A stretch of DNA of 49,655 bases from Crocinitomicaceae bacterium (GTDB taxonomy: Bacteria; Bacteroidota; Bacteroidia; Flavobacteriales_D; Crocinitomicaceae), in the NCBI GenBank assembly GCA_029238665.1, contig JAQWFQ010000034.1, positions 1-49,655 on the forward strand, written 5' to 3'. The notes beneath the pieces were generated by a model, which was given only the letters and a program-made list of their open reading frames with translations, made no database searches and was not told the origin of the DNA. Each line of letters begins with the position of its first letter. Within the stretch, counting starts at the first letter, position 1. Shown here one piece after another: positions 1 to 49,655 of the stretch. A program made the position numbers and the translations under genes.

Positions 1-31
1 CCCTTTACTATCAACAGTTTAGGGTTTTTTT
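1..31 (+). terminator. Probable intrinsic terminator of a gene left of the window
   Basis: Bases 1-9 and 16-24 can pair with two internal mismatches (CCCTTTACT with AGTTTAGGG) around a six-base loop, and seven T follow at 25-31. This is the usual layout of a rho-independent terminator for a plus-strand gene ending before the window. No coding frame continues convincingly beyond it. Because the stem begins at base 1, its true extent cannot be seen. Confidence 0.45.
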
Positions 32-89
32 GTTTACAGCCGTTAGATAGACAGCTTTAACGTAAATGTACAAAATCCGAGTGTTTTTG

Positions 90-120
90 GCAGTTAATTT
101 AACATCAATCAAATAGTATA
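90..120 (+). repeat. Left copy of a 31-bp perfect direct repeat
   Basis: Identical over 31 bases to 2573-2603. The match ends on both sides: base 89 is g against a, and base 121 is c against t. It lies about 100 bases upstream of the start codon of the zinc-ribbon nuclease gene and could overlap its promoter. Confidence 0.9.
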
Positions 121-221
121 CCTTGAGGCCATAGGTAATATTTAAGCTTTATTTTATCTCTAACATTTGTTATCTTGGTTCAAGAAAAACTTTTCACATC
201 ATTGAAAATATAAATCGTAAA

Positions 222-2567
222 ATGGCATATTCCAAAAAAGCACTAGAGTTTATCGAAAAACTCAAATCCAAAGGAATGTATGATGAAAACTACGATTACT
301 CACGCATTGATTACATAAATACTAAAACTAAATTAATTATAATTGACAAGAGCTATCAAACTAGCCACTTGATTACTGCGGAGTCTCTTATGAATGGCGT
401 TAAGTGTTGCATGAGGAACGCTTCGGATAAATCCCAATATGTAATTAACCAATTTAAAATTGTACATGGATATTTGTATGATTATTCAAAAGTAAAGTAT
501 ATTAAAGAACAAGTAAAAGTTACAATTATATGTTCTGAGCACGGCGAATTCCTGCAAGTAGCTAAGTCTCATATTAGCGGTAGCGGATGTCCAAAATGTA
601 AGGGTAAAGGTTTTTCAAATAATGAGGTTATAGAACAGCTTGTTAAGGTTCATAATGGGAAATACGATTATTCTAAATTAGTATTCAAATCCCAACAGGA
701 TAAGGGTATTATTATATGTCCTGAACATGGAGAATTTCAAAAGGAGATTACAAAACATAAATTTGGAGAAGGCTGTCCAAAATGTGGAGGATTTAATAAA
801 ACGACAGAGGAATTTATAATAGAGTCCAAGAGAAAGTTTGGTGATTTATTCGATTATTCCAAAACTGAATATGTAAATGCATTGACTAAAATGGAATTCC
901 GATGTATTGAGCACGATTATACTTTTTTTCAAACCTCAAACAATCATTTATACTCAAATTATCCATGTGAACACTGTGATAAAGCACATGCTCGAGGGTT
1001 ATACGCGATGGGGTTAGATACATTTCAAGATAGAGTTAAACAAATATTTGGAGATGTATTTTCATTTGAATATGCAAAATATGTAAATCAGAATACGGAT
1101 ATTACTCTAATATGTAAGATACATAATTCAAAAGTCATAAATAAACCATATGCCTTTATCAATGGTATAGGTTGTCCATTATGTAGTAAGAAAAAAAATC
1201 AGGAGGAAAGAAGTGTGGAAGCACTCGAAGAAATTAATAGTTACGTCAAAAAATTAGGGGGTAAATGTTTATCAGATAGTTATGTAAATAATATGGCCAA
1301 TCTTCAATTTGAATGTAAAAAAGGTCATGTTTTTATGGAGTCATGGGCTGATGTTAAGTATTCAATGAGGTGGTGTAAAGAGTGTGCTCCTAATCGTTAT
1401 GTTGGAGAGACACTAACAAGAATGATTTTAGAACATTTACTAGGATATCAATTGCCCTCAAGGTATATCAAGAGTATGGAAGGTCTTCAATTGGATGGAT
1501 ATAATAGTGAACACAAAGTTGCCTTTGAGTATCAAGGTTATCAGCACTTCACAAAGGGTAGTTTTTTTCATAAATCAAAAAAAGACTTTAATACCCAACA
1601 AAATAGAGATAAAACAAAAAAGTTACTATGTGAAGAAAATAGTATAACGTTAATTGAAATTTTTGAGTTCAAGAATATCAGAAAAAGCCGAATTCCTTTT
1701 TTTTATAAAAAGATTACAGAACAGTTGCGGAATCTAGGAATAAAGTATAATAAATCACCTTTTACCCCTGATTTAGTAAAACTCTATCAAGGTCGAGAAA
1801 GTAGTTTGTATAAGAGAGCTAAAGTGAAAGTTGAAAGTATGGGTGGTTCTATACAAACATACATAGGTTCAGAGAGTAAACATATTTTTACTTGTGTCAA
1901 TGGTCATAGAGTAAATAAACACCTTAGTGTGATTGGAAAAAATGGCGCTAATTGCCCGATATGTAATTCGATAGAAAAATATGAAGCCTTGAAGGTTTTG
2001 ATCGAAAGCAAGGGTGGTAAATTAATTGATAAATCCCTAAAATCAAGAGGTTATTCAAATAAATACTCATGGATATGTGACAAAGGGCATAAACGAGCTA
2101 GTAAAGGAGCATATTTAATTCAAGGTCATTGGTGTGTTGACTGCCAAATAGCGGACCAAACCACGAAGATACACCCTAATAAACTTAGTCAATTCAAAAA
2201 AGATGTTTTAAGCGGAAAAAAGTATGCTAAAGATATTATGAAGAAATATGATCTTGGTACAGGGGTTTACTACAGAATACTAAAAAAGCATGAACTCAAA
2301 CCAAATTATCTGCCACAGGATAGACAAAAACAAAAAAAGAGAACAAAAGGTGCAATTCTTCAATTAGACCCAAAAACATTCAAAATACTTAAAAAGTATC
2401 CTTTTTTGGAGGATGTAAAACGAGACAAGGATAATAAATTTGGACCTGAAGGTATTCGGTTTCAAATGAAAAGATACAGGCCTGCATATGGCTATTATTG
2501 GTGCAAGGAGTCTGATTATGTGCAGTATTTAAAAACTTTAAACGAGTTAAATAATAGACTCCTCTGA
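222..2567 (+). CDS. Zinc-ribbon repeat protein with Vsr/EDxHD-like nuclease core (homing-endonuclease type)
   Basis: This 781-residue protein starts with four or five DUF723-like repeats (about residues 5-325). Each has an (F/Y)DYSK element, then C-x2-H or EHGEF, then a CPKC or CPLC pair, which looks like a row of small zinc ribbons. Another ribbon lies at 364-388. Residues 392-510 resemble a Vsr-like or PD-(D/E)XK nuclease, with conserved-looking E396, D425, E436-x-Q438, H442 and D463. Two more zinc ribbons follow (about 556-582 and 618-641). A helix-turn-helix-like segment lies at 652-695 and a NUMOD-like DNA-binding motif near 709-760. The architecture suggests a site-specific DNA endonuclease that reads a long target. 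The start is ATG at 222, after an A-rich leader. The gene is AT-rich and isolated and sits between 31-bp direct repeats, which suggests recent acquisition. No experimentally known homologue can be named from sequence alone. Confidence 0.7.
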   Translation: MAYSKKALEFIEKLKSKGMYDENYDYSRIDYINTKTKLIIIDKSYQTSHLITAESLMNGVKCCMRNASDKSQYVINQFKIVHGYLYDYSKVKYIKEQVKVTIICSEHGEFLQVAKSHISGSGCPKCKGKGFSNNEVIEQLVKVHNGKYDYSKLVFKSQQDKGIIICPEHGEFQKEITKHKFGEGCPKCGGFNKTTEEFIIESKRKFGDLFDYSKTEYVNALTKMEFRCIEHDYTFFQTSNNHLYSNYPCEHCDKAHARGLYAMGLDTFQDRVKQIFGDVFSFEYAKYVNQNTDITLICKIHNSKVINKPYAFINGIGCPLCSKKKNQEERSVEALEEINSYVKKLGGKCLSDSYVNNMANLQFECKKGHVFMESWADVKYSMRWCKECAPNRYVGETLTRMILEHLLGYQLPSRYIKSMEGLQLDGYNSEHKVAFEYQGYQHFTKGSFFHKSKKDFNTQQNRDKTKKLLCEENSITLIEIFEFKNIRKSRIPFFYKKITEQLRNLGIKYNKSPFTPDLVKLYQGRESSLYKRAKVKVESMGGSIQTYIGSESKHIFTCVNGHRVNKHLSVIGKNGANCPICNSIEKYEALKVLIESKGGKLIDKSLKSRGYSNKYSWICDKGHKRASKGAYLIQGHWCVDCQIADQTTKIHPNKLSQFKKDVLSGKKYAKDIMKKYDLGTGVYYRILKKHELKPNYLPQDRQKQKKRTKGAILQLDPKTFKILKKYPFLEDVKRDKDNKFGPEGIRFQMKRYRPAYGYYWCKESDYVQYLKTLNELNNRLL

Positions 2568-2572
2568 GTTTA

Positions 2573-2603
2573 GCAGTTAATTTAACATCAATCAAATAGT
2601 ATA
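2573..2603 (+). repeat. Right copy of a 31-bp perfect direct repeat
   Basis: Identical to 90-120. It starts five bases after the TGA stop of the nuclease gene, so the gene and the repeat are closely packed, as expected if the two move together. Confidence 0.9.
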
Positions 2604-2696
2604 TAATCCCGTATAATATATCTACAGAAGATTTAAAGTGCCTTTCTAAGGTTTCTTTTTATCTATAGGTTAAGAGAATAAAACAGGAATTAAATT

Positions 2697-2768
2697 AGGG
2701 GGTAGCCAAGGGGGTATAGCACCCCCTACCGAAGGGGGTAGGTAAGGGGGTCTAGGACCCCCTAGCCT
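2697..2768. repeat. Two tandem 36-bp units with AGGGGGT/ACCCCCT inverted repeats
   Basis: AGGGGGT occurs at 2697, 2709, 2733 and 2745, and ACCCCCT at 2721 and 2757. The order direct-direct-inverted therefore repeats every 36 bases (2697-2732 and 2733-2768). Each unit can form a hairpin: 2709-2715 with 2721-2727, and the stronger 2745-2752 with 2756-2763 (8 bp, 3-base loop). The G/C runs stand out sharply from the AT-rich surroundings. Confidence 0.85.
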
Positions 2769-2831
2769 ACAAGTATAAGTATAAGTATAAGGAAAGTGGT
2801 TCTTAAAATAGCTTCATAAAAGTTAACCCTT

Positions 2832-2908
2832 AATAAATACTATCAATAAACACTTTTAATAAACACCTTTAATAAACAACAATAATAAATACCTCAATAA
2901 ATACATAT
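2832..2908. repeat. Six tandem copies of a 13-bp AT-rich unit
   Basis: Units start at 2832, 2845, 2858, 2871, 2884 and 2896, each beginning AATAAAYA. Five are 13 bases and one is 12. They lie in non-coding DNA. The regular period looks like slippage-generated satellite sequence or iteron-like sites, and nothing else in the window supports an origin here. Confidence 0.8.
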
Positions 2909-3061
2909 TTCCCATAGTTCACCTTTGGCTGACGTTACACAATCTGAATAAAGACACAGTATTCGAACACCAATCATTGTTTGAGATGTAGACGTTGTTT
3001 GTGGCTGAACAAAAAAATCAGATAGGTTTTAGTAAATGTGGTTGTAACCAACGTACAACAA

Positions 3062-3667
3062 TTAACGCATCTTAAAAACAAGCAGCTCACCTGTTTTAAA
3101 TTCAATGGTAACTTTGTTTTCTATGGCCTTGTTACGTGTTCCAATTTTATCTCCAAAGTTTAAGTCGTCATTTGTCAAGGGATATAATAAACCTTTTGTA
3201 GTAATACATGTAGCTTTTGGAAATGGAATTAGAGAAATGGTGCTGTTAACACAGTTGGACAATGTCAGTTTTTTTCCGCTAAAAAAGTAGCTTCCAGAAT
3301 CATCAAAAAATGTAATTTCCAGTTTTTCTTTCCAGCGCAGTGCAGTATGTAAATTGCCTAAAAAATGATCTTGCTCTTTTCCACTTGCGCCAAAAACATC
3401 GATAGTAGAATAGTTTTTATCGTATATAATTTGAAGTATTTTATCAAAGTCTGTAAAGTCTTGATTGGGTGTATGAATGGTTTCTACCGTTGTTGGGATT
3501 TTTTCTAAGGAATCAAAATCACCACTTATAAAATCAGGTTTGATGTTGTTTTCTTTTAAATACTGATAGGCACCATCTGTTGCACAAACAAGATCGTAAT
3601 CAGAGATTGTTGGCAAATTTTTAGGCTTTTCACCATTCAACAATAAAAAAACGCGTTTTGTTTTCAT
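3062..3667 (-). CDS. thiN: Thiamine pyrophosphokinase
   Basis: Transfers pyrophosphate from ATP to thiamine to give the cofactor thiamine diphosphate, in the cytoplasm. The 201-residue protein shows the family landmarks in order: CATDGAY near residue 28, the metal-binding GDFDS near 49, QDFTDFDK near 69 (normally QDKTDxDKAL) and GASGKEQDHFLGNL near 93-106 (normally GGRxDHxLGN). The C-terminal half is the beta-rich thiamine-binding domain. The start is ATG. It follows the CotH-family gene on the same strand by about 48 bases, but the two are not obviously related in function. No TPP riboswitch is visible upstream. Confidence 0.88.
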   Translation of the reverse strand: MKTKRVFLLLNGEKPKNLPTISDYDLVCATDGAYQYLKENNIKPDFISGDFDSLEKIPTTVETIHTPNQDFTDFDKILQIIYDKNYSTIDVFGASGKEQDHFLGNLHTALRWKEKLEITFFDDSGSYFFSGKKLTLSNCVNSTISLIPFPKATCITTKGLLYPLTNDDLNFGDKIGTRNKAIENKVTIEFKTGELLVFKMR

Positions 3668-3715
3668 AAAAAGATCGTTAACAATATCAGCTTGGTTAGT
3701 TAAATTAGATGAATG

Positions 3716-5626
3716 CTATTGTTTTTTGATAAGTTTTAAGGTTTCGCCATTTGCCTTCAAAATATAAATCCCACTCGGTTGGTTGCTTAAATTGATCGTT
3801 GTCTTATTGCTTAATGTTTTTTGTTGGAACACAAGCTGGCCGTAAAGGTTGAATACTTTGCAGTTAATTTCTGAGGAGGTTTCACTAAAAACTTGAAACT
3901 GAGAAGAACTCGGATTTGGGAATACGTGAATAGAGTTTAATGCTTGAATAGCCGGTAGTCCAGCACTTGGATGAAATGTATAAAATTCATACTCGGCCCT
4001 TTCTGGAGAAAGGGAAATAGCATTGTCATTATGTGCTCGAATGTAAAACTTAATTTCTTCTCCACTTGCTAGATAAGGAAGTTCGACAGTATAAACTCCA
4101 TCATTTGCAATCGCATCTCCAAGTGTCCCATCATCGTGCATTGGAAACGCGTTAAATTTTGAATTGTGCGGACTTATAGTAGCCATTAATTCTACTTGAG
4201 TCGGGTTTGATATCGTAGCCATTACAAAATTACCATTCAAAGAAACCTCACTTATAACAGGACTTATTTGTGTTAATTCGGAAAGGTTGGACAGGTATGA
4301 GTTACGTGCATTTATACTGGACATAATGCCTCCAAACCCCCAACTTTCCCAAATTGCGTTATCTACGTTTTCGTAGAATTGATTTGTGCTAAACAATTTG
4401 TGTTGGTCAGCGGTAACTGCTGATTCAGCAAGGGATTGAAGTTGATCCACTTGATTTAGAATAGTAGCAGTATCAGACATGGTTTCTGTAAAAACGGTTT
4501 TAAGGTGTGCGGTATAGATTTTTCGGTATAAGGGATGGTTTAACAGGTAGTCGAGAAGCGGTCGCTCGCCTACGGGGAATTGTGATCCGTAAGGATCGTA
4601 GTTGTATACAGGAGTAGGGTTCCAATAGCTCCATCCAAGAATAGCTCCTGTAAAGCTTTCGCTTAGATCCCAAGGAATCATCTGAAAAAGACCATCTTCT
4701 GTTTGATAGAGGTAATAGTTATGAATGTAATATCCGTTATAGGTATCGAGGTTTAATGTTGCTGTGTTCACTGCAAAAGCCCATAAAACACGGTCAATGT
4801 TTAAGATGTTGCCTAAGTTTGTGGGGTTAAATTTTAAGGTGAATAGAAGCTCTACCAATTGGTCCCACCCATATTCGGATTTTAGGTTGTAACTGTTAAA
4901 GTACGATGAGCTATCGAGTCCAAGCCAACCAAGGTTTGGTGGTGCTCCAGATGCCGGGTTAGGGCTTGGGTCACAAAACATGTTTATTGGGTCACACTTA
5001 AACAAGGCGCCGTTTTTTTCGCCAAAATGCTTTTCACAAAACTGTTTATTGATAGACTCTGTATTCACATAAAGGCCAAGGTAGTCTCCTTGTACGTGAA
5101 GTTTTAATACGTTCACCTCAGGGGTAGGCAGGTAATTCCTGTAAATTTTACTGGCTAAAAATTCTTTTGAAAAGGTTGGGTCAAGCCAAGCGTTAGCAAG
5201 CTTAATTTTCTTTTTTTCCATTAGTTTTTGACCAGAAACCCAGTAGTTCATATCCAGGTTATATGGAACCTTAGGGCTTAGGGCATCATTGGGCAAGCAA
5301 AAGGTTGAGTTTCCTTTGTACCGTACACCAACGCTGTCATATGTTGTTCCATTTAAACTAAGCGTAGCTGGAATTCGATAGGATGGATTATTAAAAAAAG
5401 AGTTAACCAGGGTGTCGTGGTAGTTCGTTTCATAGAAGTTTATGTGCAAATCTCTAATGGAGTCTTTGTCAAAAAGTCCGCCTTGCGCTTCGTACAAACT
5501 TTGAGGGTTGTAGATAATTTGGGTATTTGCAGAGAGCGAAATGGCCAAACAAAAGAAAATAACCTGCACTCTTAATAGCGCGTTAGAACAGATGTGGTTA
5601 CGTAAAGTAGCTGTAAATGTATACAT
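3716..5626 (-). CDS. Secreted CotH-kinase family protein with type IX secretion sorting domain
   Basis: The protein begins with a hydrophobic signal segment ending near SLSANTQ. A CotH-kinase domain follows over roughly residues 60-430 (motifs VGVRYKGNST, KKKIKLANAW, GDYLGLYVNTESINKQF and WDLSESF). CotH kinases are an atypical protein-kinase fold. A beta-sandwich region (about 460-550) and a Por-type C-terminal sorting domain (FPNPSS...SGIYILKANGETLKLIKK) complete it. The sorting domain directs type IX export to the cell surface or medium, so an extracellular role is likely. The substrate is unknown. The frame is open to a GTG at 5632, but the ATG at 5626 is preferred. A -7-like box TACTTTAG (complement of 5632-5639) sits directly upstream, which would leave almost no leader. 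A start nearer the hydrophobic segment is also possible. Confidence 0.82.
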   Translation of the reverse strand: MYTFTATLRNHICSNALLRVQVIFFCLAISLSANTQIIYNPQSLYEAQGGLFDKDSIRDLHINFYETNYHDTLVNSFFNNPSYRIPATLSLNGTTYDSVGVRYKGNSTFCLPNDALSPKVPYNLDMNYWVSGQKLMEKKKIKLANAWLDPTFSKEFLASKIYRNYLPTPEVNVLKLHVQGDYLGLYVNTESINKQFCEKHFGEKNGALFKCDPINMFCDPSPNPASGAPPNLGWLGLDSSSYFNSYNLKSEYGWDQLVELLFTLKFNPTNLGNILNIDRVLWAFAVNTATLNLDTYNGYYIHNYYLYQTEDGLFQMIPWDLSESFTGAILGWSYWNPTPVYNYDPYGSQFPVGERPLLDYLLNHPLYRKIYTAHLKTVFTETMSDTATILNQVDQLQSLAESAVTADQHKLFSTNQFYENVDNAIWESWGFGGIMSSINARNSYLSNLSELTQISPVISEVSLNGNFVMATISNPTQVELMATISPHNSKFNAFPMHDDGTLGDAIANDGVYTVELPYLASGEEIKFYIRAHNDNAISLSPERAEYEFYTFHPSAGLPAIQALNSIHVFPNPSSSQFQVFSETSSEINCKVFNLYGQLVFQQKTLSNKTTINLSNQPSGIYILKANGETLKLIKKQ

Positions 5627-5776
5627 ATCCACTAAAGTACATTATTTATGATTAATGGGTCCAATAACCTAGGTGTTGAGGAATAAATCGTAGTAGATAA
5701 TTTCATTATCTTAGTGGTCATGATGAAAATAATTCGATTGATTCATCAACCGAAGCTGTCTTTAAACAGAAACGAA

Positions 5777-6109
5777 ATGAAAATTATAGTCACATTATTT
5801 GTAGTGTTGTTTGCTTTTTACTCACATTCCCAAAAAGTTTTCTCTGTCGATTATGCAAGTCAGGCAGATGTTAAAATATTTGTTGTAGACTATGCAAGTC
5901 AAGCAGATCTAAAGGTGTTCAAAGTCGATTATTCGAGTCAAGCAGGTAAAAATGATGGCGCTTGGTTTTTTGTCGATTATGCAAGCCAGTCAGATAAAAA
6001 GATCTTTTTTGTGGACTACGCAAGCCAAGCTGATATTAAGGTATTTTTTGTCGATTATAAAAGTCAATGCGGTTGGACCCGCTCATCAAAAAAACAATTA
6101 TTTTATTGA
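5777..6109 (+). CDS. DUF6150-like secreted six-repeat protein
   Basis: About 110 residues when started at the ATG at 5777, which gives a standard signal peptide ending at FYSHSQ. The frame extends 21 codons further upstream (to 5714), but that would bury the signal peptide. The mature protein consists of six VDY-x-SQ repeats (VDYASQAD, VDYASQAD, VDYSSQAG, VDYASQSD, VDYASQAD, VDYKSQCG), mostly about 12-13 residues apart, with one longer linker (KNDGAWFF). This matches the Bacteroidota family DUF6150 as I recall it. The function is unknown. The alternating beta-prone repeat suggests a small all-beta fold or solenoid. It lies between two other exported proteins. Confidence 0.75.
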   Translation: MKIIVTLFVVLFAFYSHSQKVFSVDYASQADVKIFVVDYASQADLKVFKVDYSSQAGKNDGAWFFVDYASQSDKKIFFVDYASQADIKVFFVDYKSQCGWTRSSKKQLFY

Positions 6110-6141
6110 TCACGTGTTAAGATTTTACATTAATCGATTCT

Positions 6142-6930
6142 ATGAAATTATTCTTTACGGCTACTGTTATTTTAACACTCCAAGTCTGTTTTGGTCAAAT
6201 TCCGAACGGGTACTATGATTCGGCTTTTGGACATAAAGGGGAGTCTCTTAAAACGCAATTAAACCTCATAATCAAAGACCATAAGGAGTTTCCATATACA
6301 AATAAACAAACAGATGTTTGGGACATCTTAAAGGACACAGACAGGGATACGCTAAACCCCAACAACGTTCTTCTGATTTACTCAGGTTGGTCTAGGAATG
6401 CCAATTTAGAATACAATTCGGGCAAAGGATGGTCAAGAGAGCATGTTTGGGCAAAATCTCATGGGGATTTTGGAACAACCAACGGAGCGGGGACAGATGT
6501 CCATGCCTTGCGTCCGTGTGATGTAAGTGTTAATAGTGCTAGAAATAGCCGTTGGTTTGCAGAATGTTCAACAGAATACGTGGACAAAGACGGATTAACG
6601 GGAAGCCATACAAGCACCTCGCTGTGGGTTTGGAAGCCCAATGAAAATGTTAAAGGGGATGTTGCCCGAATGATTTTTTATATGGCAACGCGTTACGAAG
6701 GTGAGGGGAAAGAGCCGGACTTAGAAGTCGTTGATTATATTCCTGCTAAAGATAGTAAGGAGCCCATTCATGCCAAACAATCAGACTTGATTCAATGGCA
6801 TTTAGATGACCCTGTTGATAATTGGGAGCGAAATAGAAATAACATTATTTATACGAAGTATCAGAAAAATAGAAACCCATTTATTGATCACCCTGAGTAT
6901 GTTCAGCGTATATGGGGTAATGGAAACTAA
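6142..6930 (+). CDS. Secreted endonuclease I family nuclease
   Basis: A 262-residue protein with an N-terminal signal peptide (cleavage likely after QVCFG). It shows the endonuclease I (EndA/Vvn-type beta-beta-alpha-Me nuclease) motifs: GWSREHVWAKSHG with the catalytic His near residue 100, GTDVHALRP, and the metal-binding Asn region NSARNSRWF. Members cut double- and single-stranded DNA or RNA non-specifically outside the cytoplasm, for nutrient use or biofilm DNA turnover. It starts 32 bases after the DUF6150 gene on the same strand and may be co-transcribed with it. A large nested hairpin follows 20 bases after the stop. Confidence 0.88.
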   Translation: MKLFFTATVILTLQVCFGQIPNGYYDSAFGHKGESLKTQLNLIIKDHKEFPYTNKQTDVWDILKDTDRDTLNPNNVLLIYSGWSRNANLEYNSGKGWSREHVWAKSHGDFGTTNGAGTDVHALRPCDVSVNSARNSRWFAECSTEYVDKDGLTGSHTSTSLWVWKPNENVKGDVARMIFYMATRYEGEGKEPDLEVVDYIPAKDSKEPIHAKQSDLIQWHLDDPVDNWERNRNNIIYTKYQKNRNPFIDHPEYVQRIWGNGN

Positions 6931-6950
6931 GTTGATTTTCAGGCACAAAA

Positions 6951-7040
6951 AAAAGTCGCAAAAGAGGTGTAAATTACTCCAGTTTCATATTAACTAAATT
7001 GTTTTATGAACTAATTTACGCCCCTGTAAATGCGACTTTT
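6951..7040. other. Nested 90-base hairpin between convergent genes
   Basis: Bases 6951-6960 (AAAAGTCGCA) pair perfectly with 7031-7040. Inside, GGTGTAAATTA near 6966-6976 pairs with TAATTTACGCC near 7012-7022, with one A-C mismatch. Inside that, TTCATA pairs with TATGAA. It lies between the 3' ends of the endonuclease I gene and yqeY, so a bidirectional terminator is the simplest reading. It is longer and more layered than a usual terminator and could be a small structured RNA or the remnant of a miniature element. Confidence 0.6.
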
Positions 7041-7048
7041 ATAGGTTT

Positions 7049-7066
7049 AGTTTCTAATGAGAAACT
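7049..7066 (-). terminator. Small hairpin just downstream of yqeY
   Basis: AGTTTCT (7049-7055) and AGAAACT (7060-7066) form a 7-bp stem with a 4-base loop, 11 bases past the yqeY stop. On the minus strand no long T run follows, so it is only a weak candidate for ending the dcw transcript. Confidence 0.35.
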
Positions 7067-7076
7067 GTATAGTTTT

Positions 7077-7523
7077 TTAGTTGATTAATGCAGCTTTAAC
7101 GGTACTTGCAATTAATTTTCCATCGGCTTTTCCTGCTAATTTCCCTGACAACATACCCATTACTTTCCCCATGTCTTGAGGTCCAGATGCGCCTGTTGTA
7201 GCTATAGCAGCGTTAACTTCTTTTTTTATATCTTCTTCAGACATCATTTCAGGCATGTATGCATTAATAATGTCGGCTTCAAATTTTTCATCAGCTGCTA
7301 AGTCTTCACGCCCCTCCTTCATATAAAGGGTGTACGTTTCAGTACGTTGTTTATGAAGCTTCATTACAATTTTCATTGCGACAGCATCAGAAACTTCTCC
7401 TGTTCCAGCAGTTGCCTCTAAAAGCAGTTTAGACTTGATGTCTCTTAGCGCTGCAAGTTTTTTCTTCTCTCTAGCTAACATTGCTTTTTTAATGTCAGCG
7501 TTAATTGTCTCAATGAATGTCAT
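7077..7523 (-). CDS. yqeY: GatB/YqeY domain protein
   Basis: A 148-residue all-helical protein that matches the YqeY family along its whole length: N-terminal helix INADIKKAMLAREKKKLAALRDIKSK, central ETYTLYMKEGREDLAADEK and C-terminal PQDMGKVMGMLSGKLAGKADG. The fold is shared with the tail domain of the GatB subunit of Asp-tRNA(Asn)/Glu-tRNA(Gln) amidotransferase, and a tRNA-related role is suspected but not established. The ATG lies two bases after the ftsZ stop codon, so it is the last gene of the dcw operon and probably translationally coupled to ftsZ. Confidence 0.88.
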   Translation of the reverse strand: MTFIETINADIKKAMLAREKKKLAALRDIKSKLLLEATAGTGEVSDAVAMKIVMKLHKQRTETYTLYMKEGREDLAADEKFEADIINAYMPEMMSEEDIKKEVNAAIATTGASGPQDMGKVMGMLSGKLAGKADGKLIASTVKAALIN

Positions 7524-7525
7524 GA

Positions 7526-9094
7526 TTAATCTACGTTATCGTGTAAGAATGAATTGTTGCTGTTTAGCGAAGTTCCGTTCTCATCTTTTGAAATACTGAA
7601 CCTACTGCTATTGTCTGATTGGCTAGGAATAGATTCATCCAATTGAATGTTTCGCCTAACGTATGCAGGTTCATTTTCAAATTCTTGAATACCGTCAGCT
7701 TTTTTTAAACGCTGTGTGTATTGTTGAATACGAGATAACCTTTCCTGAGAACGTTTTTGCTGTTCTTCAGGAGAACGTTTTTGTTTCGTTTCACGCTCCT
7801 CTAAATTCATTATCGTTTCGTCTGTATCATCCAAGACAACACGCGTAATTATAGCTGGTTCTTCTGTAGTTTCAGCAGTAGTGTTTTCTGCTGTAGTTGA
7901 TGTCTCCCAGTCTAACTTTATCTCTTCTTGCTTCTCAGAATCTGCTAAGGTAGAAGTTGGAAATTCAGGTGTTTTTTCCGTTTTTAAGAAAGGAGTATCT
8001 TGCTTTACCTCAACTTTTTCTGCAGCAGTCCATGGATTCTGGTGTGTTGGAGATTCCAGTGGAGTTTTAATTTCTTTTACTTCTTCTGCTAGCTTTGTTA
8101 CCTGCTTTTGAGGCGCTTTTTCAAATCCTGTTATTGGAGAAGATGAAAACCCTGTTGCTATAACGGTAACGCTAACTTTATCTCCTAATGTTTCATCTTT
8201 AGCATGGCCAAAAATAACGTCTGCAGTTGATCCAGCAGCTTCTTGAATGTAGTCTGTGATTTCAGTAATTTCATCCATCGATACTTCTAGGTCACCATAT
8301 GTTACATTCAGCAATACATACTCAGCTCCGCTAATGTCGTTGTCGTTCAGTAATGGAGATTCTAGTGCTTGTTGAACGGCTTTAATTGCTCTGTTGTCAC
8401 CTTCTCCAGTTGAACTACCCATAATGGCAACACCACTATCTTTCATTACTGTATTAACATCGTTAAAATCGACATTTATAGCACCTGTTACAGCAATTAC
8501 TTCAGCAATGCCTTTAGCTGCAGTAGCTAAAATATTATCTGCTTGTGAAAAAGCTTCTCCTATTGACAGGTTTCCTGTAATTTCACGTAAGCGTTCGTTG
8601 TTAATTACAAGCAGTGTGTCAACATTCTGACGCATAGCTTCTAACCCTTCTTCAGCTTGCATACGCCTTTTTCGCCCTTCAAAGTTGAAAGGAACAGTAA
8701 CAATACCAACGGTTAAGATTCCCATTTCTTTTGCTACTTCTGCAATTACTGGAGCGGCACCCGTTCCGGTTCCACCACCCATACCTGCAGTAACGAATAC
8801 CATTTTAGCATCCTTTCCTAAGTATTCTCTAATTTCTTCAATATTTTCAATGGCAGCATTTTTACCAATTTCTGGTAATGAACCGGCACCTCTTCCTTCA
8901 GTTAATGAAGGTCCAAGTTGAATTTTGTGAGGAACAGGAGAAATATCTAAGGCTTGTAAATCGGTATTACAAACTAAAAACTCCACACCTTTAATTCCTT
9001 CACTGTACATGTGGTTAACGGCATTTCCGCCCCCGCCACCTACACCAATGACCTTGATGATTGACGGTGCTTCTTTTGGTAATTCAAAATCCAT
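7526..9094 (-). CDS. ftsZ: Cell division protein FtsZ
   Basis: The tubulin-like GTPase that forms the division ring. The 522-residue protein has the nucleotide-binding start VIGVGGGGGNAVNHM (residues 15-29), the tubulin signature GGGTGTG near residue 107 and the T7-loop NVDFNDV near 208. The globular domain ends near residue 320. A long linker rich in E, T and K follows, ending in ENEPAYVRRNIQL and NNSFLHDNVD, the tail type seen in Bacteroidota in place of the proteobacterial FtsA/ZipA-binding peptide. It lies 35 bases downstream of ftsA. The length (about 140 residues above E. coli) comes from the linker. Confidence 0.97.
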   Translation of the reverse strand: MDFELPKEAPSIIKVIGVGGGGGNAVNHMYSEGIKGVEFLVCNTDLQALDISPVPHKIQLGPSLTEGRGAGSLPEIGKNAAIENIEEIREYLGKDAKMVFVTAGMGGGTGTGAAPVIAEVAKEMGILTVGIVTVPFNFEGRKRRMQAEEGLEAMRQNVDTLLVINNERLREITGNLSIGEAFSQADNILATAAKGIAEVIAVTGAINVDFNDVNTVMKDSGVAIMGSSTGEGDNRAIKAVQQALESPLLNDNDISGAEYVLLNVTYGDLEVSMDEITEITDYIQEAAGSTADVIFGHAKDETLGDKVSVTVIATGFSSSPITGFEKAPQKQVTKLAEEVKEIKTPLESPTHQNPWTAAEKVEVKQDTPFLKTEKTPEFPTSTLADSEKQEEIKLDWETSTTAENTTAETTEEPAIITRVVLDDTDETIMNLEERETKQKRSPEEQQKRSQERLSRIQQYTQRLKKADGIQEFENEPAYVRRNIQLDESIPSQSDNSSRFSISKDENGTSLNSNNSFLHDNVD

Positions 9095-9129
9095 GGCAAT
9101 TATATTTAAGTGTTGTGTTGTCTATATTG

Positions 9130-10407
9130 TTAATCTTCTTCAGCGAACCAATCTTTACTTTTTCGAACGATAGAGTCAAAGAAAGATCCTCTTGTTTTTT
9201 CTGAGTGTGTGGTTACTGCACCTGTGTCAGCTGGTTTTGAAGCGCTAGACCTTCTCATGTCTTCAAATCCTTTTAGTACAAGTCCAATCCCTGTAGCGTA
9301 CATAGGGCTTTTTATTGTTTCGTTGTTTGTGTTTGCTAGATGTTCTGTAGGGTAGCCAATACGCGTATCCATTCCGGTTACATATTCAAACAACTGTGTG
9401 GTATGGTCTAATTGTGACCCACCTCCTGTAACTACAATTCCACCAATTAGTTTCTTTTCAAAACCAGAGTTTTTGATTTCAAAATGAACCAATTCAATGA
9501 TTTCTTCCATTCTTGCTTGAATGATACTCGAAAGGTTTCTCAATGTAATTTCTCTTGCTGGACGTCCTTTTAGCCCAGGAATAGAAACAACTACATTTTC
9601 TTGACTTTCGCTTGCTACCGCAGAACCAAATTGTTGCTTCACCATTTCAGCTTTACGCTTCATGATTGTACATCCTTCTTTAATATCTTCAGTAATTACG
9701 TTTCCTCCAAATGGAATAACAGCTGTGTGGCGAATAATACCTTCATGGAAAATGGCAACATCTGTTGTTCCACCCCCAATATCAACGAGCACTACACCAG
9801 CCTCTTTTTCTTCTTCTGTTAAAACAGAATCTGCAGAAGCTATTGGTTCAAGAATGATGTTTTTAACTTTTAATCCGGCACGCTCAACACATTTGTGAAT
9901 GTTCATTGAAGCACCAACATTTCCTGTAATAATATGAAAATTCGCTTCTAAGCGAACACCTGACATTCCAATAGGATCTTTAATCCCTTGTTCGTTGTCA
10001 ATGATGTACTCCTGAGGTAAAACCGTAATAATTTGTTCTCCTGGAGGCATTGCCATTTTGTACATGTCATCAACCAAGCGGTCAATGTCTAGCTGTGCTA
10101 TTTCGTTTTCAAGGTTTGTTCGGGTAAGAATACCTCTGTGTTGAATGCTTTTTATGTGCTGACCAGCAATACCAACATTTACGGAATTTATTTTTAATTC
10201 TCCTTCGATGCGTTCTTCTGCTTCAGCAACGGCTCCACGAATGGAAAGAATAGTTTTATCGATGTTTGAAACCATACCGCGAGTAACACCTAGGGAATCC
10301 GTTTTGCCCATCGATAAAATTTCAATTTTACCATGTTCATTCATTTGACCAACAAAACATGCAATTTTTGTTGTCCCAATATCTAATCCTACAATTATCT
10401 TACTCAT
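9130..10407 (-). CDS. ftsA: Cell division protein FtsA
   Basis: An actin-fold ATPase that tethers FtsZ to the inner membrane and recruits later division proteins. The 425-residue protein has phosphate-1 GLDIGTTKIACFVG near residue 7, phosphate-2 VVLVDIGGGTTDVAIF near 205, and the adenosine motif GGIVVTGGGSQLDH near 319. The C-terminus SFFDSIVRKSKDWFAEED fits the amphipathic membrane-binding helix. The ATG overlaps the end of ftsQ by eight bases, which indicates translational coupling. Confidence 0.96.
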   Translation of the reverse strand: MSKIIVGLDIGTTKIACFVGQMNEHGKIEILSMGKTDSLGVTRGMVSNIDKTILSIRGAVAEAEERIEGELKINSVNVGIAGQHIKSIQHRGILTRTNLENEIAQLDIDRLVDDMYKMAMPPGEQIITVLPQEYIIDNEQGIKDPIGMSGVRLEANFHIITGNVGASMNIHKCVERAGLKVKNIILEPIASADSVLTEEEKEAGVVLVDIGGGTTDVAIFHEGIIRHTAVIPFGGNVITEDIKEGCTIMKRKAEMVKQQFGSAVASESQENVVVSIPGLKGRPAREITLRNLSSIIQARMEEIIELVHFEIKNSGFEKKLIGGIVVTGGGSQLDHTTQLFEYVTGMDTRIGYPTEHLANTNNETIKSPMYATGIGLVLKGFEDMRRSSASKPADTGAVTTHSEKTRGSFFDSIVRKSKDWFAEED

Positions 10408-11206
10408 TTAGATTCTTTTTCTTACAAACTATCTGACCTTCGTACTTGAGGTTAATCTCTGCATATTTTGTCCATCCTTCGTATGCGATTGCCTCGGTGT
10501 AAAATATTTTTAACTTTTCAAACTTTGATTCAACGTCTTGCGTTGAGTGAGCAGTTCCAAAAATTATTTTTTGATCTCCTACCACTGGAACTAGGATAAA
10601 ATCACCGTTCTTTTCTAAGTGCATTTGGCCCACCAGTGAATGGAATAGGGGATCATTACAAACATAAGCGGAAATACGATAGATATCATCTAGTTTTCGA
10701 ATACTTATTAAGGAGTCATTGTTAATAATTTCGGTGGTTGAAATACTGTTTGACCGGTCGTGTATTTCGCCCGTAAACAGAAGTGTTCTTGCGGTGTGTG
10801 AGGCGGTTGTAGTCATCGTATTTCCTTCAGCGTCTAGGTAGAACGTTTCACCGTGTGTATTGAATATTCGAGCAATGGGTTTTCTTATGAAAACATCGAC
10901 TTGCCATTCCCCATTTACTTGCTGAAAAACATCAACTGATTTAACATGCGAAATAGCGCCTATAAATTGTTCCATAGCCTCAGTGTCAATTTCGTCTATT
11001 TTTTGTCCTTCAAAGATGAAATGGTTCAGTTTTAGTTGGTCTAACAATTCTGTTTCTGTAATAAATGCATTCTCATCTTCTAGGTGAATGACAATGTTGG
11101 GCTCTGGCAAAATTTGGGCATTTAAATCAAATTGAATTTTAATTCCGATTAAAATTATCAAGATTCCAAAAAGCGACCAAAGCACTATTTTTACCCAATT
11201 TTTCAT
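10400..11206 (-). CDS. ftsQ: Cell division protein FtsQ
   Basis: A bitopic division protein that links early cytoplasmic and late periplasmic division factors. The 268-residue protein has one membrane helix near residues 7-27 (VLWSLFGILIILIGIKIQF). A POTRA-like segment follows (about 37-110, including ETELLDQLKL and VKSVDVFQQVNGEWQVDVFIRKP). The downstream beta domain is poorly conserved, as usual for FtsQ. The identification rests largely on topology and position between murC and ftsA. The ATG overlaps the murC stop (ATGA). Confidence 0.88.
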   Translation of the reverse strand: MKNWVKIVLWSLFGILIILIGIKIQFDLNAQILPEPNIVIHLEDENAFITETELLDQLKLNHFIFEGQKIDEIDTEAMEQFIGAISHVKSVDVFQQVNGEWQVDVFIRKPIARIFNTHGETFYLDAEGNTMTTTASHTARTLLFTGEIHDRSNSISTTEIINNDSLISIRKLDDIYRISAYVCNDPLFHSLVGQMHLEKNGDFILVPVVGDQKIIFGTAHSTQDVESKFEKLKIFYTEAIAYEGWTKYAEINLKYEGQIVCKKKNLNE

Positions 11207-12579
11207 TGTTTTAGGAGTGTTAGTTTAAGGGGTTCTACAATGCGATCAATATCTCCAGCACCTAGAGTTAGAATAATACCTGAACGGGTTTTCGTTACGT
11301 ATTCTATGGCTTCTTTTGCAGACAACAATTGCTTGTTTGCGCTTGAGATATTGTCGAGTAGTTTTTCGCTTGTAATTCCGGGTATAGGTTTTTCTCTTGC
11401 CGGGTATATTGGAAGCAATACGAGGTCATCAATTTCGCTCAGTTCGGTGCAGAAATCGAGCATAAAGTCTCGGGTTCTAGAAAATAGATGAGGTTGAAAA
11501 ATTGCTGTAATTTTTTCGCCAGGATACAGCAGTTTAACCGAAGAAATGAGCGCGTTTATTTCCGTTGGGTGATGAGCGTAGTCATCGATATAGGTAAGGG
11601 TATCTTTTTTGATATGGTATTCAAACCTACGCTTTACCCCAGCAAAACTTGCCAATCCTGCTCTTATTACAGTTTCGGAAAGGCCTAATTCTGAGCAAAG
11701 TGCAATGCATGATATGGCATTTTCGGCATTGTGAATGCCAGGTATCCCTAAGGTTACATTGCCCCATAGTCCAGTAGGCGTATCAACATCAAACATGAAC
11801 ACTCCTTGCTCAAAACGAAGGTTTTTACCGGTGTAATCAGCGCCAGAATTTAACCCGTAGCTAATGGTCTGTGTATGGTTTAATGTTACGTCTTTATGCC
11901 TTACAAGAAAACCGTTTGTGTCAATTAATTCAACATAATGTTGAAACCCTTCTTGGAAGGTGTCATTGCTCCCATAAATATCCAGGTGATCGGCATCTGT
12001 AGATGTAACAATAGAGGCAAAGGGGCTAAGTTGTAAAAAAGATCGATCAAACTCATCGGCTTCAATGACGGTGTATTCACTTGTTTTAGAGCTTACAAAG
12101 TTTGAGTTGAAGTTTGTGGATATTCCGCCAAGAAAGGCATTGCATTTATATTTTGATTGATCTAAAATGTGTGCTAATAATGTACTTGTTGTTGTTTTTC
12201 CATGTGTTCCCGCAACACCTAGTGCCTTAGAGTTTCGCGTAATCATTCCCAGTACTTGCGAACGTTTAAGCAGTACAAAACCATTCATTCGTACATAGGC
12301 TAGTTCACCAAAATCGGATGGAATCGCAGGTGTGTAAACAATGAGTGTTTTTTCAGTATTTTGAAAGTATTGAGGGATTGAGTGTTTTAAATCTTCATAG
12401 TGCAGCTCAATGCCTTCTTTTTCTAATATTTTGGTGAGTGGAGTAGAGGTTTTATCGTATCCCGCAACGCGCCATCCAAGTGAATTAAAATACCTTGCCA
12501 ATGCTGACATACCAATACCACCTGCGCCTATAAAGTAAGCGCGATCGAATTGATTGATATTTGTTTCAAATGGATTCAC
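11203..12579 (-). CDS. murC: UDP-N-acetylmuramate--L-alanine ligase
   Basis: Adds L-alanine to UDP-MurNAc, the first stem-peptide step of peptidoglycan synthesis. The 458-residue protein has the nucleotide-sugar motif AYFIGAGGIGMSALARYF (about 14-31), the Mur-ligase P-loop GVAGTHGKTTTSTLLAHIL near 117-135, the central EADEFDRSF, and the C-terminal DDYAHHPTEI. The start is GTG at 12579, one base after the murG stop. No better ATG exists nearby, and the N-terminal Rossmann motif needs this region. Confidence 0.96.
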   Translation of the reverse strand: MNPFETNINQFDRAYFIGAGGIGMSALARYFNSLGWRVAGYDKTSTPLTKILEKEGIELHYEDLKHSIPQYFQNTEKTLIVYTPAIPSDFGELAYVRMNGFVLLKRSQVLGMITRNSKALGVAGTHGKTTTSTLLAHILDQSKYKCNAFLGGISTNFNSNFVSSKTSEYTVIEADEFDRSFLQLSPFASIVTSTDADHLDIYGSNDTFQEGFQHYVELIDTNGFLVRHKDVTLNHTQTISYGLNSGADYTGKNLRFEQGVFMFDVDTPTGLWGNVTLGIPGIHNAENAISCIALCSELGLSETVIRAGLASFAGVKRRFEYHIKKDTLTYIDDYAHHPTEINALISSVKLLYPGEKITAIFQPHLFSRTRDFMLDFCTELSEIDDLVLLPIYPAREKPIPGITSEKLLDNISSANKQLLSAKEAIEYVTKTRSGIILTLGAGDIDRIVEPLKLTLLKQ

Positions 12580-12580
12580 C

Positions 12581-13678
12581 TTAAATTAATTTTTCGAGAA
12601 CATCAACAATGTCAGCAGTCGCATTGGGTTTTCCCATTGATCCTATCTGAGTGATTAATTTTTGAGTCTCGGTTTGATTTGTAAGAAGCGCCAATGCGCG
12701 TGGAATTAAATTTTCTTTTGCTGTTGCATCTGTGACTAAAACTGCGGCATCATTATTAACAAGAGCCATGGCATTCTTGGTTTGATGATCTTCAGCTACG
12801 TTTGGAGATGGAACGAGGATAATTGGTTTTTTCACTAAGCATAGCTCGGATACAGACATTGCACCCGCCCTTGAAATAACAACATCTGCAATAGCATAGG
12901 CAAGGTCCATACGGTGGATAAATTGCACCATTTTAACACAGCCAAGGTCTGTATTTTCTAATTCAGCACGTAGTTTTTCATGGTACAACTTTCCACATTG
13001 CCATAAAACTTGTGCGCCTGACGCCTTGAGTTCTTCGAGTTTATTAATAACACTTTCATTTAAGGTTCTAGCGCCTAAACTTCCTCCAACAATTAAAATG
13101 GTTTTTTTTGTGGCATCAAAGTCATAAAAACGATACCCTTCGCTTTCTTTTCCAGTAGTATCCACCATATCTTTACGTGTAGGGTTTCCGGTCATCACAA
13201 TTTTTTCTTTTGGAAAAAAACGATCAAGGCCTGTGTAGGCTACGCAGATTTTAGAAACACTTTTAGAAAGAATTTTATTGGTTTTTCCTGGAAATGAATT
13301 CTGCTCTTGAACAACAGCAGGTATCTTTAACATTGTTGCTGCTTTAAGCGTGGGACCGCTTGCATAACCTCCAACACCAACTGCAATTTGAGGGTTGAAA
13401 TCTTTTACAATTTTACGTGCTTTTAGCAGACTCTTAATTATTTTGAATGGCAGTAAGAAGTTACTAAATGTAAATTTTCGTTGAAACCCAACAATTTGCA
13501 AACCAATGATTTGATAACCAGCATCGGGAACTTTTTCCATTTCCATTTTGCCTTCAGCACCAACAAATAGAATGTCTACGTCAGGGTTTCTACGTTTGAT
13601 TTCATCAGCAATAGCAATTGCTGGAAAGACATGTCCTCCGCTTCCTCCACCTGTTATTATTGCACGTTCTATTTTCAT
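12581..13678 (-). CDS. murG: UDP-GlcNAc transferase MurG (lipid II synthesis)
   Basis: Transfers GlcNAc to lipid I on the inner face of the cytoplasmic membrane, giving lipid II. The 365-residue GT-B glycosyltransferase shows GGGSGGHVFPAIAIADE near residue 10 and GGYASGPTLKAA near 102. QEQNSFPGKTNK follows near 124, GGSLGARTLN near 198, and the donor-binding SRAGAMSVSELC near 269. It starts at ATG nine bases after the ftsW stop. Confidence 0.96.
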   Translation of the reverse strand: MKIERAIITGGGSGGHVFPAIAIADEIKRRNPDVDILFVGAEGKMEMEKVPDAGYQIIGLQIVGFQRKFTFSNFLLPFKIIKSLLKARKIVKDFNPQIAVGVGGYASGPTLKAATMLKIPAVVQEQNSFPGKTNKILSKSVSKICVAYTGLDRFFPKEKIVMTGNPTRKDMVDTTGKESEGYRFYDFDATKKTILIVGGSLGARTLNESVINKLEELKASGAQVLWQCGKLYHEKLRAELENTDLGCVKMVQFIHRMDLAYAIADVVISRAGAMSVSELCLVKKPIILVPSPNVAEDHQTKNAMALVNNDAAVLVTDATAKENLIPRALALLTNQTETQKLITQIGSMGKPNATADIVDVLEKLI

Positions 13679-13686
13679 AAGGATGT

Positions 13687-14862
13687 TTAAATGCTAACTA
13701 AATTGTCTTCGTCGGTACTTACGGTTGATGATTTCATTTGTTTAAAAGCAATGCCTTGTATAATACCGAGTCCAAGGCATGTAATCATTAAAGCTGATCC
13801 TCCCATGGCCAAAAGTGGCATATTTTGCCCAGTTACCGGAGCAATGCCTGTACAGACCAGCATGTTCACAGAAGCTTGACTTAACATTAAAATCCCAATG
13901 CCTATACAAACGTATGTGTCGAATAGGTTGTCAGATCGTAACCCAATACGCATTATGCGGTAGAGTAAAATTAAGTAGAGCAGTATCAATAGAATGGCAG
14001 AAAATAGCCCAAATTCTTCCACAAAGCTGGAGTAATAAAAATCGGCATAAGCTTCGGGGAGATATTCTTTCAGCTCACCATCACCAACACCTTTTCCAAT
14101 AAATGATCCAGAATAAATGGCCAGTTGAGCATTCAATGCTTGTGCATTTGCGATGACATCTTTATCATCGTCCATTTGATTTAAAATTCGATTCTCCCAA
14201 GTTTCGTAACGTGGAAGTAAATTTAGATCTGGAGCCGCTTTGTGAACAAGTACAATAAACATAAGCAAGGCAATTCCGCCTCCAACTAAACTGCATATTT
14301 TTAAGAAAGGCACACGTCCCAAAAACAATAAGACTAAACTGATTGAAAAAAGCATGGCGGCTGTTGAGAAGTTATCCTTTACGATCAATCCACAAATAAC
14401 TATAATTGGGATAACTACGGGCCAAAATCCTTCTTTCCAGTTGTTCAATAAATCTTTCTTTTTAACAAGAAGTCTTGAAATGTATATAATGAGCGCAAGT
14501 CTTGCAAAGTCTGAAGATTGGAATGTAAGCCCAACAAATGGAATGCGAACCCACCTACCAGCATCATTCACGCGTGTTCCAAAAAAGAACGTAAATATCA
14601 GTAATGCTACAGCAAGGTAAAACCCAAATTTAGATAGCTGGGAGATGTATTTGGCGTCTTTTTTATGAACCCAATACATGACCCCCAAACTAATCCCAAC
14701 GTAGGTTATATGTTTGAACAAATACTTAAAAGGTGTTCCTCCTTCCATCTTAATTAGGATAGGAACAAAACTATATACAGTGATAAGTGAGAACGCTAAC
14801 ATAAGTAGTGTTATTACCCAGATAACAAGGTCTCCTTTTAAGTGTTTTAAAATATTTTGCAT
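13687..14862 (-). CDS. ftsW: Lipid II polymerase FtsW (SEDS family)
   Basis: The SEDS-family peptidoglycan glycosyltransferase of the divisome, partner of FtsI. The 391-residue protein has about ten membrane helices, the GRWVRIPFVGLTFQSSDFARL region near 106-126 typical of SEDS proteins, and the conserved GDGELKEYLPEAYADFYYSSFVEEFG loop near 263-288. It could be RodA by sequence alone, but its place in the dcw cluster next to murG favours FtsW. Its ATG directly abuts the TAG of the upstream small gene (TAGATG). Confidence 0.94.
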   Translation of the reverse strand: MQNILKHLKGDLVIWVITLLMLAFSLITVYSFVPILIKMEGGTPFKYLFKHITYVGISLGVMYWVHKKDAKYISQLSKFGFYLAVALLIFTFFFGTRVNDAGRWVRIPFVGLTFQSSDFARLALIIYISRLLVKKKDLLNNWKEGFWPVVIPIIVICGLIVKDNFSTAAMLFSISLVLLFLGRVPFLKICSLVGGGIALLMFIVLVHKAAPDLNLLPRYETWENRILNQMDDDKDVIANAQALNAQLAIYSGSFIGKGVGDGELKEYLPEAYADFYYSSFVEEFGLFSAILLILLYLILLYRIMRIGLRSDNLFDTYVCIGIGILMLSQASVNMLVCTGIAPVTGQNMPLLAMGGSALMITCLGLGIIQGIAFKQMKSSTVSTDEDNLVSI

Positions 14863-15339
14863 CTATTTAAATCGTGAGATGAATTGTTCAAATATGTCTT
14901 TTTGCATCTTTGCTGTTGCTCCTTCTGCAGTAAACAAGAGTGCGCTTTTTTGTTGTTTTATCGGTTTAACAAATTCCAATGCCTTGAGTGTTCCTTTGAC
15001 ACATGTAAGGTGTCGTATTGTTTCAATGATGTTTTGATTTACATTCAATGAAGTGTCATCTTGGACAATGAGTGTATTGATTGTATTAATTGTGTCGGGG
15101 TGAGTCTCCAGGCATGTTTTTATTTGCGTATGATTCCCAACCCATATAATGTTGAATGGCAAAGATTCAATAACAGTTGCGAGCATATCAACTTGAGGGT
15201 TGATCCATGAAAATGTATCCATGCCCAACACTTTACCATGAGCACACATGGTGTTGATTTGCAGCGCCTCTTGAAGTCCACGTTCCCTTGCTTCGAGAAG
15301 TTGTTCTTCAGAGCTGATTTTTGCTCTTTGCTTTTTCAT
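14863..15339 (-). CDS. Unknown protein resembling a lone MurD C-terminal domain
   Basis: A 158-residue soluble protein without recognised motifs, located exactly between murD and ftsW (overlapping murD by one base as TAATG and abutting ftsW). By eye, residues 62-158 align with the C-terminal domain of the MurD encoded just upstream. FNIIWVGNHTQ sits over PTVWIVGGVDK and INTLIVQDD over KAIICLGKD. Next, TLKALEFVKPIKQQKSALLF sits over LEAVAYGYRFAKKGETVLL, and FEQFISRFK over GNEFKKAVRSL. The catalytic and nucleotide-binding residues are not kept, nor is the central ATPase domain. It may be a decayed partial duplication with a structural or regulatory role in the dcw operon. The codons and tight packing argue that it is a real, translated gene. 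The homology is my inference from a manual alignment. Confidence 0.6.
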   Translation of the reverse strand: MKKQRAKISSEEQLLEARERGLQEALQINTMCAHGKVLGMDTFSWINPQVDMLATVIESLPFNIIWVGNHTQIKTCLETHPDTINTINTLIVQDDTSLNVNQNIIETIRHLTCVKGTLKALEFVKPIKQQKSALLFTAEGATAKMQKDIFEQFISRFK

Positions 15340-16685
15340 TAAAGCGACCTAACGGCTTTCTTAAATTCGTTTCCTCGTTCCTCGTAATTTTCGAATAAAT
15401 CGAAACTTGCACACGCTGGAGATAGTAAAACAGTTTCTCCTTTTTTAGCGAATCGATACCCATAAGCAACAGCCTCTAAACTGGATGAAGTTTCAACAAT
15501 GTGTTCTACCTTATCTTGAAATGCTTCAATGATTTTACGGTTATCTTTTCCTAAGCAAATGATTGCTTTTACTTTGTCAGTAACTAAGGCAGAAAGTTCC
15601 TCGTAATCGTTTCCTTTATCTACACCACCAACAATCCATACGGTTGGGTTCTCCATGCTTTCAAGGGCAAACCATGTTGAGTTTATGTTTGTCGCTTTAG
15701 AATCATTGATGAATTCGATTCCGTGAACTTTAGCTACAAATTCGAGTCGGTGTTCTACATTAACAAAATCACCTAAGCTCTCTCTAACTGCACTTTTTCT
15801 GATCTCTAAAATTCTAGAAGCGATTCCTGACGCTAGTGAATTTTGGGCGTTGTGCTTACCCTTTAATGCTAAATCGTGAATTGACATAGTTAAGTTTTCG
15901 TTTATAGTTATATTTATTTGTTCTTTGCTGTCTAAGTATCCTCCCTTCTTGATTTTAGATGTAAGAGAGAATGGTGCTGATTGTGCGTTAATTGTTCTTT
16001 TTTCGAGTTCCTTCTGAATAATTGGATCATCATAATTGTAGATAAACCAGTCGTTTTCAGTTTGGTTTTGAATGATGCGAAATTTTGAGTCCACATAACT
16101 CTGCATGTTATAGTCGTAACGATCTAAATGATCGGGTGTAATATTCATAAGCAGTGCAATGTCTGCTTTGAATTTGTGCATGTCATCGAGCTGAAAGCTG
16201 CTCAACTCAAGCACGTACCAGTCGTATTTTTCTTCTGCAACTTGTTTTGCAAAACTGGCGCCAATATTACCTGCTAGGCCAACATTAACTCCTGCTTTTT
16301 TAAGAATGTGATAGGTAAGCATTGCAGTTGTTGTTTTGCCATTGCTTCCTGTAATACAAATTGTTTTAGCCTGTGTATAGTACCCTGCAAACTCAATTTC
16401 GGAGACGACGTCAATTTTAGCCTCGTTTAGCTCAAGAATACTTTTTGCAGTGTTTGGAATTCCAGGCGATTTTACAACAATATCGGACTTCAGAATACGG
16501 TCCATGCTGTGCTTCCCTTCTTCCCACTCAATGTGTAATGCTTTTAGTGTATTCTTAAATTTTACATCGATTTTCCCGAAATCTGAAACAAACACATCCC
16601 AGCCCTGCTTTTTAGCAAGAATTGCAGTGCCGACTCCGCTTTCGCCAGCGCCCAATATTGAGATATGTTTCTGTGTTCCTTTCAA
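15339..16685 (-). CDS. murD: UDP-MurNAc-L-alanine--D-glutamate ligase
   Basis: Adds D-glutamate to UDP-MurNAc-L-Ala. The 448-residue protein has the N-terminal ISILGAGESGVGTAILAKK, the Mur P-loop ITGSNGKTTTAMLTYHIL near 111-128, NITPDHLDRYDYN near 181, FINDSKATNINST near 312, and the C-terminal LLSPACASFDLFENYEERG. The reading frame begins with TTG at 16685, one base after the mraY stop. No nearby in-frame ATG precedes the Rossmann motif, so a TTG start is likely. Confidence 0.96.
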   Translation of the reverse strand: MKGTQKHISILGAGESGVGTAILAKKQGWDVFVSDFGKIDVKFKNTLKALHIEWEEGKHSMDRILKSDIVVKSPGIPNTAKSILELNEAKIDVVSEIEFAGYYTQAKTICITGSNGKTTTAMLTYHILKKAGVNVGLAGNIGASFAKQVAEEKYDWYVLELSSFQLDDMHKFKADIALLMNITPDHLDRYDYNMQSYVDSKFRIIQNQTENDWFIYNYDDPIIQKELEKRTINAQSAPFSLTSKIKKGGYLDSKEQINITINENLTMSIHDLALKGKHNAQNSLASGIASRILEIRKSAVRESLGDFVNVEHRLEFVAKVHGIEFINDSKATNINSTWFALESMENPTVWIVGGVDKGNDYEELSALVTDKVKAIICLGKDNRKIIEAFQDKVEHIVETSSSLEAVAYGYRFAKKGETVLLSPACASFDLFENYEERGNEFKKAVRSL

Positions 16686-16686
16686 T

Positions 16687-17934
16687 TTACCTTACTTTAA
16701 GCGTTACAATTGTTACTACTGCTAACAAGATTGCTACAATCCAAAACCGGGCAACAATTTTTGCTTCGTGAATTCCTTTTTTCTGATAGTGGTGATGAAT
16801 TGGTGCCATGAGGAAGATTCTCCTGCCTTCACCATAGCGTCTCTTGGTTAGTTTGAACCATCCAACCTGGATGATAACTGAGGCATTTTCAATAATAAAT
16901 ACACCGCATAAAATGGGAATCAATAATTCTTTTCGAATTGAAATTGCAAATACAGCTATGATTCCACCCAAGGCTAAACTTCCAGTATCTCCCATAAATA
17001 CTTGTGCAGGAAACGAATTGTACCACAAGAATCCAATGCAAGCCCCTACAAATGCTGCAATAAAAATCACGAGCTCTTCTGCAAGGGGGATGTACATTAC
17101 GTCGAGGTAGTCAGCGAATTTGACATTGGAGCTTACGTAGGCCAATACCGCCAGCGCAATACCAATAATTGCTGAGCTTCCTGTGGCGAGCCCATCAAGC
17201 CCATCGGTAAGGTTGGCACCATTTGAAATGAATACAACAATGAATATTACAATTGGAATGAATATTAACCAACCCCATGCTTTACCATTGTCTCCAAGCA
17301 GCCAGTTGTAGTTGAATTCATTGCCTTTCAAGAACGGAATAGTTGTTGTCATATCATCAGTTTTAATCCACTTTGAAGCATCTCCAGCTTCAAGGGCCAT
17401 GTGTCTATCTGTAACAAGTTCTTCGTCAGCACTTAATACATAATCTGCTGGAACTTTTTTGTGAACTTTGACATCATCACTGAAGTACAACATTGAGCCA
17501 ACAATAATCCCTACACCAACCTGTCCTATTACTTTAAATTTACCTGCTAATCCAGCTTTATTCTTCTTGAACACTTTAATGTAATCGTCGATAAACCCAA
17601 TCATTCCCAACCATACTGTAGAAATTAACATGGTGATGATGTAGATGTTATCTAATTTTGCAAACAACAATGTTGGAATAAGAATAGCAGCAAGAATGAT
17701 TAGCCCACCCATTGTAGGGGTTCCTGCTTTTGACAATTGTCCTTCTAGTCCTAAGTCACGAATAGACTCTCCAACTTGTTGTTTTTGAAGAAGTCCGATT
17801 AAACGTTTTCCAAAAACGATAGATACGACTAAAGATGTAATCAAAGCCATGGCAGCTCTGAATGAAATGTAGTTGAACAGTCCTGCTCCAGAAAAGTTCA
17901 TTGCCTCTAAATAATTGAATAGGTATGTTAGCAT
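16687..17934 (-). CDS. mraY: Phospho-MurNAc-pentapeptide translocase (lipid I synthesis)
   Basis: An integral membrane enzyme that transfers phospho-MurNAc-pentapeptide to undecaprenyl phosphate to make lipid I. The 415-residue protein has about ten membrane helices, GTPTMGGLI near 72, IDDYIKV near 117, the catalytic TDGLDGLA near 246, [19 protein letters not shown] near 307 and the HHHYQKKG signature near 376. An insertion of roughly 60 residues after residue 150 makes it longer than the E. coli enzyme (360), which is typical of Bacteroidota. ATG overlaps the murE stop (TAATG). Confidence 0.96.
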
Positions 17935-19394
17935 TAGTTATTGAATTTGTTAAATAGTTCGAGTAATGTTGCCATGTCGTCAAAGTCGTGTTTCACCCCC
18001 TTAATGTCTTGGTATGTCTCATGTCCTTTTCCTGCAACTAAGATGATATCATCTTTTTTAGCCATGGAAATCACTGTTTTTATTGCTTGTGCTCTATCTA
18101 CGATAGAAAGTGTTTTTTTAAAATTGACAGCGTCCACACCCTCCATCATGTCTTCGATAATTGCCTCTGGTTCTTCAGATCTAGGATTGTCTGAGGTTAA
18201 AATGACCTTATCAGAAAGGTTGCACGCTATTTTTGCCATCTCAGGACGCTTCGTTTTATCTCGATCTCCTCCACACCCAACAATGGTATAAACCGTTTCG
18301 TTTTTTGTGCGAATGTTGTCTATTGTTTTTAGAACATTCTCTAGGGCATCTGGCGTGTGCGCATAGTCTACGATTGCAGTAATGCCTGAAACTGACCGGA
18401 TGTACTGAAACCTTCCAACAACGGATTCCAACTGGCTTAAAATTGTTAAAACCTCCGTTTCATCTTGGCCTAACTCTTGGCTAATACCGAATACAGCAAG
18501 TAGGTTGTAGGCATTGAAATCACCAATTAGCTTTGTCCAAAGTTCTTTGTTGTTGATGTTTAAAACAAGCCCTGAAAACTCATTCTCAAGCACCTTTGCA
18601 TGATAATCAGCCATCGTTTTTAGCGCATAGCTTCTTTTCTTCGCTGCTGTGTTTTGTAACATCACTTCACCGTTTTTATCATCACTATTTGTGAGGGCAA
18701 ATGCAGTTTTAGGCAGGTGGTCAAAGAATGCTTTTTTCACATGAATATATTCCTTGAAGGTCTTGTGGTAGTCGAGGTGGTCGTGTGTTATGTTGGTAAA
18801 AGCTCCTCCAGAAAAATGAAGCCCTCCAATTCTATCTTGATGAATAGCATGAGAACTAACTTCCATGAAACAGTGAGAACAACCTTCCTCTACCATTTCG
18901 CGTAACAATGCGTTTAATGATATTGGGTCAGGTGTAGTATGTGTTGATGGAATTTCACGGTCACAAACCTTATTAACAACCGTTGAAATTAATCCCGTTT
19001 GGAACCCCATTAACTGGTATAAGTTAAATAGCAGCGTAGCGATTGTAGTTTTACCATTTGTACCTGTAATTCCAACTAGTTTTAATTCTTTTGAAGGCTC
19101 ACCGTAAAAATTACTTGCTGATAACGCAAGTGCTTTTTTAGTGTCTTCTACTTGAATAATCGTTACACCTTCAATGGCGTCAACGTCTTTGTGTACAATT
19201 ATAGCCTTGCACCCCGATGCAATTACTTGTTGTATGTAGTTGTGACCATCATTTGAAACACCTTCAATAGCAAAAAACAAGGCCTCAGGTGTCACTGTTC
19301 TTGAGTCAAACGTCAATTGATCTACAACAGCGCCCATTTCTCCACTAACACGTACAATGTTAACGCCGTATAATATGTCTTTTAATGCGTGCAT
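17934..19394 (-). CDS. murE: UDP-MurNAc-tripeptide synthetase, meso-diaminopimelate type
   Basis: Adds the third stem-peptide residue to UDP-MurNAc-L-Ala-D-Glu. The protein (486 residues from this start) has QLTFDSRTV near 29, the P-loop [15 protein letters not shown] near 107, [10 protein letters not shown] near 204, and the specificity motif DNPR within [13 protein letters not shown] near 403, which in this family marks meso-diaminopimelate as substrate. The frame is open to TTG at 19415. The ATG at 19394 is preferred because it lies one base after the ftsI stop (TAATATG) and starts at the family's usual N-terminus. murF is not found beside it. Confidence 0.95.
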
Positions 19395-19395
19395 A

Positions 19396-21507
19396 TTAGT
19401 CAAGTATAAGTTCAATTAGAACGCCATGCTGTATAGCGGTTCTAGGGGTTATTGATTGGTGTTTTACTGATCCGTAACCTTTAACTGTTACGGACAATCC
19501 TTCATTCTCAAGTAAGAAAACAGCATCTTTAGCTGTCATTCCTATTACATTTGGAACTGTGCCTTTAACGACCTTTCTAGTAGAAATAGCTACACGATCA
19601 CCTGCGCTATGTGTATTTATCCATGGGCTACCTTCCGTAGCGTTAAACGGGATGTTTAATGCGCGATAGCTCGAGAGTAAATCATATCGATTTCCATCTT
19701 TAGAAATTGGGAGTGCAGTGCTCTGAATTGATTTTGAGTTGACTGGATCGTGGTATTTAAAACTCGAAGCATAGACTTTGTTTGCAATTGCTGTAAACAC
19801 GGTTCCTGATACTTTAGCTCCATAAATATCTTTTGATGGGGCAGATATCACAACAATGCAAGAATATATTGGGTCTTGTGCAGGAAAGTACCCAGCAAAT
19901 GACGCTTGGTATTTCTTTTCTCCTGTTGATCCGTAGGTTAAATCGTCATTTAAAACGACAGCTGTTCCTGTTTTACCAGCAATATCAAAGAAGGCCGATT
20001 TTAAAGCTGACCCTGTACCTTGTTTCACAACGCCTTCTAGGCATGATTGAACGTCTGTCAGTGTACTTTCAGAACAAATTTTTTGTTTAAGTACTTCTGG
20101 AGGGCAAGACTTAATGATGTCATTCCCTCTCCTTATTTCCTGAATGAACTGTGGTTTAACCAAAGTTCCATTGTTTGCAACAGCATTGTATAGCGCTAAT
20201 GTTTGAAGTGGTGTTTGCAGAAACTCATACCCAATTGCCATCCAAGGTAATGATGTTCCGTGCCAGTGTTTAGATCCTGGTTCATAAAGTGTAGGATTTG
20301 GTTCTCCTGCAAGGTCAATTCCAAGGGAGTCACCAATACCAAATCCTTTTAAACGATCAATGAATTTGTGAGGCTCATCTTTGTAGGCATCATTTACCAT
20401 TTGAGAAAAAACATTTGACGATTTTTCAAAGGCTTCTTTAACAGTGATTATGCCATAACCTCTTCCGTAGTTGGAGTCTTTCAGTTTACGGTCGTAGAAT
20501 TTATAAACTCCAGCTGCGTTTACTTTGTCTGTTAGTGTTAGCTTTCCGTCTTCCAACAAGGCCATTAAAGATGCAAGCTTAAACGTTGATCCCGGAACCT
20601 CTTTTGTTCCAATGGCTTGGTTGTATGCTTCGTTGTAGTTCCCGTTCTTATCACGGCGAAGGTTTACAATAGCTTTAATGAATCCTGTTTTAACATCCAT
20701 TACAATTACACAGCCATTTTTGGCGTCTTGATTTTTTAATTGACGAAGTAATTCTGTGTGCGCAACTTCTTGAATTTCTTTGTTTATGGAAGTTACTACG
20801 TTTGCACCCTCAACAGCTTCGCGTGTAATTGGCCCAATTTTTTTCCAGCCTGTAGATATTTTTTGTTCAATTTGCTCACCTGCAACCCCTTTTAGGTACT
20901 CATTGTAAGCGCCTTCTATCCCAACTAAGAGTGTGTCCTTTTCTCCCTCACGAACATAGCCTAGCGTTCGTTTCATTAATTCTCCGTGTGGACGCTTGCG
21001 AATAATTGTCTCTTGATTGTCGATCAGTCCCCCTTTTAATTGTCCGAGTTTAAAAATTGGCATTTCTTTCAATTTTTTACGCTCTTCGTTTGTAGCTTTC
21101 TTTTTAATTAAAAGGTAGCGTGAATTACGTTTCCTTCCCTTACGAATCATTAGTTCGTATTCTTTTGCACTTTTATTAGGGTATAAATCTGTAAGCGCAG
21201 TACACAGTTCACCAATCTGTTCGTTGAAGATTTTTTCTTTAATGACAGTTGGGTCCATGTGAATGTCAAAAAAGGAAATAGAGGTTACCAACGGAGTGTA
21301 GTTTGCATCTAGAATTTGTCCTCTTCGTGGGCTTCTTTTAACGGTACGGGTAGGCATTTTTACATTCCCATCGGTGGAAGACATAAAGACAGGCTGCCCT
21401 CCTTCAAATTGAATACTGATTGTTTTAATTAACACAATTAGCATCAATACAACAAACCCGAAATAAATCAGGTAAGCTCTCCAGAATATGTCTTTTTTAG
21501 CGTTCAA
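19396..21507 (-). CDS. ftsI: Division transpeptidase FtsI (PBP3) with PASTA domain
   Basis: A class B penicillin-binding protein that cross-links septal peptidoglycan, partner of FtsW. The 703-residue protein has an N-terminal membrane helix (about 10-28), a PBP dimerisation domain from RSPRRGQILDANYTPL, and the transpeptidase domain. That domain carries STFK (catalytic Ser in EVPGSTFKLASL near 304), SSN (KSSNVFSQM near 362) and KTG (AGKTGTAVV near 517). One PASTA domain lies at the C-terminus (TVPNVIGMTAKDAVFLLENE), as in Gram-positive SpoVD and other Bacteroidota FtsI. The start is TTG at 21507, overlapping ftsL by 11 bases. There is no ATG before the membrane helix. Confidence 0.95.
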   Translation of the reverse strand: MNAKKDIFWRAYLIYFGFVVLMLIVLIKTISIQFEGGQPVFMSSTDGNVKMPTRTVKRSPRRGQILDANYTPLVTSISFFDIHMDPTVIKEKIFNEQIGELCTALTDLYPNKSAKEYELMIRKGRKRNSRYLLIKKKATNEERKKLKEMPIFKLGQLKGGLIDNQETIIRKRPHGELMKRTLGYVREGEKDTLLVGIEGAYNEYLKGVAGEQIEQKISTGWKKIGPITREAVEGANVVTSINKEIQEVAHTELLRQLKNQDAKNGCVIVMDVKTGFIKAIVNLRRDKNGNYNEAYNQAIGTKEVPGSTFKLASLMALLEDGKLTLTDKVNAAGVYKFYDRKLKDSNYGRGYGIITVKEAFEKSSNVFSQMVNDAYKDEPHKFIDRLKGFGIGDSLGIDLAGEPNPTLYEPGSKHWHGTSLPWMAIGYEFLQTPLQTLALYNAVANNGTLVKPQFIQEIRRGNDIIKSCPPEVLKQKICSESTLTDVQSCLEGVVKQGTGSALKSAFFDIAGKTGTAVVLNDDLTYGSTGEKKYQASFAGYFPAQDPIYSCIVVISAPSKDIYGAKVSGTVFTAIANKVYASSFKYHDPVNSKSIQSTALPISKDGNRYDLLSSYRALNIPFNATEGSPWINTHSAGDRVAISTRKVVKGTVPNVIGMTAKDAVFLLENEGLSVTVKGYGSVKHQSITPRTAIQHGVLIELILD

Positions 21508-21934
21508 TGGCTGTATTTTCTTTTGTTATCTTAATAACCTTTGTTGGGTTAATCGTCTCTTTTAATCCGGTGTGCTCAAGCTTTTCAACCAATTCTGACC
21601 TGCGGGTTCTTTCTTCCAGTGTGGCTTTTGCTTCAAAGTAATCTGAAGTCAGCTCATTTACTTTTTTTTGCGTATTCAAAACGTCTTTAGATAAGTGCTT
21701 TCCGTAGTAACCTTTGCCAACCACAACAAGCAGTAAGAGCATGATGAAAAAAATAAAGCTCAAATTCTTAATCATGAACTCTTTTGTTAGGAAGTCGCCA
21801 TTCAATATTTGAACAAACGAACTTGTTTTTATTTTTTTTGCTGCAGCCGATTTTGAACGCTTCTTTGCGCGTTTCGCTTGCTCAGCTGCTGCTTTTTTTT
21901 CGAGCTGCTCTTTTGTTAGAAAATCATTTTCCAT
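21497..21934 (-). CDS. ftsL: FtsL-like small bitopic division protein
   Basis: A 145-residue protein with a basic, Ala/Lys-rich cytoplasmic N-terminus, one membrane helix near 56-73 (LSFIFFIMLLLLVVVGKG), and a short coiled-coil-prone periplasmic part with a leucine-type heptad (VNELTSDYFEAKATLEERTRRSELVEKLEHTG). FtsL sequences are barely conserved, so the call rests on topology, size and position between rsmH and ftsI. It overlaps both neighbours by 11 bases. Confidence 0.8.
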   Translation of the reverse strand: MENDFLTKEQLEKKAAAEQAKRAKKRSKSAAAKKIKTSSFVQILNGDFLTKEFMIKNLSFIFFIMLLLLVVVGKGYYGKHLSKDVLNTQKKVNELTSDYFEAKATLEERTRRSELVEKLEHTGLKETINPTKVIKITKENTAIER

Positions 21935-22841
21935 CGCGTTCGGCTATTCTTAGTTTTGCACTTCGGGCTCTATTGTTTCGCTCTAATTCTTCTTCACTTG
22001 CTGTGATAGGATGCCTCACAATTTCTGTAAACGGTTTTAAGACATTTCCGAAAAAATCCTTTTCAATTTTACCCGAAAGCGATCCGCGTTTCATGTAGTT
22101 TTTAACCAGTCGATCTTCTAGGGAGTGATAAGACATCACAACGAGCCTCCCGCCTGGCTTCATCACGTCTTCACACTGAAGCAAAAAGTCCTCAAGCACT
22201 TTCATTTCGTCGTTAGCTTCTATTCGAATTGCCTGAAAAACTTGCGCGAAGTATCTGTGTTCTTTATGTTTTGGCGCGCAGCGTTCTATAGCCTGAAGAA
22301 GCTCTCCGGTTGTTTTTATTCGTTTAGAACAACGTGCTGATTCTATGGTGTTCACGAGTTTCCGAGCGTTGGATATTTCACCATAACTTCTGAAAATTCG
22401 AAGCAGTTCTTCTTCAGTATATTCGTTTATGATTTCTTCTGCAGACAGCTCCCCATTCTGATTCATTCTCATGTCCAACAAGGCTTCTCCTCGAATAGAA
22501 AACCCTCGTTCTTGTTCGTCAAACTGATGAGATGAAACGCCTAGGTCGGCAAGAATACCGTCCACTTTTTTTATTCCAAGTAGTCTTAAATGATTACTGA
22601 TGTATGCAAAGTTGGCTGCAACAAACTTAAAGTTTGGAGCTTCCCATGCGTTTTTTTTAGCATCTTGATCCTGATCAAAGGCGATTAGCATACCTTCAGG
22701 CGCTAGCTTCTCGAAAATAGCACGGGAGTGACTTCCACCACCAAAAGTAACATCAACATAAACGCCAGAAGGATTAATGTTTAGAGCATCAATACATTCA
22801 GGCAGCATTACCGGTACATGATATGATTCATTATTCGCCAT
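21924..22841 (-). CDS. rsmH: 16S rRNA (cytosine-1402 N4) methyltransferase
   Basis: An AdoMet-dependent methyltransferase that modifies C1402 in the decoding centre of 16S rRNA. The 305-residue protein has HVPVMLPECIDAL at the N-terminus, the AdoMet-binding VDVTFGGGSHSRAIFEKL near 29, and DGILADLGVSSHQFD near 95. These are followed by RGFSIRGEALLDMRM, FRSYGEISNARKL and the C-terminal VVMSYHSLEDRLVKNYMK. The second gene of the dcw operon, overlapping mraZ and ftsL by 11 bases each. Confidence 0.97.
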   Translation of the reverse strand: MANNESYHVPVMLPECIDALNINPSGVYVDVTFGGGSHSRAIFEKLAPEGMLIAFDQDQDAKKNAWEAPNFKFVAANFAYISNHLRLLGIKKVDGILADLGVSSHQFDEQERGFSIRGEALLDMRMNQNGELSAEEIINEYTEEELLRIFRSYGEISNARKLVNTIESARCSKRIKTTGELLQAIERCAPKHKEHRYFAQVFQAIRIEANDEMKVLEDFLLQCEDVMKPGGRLVVMSYHSLEDRLVKNYMKRGSLSGKIEKDFFGNVLKPFTEIVRHPITASEEELERNNRARSAKLRIAERDGK

Positions 22842-23289
22842 TGTCCAAGTCTCCCATTACTTCATCTGCCAAATCAGCAAAATCTGTCATGGAGCCTTCG
22901 ATCATTTCGAAGTACTTCGACTTGTCCCAAATCTCTATCCTGTCGTTGTATGCGATAAGCATCGCTTCTTGACTTAAGCCTACGCGCTCCATATGTGCAG
23001 TGGGAACTAAAACACGACCAGCCTTATCCAGGCTAATCAGTTTGGCTCCTTGATGGAATAAGCGGTAAAACATTCTGTTTTTTGGCTTGAATAGATTCAT
23101 CTTAGAAAGTTTCTTGCTCACTTTCTCCCATTCATTAAGCGGAAAAAGTGTTAGACAATCTTCGAATCCTTTGTTCAACATGAAATCTCGTTGAGCTGCA
23201 GGAGGAAGCTGCTTCCGTAAACCGGAAGGCAACATGAAACGCCCTTTAGCGTCCATTTTAACCTCAAATTCTCCTACTAACCCTGCCAT
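22831..23289 (-). CDS. mraZ: Transcriptional regulator MraZ
   Basis: The 152-residue protein contains two SpoVT/AbrB-like repeats, EVKMDAKGRFMLPSGLR near 8 and LISLDKAGRVLVPTAHM near 83. MraZ forms a ring and binds direct repeats of a TGGG-type box ahead of its own gene, repressing the dcw operon in the species studied. It is the first gene of the operon. Candidate boxes with the expected 10-bp period are present upstream (23321-23340 and 23441-23461). Confidence 0.95.
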   Translation of the reverse strand: MAGLVGEFEVKMDAKGRFMLPSGLRKQLPPAAQRDFMLNKGFEDCLTLFPLNEWEKVSKKLSKMNLFKPKNRMFYRLFHQGAKLISLDKAGRVLVPTAHMERVGLSQEAMLIAYNDRIEIWDKSKYFEMIEGSMTDFADLADEVMGDLDNGE

Positions 23290-23320
23290 GACAATTAATT
23301 AATGAAGTAAAAATACTCGA

Positions 23321-23340
23321 TTTCTACCACTTTTTACCAC
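23321..23340 (-). promoter_or_regulatory. Candidate MraZ operator, proximal pair
   Basis: On the minus strand two GTGGTARAAA units follow each other exactly (complement of 23331-23340, then 23321-23330), giving TGGTA-5 bases-TGGTA, 32 to 51 bases before the mraZ ATG. MraZ operators in other bacteria are direct repeats of TGGGN separated by five bases, so the spacing and most bases fit. The binding itself is inferred. Confidence 0.55.
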
Positions 23341-23440
23341 CTGATTTCACATTGTTGATAATTATGAACGCAAGTTATGAAAAAAGGTTACAAATAAAAA
23401 ATTATATTCCTCAATATATAAGGGGTTTAAGGTGTTTTTT

Positions 23441-23461
23441 AAGAAGTGGGAAGAAGTGGTA
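23441..23461 (+). promoter_or_regulatory. Candidate MraZ operator, distal pair
   Basis: Tandem AAGAAGTGGG and AAGAAGTGGT give TGGGA (23447-23451), a five-base spacer and TGGTA (23457-23461). It is oriented opposite to the proximal pair and lies about 90 bases before the EamA-type gene. It could help loop the mraZ region or regulate the divergent gene. Confidence 0.5.
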
Positions 23462-23512
23462 GATGTGAAACAGTATGTTGAAAACTATTCAGGTTATTAA
23501 CATTTATGATTG

Positions 23513-23545
23513 TTGAATAGCATTGTGTTTTTTCCCGTACTTTTG
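23513..23545 (+). promoter_or_regulatory. Bacteroidota-type promoter of the EamA transporter gene
   Basis: The -7 box TACTTTTG (23538-23545) fits TAnnTTTG exactly, and a TTG at 23513-23515 lies 22 bases before it, at the edge of the usual spacing. Transcription would begin only a few bases from the ATG at 23550, giving a very short or absent leader. Confidence 0.5.
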
Positions 23546-23549
23546 TGGA

Positions 23550-24476
23550 ATGAAAAGTGAAACGAAAGGCTGGATGCTTTTAGCTGTGTTGGCCTGTATC
23601 TGGGGTAGCTCCTTTATTTTGATGAAAAAAGGAATGTTCACCGCTTCTGGTGAGGTGATTTTTTCGGATGTTCAAGTTGCTTCATTGCGAATGTTGTTTG
23701 CTTCGATAGCATTGCTTCCAATGGCGATTCGAGCTTTTAGGCGGATTAAATCTTTTCGAGACTTAATTCTTTTGGTAATTGTTGGTTTTTTCGGGAACTA
23801 TTTCCCGGCGTATTTATTTACGTATGCGGAGCTAGGTCTATCTTCTAGCTATACGGGAATGCTGAACAGTTGTACCCCAATTTTCGCATTGTTAATTGGC
23901 TTTGTTATTTTTAAGGATCGCTTGACAAGAATTCAATTGCTGGGCGTTCTTATAGGGACCATTGGTATTGTGCTTTTGTCAATTGCTGGCCAGGATTTGG
24001 AGCTTAGTGGTGATTGGCGACATGTTTTTGCTGTCGTCCTTGCTTCTATGTGTTATGGGATTAGCTTGAATACAATTAAATACACCCTTCAAGGATATAC
24101 AAGCATTGACATCACATCTATGGCATTTTTCACAGTGCTTTTACCAAGTGTGGTTGTAACATTTACCTCTGGAACTTTAGAGACTATTCAAATCAATGAT
24201 TTTGCTGTTTCTGGATTAATATACATTCTAGTATTAAGTCTTGTTGGAACTGCGTTTGCAGTAATCTTATTTAACCAACTTATAGCAAGCTCTTCGGTTT
24301 TGTTTGCGAGTAGTGTAACGTATTTAATACCAATTGTGGCTGTAATTATAGGTGTTTCTGTTGGAGAAAAAATCGGTATATATCAATTGCTGTCTATGGT
24401 TATAGTGCTTTTGGGTGTTTTTATTGCCAATTATCTTCCTAAATTAAATTGGTATAAGAGTAGGTATAACGGGTAA
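23550..24476 (+). CDS. EamA/DMT-superfamily transporter
   Basis: About 308 residues with ten hydrophobic helices arranged as two EamA halves. The first half has the conserved start LLAVLACIWGSSFILMKKG and the second begins near LASMCYGISLNTIKYTLQGY. Drug/metabolite transporters of this type export amino acids or other small metabolites across the inner membrane, but the substrate cannot be told from sequence. The frame is open to 23523 (MCFFPYFCG...). The ATG at 23550 is preferred because it starts directly before the first helix and just after a -7 box. Confidence 0.85.
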   Translation: MKSETKGWMLLAVLACIWGSSFILMKKGMFTASGEVIFSDVQVASLRMLFASIALLPMAIRAFRRIKSFRDLILLVIVGFFGNYFPAYLFTYAELGLSSSYTGMLNSCTPIFALLIGFVIFKDRLTRIQLLGVLIGTIGIVLLSIAGQDLELSGDWRHVFAVVLASMCYGISLNTIKYTLQGYTSIDITSMAFFTVLLPSVVVTFTSGTLETIQINDFAVSGLIYILVLSLVGTAFAVILFNQLIASSSVLFASSVTYLIPIVAVIIGVSVGEKIGIYQLLSMVIVLLGVFIANYLPKLNWYKSRYNG

Positions 24477-24578
24477 CTTTAGGTCTTTTTGTGATGAAAA
24501 ACGAAGGTGTTTTCATGGGCGACTTTAAGAGAGAAGCCCGTATAATGTATCAAAAGGGAATAAAAACGATGTTAACAC

Positions 24579-24608
24579 TTGTTTGTTCAGAAATAAGGTG
24601 TACCTTTG
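24579..24608 (+). promoter_or_regulatory. Promoter of rplU-rpmA
   Basis: TTG at 24579-24581 and TACCTTTG at 24601-24608 are 19 bases apart, an exact match to the Bacteroidota TTG/TAnnTTTG promoter. It lies 32 bases before the rplU start codon, leaving a short leader. A weak hairpin at 24494-24516 further upstream has no following T run. Confidence 0.7.
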
Positions 24609-24640
24609 TCTTCCAATTTTTAACAAATAAATAATTAGCT

Positions 24641-24952
24641 ATGTACGCAATAGTAGAGATAGCAGGGCAGCAGTTTAAAGTGCAAAAAGACCAAAAGATC
24701 TTTGTACACCGTTTAGATGCTGAAGCAGGTAAGAAAGTAAATTTCGATAAAGTGCTTCTAGTTGAGAACGATGGAAAAGTATCATTAGGCGCCCCGGCTA
24801 TAAAAGGTGCTAAAGTTTCAGCAAAAGTTGAAGAGCACGTGAAAGGTGATAAAGTAATCGTTTTTAGAAAAAAGCGAAGAAAAGGTTACAAGAAAAAGAA
24901 CGGACATCGTCAGAGCTTTACAGCAATTACGATTACAGATATTAAAGGTTAA
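24641..24952 (+). CDS. rplU: 50S ribosomal protein L21
   Basis: A 103-residue ribosomal protein that binds 23S rRNA. It matches L21 end to end: [25 protein letters not shown] at the N-terminus and [23 protein letters not shown] towards the C-terminus, the latter being the basic rRNA-binding segment. It stands first in the usual rplU-rpmA pair, 43 bases before rpmA, behind a strong Bacteroidota promoter. Confidence 0.97.
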
Positions 24953-24995
24953 GAATTTCTTCCAATTTTAATATTGGAACATAAAATTAAAGACA

Positions 24996-25265
24996 ATGGC
25001 ACATAAGAAAGGAGCTGGTAGTTCGAAAAATGGTCGTGAATCAGAAAGTAAGCGATTAGGAGTTAAGATATTTGGTGGGCAAGCAGCAATAGCTGGTAAC
25101 ATTATCATCCGTCAAAGAGGTACTCAACATCATCCAGGAACAAACGTAGGTATTGGTAAAGATCATACTTTGTTTGCTTTAACTGACGGTGTAGTAGAAT
25201 TCCGTAAAAAGAAAAACAATCGTTCATTTGTATCCGTAGTTCCTTTTGAAACTGCAGAGGCTTAA
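24996..25265 (+). CDS. rpmA: 50S ribosomal protein L27
   Basis: An 89-residue ribosomal protein whose N-terminal tail reaches the peptidyl-transferase centre. It starts directly with [20 protein letters not shown], with no Firmicutes-type cleavable extension, and contains [19 protein letters not shown] and [13 protein letters not shown]. It is co-transcribed with rplU and followed by a clear terminator. Confidence 0.97.
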
Positions 25266-25286
25266 TTGAATGTCAATACATTTTTG

Positions 25287-25317
25287 AAAGGCGAGCAGTA
25301 ATGTTCGCCTTTTTTTG
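25287..25317 (+). terminator. Intrinsic terminator of rplU-rpmA
   Basis: AAAGGCGA (25287-25294) pairs perfectly with TCGCCTTT (25305-25312) around a ten-base loop, and the T run extends to 25316. It lies 22 bases after the rpmA stop. Confidence 0.85.
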
Positions 25318-25366
25318 GTTTAATCTTTATCAAATAATTAAATTTACAGTCTAAACTATTGAAGAA

Positions 25367-26638
25367 ATGCTAGAGATACAACGCATTAGAAACGAGAAAG
25401 AAGAAATCATTGAAGGGCTAAAGAAACGTCATTTTGACGCGGCACCAATTGTAGCAGAAGTTTTGTCTATTGATGAAGAATGGAGAGCTAAGAAAGGAGA
25501 GCTGGAATTGGTAGCTTCCCAAATGAATCAGATTTCGAAAAAAATTGGTGTTCTCTTTGGTCAAGGTAAGCAAGATGAAGCAAATGCAGCAAAAGCTGAA
25601 ACTGCAGTTTTAAAAACACAGGAGTCTGCGTTGAAATCTGAAGTGGATGAACTTGACCAAAAACTTGTAGCGTTGATGTATCAACTCCCAAATGTTCCGA
25701 ACTCCTTAGTAAAAGCAGGGAAGAGTGAATTAGACAATGAGACAGTTGAAACATTTGGATCAACTCCAGAGTTCGGGTTTAAACCGCTTCCTCATTGGGA
25801 AATTACAGATAAGTTTAATTTAATTGATTTTGAATTAGGTGTTAAAATTACGGGGGCTGGCTTTCCCGTTTATAAAGGAAAGGGGGCTAAGCTTCAGCGT
25901 GCGTTAATCAGTTTCTTTTTGGAAGAAGCCGACAAACGTGGTTATGAAGAGCACATTCCACCACTATTAGTTAATGAAGCTTCAGGTTACGGTACAGGTC
26001 AACTTCCAGATAAAGAGGGACAAATGTACTATGTCAATGAAGATGATTTGTATTTGATTCCAACCGCAGAGGTTCCTCTGACAAACATTTATAGAAATGT
26101 AATGTTGCCAGACGAAAACTTTTCGATTAAGCTAACAGGATTTACACCATGTTTTAGAAGAGAAGCGGGGTCTTATGGAAAAGATGTACGTGGTTTAAAT
26201 CGTCTACATCAGTTTGATAAAGTAGAGATTGTTCGTATTGAACACCCTTCTAATTCTGAGAACGCATTAAACGAAATGATTGATCATGTAAAAAGCTTAT
26301 TAGAAAAATTAGGACTTCAATATAGAGTATTACGTTTATGTGGAGGAGACACAGGTTTTGCTGCTGCAATGACCTATGATTTTGAAGTGTATTCCGCTGC
26401 ACAAGAAAAATGGTTAGAAGTAAGTTCAGTTTCTAGGTTTGACACCTTTCAATCAACACGCTTGAAATTAAGGTTCAAAAATGCGAACAAAAAAGCCCAA
26501 CTGTGTCATACCTTAAATGGGTCGGCATTAGCGCTTCCAAGAATTGTAGCTGCGCTATTGGAAAATCATCAAACAGAAGAAGGTGTTAACATTCCAGAAT
26601 CACTGCATAAGTTTACAGGCTTTGAAAAAATAGATTAG
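25367..26638 (+). CDS. serS: Seryl-tRNA synthetase
   Basis: Charges tRNA-Ser with serine. The 423-residue class II synthetase has an N-terminal helical arm (about residues 1-110, coiled coil) that contacts the tRNA. The catalytic domain includes TAEVPLTN near 233, motif 2 FRREAGSYGKDVRGLNRLHQF near 264-284, and motif 3 LNGSALALPRIVAALLENHQ near 384-403. ATG lies in an A-rich context. Its own terminator follows. Confidence 0.97.
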   Translation: MLEIQRIRNEKEEIIEGLKKRHFDAAPIVAEVLSIDEEWRAKKGELELVASQMNQISKKIGVLFGQGKQDEANAAKAETAVLKTQESALKSEVDELDQKLVALMYQLPNVPNSLVKAGKSELDNETVETFGSTPEFGFKPLPHWEITDKFNLIDFELGVKITGAGFPVYKGKGAKLQRALISFFLEEADKRGYEEHIPPLLVNEASGYGTGQLPDKEGQMYYVNEDDLYLIPTAEVPLTNIYRNVMLPDENFSIKLTGFTPCFRREAGSYGKDVRGLNRLHQFDKVEIVRIEHPSNSENALNEMIDHVKSLLEKLGLQYRVLRLCGGDTGFAAAMTYDFEVYSAAQEKWLEVSSVSRFDTFQSTRLKLRFKNANKKAQLCHTLNGSALALPRIVAALLENHQTEEGVNIPESLHKFTGFEKID

Positions 26639-26644
26639 AAAGAG

Positions 26645-26673
26645 GGGTGTTTCGAAAGTGACACCCTTTTTTT
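26645..26673 (+). terminator. Intrinsic terminator of serS
   Basis: GGGTGT (26645-26650) pairs with ACACCC (26661-26666) around ten bases and is followed by seven T (26667-26673), six bases after the serS stop. Confidence 0.8.
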
Positions 26674-26765
26674 AGCTTTAATTACTCCTAAATCTGTATA
26701 AAATATAGGGGAACGCATGTTATATTGATAAAAGGGTCTTGATTCAGAAGTAACTTTATATATTT

Positions 26766-27329
26766 ATGAATATGAAACATGGTGTGTTTTTAATTCTACT
26801 ACTCTTATTTTCTTCTTGCGTGGATCTTAAAAAGCCTGAGCAGTTAAAATCAATGGATACACTTTCGTTGAAGCTGTCAGAAAGCCAAGGTCTTAAACAC
26901 GAGCTGATGGATTCAGTTCAGCTTTATTTAAATAAAATAACAACCTTAGATAGCCTTTTAAAGCACACCTATAGCAATGATACTTTGAGCTATCTTACTG
27001 CTCAAACAATTGATTCTTTTATCTTACTTAAAGAGGAGTTTCCAGCGTTAAATTCTATTATTACTACCATTGATTCAGCAATAATCCTTAAGCGAAATTC
27101 AATTGAATGTTTAAGTCGTGATGTTAAGCAAGGCAGGGGCATTCAATCAAAATATGCTGAATTTATTGCTTTTGAGCAGGCTGAAGTGATTAAGATCGAC
27201 AAGCAGCTAACAAAGAGTCAGCTGCGTTTAATCCAATTAATAGAGTCATTTAACACCTTATTTCCGAAACTCAACGATTACCTTTCATCCTCGATGAGGC
27301 GTAGTGGTTATACAAATGAGAACGAATGA
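26766..27329 (+). CDS. Unknown lipoprotein, helical
   Basis: The 187-residue product has a lipoprotein signal peptide with lipobox LFSSC (Cys near residue 19). The rest is predicted helical with heptad-like leucine and isoleucine patterns (LKLSESQGLKHELMDSVQL, LRLIQLIESFNTLF), so a coiled coil is likely. No family is recognised. A second ATG two codons downstream (26772) may be the true start. Its TGA overlaps the ATG of the next gene (ATGA), which ties it to the TPR protein. A membrane-anchored partner of that protein is a reasonable inference. Confidence 0.7.
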   Translation: MNMKHGVFLILLLLFSSCVDLKKPEQLKSMDTLSLKLSESQGLKHELMDSVQLYLNKITTLDSLLKHTYSNDTLSYLTAQTIDSFILLKEEFPALNSIITTIDSAIILKRNSIECLSRDVKQGRGIQSKYAEFIAFEQAEVIKIDKQLTKSQLRLIQLIESFNTLFPKLNDYLSSSMRRSGYTNENE

Positions 27330-29158
27330 AGTATATAATTTTTTTATGGGTAGTCTTTTTGTCTAACTGTAGTTTCTCTCAAACAACAGATCAACAGTTG
27401 GCGCAGTATTATTATTCATCAGAAGAATACGATAAAGCACTAGGGTATTATAATAAACTGTATAAAAAGGCAGCCACAAAATTTAATTTTGATCGCGTTT
27501 TAGATTGTCTTATTCAAACAGGAGATGATAAGTCTGCTGAAAAAATGTTAAAAAAAGCCGTAGGTAAAAACCGCGCAAATAAAGAATATTCAATTGCTTT
27601 AGGCACTTTTTATGAAGCGCGAAATGAGGGTGAAAAAGCAGCCAAAATATACAAGCGACTTATCGATGAGTTACAGCCAAGTTCGGGACAGGTTGTTGGC
27701 CTGTATAATGCATTTAAAGCAAAAGGAAAAAGTGACTTGAGTTTTAAAACACTGGAGCAAGGAAGGAAGCTTTTAAAAAAGGGCTACCCACTGAACTTTC
27801 AGTATGCGGAATATTATGGCTCAATTGGAGATACGAAAAAAATGATCAATGAATACCTGGGAATGATAGACTATCATCGTGCTCACATGGCAAATGTTAA
27901 GCGTATTCTGGGTGCTCAAATTGATTTTACAAATGAGGCATCTGAGGCGTATGACTTGTTGCGTGAAGCATTGATTGAACGTACTCAAAAGAATCCAGGC
28001 GATTTAAATTATTCCGAAATGTTGACGTGGTTGTTTATTCAAAGGAAAAACTTTTCTGCAGCTTTAGTTCATATTAAAGCACTGGATAAACGAAGTTTAG
28101 AAAATGGTAGGCAGCTCTATCGCTTTGGGTCAGTTTGTGTTGAGAATAACGATTTTAGAACAGCACGTAGAGCATATAAATCGGTGTTGACCCTTGGTGT
28201 AGAATCGCCTTATTTTTTAAAATCGCAGAATGCATTGTTAAATGTAAATTTCCTCGAAGTGACCTCCAATCGAAATTTTAACCAAGTGGAATTAAATGAG
28301 ATTGTTGAAGAATACCGGGATGTACTTAGTATATATGGGAAGGGAAAGACAACATTAGCCGTTATGCTTGAGTTGGCTCACATTCAGGCGTTTTATGCGA
28401 ATCAAGGAAGAGAGGCCTTGGCTTTACTCAATGAGGCGTTATTGATTCGAGGGTTAAGGCCAAAAGAATTGGCAGAGGTTAAGATGAAACTTTCAGATAT
28501 CCATGTATTGCATGGCGATGTTTGGGAAGCTTCGTTATTATATATGCAGGTAGATGCGGATTTTAAATTTGAGCCAATTGGGCACGAAGCAAAATTTAAA
28601 AATGCGCGTATTTTCTATTACGATGGTGAGTTTGAATTTGCGCAATCACAACTGGATGTTTTAAAGCAGTCAACGACAAAATTAATCGCCAATGACGCCT
28701 TGAAATTATCCTTATTGATTCTAGACAATTACGGATTGGATAGTAATTATATTGCCATGTCCTTATTTGCGCATGCAGACTTATTGATTGAACAGCACCG
28801 TTACGACGAGGCATTTCAATTGTTTGATAGTATTGTGAAGGAATACCCTGCACACAGTTTAGGAGATGAGATTTTATTGAAAAAATCACATTCATATCAA
28901 TTGCGAGGACAGTGGAATAAAGCAATTTCTAGTTTAGAAGAGTTAATGAAATACTACCCAGATGATATTTTGGCGGATGATGCTTTGTTCCAACTGGGAA
29001 ATATTTATGAAAATCACTTGATGAATAATGAAGTTGCATTAGAATACTACCGTAGAATACTGTTTGACTATAAGGGGAGCTTGTATTCCACAGAGTCGCG
29101 GAAACGATTTCAAGCAATTCGGTCTTTAGAGAAAAATCAGTCGACAGAAGTAAATTAG
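27326..29158 (+). CDS. Exported tetratricopeptide-repeat protein
   Basis: A 610-residue protein with a signal peptide (cleavage near SNCSFSQ). Multiple TPR-like helix pairs run from about residue 22 (QQLAQYYYSSEEYDKALGYYNKLYKKA) to the end. The clearest C-terminal ones contain YDEAFQLFDSIVKEYP, WNKAISSLEELMKYYPDD and EVALEYYRRILFDYKGS. Such arrays form protein-binding superhelices, and here it would act in the periplasm. The last repeats resemble those of BamD/YbgF-like proteins, but no specific role can be assigned. It is translationally coupled to the upstream lipoprotein gene. Confidence 0.8.
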   Translation: MKYIIFLWVVFLSNCSFSQTTDQQLAQYYYSSEEYDKALGYYNKLYKKAATKFNFDRVLDCLIQTGDDKSAEKMLKKAVGKNRANKEYSIALGTFYEARNEGEKAAKIYKRLIDELQPSSGQVVGLYNAFKAKGKSDLSFKTLEQGRKLLKKGYPLNFQYAEYYGSIGDTKKMINEYLGMIDYHRAHMANVKRILGAQIDFTNEASEAYDLLREALIERTQKNPGDLNYSEMLTWLFIQRKNFSAALVHIKALDKRSLENGRQLYRFGSVCVENNDFRTARRAYKSVLTLGVESPYFLKSQNALLNVNFLEVTSNRNFNQVELNEIVEEYRDVLSIYGKGKTTLAVMLELAHIQAFYANQGREALALLNEALLIRGLRPKELAEVKMKLSDIHVLHGDVWEASLLYMQVDADFKFEPIGHEAKFKNARIFYYDGEFEFAQSQLDVLKQSTTKLIANDALKLSLLILDNYGLDSNYIAMSLFAHADLLIEQHRYDEAFQLFDSIVKEYPAHSLGDEILLKKSHSYQLRGQWNKAISSLEELMKYYPDDILADDALFQLGNIYENHLMNNEVALEYYRRILFDYKGSLYSTESRKRFQAIRSLEKNQSTEVN

Positions 29159-29197
29159 TTTTGATTACTGCACTAGGATTTCGTTGGAACGGTAGTT

Positions 29198-29620
29198 TTA
29201 TTCAAAAAAGTCTAAATAAATTTCAAAGGTATTTGGGGAATCTGTGACAAGCTTTAAGATGTAATATGCGTTGTCTGCTGAAGGTGAAATTACCTGATAA
29301 ATTTCACTGTAATAAATACCTCCATAGGAGTAGTTTATAATGATCTCCTGTTTCGACTTATTGAGGTAACTCCAAGAACCATCAATTACATTCTTTCCTG
29401 AAAGTCCAACATCCATTAACACACTACCAAAGTCAAAAGTAATGTGCTCCTTTTCGATGTTGTCATGAATTAAACGCAAGAAGCCACAAACAGAATCGTC
29501 TTGGTTGGGTGTGGTAGCCGACATGCCTATATTGCCATATAAACCTGGTTCAAAGTGCGGTGTATTACACGACACCATTAGCATTAAAAAAGAAATACAG
29601 AACAGTATGTGCTTTAACAT
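29198..29620 (-). CDS. Unknown lipoprotein
   Basis: The 140-residue product has a lipoprotein signal peptide (LMLMVSCNT, Cys near residue 18) followed by a small beta-rich domain. A tail rich in Tyr and Ile (IIINYSYGGIYYSEIYQVI) follows. No family is recognised. It starts ten bases after the stop of the 203-residue gene upstream and is likely co-transcribed with it. Confidence 0.6.
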   Translation of the reverse strand: MLKHILFCISFLMLMVSCNTPHFEPGLYGNIGMSATTPNQDDSVCGFLRLIHDNIEKEHITFDFGSVLMDVGLSGKNVIDGSWSYLNKSKQEIIINYSYGGIYYSEIYQVISPSADNAYYILKLVTDSPNTFEIYLDFFE

Positions 29621-29630
29621 AAAGAATAGT

Positions 29631-30242
29631 CTATTGAGAAATAACCTGAGATTTTAATCCTTCTATAGGGGATTTTGTTGCGCTTAATTCTTCATCAAAC
29701 AATTCAAAAAACTCAATGTTAGAAATTTCAGAGATTAAGAATTCTTCACCCAATTCGTTTATGATAAATGATGTAATTGAATTTTCTACTGCTTCAGAAT
29801 GTTTATGCGCCAATTCGTTAATTTCAAGAACCAATTCAACAGAGCCATCATCTTCTTCAAAGGCATTGTAGTGCCATGTTGAGGTGTCTACAGTAAATAC
29901 ATCGAGTAATTCATCATAAACCTCCAGCTGGTAATTCCATATTTTAGCGGGTTTACTACTGTAGAATAGCCAGTTTAAATGATCGGGAGCTAGCTCAATA
30001 ACTGCCTTACTGATTTTAAGTAATTCACCATCTAAATTTGGTGAAATGGTAAAGAACCATTGATCATTATCATTTTGACCAATATCCCAAGAGAAAGCAC
30101 CGAACCCAAGAATAAATTCATTTAAGACATGAATAATTTTTTCTTGTTCTTTTGAGTCTTTCGTTTGAATACATTTTTGAATACGTGATTCACTTTTAAC
30201 AAACCACCTCCAAAAATCGAGTATATTTTCTTCATTCATCAT
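29631..30242 (-). CDS. Conserved-looking acidic cytosolic protein, unknown function
   Basis: A 203-residue acidic protein without signal peptide or membrane helix. The segment FSWDIGQNDNDQWFFTISPNLDGELL with APDHLNWLFYSSKPAK, then WHYNAFEEDDGSVELVLEI, resembles a widespread uncharacterised bacterial family that I cannot name with certainty. The start could be either of two adjacent ATGs (MMNEEN). Upstream is a weak -7-like box TACTTTAG (complement of 30260-30267), the same variant as before the CotH gene. Confidence 0.6.
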   Translation of the reverse strand: MMNEENILDFWRWFVKSESRIQKCIQTKDSKEQEKIIHVLNEFILGFGAFSWDIGQNDNDQWFFTISPNLDGELLKISKAVIELAPDHLNWLFYSSKPAKIWNYQLEVYDELLDVFTVDTSTWHYNAFEEDDGSVELVLEINELAHKHSEAVENSITSFIINELGEEFLISEISNIEFFELFDEELSATKSPIEGLKSQVISQ

Positions 30243-30332
30243 AGGACCAATATTGAGTGCTAAAGTACAACTTATGCATATAAAAGTAGCTGTGTAAATT
30301 AACGAGAGTTAAAGTAAAGCTATTTTGCTGTA

Positions 30333-31355
30333 TTACCGTGGGAAACTAAACCGCTTATTATACAGGAAATCTTTATCGGTTAAGGTTTTAAGAAAAGCAA
30401 TTAAATCTTTTTTTTCATTGGAAGAGAGCACTATCTTTTTTCTTAATTGGGGGCTTAGTTGCGGATTCTTTATATTAATGTCTTCGGTGTAGTAGTCGAT
30501 TACTTGCCGCAATGTTTTATACCTTCCATCATGCATGTATGGAAAGGTGAATTCAATGTTTCTTAAGGTTGGAACTCTAAATTTTAATGAATCAAGGGGG
30601 TTGTTTGTAATTTTATATCGACCTAAATCATTGAACAACGTATCTATTGGTATCCCATTATTTTCAAAACGATTGCTGTTGAAGAGTGGGGCAGTATGGC
30701 AATTGTTACAGTTTTTCTTAAATAATTTTAAACCATTCTCCTCTTGTTGTGTAAATGAACGATCTTTTTTAAGGTACTGATCATATTTGGAATTGGACGA
30801 TATTAAACTGCCTGTAAATTGTGTCAAAGCCTTTAAAAAAGAAGAAGAACTTACTATACTGTCATTAAAAGCTTCAAAGAAAAGAGCCGTATAAGTTTCA
30901 GAAGAATTTAAATAATTTAATACATTAATTAGTGAGTTATCCATTTCTGCAGGGTGTTCTATTGGATTTATGGGTTGAAGTTCTATGTGATTTACACCAC
31001 CATCCCAATGAAAGCTAGTATTCCATATTAAGTTAATGAGCGCAGGAGCATTTCTAGTTCCTTTTTTTCCATCAATACCATGACTCACCCGATGATCTAC
31101 ATGAGCGAATCCGGTATATTGTAAGTGACAATGCGCACAAGAAATTGTATTGTTTCGGGATAGCCCAGGGTCATAAAAAAGTTTTCTACCCAACTTGAAC
31201 CCTGCTTCTGTAATTGGATTGTTTTCAAAATTATAATTTGGTTTCGGCCAATTTTTTGGTGGAGTTATTTTAGATATAACAGTGCGGTCATTATAATTGA
31301 ACCCAAAAATAAATAACGATGAAATGATGAAGATAAGGGTAAGTAGCTTAGTCAC
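30333..31355 (-). CDS. MbnH/MauG-like di-haem cytochrome c peroxidase family enzyme
   Basis: A 340-residue exported protein (signal segment near 5-19) with two c-type haem sites, CAHCH (Cys73, Cys76, His77) and CNNCH (Cys216, Cys219, His220). It also has the family motifs GTRNAPALINLIW, FHWDGGVNHIELQ, NPIEHPAEM and PYMHDGR (274-276 region). This is the bacterial cytochrome c peroxidase/MauG superfamily. Because it directly follows and overlaps (8 bases) an MbnP-like gene, it is best read as an MbnH homologue. MbnH is a peroxide-using enzyme that turns a tryptophan of MbnP into kynurenine to build a copper site. It could instead be a plain H2O2-detoxifying peroxidase. The start is GTG. Confidence 0.85.
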   Translation of the reverse strand: MTKLLTLIFIISSLFIFGFNYNDRTVISKITPPKNWPKPNYNFENNPITEAGFKLGRKLFYDPGLSRNNTISCAHCHLQYTGFAHVDHRVSHGIDGKKGTRNAPALINLIWNTSFHWDGGVNHIELQPINPIEHPAEMDNSLINVLNYLNSSETYTALFFEAFNDSIVSSSSFLKALTQFTGSLISSNSKYDQYLKKDRSFTQQEENGLKLFKKNCNNCHTAPLFNSNRFENNGIPIDTLFNDLGRYKITNNPLDSLKFRVPTLRNIEFTFPYMHDGRYKTLRQVIDYYTEDINIKNPQLSPQLRKKIVLSSNEKKDLIAFLKTLTDKDFLYNKRFSFPR

Positions 31356-31987
31356 TTATTGAAAATATTGTGGGAAGTAATTTTGAAATTTCAACAGCCT
31401 TTACTCCCGGAATCATGATGCTGTTTTGAGTATTTATATTCAGTTTGTTTAATAACAATGTTGGCTCAACATTAATGGTTAAAGAATCGTTGAGTTTTGA
31501 TTTAAGAGGTATTATCATGCGTTGAGCGGTGGCTTGAATTCCATTATAGCCACCAATATGGAGCTCAATAGGGTAGGTGTTCCCTCCCTTTGTGAAGTCG
31601 CCTTCGAGTTTAAAGTTAATATACCCAGAGTTCCATGCCCAATACATTCCTTTAACAGGGTCTAGATCTCCATCAAGAATGCCTGAAACATTGACAAGAC
31701 TATCTGTACCAATTAGAAATTGAATGGATTCAATCTCATCTGAGTTATCCAGATAAATGATTTGACTTTTTAAAAGTTCTTGATCTATGAGGTAGCACTG
31801 GTTTTTTTCTTCGTGAACATGTCCGTTTTTTTAGGTTTAACTTAATGGATGAAATGTAAAACTTAAATGTTTTTTGTTTGAACGAAGCGTCTGTTATGAA
31901 GTTAAATGTAAGGGGTGTCTTTTTTATTGAAGACTGACCAAATGCAATCGTACTGAGGGTAATTAAAATAAAGACGAGTCTCACCAT
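31348..31987 (-). pseudogene. MbnP-like copper-binding protein gene, frameshifted
   Basis: Two frames make up one gene. From ATG at 31987 the first frame encodes a signal peptide and PLTFNFITDASFKQ...YISSIKLNLK, then derails. Removing one A from the seven-A run (T7 at 31826-31832 on the plus strand) continues the protein as NGHVHEEKNQCYLIDQELLK...GILDGDLDPVKGMYWAWNSGY...IELHIGGY to the stop at 31348, about 212 residues. The total of 640 bases is one more than a multiple of three, as expected for a single insertion. The motifs GMYWAWNSGY (W116, W118), HVH and LHIGGY fit the MbnP family, which binds copper with the help of a kynurenine made by MbnH. The rest of the sequence has not decayed, so the shift is recent, a sequencing error, or rescued by slippage. 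Confidence 0.8.
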
Positions 31988-31995
31988 TTTTTCGT

Positions 31996-32475
31996 TTATC
32001 TTCTTTTATGCTGTCCTCCATGAGGAGGTCCCATTGATCCTGGTGGACGGTGGTGTGCCCGTGAAATGGTTCTACGTATAAATTTCTTTAGTTGTACTTT
32101 TTGGGTTTCATTACAGTTTTTAGAAACTTCATTAAAAAAATTAAATGTCAGGTGTTCAATTTCAGCTTTGGTTGAGTCTAATTTTTGTTGTAGTCTTAAT
32201 ATAGGTCGTTTATCGTTGCCTACAGCATCAAAAAGTTGGTGGCGTAACTCTTGGCTTAAGCGAACCATCGCTTGTTTATTCTGATGGTGATTTCTCTCTA
32301 AGGAGTCTACGGTTATTTTTGCTTGCCCATTTAACGATATTATTTCAGAAATAGGTGGCTTTCCTTTATGACCTGGGCGCCCTGGAGGCCTTCGAAACCA
32401 CATGGCAGAAAGTGCTGCTATATTGATTAACACCAACAAAAGGATAACTAGCTTGTAAAAGCGCACATTTTTCAT
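31996..32475 (-). CDS. Spy/CnrX-like periplasmic heavy-metal sensor protein
   Basis: A 159-residue protein with one N-terminal membrane helix (about 8-25, VILLLVLINIAALSAMWF). A helical, charged periplasmic domain (about 60-135) follows, and a His/Pro-rich tail (RAHHRPPGSMGPPHGGQHKRR). This is the layout of Spy/CpxP/CnrX-type proteins, which sense metals or envelope stress. It overlaps the small membrane protein gene upstream by four bases (ATGA) and is followed by mbnP eight bases later. A role as the sensor that controls the neighbouring sigma/anti-sigma pair is inferred from order. Confidence 0.7.
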   Translation of the reverse strand: MKNVRFYKLVILLLVLINIAALSAMWFRRPPGRPGHKGKPPISEIISLNGQAKITVDSLERNHHQNKQAMVRLSQELRHQLFDAVGNDKRPILRLQQKLDSTKAEIEHLTFNFFNEVSKNCNETQKVQLKKFIRRTISRAHHRPPGSMGPPHGGQHKRR

Positions 32476-32765
32476 AGCTCAATTTGCGTTAGGTAAGAGA
32501 AATGTGAGTCCATTAATTCTGTAGAATTTGAGCTGGACGAAGTATTTGAACTGTACTCGTTCACCGCAATAAAATTCATGCAAATTAAAACAGCAATACT
32601 CGCTGCCACTGACCAAACGACTTTTTTGGGTAGTCTAATATAGCTAACAGAAAGTGTGTTGGGAATACGTTTTAAACGCGCTTGTAACGCCTGACTAGGC
32701 TTTGCTTGATTAATGTACACTTCCGTATCCATGATTTGGTTTATCCACTGTTCTTTTCTTTCCAT
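32472..32765 (-). CDS. Small membrane protein, probable anti-sigma factor
   Basis: A 97-residue protein with a polar cytoplasmic N-terminus (MERKEQWINQIMDTEVYINQ), a single membrane helix near 48-66 (VVWSVAASIAVLICMNFIAV), and a short Ser/Asn-rich outer tail. No zinc-binding HxxxCxxC is present, so it is not a ZAS-type anti-sigma. Its size and single helix recall CnrY. It follows the ECF sigma gene by 39 bases and overlaps the Spy/CnrX-like gene by four, which supports the anti-sigma reading. Confidence 0.6.
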   Translation of the reverse strand: MERKEQWINQIMDTEVYINQAKPSQALQARLKRIPNTLSVSYIRLPKKVVWSVAASIAVLICMNFIAVNEYSSNTSSSSNSTELMDSHFSYLTQIEL

Positions 32766-32804
32766 CTATTCTTTAGTTGTCATTTTATTAAATTACTTGT
32801 GGTT

Positions 32805-33392
32805 TTAACGTTCATTTTTTTCAAAATAATCGGATAATAGTTCTCTTAAGCGTTTTTTTGCTCTAAATAAGAGTGACTCAACAGAAGAAATTGATGTGTG
32901 CATTATCTCAGCAACTTCAGCATAACTTACCCCTTCAATCTTATGCATTGTAAATGCTATTTTTTGATTTTCTGACAATTGATCTAAGGCTTCAAAGAAA
33001 ATTTTAGCACGTTCTTTATCTTCAAGAAGCACACCAGGATGATTAAAATTGATAATTTGATTAGGTAGAAAATGAGTATCCTCTCGTTCAATGGTTGTCA
33101 ATCTTCCCAAACGTTTTTTACGTGTCTTACTTCGGAGAAATTCTTTACTCTTATTTAGGGCAATTGAATAGATCCACGTAGATAATTTTGACTTGCCTTT
33201 AAACCCATCAATTCCTAAGTAGATAGAAGTAAATACTTCTTGGGTTACATCTTCCGCATCTTCGTTGTTTCTAAGCAGATTGACACATGTGTTAAACACT
33301 TTTCCGGTGTATGAATCAACAAGTAAGGAAAAGGCTCTATCCTTATCGTGTTTTACCAATTCAAGTAATGATATGTCAGTTATTTCTAGCAA
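32805..33392 (-). CDS. ECF-type RNA polymerase sigma factor
   Basis: A 195-residue sigma-70 family protein of the extracytoplasmic-function group. Region 2 covers about 20-90 (FSLLVDSYTGKVFNTCVNLL, DAEDVTQEVF, STWIYSIALNKSKEFLRS). Region 4 covers 135-185 (LSENQKIAFTMHKIEGVSYAEVAEIMHTS...RAKKRLRELL). Region 3 is absent, as in all ECF factors. The frame begins with TTG at 33392 and no ATG is available near, so TTG is the likely start. It heads the cluster sigma - anti-sigma-like - metal-sensor-like - MbnP - MbnH, and is expected to transcribe that cluster when its anti-sigma releases it. Confidence 0.88.
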   Translation of the reverse strand: MLEITDISLLELVKHDKDRAFSLLVDSYTGKVFNTCVNLLRNNEDAEDVTQEVFTSIYLGIDGFKGKSKLSTWIYSIALNKSKEFLRSKTRKKRLGRLTTIEREDTHFLPNQIINFNHPGVLLEDKERAKIFFEALDQLSENQKIAFTMHKIEGVSYAEVAEIMHTSISSVESLLFRAKKRLRELLSDYFEKNER

Positions 33393-33464
33393 ACTTTGTG
33401 TAATATAGTGGATAACTTTTGAATTGGTTTCATTGGACCATGGCTGAATTGTTAATTTTACCTT

Positions 33465-34799
33465 ATGAAAAAAAATGGACTTTTAATTTTCGTTCTACTA
33501 TACCTAACGTCATGTTCTTCTAATTCAGAAGTACAGTCTGCTGACAAAATAGATGCTGCGTATAGTGCAGGTTTAACTGAATTGTCAGATGAAGAATATC
33601 CAGATAATCCAGATATTTCTGTACGTCATCCTAAATACATTGAGACAACGATGGATTCCATTGAGTTTCTCCAGTCTGATGTGGGCTTCACACTTGTTAT
33701 TACTCCTGAAAATGAGGGTGATGATACTGTAAAACTGAATGGCATTCGTTTAATGGAATTTATTCCTACAATACCCGAGTGTTCAAAAGGAGATGAGTAT
33801 ATGTCTTTAATTTCAGTTGTGAACCAAGAGTGGAATAGAAACCAGGTAAAGTGGGTTGGTGATGAGTTGAAAAAAGCGACTTCAAAAGTTCATACCGTTA
33901 ATAATGAAAAAATTACACGCATCGATTTAGCTCGAAATTGTTTGAATTCATATTTATGGGAATTGTTTTTTTATGCTGATGTAGACGGAAAGGATAAGGT
34001 GTTTTACCACGCTTGGTTCAATTTCCCAGCAGAACTATATAAAACGCTTTTCGATAAGCGAAATGCAGATGATTTTGAAAACTATACAAATTACTTGGAA
34101 ACGTGGAGAGACCCTGAGAACTTGCCTTTAGAACTCTCTAGAATAAGAGTCCAACAATCAGAAGTGATGGTGCCTTGCTCAAATCGTTCAGACGAAATGT
34201 ATCCATTAAAAGGGGAGCGAAAAAAGAAACAAATTGCGATAATATATCCGGAGACGTACACCAAAATGTCAGATTTTCATACAGACTCTGCATTGTTCGC
34301 AACCTTTTCACAGCCAGGATTCTATAATAGAAAAGACCCTCGAACGACAGAATTAGGAAGGTTCAAAACATTGAATAATGTACAGTACAGATTAACAGAG
34401 ACCGAGCACGTTCAGCACGACGAGTTGCGCTTCGAGTTTTCAAGAGAAAATGGAGAAGTAACACAATTTATTTTTGGAGGAATTCAGTTTGAAGATTTAC
34501 CAACATTAGCCACTGAAAATGCAAATTCAGGGAGTCAATTTTCTATGGGAATAGGAAACCATCCATTTTATGAAGATTGTATTGCTCATGAGAAATTATG
34601 CAGTAAAAACAATCCTTATTTTGGTGTATTGCTAGATGGAGATAACAACTGGTTGGATAGCCACAAAATAGGAATTGATGGTCCGTTATTGCATCGCGAT
34701 TTGAAAAATGAAAACTTGATTCATGTATGGCTACTTTCATTTGAAAGGCATGCCTTAGTTGGCCATTATATTGTAGACCTATCTAAAGTAAACCGTTAA
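33465..34799 (+). CDS. Unknown large lipoprotein
   Basis: The 444-residue product has a lipoprotein signal peptide (VLLYLTSCSS, Cys near 17) and then a soluble, acidic domain. It contains several Cys (IPECSKGD, LARNCLNS, VMVPCSNRSD, EDCIAHEKLCSKN) that might form disulphides. No family is recognised. It is divergent from the ECF sigma gene with only 72 bases between, so a shared control region and membership of the same regulon are possible. Confidence 0.65.
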   Translation: MKKNGLLIFVLLYLTSCSSNSEVQSADKIDAAYSAGLTELSDEEYPDNPDISVRHPKYIETTMDSIEFLQSDVGFTLVITPENEGDDTVKLNGIRLMEFIPTIPECSKGDEYMSLISVVNQEWNRNQVKWVGDELKKATSKVHTVNNEKITRIDLARNCLNSYLWELFFYADVDGKDKVFYHAWFNFPAELYKTLFDKRNADDFENYTNYLETWRDPENLPLELSRIRVQQSEVMVPCSNRSDEMYPLKGERKKKQIAIIYPETYTKMSDFHTDSALFATFSQPGFYNRKDPRTTELGRFKTLNNVQYRLTETEHVQHDELRFEFSRENGEVTQFIFGGIQFEDLPTLATENANSGSQFSMGIGNHPFYEDCIAHEKLCSKNNPYFGVLLDGDNNWLDSHKIGIDGPLLHRDLKNENLIHVWLLSFERHALVGHYIVDLSKVNR

Positions 34800-34842
34800 G
34801 TTTTTAAGAAAGTTTTTGGGTTGATGTTGGCCAACGATTTAC

Positions 34843-35814
34843 TTATACATCTCGTTTCATGAGGTAACTAGCAAGGGAAAGTAAGGCTGCCTTTTTTTCT
34901 GTTGAAACACTAATTTTAGCCATTGCTTCTTTTGCAAGCTTGTAGTGAGCATCCATTCGTTCTTGACACTCTTCTTTGACGTTCAAGTGATCAAAAAGTT
35001 CACGTGTTCGGCTTATTTTTAATTCAATGTTTGATTCATTTTGAAGTTGCTTGGCAACCTCTAGTTGTTCTTTTGTAGCCTTGTTTAGCGCTGTTAAGTA
35101 AAGTATCGTTTTTTTATTTGCTATAACATCTCCACCAACTTGTTTTCCAAATTTTTCAGGGTTAGCGTATAAATCTAGAATGTCGTCCTGAATTTGAAAA
35201 GCCAACCCAATGTGTAGACCAAAGTCGTAGATAGCGTCTTTATCATGTTCAGAAGCTCCCGCTATAATTGCTCCAGTTTTTAGTGCGCTTCCTAATAAAA
35301 CCGATGTTTTTTTACGAATCATTTGAATGTACTCATGGATTGTTACGTCGTCACGCGTTTCAAAGTCCATGTCGTACTGTTGCCCTTCACACACTTGAAT
35401 CGCAGTGTCGTTGAATAGCTCCAATGTTTCAGGCAATTGTTTCGGATCAATGTCTTTACATAATAATTGATATGCTTTAATGAGCATAACATCTCCAGAA
35501 AGAATTCCAACATTGTTATTCCACTTTTCGTGAATGGTTGTTTTATTTCTTCTTAATGGTGCATCGTCCATGATGTCATCATGAACAAGCGTGAAGTTAT
35601 GAAAGACCTCAATGGCCAAGGCTTGGGGAAGTGATTTTTCTTTTTGAGCATCAAACAGTTCCGTTCCTAAAAGCGTTAATATTGGTCGAATTCTCTTTCC
35701 TCCAATGGTTAAAAAATAACGCAGCGGATCATAAAGATCAGCAGGACCTTCAGGAAGCTCCATGTCGTTAATTTTTTCTTCGATATATTTAGTGTAGTTG
35801 CTTAATTCGAACAT
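34843..35814 (-). CDS. Trans-polyprenyl diphosphate synthase
   Basis: Condenses isopentenyl diphosphate with allylic diphosphates to make linear prenyl chains for quinones, carotenoids or other isoprenoids. The 323-residue protein has GGKRIRPILTLLG near 33, the first aspartate-rich motif LVHDDIMDDAPLRR near 75, and the second FQIQDDILDLYANPEKFGK near 205. The residue just before the first motif is not bulky enough to name the chain length. Its ATG overlaps the stop of the RND gene by one base (TAATG), so the two are coupled. Confidence 0.92.
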   Translation of the reverse strand: MFELSNYTKYIEEKINDMELPEGPADLYDPLRYFLTIGGKRIRPILTLLGTELFDAQKEKSLPQALAIEVFHNFTLVHDDIMDDAPLRRNKTTIHEKWNNNVGILSGDVMLIKAYQLLCKDIDPKQLPETLELFNDTAIQVCEGQQYDMDFETRDDVTIHEYIQMIRKKTSVLLGSALKTGAIIAGASEHDKDAIYDFGLHIGLAFQIQDDILDLYANPEKFGKQVGGDVIANKKTILYLTALNKATKEQLEVAKQLQNESNIELKISRTRELFDHLNVKEECQERMDAHYKLAKEAMAKISVSTEKKAALLSLASYLMKRDV

Positions 35815-38477
35815 TATGAATTGTCTTCAGTTTCTGAAACTTTTTTAGATTCACCAGAAGGCAAGCTTAAGTGGTCCCAATCAATATCAGACTCTTCTGC
35901 ATAAGCATCAAAATAGGGTTCTTCGAACGACCTGGTTGTAAGTCTTCTTTCTAAGGTTAAGAGTAGTGTTGGTAAAATTACAAGATTGGTAATCATGGCA
36001 ACAAGCAATGTTAACGACACTAATAATCCGAGTGCTTTTGTTCCGCCAAATTGAGAAAATGAAAACATTGAAAAGCCGCAGAATAAGACAATTGAAGTGT
36101 AGAACATTCCAAGTCCTGCTTCACGAATAGCCATAATAGCACATTGCTTTAAGTCCCATTGTTTGTTTGCAAGCTCTTGCCTGTATTTTGCAAGGTAATG
36201 AATTGTATCATCTACCGATATACCAAAAGCAATACTAAACACAAGCAGTGTTGATGGTTTTAAGGGAACACCAAACCACCCCATTACACCCGCTGTGAAT
36301 AACAATGGAATAAAGTTAGGAATTAGAGATACTAGGACCATTCTCCAAGATCTAAAGAGTATGGCCATCAAAATGGAAATGGCTACAATTGCAAAGAGTA
36401 AGCTCGTAAATAAATTCAGAACCATGTATTGCGTTCCATTTGATGCAATGATTGATGTTCCTGTTAATGTAATGTCAAAATATTCTTGATCAATAGACGT
36501 ACGAAGGGCATTGCTAAAATCAGCGTGAGCATAATAGGATTTAATCAAATCAGAATTCATATCGAATTCAAACTGCTTATCTTCATTGCCCTTAGCATAG
36601 TGTTTCGTTAATGCATTATAAACGGCAGGATAACCATAGATTATCGAATCTACATAAACGGTGTTGTGGTCCTTTTCATAGTTCGTAAATAAACGTTCAA
36701 TCGCTTGTTTGTTTGGGTTCAAAATTGAATCAATTTCGATTCTCATTTGCTGTGACTTGTCTTCTACATCGTAGGCCCCAATATCTTTTAGCTGTGAGCG
36801 TATTCTTAGCACACAATGTGTGGTGTCAACAAGTTCATTTAAAGCAATTCCAACACCTTTTGAATTGGTCACAATTGAGCTACTTATATATTGCTTTAAA
36901 GCCCCAAGTTTTCGTTTACTTGTAATTAACTTAAAGTGTGTCGAGTCATTGTCATGAAACGCCATGTTGGCTGCTTTCAAGAAGTCAACATAAGAGATGT
37001 TTCTTGAGAATAAAGAGTCGTTCTTGTATAGGTTCTGAATAGCTTCGACGCGTTTGAGTGTGCTTGATTTAGCCAATCGACTCGGCTCCTTATAATCAAC
37101 CATTATCTCAAAAGGAATAGACCCTCCAAAATTCTTTTGAATAAAATTAAAATCGTTTAAAATTTGGTGATCCTCAGGGAGGTCGCCTGTTAGGTTTCCA
37201 GTAGCCTTTATTTGCATCAGCCCAAAAACACTAAACCCAACAATAGCAAGGGTAGTAATGTACACCCATTTTCGATGGTTTAGCGTAATGTTGACCAAGT
37301 TATTTAAAAGGCCTACAGCAAGTTTACGCTCTAAATGCCTTAGGTGACGTTTTTTGGGAGGTTTAGATAACGAAAGAATGATTGGCAAAATTGTAATTGA
37401 AATTACAAAGACAAGAATGATGTTGATCGAAGCACAGATTCCAAACTCAACAAGCTTAGGTGAGTTTGTACTTATAAACGTTAAGAAACCTAAGGATGTT
37501 GTTACGTTTGTTAACAAGGTGGCAGTTCCAATCTTTTTAATTACACGGGTAAGCGCCTTTACCTTGTTTCCATGCTCCACCATTTCTTGGTGGTACTTGG
37601 TTGTAAGAAAAATGCAGTTGGGGATACCAATAACAATCATTAATGGCGGGATTAATGCCATAATCACAGTTATTTTGAAGTCTAAAACTCCAATAGTACC
37701 AATGGCCCAAATTACAGCAACTACAACAACAAGCATGCATATTAGCACCACTCGCATAGATCTAAAAAACAGGTAGAGTAGCAGTGATGTTACACCAATT
37801 AACAGTGCAATAAAGATGTACATTTCCTTCATTACCTGCTTCCCAATTACAACGCGTAAGTGGGGCAGTCCCGCAAACTTAGGTGTTCCAAAGTAGTCTG
37901 AATATGTTTCAGATAGACGCTCCACGTCAAGAACAACGTCTGCCTTTTTTTGATCTGTTATAAACCGTTCTTCAACACCAATAATCATCAACGAAACGTT
38001 GGAAGTGTCGTTATAAAGAAGCCCTTTATACATGGGGTTATTCTTTATTTCAGCTCGAATTGAATCGATTGATTTCTCTTGAAAGTTTGTGTCAGAAAAT
38101 ACCCGATGAGCTTCAAATTTTTGAGCTTTTCGGTTGTTTGAGATGGTAATCAATGTTGCTTCTGATACAACCGATTCAATGCCATCATATTTTAAAATAG
38201 AATCACCTAACTCTTTCCATTTTAAAAAGTTACCCTCTGTGTAAAGTGAATCTGTTTGAATTGCAATTACTAGCGTTCCAACATCTTCTCCAAAGATTTC
38301 CGTAAAGCGATCGTAATCTTTTTTTGCTTGTGCATTTTCAGGTAAAAGAATACCGTACTTGTTGTCAAGTTTTAAGCCTGAAAGTACATTGTAACCAAAA
38401 AAGACGGTTAACAATGTTAACACACCAATGATGATAAAGCGATTTCTTAAAATTAGATTAGCAATTAATTGCCACAT
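35814..38477 (-). CDS. RND/MMPL-family exporter
   Basis: An 887-residue inner-membrane protein built from two similar halves, each with one helix, a large periplasmic domain and a block of five or six helices. The first block (about 218-380) contains GIPNCIFLTTKYHQEM. The second (about 700-850) contains the typical SIAFGISVDDTIHYLAKYRQEL. This is the family of predicted RND exporters that includes lipid and hopanoid transporters. The substrate here is unknown. Translational coupling to the polyprenyl synthase suggests an isoprenoid or membrane-lipid link, which is inference. The last 40 residues form an acidic cytoplasmic tail. Confidence 0.85.
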   Translation of the reverse strand: MWQLIANLILRNRFIIIGVLTLLTVFFGYNVLSGLKLDNKYGILLPENAQAKKDYDRFTEIFGEDVGTLVIAIQTDSLYTEGNFLKWKELGDSILKYDGIESVVSEATLITISNNRKAQKFEAHRVFSDTNFQEKSIDSIRAEIKNNPMYKGLLYNDTSNVSLMIIGVEERFITDQKKADVVLDVERLSETYSDYFGTPKFAGLPHLRVVIGKQVMKEMYIFIALLIGVTSLLLYLFFRSMRVVLICMLVVVVAVIWAIGTIGVLDFKITVIMALIPPLMIVIGIPNCIFLTTKYHQEMVEHGNKVKALTRVIKKIGTATLLTNVTTSLGFLTFISTNSPKLVEFGICASINIILVFVISITILPIILSLSKPPKKRHLRHLERKLAVGLLNNLVNITLNHRKWVYITTLAIVGFSVFGLMQIKATGNLTGDLPEDHQILNDFNFIQKNFGGSIPFEIMVDYKEPSRLAKSSTLKRVEAIQNLYKNDSLFSRNISYVDFLKAANMAFHDNDSTHFKLITSKRKLGALKQYISSSIVTNSKGVGIALNELVDTTHCVLRIRSQLKDIGAYDVEDKSQQMRIEIDSILNPNKQAIERLFTNYEKDHNTVYVDSIIYGYPAVYNALTKHYAKGNEDKQFEFDMNSDLIKSYYAHADFSNALRTSIDQEYFDITLTGTSIIASNGTQYMVLNLFTSLLFAIVAISILMAILFRSWRMVLVSLIPNFIPLLFTAGVMGWFGVPLKPSTLLVFSIAFGISVDDTIHYLAKYRQELANKQWDLKQCAIMAIREAGLGMFYTSIVLFCGFSMFSFSQFGGTKALGLLVSLTLLVAMITNLVILPTLLLTLERRLTTRSFEEPYFDAYAEESDIDWDHLSLPSGESKKVSETEDNS

Positions 38478-38624
38478 TGCACGTACTTAGCTTAGGTTTG
38501 AAGGAGTAAAAGTAAGGTTAATTAATGAGTGAGCAAAGGAATTCTTAGCTCAATACAAAGCCCATGAACTCAAACGCAATAATGCGCAATGATTCGGAAG
38601 GTTTCCTTGGATTTTAAGGCTTGA

Positions 38625-39443
38625 CTAAAATCTTTTTGAGTCTAGGATAACAGCCATCTTAGACTGAAGTTCTTTTGCGGCTAAACCTGCTTTTTCAGCA
38701 AAATCAGTTTCATTAGACGCATAAATAATTCCTCGAGAAGAGTTTACCAATAGTCCACAGTCGTCGTTCCAACCATAATTGGAAACATCCTCTAGCGACC
38801 CGCCTTGCGCTCCAACACCAGGCACTAAAAAAAAGTTTTTTGGCGCTATTTTTCTAACCTCTCCAATCGCTTCTGCTCGTGTCGCTCCAACAACATACAT
38901 CAAGTTTTCGTTTGTCCCCCATTTTTGAGATGTACGGAGCACCTTTTTATACAATTCTTCGTTGTGGTTGTCCGCCATAAATTGGAAGTCTAATGCACCT
39001 TTGTTAGAGGTTAGTGCAAGTAGAATGACCCATTTGTTTTCGTATTCAAAGAATGGGGTAACACTGTCTTCACCCATGTAAGGGGCTATTGTGACCGAGT
39101 CTGCATTTAAGTAATTGAAAAATGTCTCTGCGTAATATCTTGAAGTATTTCCGATATCTCCACGTTTGGCATCAGCAATTGTAAAAATGTTTTTTGGAAT
39201 GTAATCCAATGTTTTCTTTAAAGATTCCCACCCTTTTGGCCCATGACATTCGTAAAAGGCAATATTCGGTTTGTATGCGACACAATAGTCTTTTGTTGCA
39301 TCAATAATTGCTTTGTTAAATTCAAAGATTGGGTCTTCAGTATCGCGTAAAAATGAAGGGATTTTTTCAAGATCAGCATCTAAACCAACACATAAAAAAG
39401 AGCGTTTAACTCGAATTTGTTCTATAAGTTCTGCTCTTGTCAT
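38625..39443 (-). CDS. pyrF: Orotidine 5'-phosphate decarboxylase
   Basis: Makes UMP from OMP, the last step of pyrimidine synthesis. The 272-residue protein is the longer type 2 form, with [14 protein letters not shown] near 16, the catalytic [19 protein letters not shown] near 89 (Asp, Lys, Asp), PYMGEDSV near 120, [14 protein letters not shown] near 184 and [14 protein letters not shown] near 207. ATG at 39443. It follows prfA on the same strand across a repeat-rich 225-base spacer. Confidence 0.95.
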
Positions 39444-39477
39444 TTTACGTTTAATTTTTAGTCTTTTTTCACTTTAG

Positions 39478-39531
39478 TTGGTCTTCCCGACCAAGGTTCA
39501 GATGTTTCACATCTTCTTTTTCAGTCTTCGG
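39478..39531. repeat. 54-bp intergenic repeat, copy 1
   Basis: Matches 39557-39610 in 52 of 54 positions, with a period of 79 bases. It begins with TTGGTC-5 bases-GACCAA, a small palindrome able to form a hairpin, and ends at CAGTCTTCGG. On the minus strand it lies in the leader of pyrF. Confidence 0.9.
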
Positions 39532-39556
39532 GTGTTCCACATTCTCTTGTGCCTTA

Positions 39557-39610
39557 TTGGTCTTCCCGACCAAGGCTCAGATGTTCCACATCTTCTTTTT
39601 CAGTCTTCGG
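39557..39610. repeat. 54-bp intergenic repeat, copy 2
   Basis: Second copy of 39478-39531, with two T-to-C differences. Its last ten bases start the separate 21-bp repeat at 39601-39621, so the two repeat families overlap. Confidence 0.9.
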
Positions 39611-39676
39611 AAGCTACGCTTTGTCCTTCAAGCTACGAGCTTCCCGTTCTACTTTCAGTCTTCGGAAGCTACGCTT
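39601..39676. repeat. 21-bp repeat pair reaching into prfA
   Basis: The 21 bases at 39601-39621 recur without change at 39656-39676, 55 bases apart. The second copy contains the palindrome GGAAGC-TAC-GCTTCC, and its central cta is the TAG stop codon of prfA (39669-39671), so the last prfA codons are repeat-derived. Confidence 0.85.
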
Positions 39677-40748
39677 CCTCTCCTTTTAGTTTTTCGGCGT
39701 TTTCCGCCATTTTTAATGAGTCAATCATTTCTTGAATGTCACCATTCATAAATGAACTCAAGTTATACATAGTCTTACCAATTCTATGATCTGTTATACG
39801 CCCTTGAGGGTAGTTGTATGTACGAATTTTTGCAGATCTATCACCCGTAGAAACCAATGATTTTCTGTGTTCTGCACGTTCGTTTTGAATTTTATCTAAT
39901 TCAATTTGATACAAACGAGATCTTAAAATAGACAATGCTTTATCAAAGTTTTTATGCTGAGAACGACCATCTTGACATTCAGAAACAACCCCTGTTGGAA
40001 TATGTGTTAAACGAATGGCAGATTCCGTCTTATTTACGTGCTGACCACCTGCTCCAGATGCACGATATGTATCTCTACGCACGTCAGACATGTTTAAATC
40101 AAAATCAACTTCTTCTGCTTCGGGTAAAACTGCAATTGTGATTGCAGAAGTGTGAACTCGCCCTTGAGACTCCGTCTCTGGAACACGTTGCACACGGTGA
40201 ACACCCGATTCAAATTTTAACACTCCATAGGCTGCAGGAGCATCGATGTTTATCGAGATTTCACGATATCCTTTCGTTGTTCCTTCATTTGAGTTAACGA
40301 CTTCGTAGCTCCAACCTCTTTCTTTGAAAAACATGGTGTACATTCGGAAGCAGTCTTCCACAAAAATACAGGCCTCGTCACCACCGGTACCGGCACGAAA
40401 TTCCATAATGGCACTTTTCTCATCTTCAGGATCTTTAGGAATCAACATGAATCGAATATCTTCTTCCATTTCTGGGCGAATACCTTCAAGTTCATCAATC
40501 TCCATCTTCGCCATTTCGCGCATTTCAGGATCAGTCTCTTCCTTTAGTAGTGCTTTTGAGTTTTCTAAATTCTCGATTAAGTTTTTATACTTTTTATAGA
40601 CAGCTACAAGTTCCTCAAGATCTTTGTATTCTTTATTCAGCTTGACATATCGCTTCATGTCCGCAATAATGTCAGGATCGACAATAAGCGTCCCAACCTC
40701 AATGAATCGGATGTTTATTGCTTCAAGTTTTTGTAGTAAATCGTTCAT
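39669..40748 (-). CDS. prfA: Peptide chain release factor 1
   Basis: Reads UAA and UAG stop codons and releases the finished protein. The 359-residue protein is of normal length. It has the codon-reading PxT tripeptide as PET (in RVPETESQGRVHTS, about 188-201), which separates it from RF2 (SPF). The catalytic GGQ is in GAGGQHVNKTESAIRL near 230. The stop codon and final residues fall inside a repeated hairpin sequence shared with the downstream spacer. The ATG follows the purM stop by three bases. Confidence 0.95.
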   Translation of the reverse strand: MNDLLQKLEAINIRFIEVGTLIVDPDIIADMKRYVKLNKEYKDLEELVAVYKKYKNLIENLENSKALLKEETDPEMREMAKMEIDELEGIRPEMEEDIRFMLIPKDPEDEKSAIMEFRAGTGGDEACIFVEDCFRMYTMFFKERGWSYEVVNSNEGTTKGYREISINIDAPAAYGVLKFESGVHRVQRVPETESQGRVHTSAITIAVLPEAEEVDFDLNMSDVRRDTYRASGAGGQHVNKTESAIRLTHIPTGVVSECQDGRSQHKNFDKALSILRSRLYQIELDKIQNERAEHRKSLVSTGDRSAKIRTYNYPQGRITDHRIGKTMYNLSSFMNGDIQEMIDSLKMAENAEKLKGEEA

Positions 40749-40751
40749 TAC

Positions 40752-41915
40752 TTAGTATATAAACTCCCCGTAAGGCGAATTAATCGTTAGTTTTTTGCCT
40801 TCGTGCGCTTCTACACGTCCAACAATTTGAGCATCGATATTGAATGATTTTGATATCTCAATAATCGAATTTGCAACCTCTTTCGGGACATAAATTTCCA
40901 TACGGTGTCCCATATTGAAAACCTTGTACATTTCTTTCCATTCCGTTCCAGATTCTTTTTGAATCATATCAAACAACGGAGGGATAGGGAATAGATTGTC
41001 TTTTATTACATGTACGTTATCTACAAAGTGTAACACCTTGGTCTGGGCTCCACCTGAACAGTGAACCATACCATGAATGTTTGCACGTTGTTCGTCTAAA
41101 ATCTTTTTAATAACAGGAGCATAAGTTCTTGTTGGAGACAGTACCATTTTACCAGCATCTAAAGGAGCGTTAACATCTTCGGTTAATTTTTTTGTTCCTG
41201 AGTATACCAAGTCACTTGGTACAGACGGGTCAAAACTTTCAGGATATTTAGTAGCTAACTCTTTGTCGAAAACATCATGCCTTGCAGAAGTAAGTCCGTT
41301 AGACCCCATTCCTCCATTGTACTCCGTTTCATAAGTTGCTTGACCAAAAGATGAAAGTCCAACAATGACATCACCGTCTTGAATGTTATGGTTTGAAACC
41401 ACATCAGAACGCTTCATGCGACAAACAACAGTTGAATCAACAATAATTGTACGCACTAAATCCCCAACATCTGCTGTTTCTCCTCCTGTAGAATGAATTC
41501 CAATTCCTTGAGACCGTAGGTCTGTAAGTAACTCTTCAGTTCCATTAATTATAGCAGAAAGGACATCTCCTGTAATTCGATTTTTATTTCGACCAATTGT
41601 AGAAGAAAGTAAGATGTTATCTGTTGCACCAACACACAATAAATCATCAATATTCATGATTAATGCATCTTGTGCAATTCCTTTCCATACGGAAATATCT
41701 CCTGTTTCTTTCCAATACATGTAGGCCAAAGAAGATTTTGTTCCAGCTCCATCTGCATGCATCACTACACAGTAGTCTTCATCGCTAGTTAAATGATCTG
41801 GAACAATTTTACAAAATGCTTGTGGAAATAAACCTTTGTCTACGTTCTTGATTGCATTGTGAACGTCCTCTTTTCCAGCGGAAACGCCACGTAAATTATA
41901 TCTAGTGTCTGCCAT
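40752..41915 (-). CDS. purM: AIR synthase (phosphoribosylformylglycinamidine cyclo-ligase)
   Basis: Closes the imidazole ring in purine synthesis (FGAM to AIR, using ATP). The 387-residue protein is of the longer type common in Bacteroidota. It has VVMHADGAGTKSSLAYMYW near 51, GIAQDALIMNIDDLLCVGA near 79, STGGETADVGDLVRT near 142, HGMVHCSGGAQTKV near 281 and FNMGHRMEIYVP near 332. It leads purM-prfA, with two TAnnTTTG boxes directly upstream. Only three bases separate it from prfA. Confidence 0.93.
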   Translation of the reverse strand: MADTRYNLRGVSAGKEDVHNAIKNVDKGLFPQAFCKIVPDHLTSDEDYCVVMHADGAGTKSSLAYMYWKETGDISVWKGIAQDALIMNIDDLLCVGATDNILLSSTIGRNKNRITGDVLSAIINGTEELLTDLRSQGIGIHSTGGETADVGDLVRTIIVDSTVVCRMKRSDVVSNHNIQDGDVIVGLSSFGQATYETEYNGGMGSNGLTSARHDVFDKELATKYPESFDPSVPSDLVYSGTKKLTEDVNAPLDAGKMVLSPTRTYAPVIKKILDEQRANIHGMVHCSGGAQTKVLHFVDNVHVIKDNLFPIPPLFDMIQKESGTEWKEMYKVFNMGHRMEIYVPKEVANSIIEISKSFNIDAQIVGRVEAHEGKKLTINSPYGEFIY

Positions 41916-41931
41916 AATGAAATGTAAGGTG

Positions 41932-41948
41932 CAAAATTAGCAAATCTA
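41932..41948 (-). promoter_or_regulatory. Tandem -7 boxes upstream of purM
   Basis: On the minus strand TAGATTTG (complement of 41941-41948) and TAATTTTG (complement of 41932-41939) both fit TAnnTTTG, 17 and 26 bases before the purM ATG. No clear -33 TTG at the right distance is seen, so the promoter is only partly supported. Confidence 0.45.
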
Positions 41949-42060
41949 AGCGCAAAGGCAGAATTTATAGGGTGAAAAATTTGATTTGAAAAGGGTGTAT
42001 TCTTAGATTGGATGTAATTAATTCGTAAGAACATTAAGCTTAATCTGATTCAAAGATGAA

Positions 42061-44172
42061 TTAATCTACTTGTTCAAACTGAACGTTGAAAGCAGGGTCT
42101 AGAATGAATTTACCTGCAACTTTTTGCTGAGTCCCCGGGTGTATGACTCCTTTAATTAAAGCGGTCTTTCCTTTTGTGATTAAATCACTAAGTTGTGTAT
42201 CGGTGAGCTTTTTCTCCATTAATTCAAAAGGAATTTTAAAACCACACGATTTGAAATTACTACATCCAGTAGCTGTTTTTCCTTTTATTAAGGTTGCACG
42301 CTTACATTTTGGACAGAGAATCTCCTCAAAAGAGATTGTTTTTTTAACACGCTTCTTTTTAGGTTTAACAGTTGATTCAGGTGCTTTTCCTTTGAAAAAG
42401 TGAACACTGCTAGGGGTGTTGAAAATAACTTCGTCCGTTAACTCACGCACCATTTTATAGAGCTCTTGTTTAAACACCTCAAGGTCGTAGGATCCTTTTT
42501 CGATTAAGCGCAGTTTACGCTCCCACTCTCCAGTAAGCTTAGCGCTCTTCAGTAATTCATTTTGAATCGTATCGATTAAGGCAATTCCTGTTTGTGTAGC
42601 GATGATGTTCTTGCGTTTTTTTTCAATGTATTTCCTGCGAAAAAGTGTTTCGATAATGTTCGCTCGAGTTGACGGTCGACCTATTCCATTGTCTTTCATT
42701 AGTTCCCGCATTTCTTCATCTTCTACCTGTCGTCCGGCAGACTCCATGGACCGCAATAATGTAGCCTCTGTAAAGTGCTTAGGTGGAGATGTTTTTCCTT
42801 TGTGAACTAAGGGTTCATGTGGTCCTTTTTCTCCTTTTTCAAAAGAAGGCATAATGGCCTCTTCATTTTTTGATTTTTCGTCTTTCTTTTTCGCATAAAG
42901 AATTTTCCATCCTGGTGCTAAAATTTGTTTGCCTGTAGCCTTAAATTCTAACGATTCAACTTTTCCTAAAACGGTTGTGTTTGAAACGATACAAGGCGGG
43001 TAAAAAACAGCAATAAATCTCCGGCAAATTAAATCGTAAATATTTTGTTCTGCAGGTGTAACGCCAGAGGGTGCAATCCCTGTTGGTATAACGGCGTGGT
43101 GATCAGTTACCTTTTTGTCGTCGAATACCGTTTTTGATTTTTTGATCGGATTAGCTAAGATACTTTCTGTAAATCGGGAATAGTATTGAAGCCCCTTTAG
43201 TATGTTTGGTATCTTTGGGTGTAAGTCTTCAGTAAGGTATGTGGTATCAACCCTTGGGTAGGTGACTAATTTCTTTTCGTAAAGCCCTTGAATCAATTTT
43301 AGTGTATCGTCTGCAGAAAGCCCATATTTTTTATTGGCATCTACTTGAAGTGATGTCAAATCGTACATTCGTGGGTTTCCTTCCTTCCCTTCCTTTTGTT
43401 CAAATGACGTGATTTCGAAATCTTTGTTTTTCAGGTATTCTAGTCCTTTTTCTGCTTTGTCTTTTGAAGTAAGTCGGTCTATTTGACAATTGAACTCTTG
43501 TCCTTTGTAGGTTGTTTTGAGTTCCCAGTATTCTGCAATTGTAAAGGCATCAATTTCTTTTTGACGTGAAACAATCATGGCGAGGGTAGGGGTTTGAACT
43601 CTCCCTATGGATAGCGTTGATTTACCCAAGCCAAATTTTTTCGTAAAAAGCCGTGTTCCATTAATGCCAAGCATCCAGTCGCCAATGGCACGAGCACTTC
43701 CTGCGGCATACAGGTTGTCATATTTTTTTGAGTCGTGAAGTTTTTCGAATCCTTCTTTAATTGCCTCTTCGGTCAATGACGAAATCCAAAGGCGTTTAAT
43801 AGGGGCTTTACATTTTGCTTTTAAAAGCACCCACCGCTGTATAAGTTCTCCTTCTTGCCCGGCATCCCCACAGTTAATGACTTCATTACAATTCTGTACA
43901 AGTCGTGCAATGGTGTTGAATTGCTTTTCTACACCCTGGTTTTGAATCAATTTAATTCCAAAGTTTGGCGGTACAATAGGTAAATCTTCCAATTTCCAGT
44001 ACTTCCAATTCTCGTTATAATCGTGTGGTTCTTTAAGTGTACATAAATGACCGAAAGTCCACGTGATTTGATATCCATTACCTTCATAATAACCGTCGTT
44101 TCTTTGCTTAGCTCCTAGAACTTCAGCAATATCTTTAGCAACAGATGGCTTTTCGGCAATGCAGACTATCAT
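42061..44172 (-). CDS. topB: DNA topoisomerase III
   Basis: A type IA topoisomerase that resolves linked DNA through single-strand passage. The 703-residue protein has the Toprim start IVCIAEKPSVAKDIAEVLG, INCGDAGQEGELIQRW near 99 (acidic metal site), GRVQTPTLAMIVSRQ near 195, and the catalytic tyrosine in LVTYPRVDTTYLTED near 305. A C-terminal four-cysteine zinc finger follows, CPKCKRATLIKGKTATGC (about 624-641) plus SCGFKIPFE. It is the last gene of thyA-capA-folA-topB and follows folA by three bases. Confidence 0.93.
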   Translation of the reverse strand: MIVCIAEKPSVAKDIAEVLGAKQRNDGYYEGNGYQITWTFGHLCTLKEPHDYNENWKYWKLEDLPIVPPNFGIKLIQNQGVEKQFNTIARLVQNCNEVINCGDAGQEGELIQRWVLLKAKCKAPIKRLWISSLTEEAIKEGFEKLHDSKKYDNLYAAGSARAIGDWMLGINGTRLFTKKFGLGKSTLSIGRVQTPTLAMIVSRQKEIDAFTIAEYWELKTTYKGQEFNCQIDRLTSKDKAEKGLEYLKNKDFEITSFEQKEGKEGNPRMYDLTSLQVDANKKYGLSADDTLKLIQGLYEKKLVTYPRVDTTYLTEDLHPKIPNILKGLQYYSRFTESILANPIKKSKTVFDDKKVTDHHAVIPTGIAPSGVTPAEQNIYDLICRRFIAVFYPPCIVSNTTVLGKVESLEFKATGKQILAPGWKILYAKKKDEKSKNEEAIMPSFEKGEKGPHEPLVHKGKTSPPKHFTEATLLRSMESAGRQVEDEEMRELMKDNGIGRPSTRANIIETLFRRKYIEKKRKNIIATQTGIALIDTIQNELLKSAKLTGEWERKLRLIEKGSYDLEVFKQELYKMVRELTDEVIFNTPSSVHFFKGKAPESTVKPKKKRVKKTISFEEILCPKCKRATLIKGKTATGCSNFKSCGFKIPFELMEKKLTDTQLSDLITKGKTALIKGVIHPGTQQKVAGKFILDPAFNVQFEQVD

Positions 44173-44175
44173 AGT

Positions 44176-44682
44176 TTATTTACGTGTGTATTTTAGAACT
44201 GAAAAACTAGCTTCATTCTTCTCATCTTTCTCATGCGTTTTAACTGTTTCAACATTCCATTGCGTTAAATCAAATTCCGGGAAAAATGTATCTGGGCCAT
44301 AGTTCTCATTTACATGCGTGATATACAGTTCATCAACATAATCTTTTTCCAAGGCTAGTTTGTATATTTCGCCCCCACCAATAATAAAAACAGTTCTTTC
44401 AGTTTCGTTTTTGTATGCTTCCATACACGCTTCCATTGAATTAAAAATGGTGCACCCTTCAGCTGTGAAATCTGTATTTCGGGTAAGAATAACGTTCTCC
44501 CGTTTTGGCAATGGTCGATATTTTTTAGGAATGGAATCGTAGTTTTTTCTACCCATCACAACAATTTGTCCCAAGGTTGTTTCTTTGAAAAACTTCATGT
44601 CTTCAGGGAGATGCCACATTAAATCATTGTCTTTTCCTATCCCTCTTTCAAGGTCCATGGCTACAATTAAAGATACTTTCAT
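44176..44682 (-). CDS. folA: Dihydrofolate reductase
   Basis: Reduces dihydrofolate to tetrahydrofolate with NADPH. The 168-residue protein shows SLIVAMDLERGIGKDNDLMWHLPEDMKFFK at the N-terminus, with the catalytic acid being E or D in the LPEDM segment. IVVMGRKNYDSIPKKYRPLP follows near 41, VFIIGGGEIYKLAL near 97, and DELYITHVNENYGPDTFFPEF near 115. It overlaps capA by four bases (ATGA). In one operon with thyA, it regenerates the folate that thymidylate synthase oxidises. Confidence 0.95.
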   Translation of the reverse strand: MKVSLIVAMDLERGIGKDNDLMWHLPEDMKFFKETTLGQIVVMGRKNYDSIPKKYRPLPKRENVILTRNTDFTAEGCTIFNSMEACMEAYKNETERTVFIIGGGEIYKLALEKDYVDELYITHVNENYGPDTFFPEFDLTQWNVETVKTHEKDEKNEASFSVLKYTRK

Positions 44683-46088
44683 TTTTCTACTCGAGTTATT
44701 CCATTCGGAGTTACTTTAACGATGTAAGCATCCTCTGTGATTTTACAATCATTAATAAAATGTAAATTTCCATCTGCCTGCTGCATTGTTTCGCATACAC
44801 CAGAAAGAATATATGTTTTACCTGACTTGTCCACTGTTTCATGGATAAATGGTCCGATGGTTTGATCGAATAACAATTCATCTTTGCCCCCTGTAATTGA
44901 AACAGAGTAATAAGAAGTCAGGTATCGCTTGTAAAGAGCTTCAGTTGTTGAATTTTCTTCAACTTTTTTTTCTTCAATGCCAATGTTGTGTGCCTTGAAA
45001 AGCTTCTTGCTGTCAGCGAAGAAACCATCCATTTTTACTTGAGTTTCAGATGAAATAAATCCTGGACGATATTTATTGTAGTCAAATTCCGGAAGGATGT
45101 AGTATTGCTTAATTGCTCCTTCTTGTTTCTTGTGAACGTAAACTAAAGTTTGCTCCGTTTTTCCAAGTGAAGTTTTACCATCTTCTTTGATTAGACTTGT
45201 GCCTACCATAACACCACCTCGAGTGTATCTAACCGACATGTTCGAAACGAAATTGCCTAGAGACCAAACAGTTAGTCTCTCTTCGTTTTCAATTTTCTTT
45301 CTCACGATAGGTTGTACTGTATGTGGGTGTCCACCAATAACCATGTCAGCTCCTGCGCTGTAACAGAACGCTTCCCAATTCTTCTGATATTTGTCCGGAG
45401 TATGTAAATATTCTTTCCCCCAGTGCATATTACAAATGATGTAGTCTGCATTCAACGCTTTAGCTTTTGCAATGTCCTTTCGAATCACTGTACTATCAAT
45501 ATAGTTGATGATTAAAGGAGGTGCCACTTTCAAACCATTTGTACCATAAGTATAATTAAGCATGGCAACATTCATCCCGTTTTGCTCAATCATTAATGGG
45601 TAGTTCTTGTCCCTTTCTTCTTTGTTTCTGAAAGTTCCAGTGTGAGCTACGCCAAGCTCGTCTAAAACATCTAATGTTCTTAGAACTCCTTTTGACCCTC
45701 TATCACAACTGTGGTTGTTTGAGGTTAGAATGACATTGAAGCCAGTTGAAACAAGTGTTTCTGCAAGTTCGTCTGGAGCTGAGAATTGAGGGTAGCCTTT
45801 ATAAGGTTTGCCAGCTAAGGTAACCTCAAGGTTTGCAATTTTAATATCGTATTCGTTGATGATAGGCTTTACAAATTTGTAACCATCTTCATACTCATAA
45901 CTACCCGTTGTTTTATTTCGAGCAGCGCTTATTTGACCGTCATGTTGCATAACGTCCCCAACAAACAAAAACGACAATTCATCTTGCGAAAATGTCGTAA
46001 ATGCTAGGGAGATAAAAAGAAAACTAGACAGCCACTGCACCTTTAATGTGTGGGTGTGGATCGTAGTTTGTAAGTTCAAAATCTTCAT
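44679..46088 (-). CDS. CapA-family exported metallophosphatase-like protein
   Basis: A 469-residue protein with a signal segment ([15 protein letters not shown]) and a CapA/PgsA-type domain. Its motifs are [14 protein letters not shown] near 41, [21 protein letters not shown] near 95, [12 protein letters not shown] near 123, [18 protein letters not shown] near 219 and the metal-site motif [10 protein letters not shown] near 255. Family members act in capsule or poly-glutamate synthesis, or as surface metallophosphatases. The true function here is open. The ATG at 46088 would overlap thyA by 65 bases. A GTG at 46040 gives a 19-residue signal peptide and a shorter overlap and is an equal candidate. 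Confidence 0.8.
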
Positions 46089-46818
46089 AGGTAAAGCTAA
46101 ATATGTCTTTTACTTCTGGGTTAATTTTCATTGTTGGCAACGCACGAAAATCTCTACTTAGCTGTAGTTCAACTTGATCCATGTGATTGCTGTAAATGTG
46201 AGCATCACCAAAGGTGTGCACAAAGTCTCCAACTTCTAAATCACATACTTGTGCCAACATCATCGTCAATAAAGCGTAGGAAGCAATGTTGAAGGGAACC
46301 CCCAAAAATGTATCTGCGCTTCGTTGGTACAATTGACAACTTAGTTTACCGTCTGCAACGTAAAATTGAAACATGGTGTGACAAGGTGGAAGGGCCATGT
46401 TGTCAACATCTGCAACATTCCACGCCGAAATCAAATGCCTTCTTGAGTCCGGATTATTTTTTAAAGCATCAACCAGCTTGGTGATTTGATCAATTGTCCC
46501 ACCATTTCCATCAGGCCATGATCGCCATTGATGTCCGTAAACAGGACCCAAGTTTCCTTGCTCATCGGCCCATTCGTCCCAGATTCGAACATTATTGTCT
46601 TTTAAGAATTTAATGTTGGTATCACCTTGCAAGAACCAAAGTAATTCAATGATGATTGACCTTAAGTGAAGTTTTTTTGTGGTTATACAAGGGAACCCTT
46701 CAGAAAGGTCAAAGCGCATTTGATAGCCAAAAACAGAAGTTGTACCTGTTCCTGTGCGGTCTTCTTTCTTGGTTCCGTTATCTTTAATGTGCTGTAATAA
46801 ATCGTGATATTGTTTCAT
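46024..46818 (-). CDS. thyA: Thymidylate synthase
   Basis: Converts dUMP to dTMP using methylene-tetrahydrofolate. The 264-residue protein is of standard length. It has [22 protein letters not shown] near 16, [15 protein letters not shown] near 54, the catalytic cysteine in [12 protein letters not shown] near 144, and [22 protein letters not shown] near 159. It heads the operon thyA-capA-folA-topB. A CapA-family gene lies between it and folA, where the two folate genes are usually adjacent. Confidence 0.97.
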
Positions 46819-46925
46819 TGTTGGATGGTCTTGGTATTTATAAAGCCGAATTTAATTCTTTTGTAGGGAATTAAAAAGGATTGTTCGTAAGTGGTGAAAA
46901 AGGTTGATAAATAGTCTAAATCTTG

Positions 46926-46952
46926 TTCACGTTTATAACGAATAAACGTGAA
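46926..46952 (-). terminator. Hairpin downstream of the histidine kinase gene
   Basis: TTCACGTTTAT (46926-46936) and ATAAACGTGAA (46942-46952) form a perfect 11-bp stem with a five-base loop, 34 bases past the kinase stop. No T run follows on the minus strand, so it may stabilise the mRNA end or stop transcription with help, or it may be an operator ahead of thyA. Confidence 0.4.
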
Positions 46953-46986
46953 TTTAAATTGTTACTTGTGTTAACTTGATGCAGGG

Positions 46987-48327
46987 TTAAATGGGTAGTT
47001 TTATCGAGAATGTAGTTCCTTTTCCAGGTGTGCTTTTTGTGTGAATATTCCCTTTGTGTTCCTCGATAATGAGTTTTACATAATACAGGCCTAATCCAAA
47101 GCCTTTAACGTCATGTAGATTCCCTGTTGGTATGCGGTAAAACTTATCAAAAATCATTTTAATAGATTCTCGATTCATTCCAATGCCATTGTCTTTGAAT
47201 TCAATAAAAAAGTGGTGCTTGTCTGTGTGAGTACTTATGGTTATGTAGGGCTCTTTTTCACAGTACTTGATGGCATTGTCTAGCAGGTTGTAGATAACAT
47301 TTGAAAAGTGAACAGGGTCAACAGTTATCGATTCAGTGTCTGCGCTTTTGTTTAGTTTAATTGTCAGCCCTTTTATGTTTTGACTAAAATCAAGATTCTC
47401 TTTTACCTCGTCAAGCAGCTCGTTAATGTTTATTTTTTCTTTTGACAGTATGATTTTGTTTTTATCCAACTTGGCAATATTGAGTACGCGCTCTACCTGC
47501 TTTTCTAGCCGTTTGTTTTCTTTGAGAATAATCCGGGCGTATTGGTCTATTTTTTCGTGATCATGATCAGAAGACCTTAGAATCATTTCTGAGGAAAGAC
47601 CAATGGTTGAGATTGGTGTTTTTAACTCGTGCGTCATGTTGTTGATAAAGTCGGTCTTCACCTCGGATAGCTTTTTTTGTCTCAAAATGACCATTACAGC
47701 GTATCCGAAAAATAATAGGACTAAAGTTCCAATTATAAACACGAATATGTACGGCGAGTAGTTAATTACGCTTTGACCTGAATTCATTTCAGCATCGATG
47801 GTGGGGAAATAAACGGTGAAATAATGCCCGTCTTTTTTCCATTTCATACTTTCGGACGTGATGCTTGTCAGGGAATCTTTAGATTGTGTGAATTGCGCAT
47901 CTTCAGTGTATTGAATTAGATTTCCGAATACAATTGAGTCTGTAAAGCAGTCATAAATTCCATACTGAAAGTTTTGGTGTACATTTTGGTTATAGAATTC
48001 TCGTTTTAAGAGGTTCTCAAGGTAATAGGGGTGTAATTCTTCGTTGATGTCTACGGAAAAATAATACGGGTTTATTTGTTTTACAGCGCCATATAGGTCA
48101 GCGCTATCTGCCTTTACGGTAGAAATTCCTGTAAGTACATTTCTTAATGCAATGTGTGTTTGTTCGCTAAAATGAATAATATTTAGACTGTCTTCTCTTT
48201 CTTGAATGGCAATGTTCATTTCTTGCATGCTGGCGGTTTGCTTTATCCACACCAGTTGTACGAGTAGTATGCTGATTACAGAAATGACACCGAGAATGAT
48301 AACGGCGTTGACAGTTTTTCTATTCAT
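46987..48327 (-). CDS. Membrane sensor histidine kinase
   Basis: A 446-residue two-component sensor. Membrane helices lie near 10-30 and 190-213, with a periplasmic sensor domain of about 160 residues between them and no recognised ligand fold. A HisKA domain follows with the phospho-acceptor His in FINNMTHELKTPISTIGLS near 235. The HATPase domain carries the N box (VIYNLLDNAIKYCEKEP), G1 (FKDNGIGMNRES) and G2 (VKGFGLGLYYVK). No response regulator lies in the window, and the gene stands alone between thyA and a terminated flavoprotein gene, so its partner must be elsewhere. Confidence 0.92.
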   Translation of the reverse strand: MNRKTVNAVIILGVISVISILLVQLVWIKQTASMQEMNIAIQEREDSLNIIHFSEQTHIALRNVLTGISTVKADSADLYGAVKQINPYYFSVDINEELHPYYLENLLKREFYNQNVHQNFQYGIYDCFTDSIVFGNLIQYTEDAQFTQSKDSLTSITSESMKWKKDGHYFTVYFPTIDAEMNSGQSVINYSPYIFVFIIGTLVLLFFGYAVMVILRQKKLSEVKTDFINNMTHELKTPISTIGLSSEMILRSSDHDHEKIDQYARIILKENKRLEKQVERVLNIAKLDKNKIILSKEKININELLDEVKENLDFSQNIKGLTIKLNKSADTESITVDPVHFSNVIYNLLDNAIKYCEKEPYITISTHTDKHHFFIEFKDNGIGMNRESIKMIFDKFYRIPTGNLHDVKGFGLGLYYVKLIIEEHKGNIHTKSTPGKGTTFSIKLPI

Positions 48328-48405
48328 AGGTTAAAAGTACAAAATACTCCTTGATTCAAGATGGTTGAAATAGGTTCGGCTGTGTTCACGCGTTTAGGTA
48401 TGGGC

Positions 48406-48435
48406 AAAAAAAAGGTCGCTAATTTAGCGACCTTT
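48406..48435 (-). terminator. Intrinsic terminator of the flavoprotein reductase gene
   Basis: AAAGGTCGCTAA (48411-48422) and TTAGCGACCTTT (48424-48435) are perfect inverted repeats. On the minus strand the stem is followed by eight T (complement of 48406-48413). It starts 17 bases after the reductase stop and separates it from the histidine kinase gene. Confidence 0.85.
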
Positions 48436-48451
48436 AGAAGTTTGTTTTGGA

Positions 48452-49462
48452 TTAAAACCCAGACACACCATTTACGGTTGTGTACTTCAGTACATTCCTT
48501 TTTTCTGGATGAATTCGAGCGAAAGCAGATTGAACCGCTAGTGTTCCTTCGTGGAAGCCACATAGGATAAGCTTTAATTTGTTTTCGTATGTATTTACAT
48601 CGCCTATGGCATAAATGCCAGGAATATTTGTTGAATAGTCCAGTGTATTTACTTTGATTGCATTTTTTTCAATTTCTAAGCCCCAATTCGAAATAGGTCC
48701 CAGGCTTGGTTTTAATCCGAATAAAGGAATAAAGTGATCTGCTTCAATCACAGATTCTCCATCGCGCTTGTGCTTGACGGTTATGTTTTCAATCTTTCCA
48801 TCGCCACCAAGCCCAACAACTTCAGCTTCTGTGATTAGGTTGATTTTATTCGTTTCGGCTAAGTCAATTATTTTCTGAACAGAATCTAAGTGTCCTCTAA
48901 AAGAAGATCCGCGGTGCACTAAAGTAACGCTACTGGCAATTTTCTCTTCTGTTAAGTGAATAGCCCAGTCTAAAGCAGAATCACCACCACCGGCAATTAC
49001 ACAATCTTTACCTTGGTAAAACTCAGGGTCCTTGATGATGTATTCAACCCCTTTATCTTCATAGCCCCCTATGTTTGAAATGGGAGGTTTACGTGGCTCA
49101 AAGACACCAAGGCCACCAGCAATCATTACAATTGGAGCTTCGTGTTTTGTTCCTTTTGCTGTTGTGACAATAAACTTGTCGTCAGCTGTTTTCTCAATGT
49201 TTGTTGCAGCTTCACCAAATGTAAAACCGGGTTTAAATGGAGCCGCTTGTTCCATTAAGTTGTCAACGAGTTCTCCTGCAAGAATAGAAGGGAACCCTGG
49301 AATATCATAAATCGGTTTTTTTGGATAGATTTCAGAACATTGCCCACCTGGCTGAGCCAAAGAATCAATGAGGTGACACCTTAGCTTAAGCAAACCTGCC
49401 TCGAATATTGTGAATAATCCAACAGGGCCTGCCCCAATAATTATAATATCTGTTTTAATCAT
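48452..49462 (-). CDS. FAD-dependent ferredoxin/flavodoxin-NADP reductase (YumC type)
   Basis: A 336-residue flavoprotein with the FAD-binding IIIGAGPVGLFTIFEAGLL at the N-terminus, LAQPGGQCSEIYPKKPIYDIPGFP near 35, the NAD(P)H-binding CVIAGGGDSALDWAIHL near 153, and the C-terminal FAD loop GIYAIGDVNTYENK near 287. It lacks the CxxC redox pair of true thioredoxin reductases. That fits the ferredoxin-NADP(+) reductase branch related to them. It probably moves electrons between NADPH and ferredoxin. A single-gene unit with a -7 box TAAATTTG upstream and a terminator downstream. Confidence 0.88.
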   Translation of the reverse strand: MIKTDIIIIGAGPVGLFTIFEAGLLKLRCHLIDSLAQPGGQCSEIYPKKPIYDIPGFPSILAGELVDNLMEQAAPFKPGFTFGEAATNIEKTADDKFIVTTAKGTKHEAPIVMIAGGLGVFEPRKPPISNIGGYEDKGVEYIIKDPEFYQGKDCVIAGGGDSALDWAIHLTEEKIASSVTLVHRGSSFRGHLDSVQKIIDLAETNKINLITEAEVVGLGGDGKIENITVKHKRDGESVIEADHFIPLFGLKPSLGPISNWGLEIEKNAIKVNTLDYSTNIPGIYAIGDVNTYENKLKLILCGFHEGTLAVQSAFARIHPEKRNVLKYTTVNGVSGF

Positions 49463-49486
49463 TTTCTACATGTTTAGAAAGCGGTA

Positions 49487-49494
49487 CAAATTTA
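49487..49494 (-). promoter_or_regulatory. -7 box of the flavoprotein reductase gene
   Basis: TAAATTTG on the minus strand (complement of 49487-49494) fits TAnnTTTG and lies 24 bases before the ATG. A -33 TTG at the normal distance is not clear. Confidence 0.45.
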
Positions 49495-49541
49495 ACCAAA
49501 CTTTAGAGAAAGTGAATACCTATTGTATATGAATGTTACGC

Positions 49542-49655
49542 CTAGATTGTGTTTTTCGCGAATTCCCACATTACGATTCCTGCACACACCGAAACGTTAA
49601 GCGAATGCTTTGTTCCAAATTGAGGGATCTCTAAAATATGGTCCGACGCATCAAT
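49542..49655 (-). CDS. SpoU/TrmH-family RNA methyltransferase, 3' end only
   Basis: The last 37 codons of a minus-strand gene enter the window from the right edge and end at TAG (49542-49544). The piece contains EIPQFGTKHSLNVSVCAGIV, the C-terminal motif 3 of SPOUT-class (SpoU/TrmH) 2'-O-ribose methyltransferases, where the SLNVSVAAG segment helps form the AdoMet-binding knot. The target RNA cannot be told from this fragment. The gene ends about 47 bases before the -7 box of the reductase gene. Confidence 0.85.
   Translation of the reverse strand: MDASDHILEIPQFGTKHSLNVSVCAGIVMWEFAKNTI

Follow-up and report, generated by a model that had tools for sequence, protein, structure and literature searches.

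The window, by which we mean the whole 49,655-nucleotide stretch of Crocinitomicaceae DNA analysed here, carries on its minus strand, from 33392 to 30333, genes for an ECF sigma factor, a one-TM anti-sigma factor, a sensor of predicted CnrX fold, MbnP and an MbnH-type di-haem enzyme, with the following features:

32805..33392, minus strand: ECF sigma factor of 195 aa with a TTG start (over cut-off with PF08281, 63.9 bits, and with PF04542, 54.3 bits)
32774..32800, minus strand: predicted ECF promoter element, ACAAGTAA-N13-CAACTA, 8 bp upstream of the anti-sigma ATG
32472..32765, minus strand: one-TM anti-sigma factor, 97 aa (assigned from its place in the locus and its conservation among 23 aligned sequences)
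31996..32475, minus strand: membrane-anchored periplasmic sensor of predicted CnrX fold, 159 aa (AlphaFold2, Foldseek, VIA)
31348..31987, minus strand: MbnP gene, frameshifted in the assembly, in fragments 31745-31987 and 31348-31827 (PF20243, six-frame)
31826..31832, no strand assigned: seven T on the plus strand (A7 in the gene), the point of the MbnP frame change (frames inspected)
30333..31355, minus strand: MbnH-type di-haem enzyme, 340 aa (PF03150 169.9 bits; closest PDB sequence 6e1c)

The anti-sigma and sensor genes overlap by 4 bp, and those for MbnP and MbnH by 8 bp. The five co-directional, closely packed genes described in an earlier note on this DNA are all present, but MbnP is not one open gene.

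The AlphaFold2 model of the sensor (mean pLDDT 89.7) retrieved CnrX at ranks 1-8 in VIA, with a Z score of 11.4 that for a helical bundle is modest on its own, and at all of ranks 1-14 in Foldseek (E 0.02-0.1, no match reaching E 0.001); lower-ranked Foldseek matches include VirG-like, CpxP, ZraP and Spy structures. A profile of the sensor searched against PDB sequences drew three of its five best matches, weakly, from the CnrX superfamily, and the Metal_resist model PF13801 gave 17.2 bits, under its cut-off of 29.2. By its model, the protein is a CnrX fold with an N-terminal membrane anchor, which bears out the kinship to Spy/CnrX proposed earlier for the 31996-32475 product, CnrX being the better fit. 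Its conserved residues are His63 and Cys121. The metal ligands of CnrX are His42, His46, Glu63, His119 and Met123, and in a weak HMMER alignment, to NccX only and read by eye, the two conserved residues do not visibly fall at those positions. The His tail previously remarked on is present, but among 23 aligned sequences it is peculiar to the window copy.

The anti-sigma factor, for which no Pfam family matched at E up to 1, has a single hydrophobic stretch, a transmembrane Asn64 that is invariant in 23 aligned sequences, and an FSxLxxL-like C-terminal tail common to its closer relatives. Its size and single TM segment fit the class II anti-sigma CnrY, but no CnrY match appeared among PDB sequences.

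MbnH has the CCP_MauG domain and two CxxCH motifs expected of a MauG-like di-haem enzyme (CAHCH at 73 and CNNCH at 216, with PYMHDG at 272), and its closest PDB sequence, 6e1c, is one that we take to be MbnH (the entry itself reads di-heme enzyme). TIGR04039 scored it at 219.9 bits, under the cut-off of 362.85, yet ranked first among the NCBIfam models listed. MbnP was recognized in six-frame translation by PF20243 (95.7 bits, cut-off 27, across two internal stops); the fragment 31348-31647 reached 49.5 bits with this model and 17.8 bits with the WxW model TIGR04052, under its cut-off of 140. In HMM searches of the kind suggested in the earlier note, PF20243 and the ECF domains scored over cut-off, but PF13801, TIGR04039 and TIGR04052 under it. 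Residues M, W, W and H are invariant in all 48 MbnP sequences, the window fragment among them; the ligand set of MbnP, as Manesis reportedly described it in 2021, is the WxW motif plus a His and a Met. In place of the broken window copy, a relative (L089) was modelled, and its fold matched 7l6g with Z 14.6 over 187 residues (next entry 4.9); unlike this fold search, comparison of an MbnP profile and a paralogue from the window's genome (G000) with PDB sequences yielded no MbnP match. The proposed MbnP-MbnH pair is recognizable in both members (PF20243; PF03150 and 6e1c), MbnP being frameshifted in the assembly.

That frameshift raises the question of whether the output of the cassette is decaying in the window organism, with MbnP a pseudogene and the cassette leaving a small genome. 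This is a real possibility, if in our view a rather doubtful one. Consistent with it, G012 has a locus with truncated MbnP and without MbnH, G026 has a truncated sigma gene and a sensor remnant, 14 of 34 genus genomes have no sensor match, and YHYH, a usual neighbour in relatives, was not found in G000 by a search that gave no match in any control genome either. However, the 159 codons past the shift are open and retain every residue invariant in 15 relatives, the promoter-like element and the genes for MbnH, sensor, anti-sigma and sigma are all intact, and a single one-base assembly error is a possible cause. General homopolymer noise in the assembly is unsupported, as 50 other A/T runs of at least seven in the window sit in open ORFs. 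These runs also speak against slippage at the A7 run yielding a functionally split MbnP, which is very improbable despite the position of that run at the shift point; programmed frameshifting was dropped as the main reading because 10 intact relatives have no A7 run at this place.

All five genes occur in order at 14 of 23 relatives' loci (one with MbnH cut by a contig end). The sensor lies directly upstream of MbnP in 56 of 80 MbnP-centred loci; among 100 sensor-centred loci, MbnP is directly downstream of the sensor in 77 and the sigma gene at most two genes upstream in 95. Gene order, whose conservation in Flavobacteriales the earlier note had put forward as a check, is kept within and beyond that order, and the arrangement, recurring in most of the 80 named and 100 further loci, is far beyond chance. 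Six of the 23 loci retain the switch without MbnPH, which counts against our preferred reading. Genes for MbnH and an exported YHYH protein usually come next after MbnP (YHYH counts for the 100 sensor-centred loci were redone at E 1e-50); a few loci add a multicopper oxidase, which lies within or next to the operon at 10 loci, and the fuller set extends in a few loci to CotH and arylsulfotransferase. Nothing relevant by title in the literature searched linked YHYH to copper or to CotH/VTC. The MbnB family (PF05114) had no match in G000, a search whose control was positive in only 2 of 14 genomes; this agrees with the observation, made earlier, that no methanobactin precursor is visible.

The promoter-like element has the general form [G/A]CAAGTTT-N13-CAnCTA. 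Scored with a matrix built from 14 other genus sites, G000 omitted, the window copy ranks second of 99,258 window 27-mers; the top match, at 23370 on the plus strand and more than 100 bp upstream of the ORF at 23523, is probably due to chance. Autoregulation through a site upstream of the window sigma gene was rejected (best match 8 of 13 positions, chance level); the element is found instead between the sigma and anti-sigma genes. Across 185 unique loci, it lies upstream of sigma starts in 44 of 155 cases, of anti-sigma starts in 39 of 128 and of YHYH starts in 34 of 122, some YHYH and CotH labels here and in the 80 MbnP-centred loci being cross-matches of a shared secretion tail (L243, for example, is a multicopper oxidase). 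None of 161 sensor and none of 147 MbnH starts in this set has the element upstream; it fails to reach the threshold at 111 of 155 sigma starts and at 89 of 128 anti-sigma starts, and 117 of its 237 sites lie away from any listed start.

Pattern counts against a reversed control were mixed: 9 versus 0 for the exact pattern (10 genomes) and 96 versus 45 for a looser one (200 genomes), but, for a pattern fitted to the window genus, 2 versus 2 in G000 (one being the window copy) and 16 versus 21, no excess, in 33 genomes. We do not take such counts as proof of a regulon, the genus-fitted patterns not exceeding the control, and the case therefore rests on the position of the element, which suggests genes that the circuit may turn on. 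In G000 and G012 it precedes a remote arylsulfotransferase-CotH-propeller operon, and upstream of the ASST gene in G000, G012 and G017 it is, by eye, the main conserved block. The CotH genes of G000, that at 3716-5632 of the window included, have no element within about 1.5 kb of flank, except for one on contig C14. Where MbnP occurs without the switch, the element is over threshold at 3 of 21 genes versus about 1% of random stretches, which is suggestive only.

The system most like this one is CnrYXH/NccYXH of Cupriavidus, also a three-part membrane module with a CnrX-fold sensor and a small one-TM anti-sigma, so that the likeness claimed in the earlier note stands: CnrX is the best fold match of the sensor, and predicted sigma-dependent promoters lie upstream of the anti-sigma gene and an output gene, as the CnrH-dependent cnrYp and cnrCp precede cnrY and cnrC (excerpts of PMC9045368). 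It differs in gene order (Y-X-H, versus sigma-anti-sigma-sensor here), in output (an RND efflux pump, versus MbnP, MbnH and YHYH), in the conserved candidate ligands of the sensor and in its host, here a member of the Bacteroidota. Methanotroph MbnI-MbnR-MbnT is FecIRA-like and likewise places ECF sigma and anti-sigma genes near MbnP-MbnH, but in the excerpted account (PMC3621798) a TonB receptor drives MbnR, a sensor of FecR type; there is no CnrX-type sensor, and the context is that of methanobactin. Methanotroph CorA-CorB and MopE-SACCP also pair a surface Cu(I) protein bearing kynurenine with a di-haem partner under copper regulation, with no sigma switch in the passages of PMC3912023 consulted; CorA and MopE show no marked sequence similarity to MbnP (PMC3621798, in part). 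Myxococcus CorE is an ECF sigma of copper homeostasis with a multicopper oxidase among its targets, but, as excerpted, a Cys-rich extension at its own C terminus detects the copper, without an anti-sigma and periplasmic sensor route (PMC10141476, PMC8999054). A CnrX-type sigma system near MbnPH did not turn up in the literature searched. The earlier suggestion that a sigma switch for MbnPH is undescribed must therefore be narrowed, as sigma-based systems near the pair are known and only the CnrX-type wiring may be new.

Given the observed gene order, predicted folds and element positions, we consider it probable that the locus joins a CnrYXH-like transmembrane sigma switch to the MbnP-MbnH copper-site pair. 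In Methylosinus MbnP, the first Trp of WxW is converted to kynurenine by MbnH, giving a Cu(I) site. We hypothesize that the sensor, with a single TM helix as its anchor, binds a metal in the periplasm, for which copper is the best candidate, and that contact of the sensor with the anti-sigma factor alters the grip of the latter on the sigma factor. The freed sigma would then steer RNA polymerase to promoters of the above form, presumably by binding the element. The window element would drive anti-sigma, sensor, MbnP and MbnH, that is, the output plus its own brake, and the same sigma would serve the remote arylsulfotransferase-CotH-propeller operon and, in relatives, YHYH and other CotH genes. 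MbnH would create the Cu(I) site of MbnP by oxidizing the first WxW tryptophan to kynurenine.

Copper is inferred to be the likely signal, the multicopper oxidase at 10 loci being one link to it, and the response could run in either direction. The switch could instead read envelope or peroxide stress, zinc, nickel or cobalt, with MbnPH one of several envelope outputs. The VirG-like, CpxP, ZraP and Spy matches, the loci with a switch and no MbnPH, and regulon-like sites upstream of CotH, VTC and arylsulfotransferase genes, for which we know of no copper role, lend this some weight, but with MbnP the commonest neighbour and a multicopper oxidase recurring in a minority of loci we think it unlikely. 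Copper shortage is a quite unlikely signal: an apo-sensor would free the sigma, and MbnP, MbnH and surface proteins would scavenge copper like CorA, which copper represses and for which a role in acquisition has been proposed (PMC3912023, in part). Exported T9SS partners fit such work outside the cell, but the multicopper oxidase and the AhpC/TSA-like partners rather suggest defence against copper, and it is added nickel that induces the cnr switch (PMC9045368, in part).

Under copper as the signal, Bacteroidota might harbour an undescribed copper-responsive ECF regulon, read by a CnrX-fold sensor and controlling envelope and type IX-exported proteins: MbnP with a Cu(I) site that depends on kynurenine, MbnH as its maturase, the uncharacterised YHYH and, in some lineages, multicopper oxidase, CotH kinase and arylsulfotransferase. 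We propose this tentatively; if true, a machinery that handles copper at the cell surface would gain the YHYH and CotH proteins as new members. MbnP-MbnH pairs are conserved well outside the bacteria that produce methanobactin (PMC3621798, in part), and a conserved, dedicated switch with a predicted promoter offers a direct handle on their role there, making the YHYH, CotH and arylsulfotransferase genes, which seem to share its control, testable partners of the pair.

The window is one entire contig of a 2.2-Mb genome (G000) in 34 contigs, and the cassette that it carries is real, conserved and larger than the earlier note reported. The five co-directional genes claimed there lie on the minus strand, from 33392 to 30333, and are transcribed in the order sigma, anti-sigma, sensor, MbnP, MbnH.

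33392-32805, minus strand: ECF sigma factor, Pfam match over the cut-off
32765-32472, minus strand: one-TM protein of 97 amino acids (anti-sigma), no Pfam match
32475-31996, minus strand: anchored protein of 159 amino acids (sensor), PF13801 at 17.2 bits, under the cut-off of 29.2
31987-31348, minus strand: MbnP gene, Pfam match over the cut-off
31355-30333, minus strand: MbnH-type di-haem enzyme, Pfam match over the cut-off

Divergent from the sigma gene is a 444-amino-acid lipoprotein-like gene (33465-34799, plus strand) without a Pfam match, relatives of which adjoin the switch (sigma, anti-sigma and sensor) in 9 of 23 loci of other genomes, including a decayed switch (G026, L080).

Conservation of this order in Flavobacteriales, left by the earlier note to be checked, is borne out. 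The sensor is present in 24 of 60 genomes, own included, with a single match in G000. All five genes occur in the window order in 14 of the 23 loci of other genomes (one contig ends inside MbnH, the anti-sigma was assigned by position in two, and MbnP was assigned by PF20243). Six loci carry the switch but lack MbnPH. Of the remaining three, G055 has a CotH kinase-type gene separating sensor from MbnP, G012 has no MbnH and only a truncated MbnP, and G026 retains only remnants. Among the best 80 of 570 confirmed stretches from an MbnP alignment scan of contigs, a sample biased towards the window MbnP type, MbnP is immediately preceded by the sensor in 56 loci (another gene in 21, a contig edge in 3) and immediately followed by MbnH in 73. 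The direct order sigma, anti-sigma, sensor, MbnP is found in 49 of these 80, and a gene for YHYH, an exported PF14240 protein, lies at most three genes away in 52 (E 1e-50) or 53 (E 1e-3).

The sensor profile matches 128 of 399 genomes of the order, 106 of them beyond the 22 already included; these yielded a sensor-centred sample of 100 loci (five of the six omitted were weak matches). A sigma gene lies at most two genes upstream of the sensor in 95, and immediately downstream of it comes MbnP in 77, YHYH in 6, MbnH in 2 and some other gene in 15. MbnH then comes after MbnP in 73 loci (4 more reach a contig edge), and YHYH after that in 58, the weakest of which (L229) is Pfam-confirmed. Titles of switch-bearing loci, mostly MAG labels, name Crocinitomicaceae, Fluviicola, Flavobacterium, Chryseobacterium, Saprospiraceae, Aureispira and Sphingobacteriales. 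Loci L271 and L276 have another MbnP-MbnH pair upstream of the sigma gene, so that the switch is flanked by pairs on both sides.

We modelled the window sensor with AlphaFold2 from a 45-sequence alignment (mean pLDDT 89.7). CnrX chains take Foldseek ranks 1-14 (probability 1.00, E 0.02-0.1; no match reaches E 0.001), followed by VirG-like, NccX, CpxP, ZraP and Spy, and CnrX entries take VIA ranks 1-8 (Z 10.3-11.4 over 99-103 residues). Unrelated helical proteins attain Z 9-10, so that Z alone is weak; it is because the top matches are unanimous that we assign the model a CnrX fold, in line with the CnrX-like sensor proposed in the earlier note. Searched against PDB sequences, the sensor profile has VirG-like (E 0.0026), NccX and Spy among its best matches. 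His63, Phe114, Cys121 and Gln125 are almost invariant in the 45 sequences; the His-rich tail, previously taken as a feature of the module, is peculiar to the window copy among 23 aligned sequences. Leu14 and Asn18 of the sensor TM helix are invariant, as is a single residue, Asn64, of the anti-sigma TM helix (23 sequences), and the two helices may pair. The C-terminal tail of the anti-sigma, conserved in closer relatives, would contact the sensor.

Among PDB sequences, 6e1c matches MbnH best, followed by cytochrome c peroxidases and MauG. MbnH carries CAHCH, CNNCH and PYMHDG motifs and scores 219.9 bits with the NCBIfam MbnH model (cut-off 362.85). The NCBIfam MbnP WxW model gives 17.8 bits on the fragment 31348-31647 (cut-off 140). 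The MbnP fold was evaluated on a model of L089, the closest named relative (mean pLDDT 90.4). Its only Foldseek matches below 0.001 are to Methylosinus MbnP 7l6g (E 6e-8), which also leads in VIA (Z 14.6 across 187 residues, against Z 4.9 for the entry that follows). In L089 numbering, Met119, Trp121, Trp123 and His148 do not vary among 48 MbnP sequences, including the window fragment. Manesis et al. reportedly showed in 2021 that MbnP uses a His and a Met to bind Cu(I) once MbnH has oxidised the first Trp of WxW. G000 has three further MbnP genes (L082-L084, on contigs C4, C31 and C6), each at most about 1 kb from a CCP_MauG gene.

The reading frame of the window MbnP is broken: its signal-peptide part lies in one frame and the remainder in another, the change falling on a stretch of seven consecutive A in the gene (T on the plus strand) at 31826-31832, and the six-frame PF20243 match contains two internal stops. 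This run is absent at the same place in 10 intact relatives. After the shift, 159 codons are open and retain every residue invariant in 15 relatives; open ORFs of the window contain 50 A/T runs of at least seven. The frameshift may be a real mutation or a single assembly error.

Four YHYH proteins scanned whole (three and one) have PF14240 and a type IX secretion tail. By likeness to the L216 copy, with Pfam confirmation in each case, we found a multicopper oxidase in a minority of loci, 7 of the 80 from the MbnP scan and 3 of the 100 in the sensor-centred sample. In L216 it directly follows the sensor; in L135, L142, L144 and L121 it separates MbnP from MbnH; in L112, L145, L156 and L261 it adjoins the pair in another position; and in L243 it is on the opposite strand. 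In L216, L156 and L135 it is followed by an AhpC/TSA-like gene. In three loci YHYH is followed by an additional di-haem peroxidase-like gene (L116:9012-10217, L158:6364-7551 and L161:8912-10087).

A predicted ECF promoter-like element accompanies the switch. Other genera of the family have GCAAGTTT-N13-CATCTA-like sites upstream of sigma, 8-22 bp ahead of its listed start; the window genus has the element at the junction of sigma and anti-sigma. The window junction, 32774-32800, ends 8 bp upstream of the anti-sigma ATG and ranks second of 99,258 window 27-mers with a matrix from 14 window-genus sites (G000 excluded). A matrix from 13 sigma-upstream sites, scanned over 185 unique loci from -20 to 80 bp of starts, places the element before 44 of 155 sigma (training sites included), 39 of 128 anti-sigma and 34 of 122 YHYH starts. 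It precedes 3 of 159 MbnP starts, all in loci without an upstream switch, and none of 161 sensor or 147 MbnH starts; 117 of 237 matrix sites lie away from listed starts.

Exact sites also lie upstream of CotH genes in G191, G354 and G392 (two by Pfam, G191 by likeness) and of an arylsulfotransferase-CotH-propeller operon in G012, and a CATCAA form precedes a VTC-DUF4956 pair in G318. The same operon in G000 (C14, L347:2167-7288), all three proteins of which have a type IX tail, has the element 46 bp upstream of its first gene; in G017, where only the first gene is seen, the element precedes the arylsulfotransferase gene. In an upstream alignment of G000, G012 and G017 it is the main conserved block by eye (proteins 68-75% identical). 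Against reversed controls, the exact pattern gave 9 versus 0 (10 genomes) and a looser one 96 versus 45 (200 genomes), whereas the window-genus pattern showed no excess in G000 (2 versus 2) or in 33 genomes, own included (16 versus 21). Its two G000 matches fall precisely at the window junction and in front of the C14 operon; the 16 comprise 3 junctions, 3 arylsulfotransferase genes, 1 CotH (G008), 1 with a CotH-like ORF second (G011), 1 YHYH and 7 others. The counts are mixed, and the argument for the element therefore rests on position. A replicative-helicase-like ORF (by eye; L311, L329, L337 and L338) underlies two CATCAA-type sites, which are probably chance, and also occurs near two CotH loci. 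The window has its own CotH kinase-type gene (3716-5632, minus strand; PF08757, 131.9 bits), with no element in about 1.5 kb of flanking sequence.

Sigma-based regulation near MbnPH, which the earlier note did not know to be described, has a precedent in the FecIRA-like MbnI/MbnR/MbnT beside methanobactin operons and isolated MbnPH pairs (Kenney and Rosenzweig 2013; PMC3621798); for a CnrX-type switch we found no description in the open-access literature. Other papers mention copper operons with MbnPH-like genes (PMC9426467) and describe CorA as copper-repressible and Cu(I)-binding, with kynurenine near the site (PMC3912023). CnrY belongs to the class II anti-sigmas; those of class I are partners of only 6% of Bacteroidetes ECFs (PMC7406223). 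In the Cupriavidus cnr system, CnrH-dependent promoters lie upstream of cnrC and of the anti-sigma gene cnrY, beside an RpoD promoter (PMC9045368), and the predicted window element follows the same logic. Within the proposed CnrYXH-like module, the sensor has the CnrX fold. The putative anti-sigma resembles CnrY in size and in its one TM helix, with no PDB sequence match to it, and in a weak alignment to NccX the conserved His63 and Cys121 of the sensor do not, by eye, fall on the CnrX metal ligands (His42, His46, Glu63, His119 and Met123). By analogy, the cassette is predicted to work like CnrYXH, and copper, read from the output genes, would most likely be the signal of the switch.
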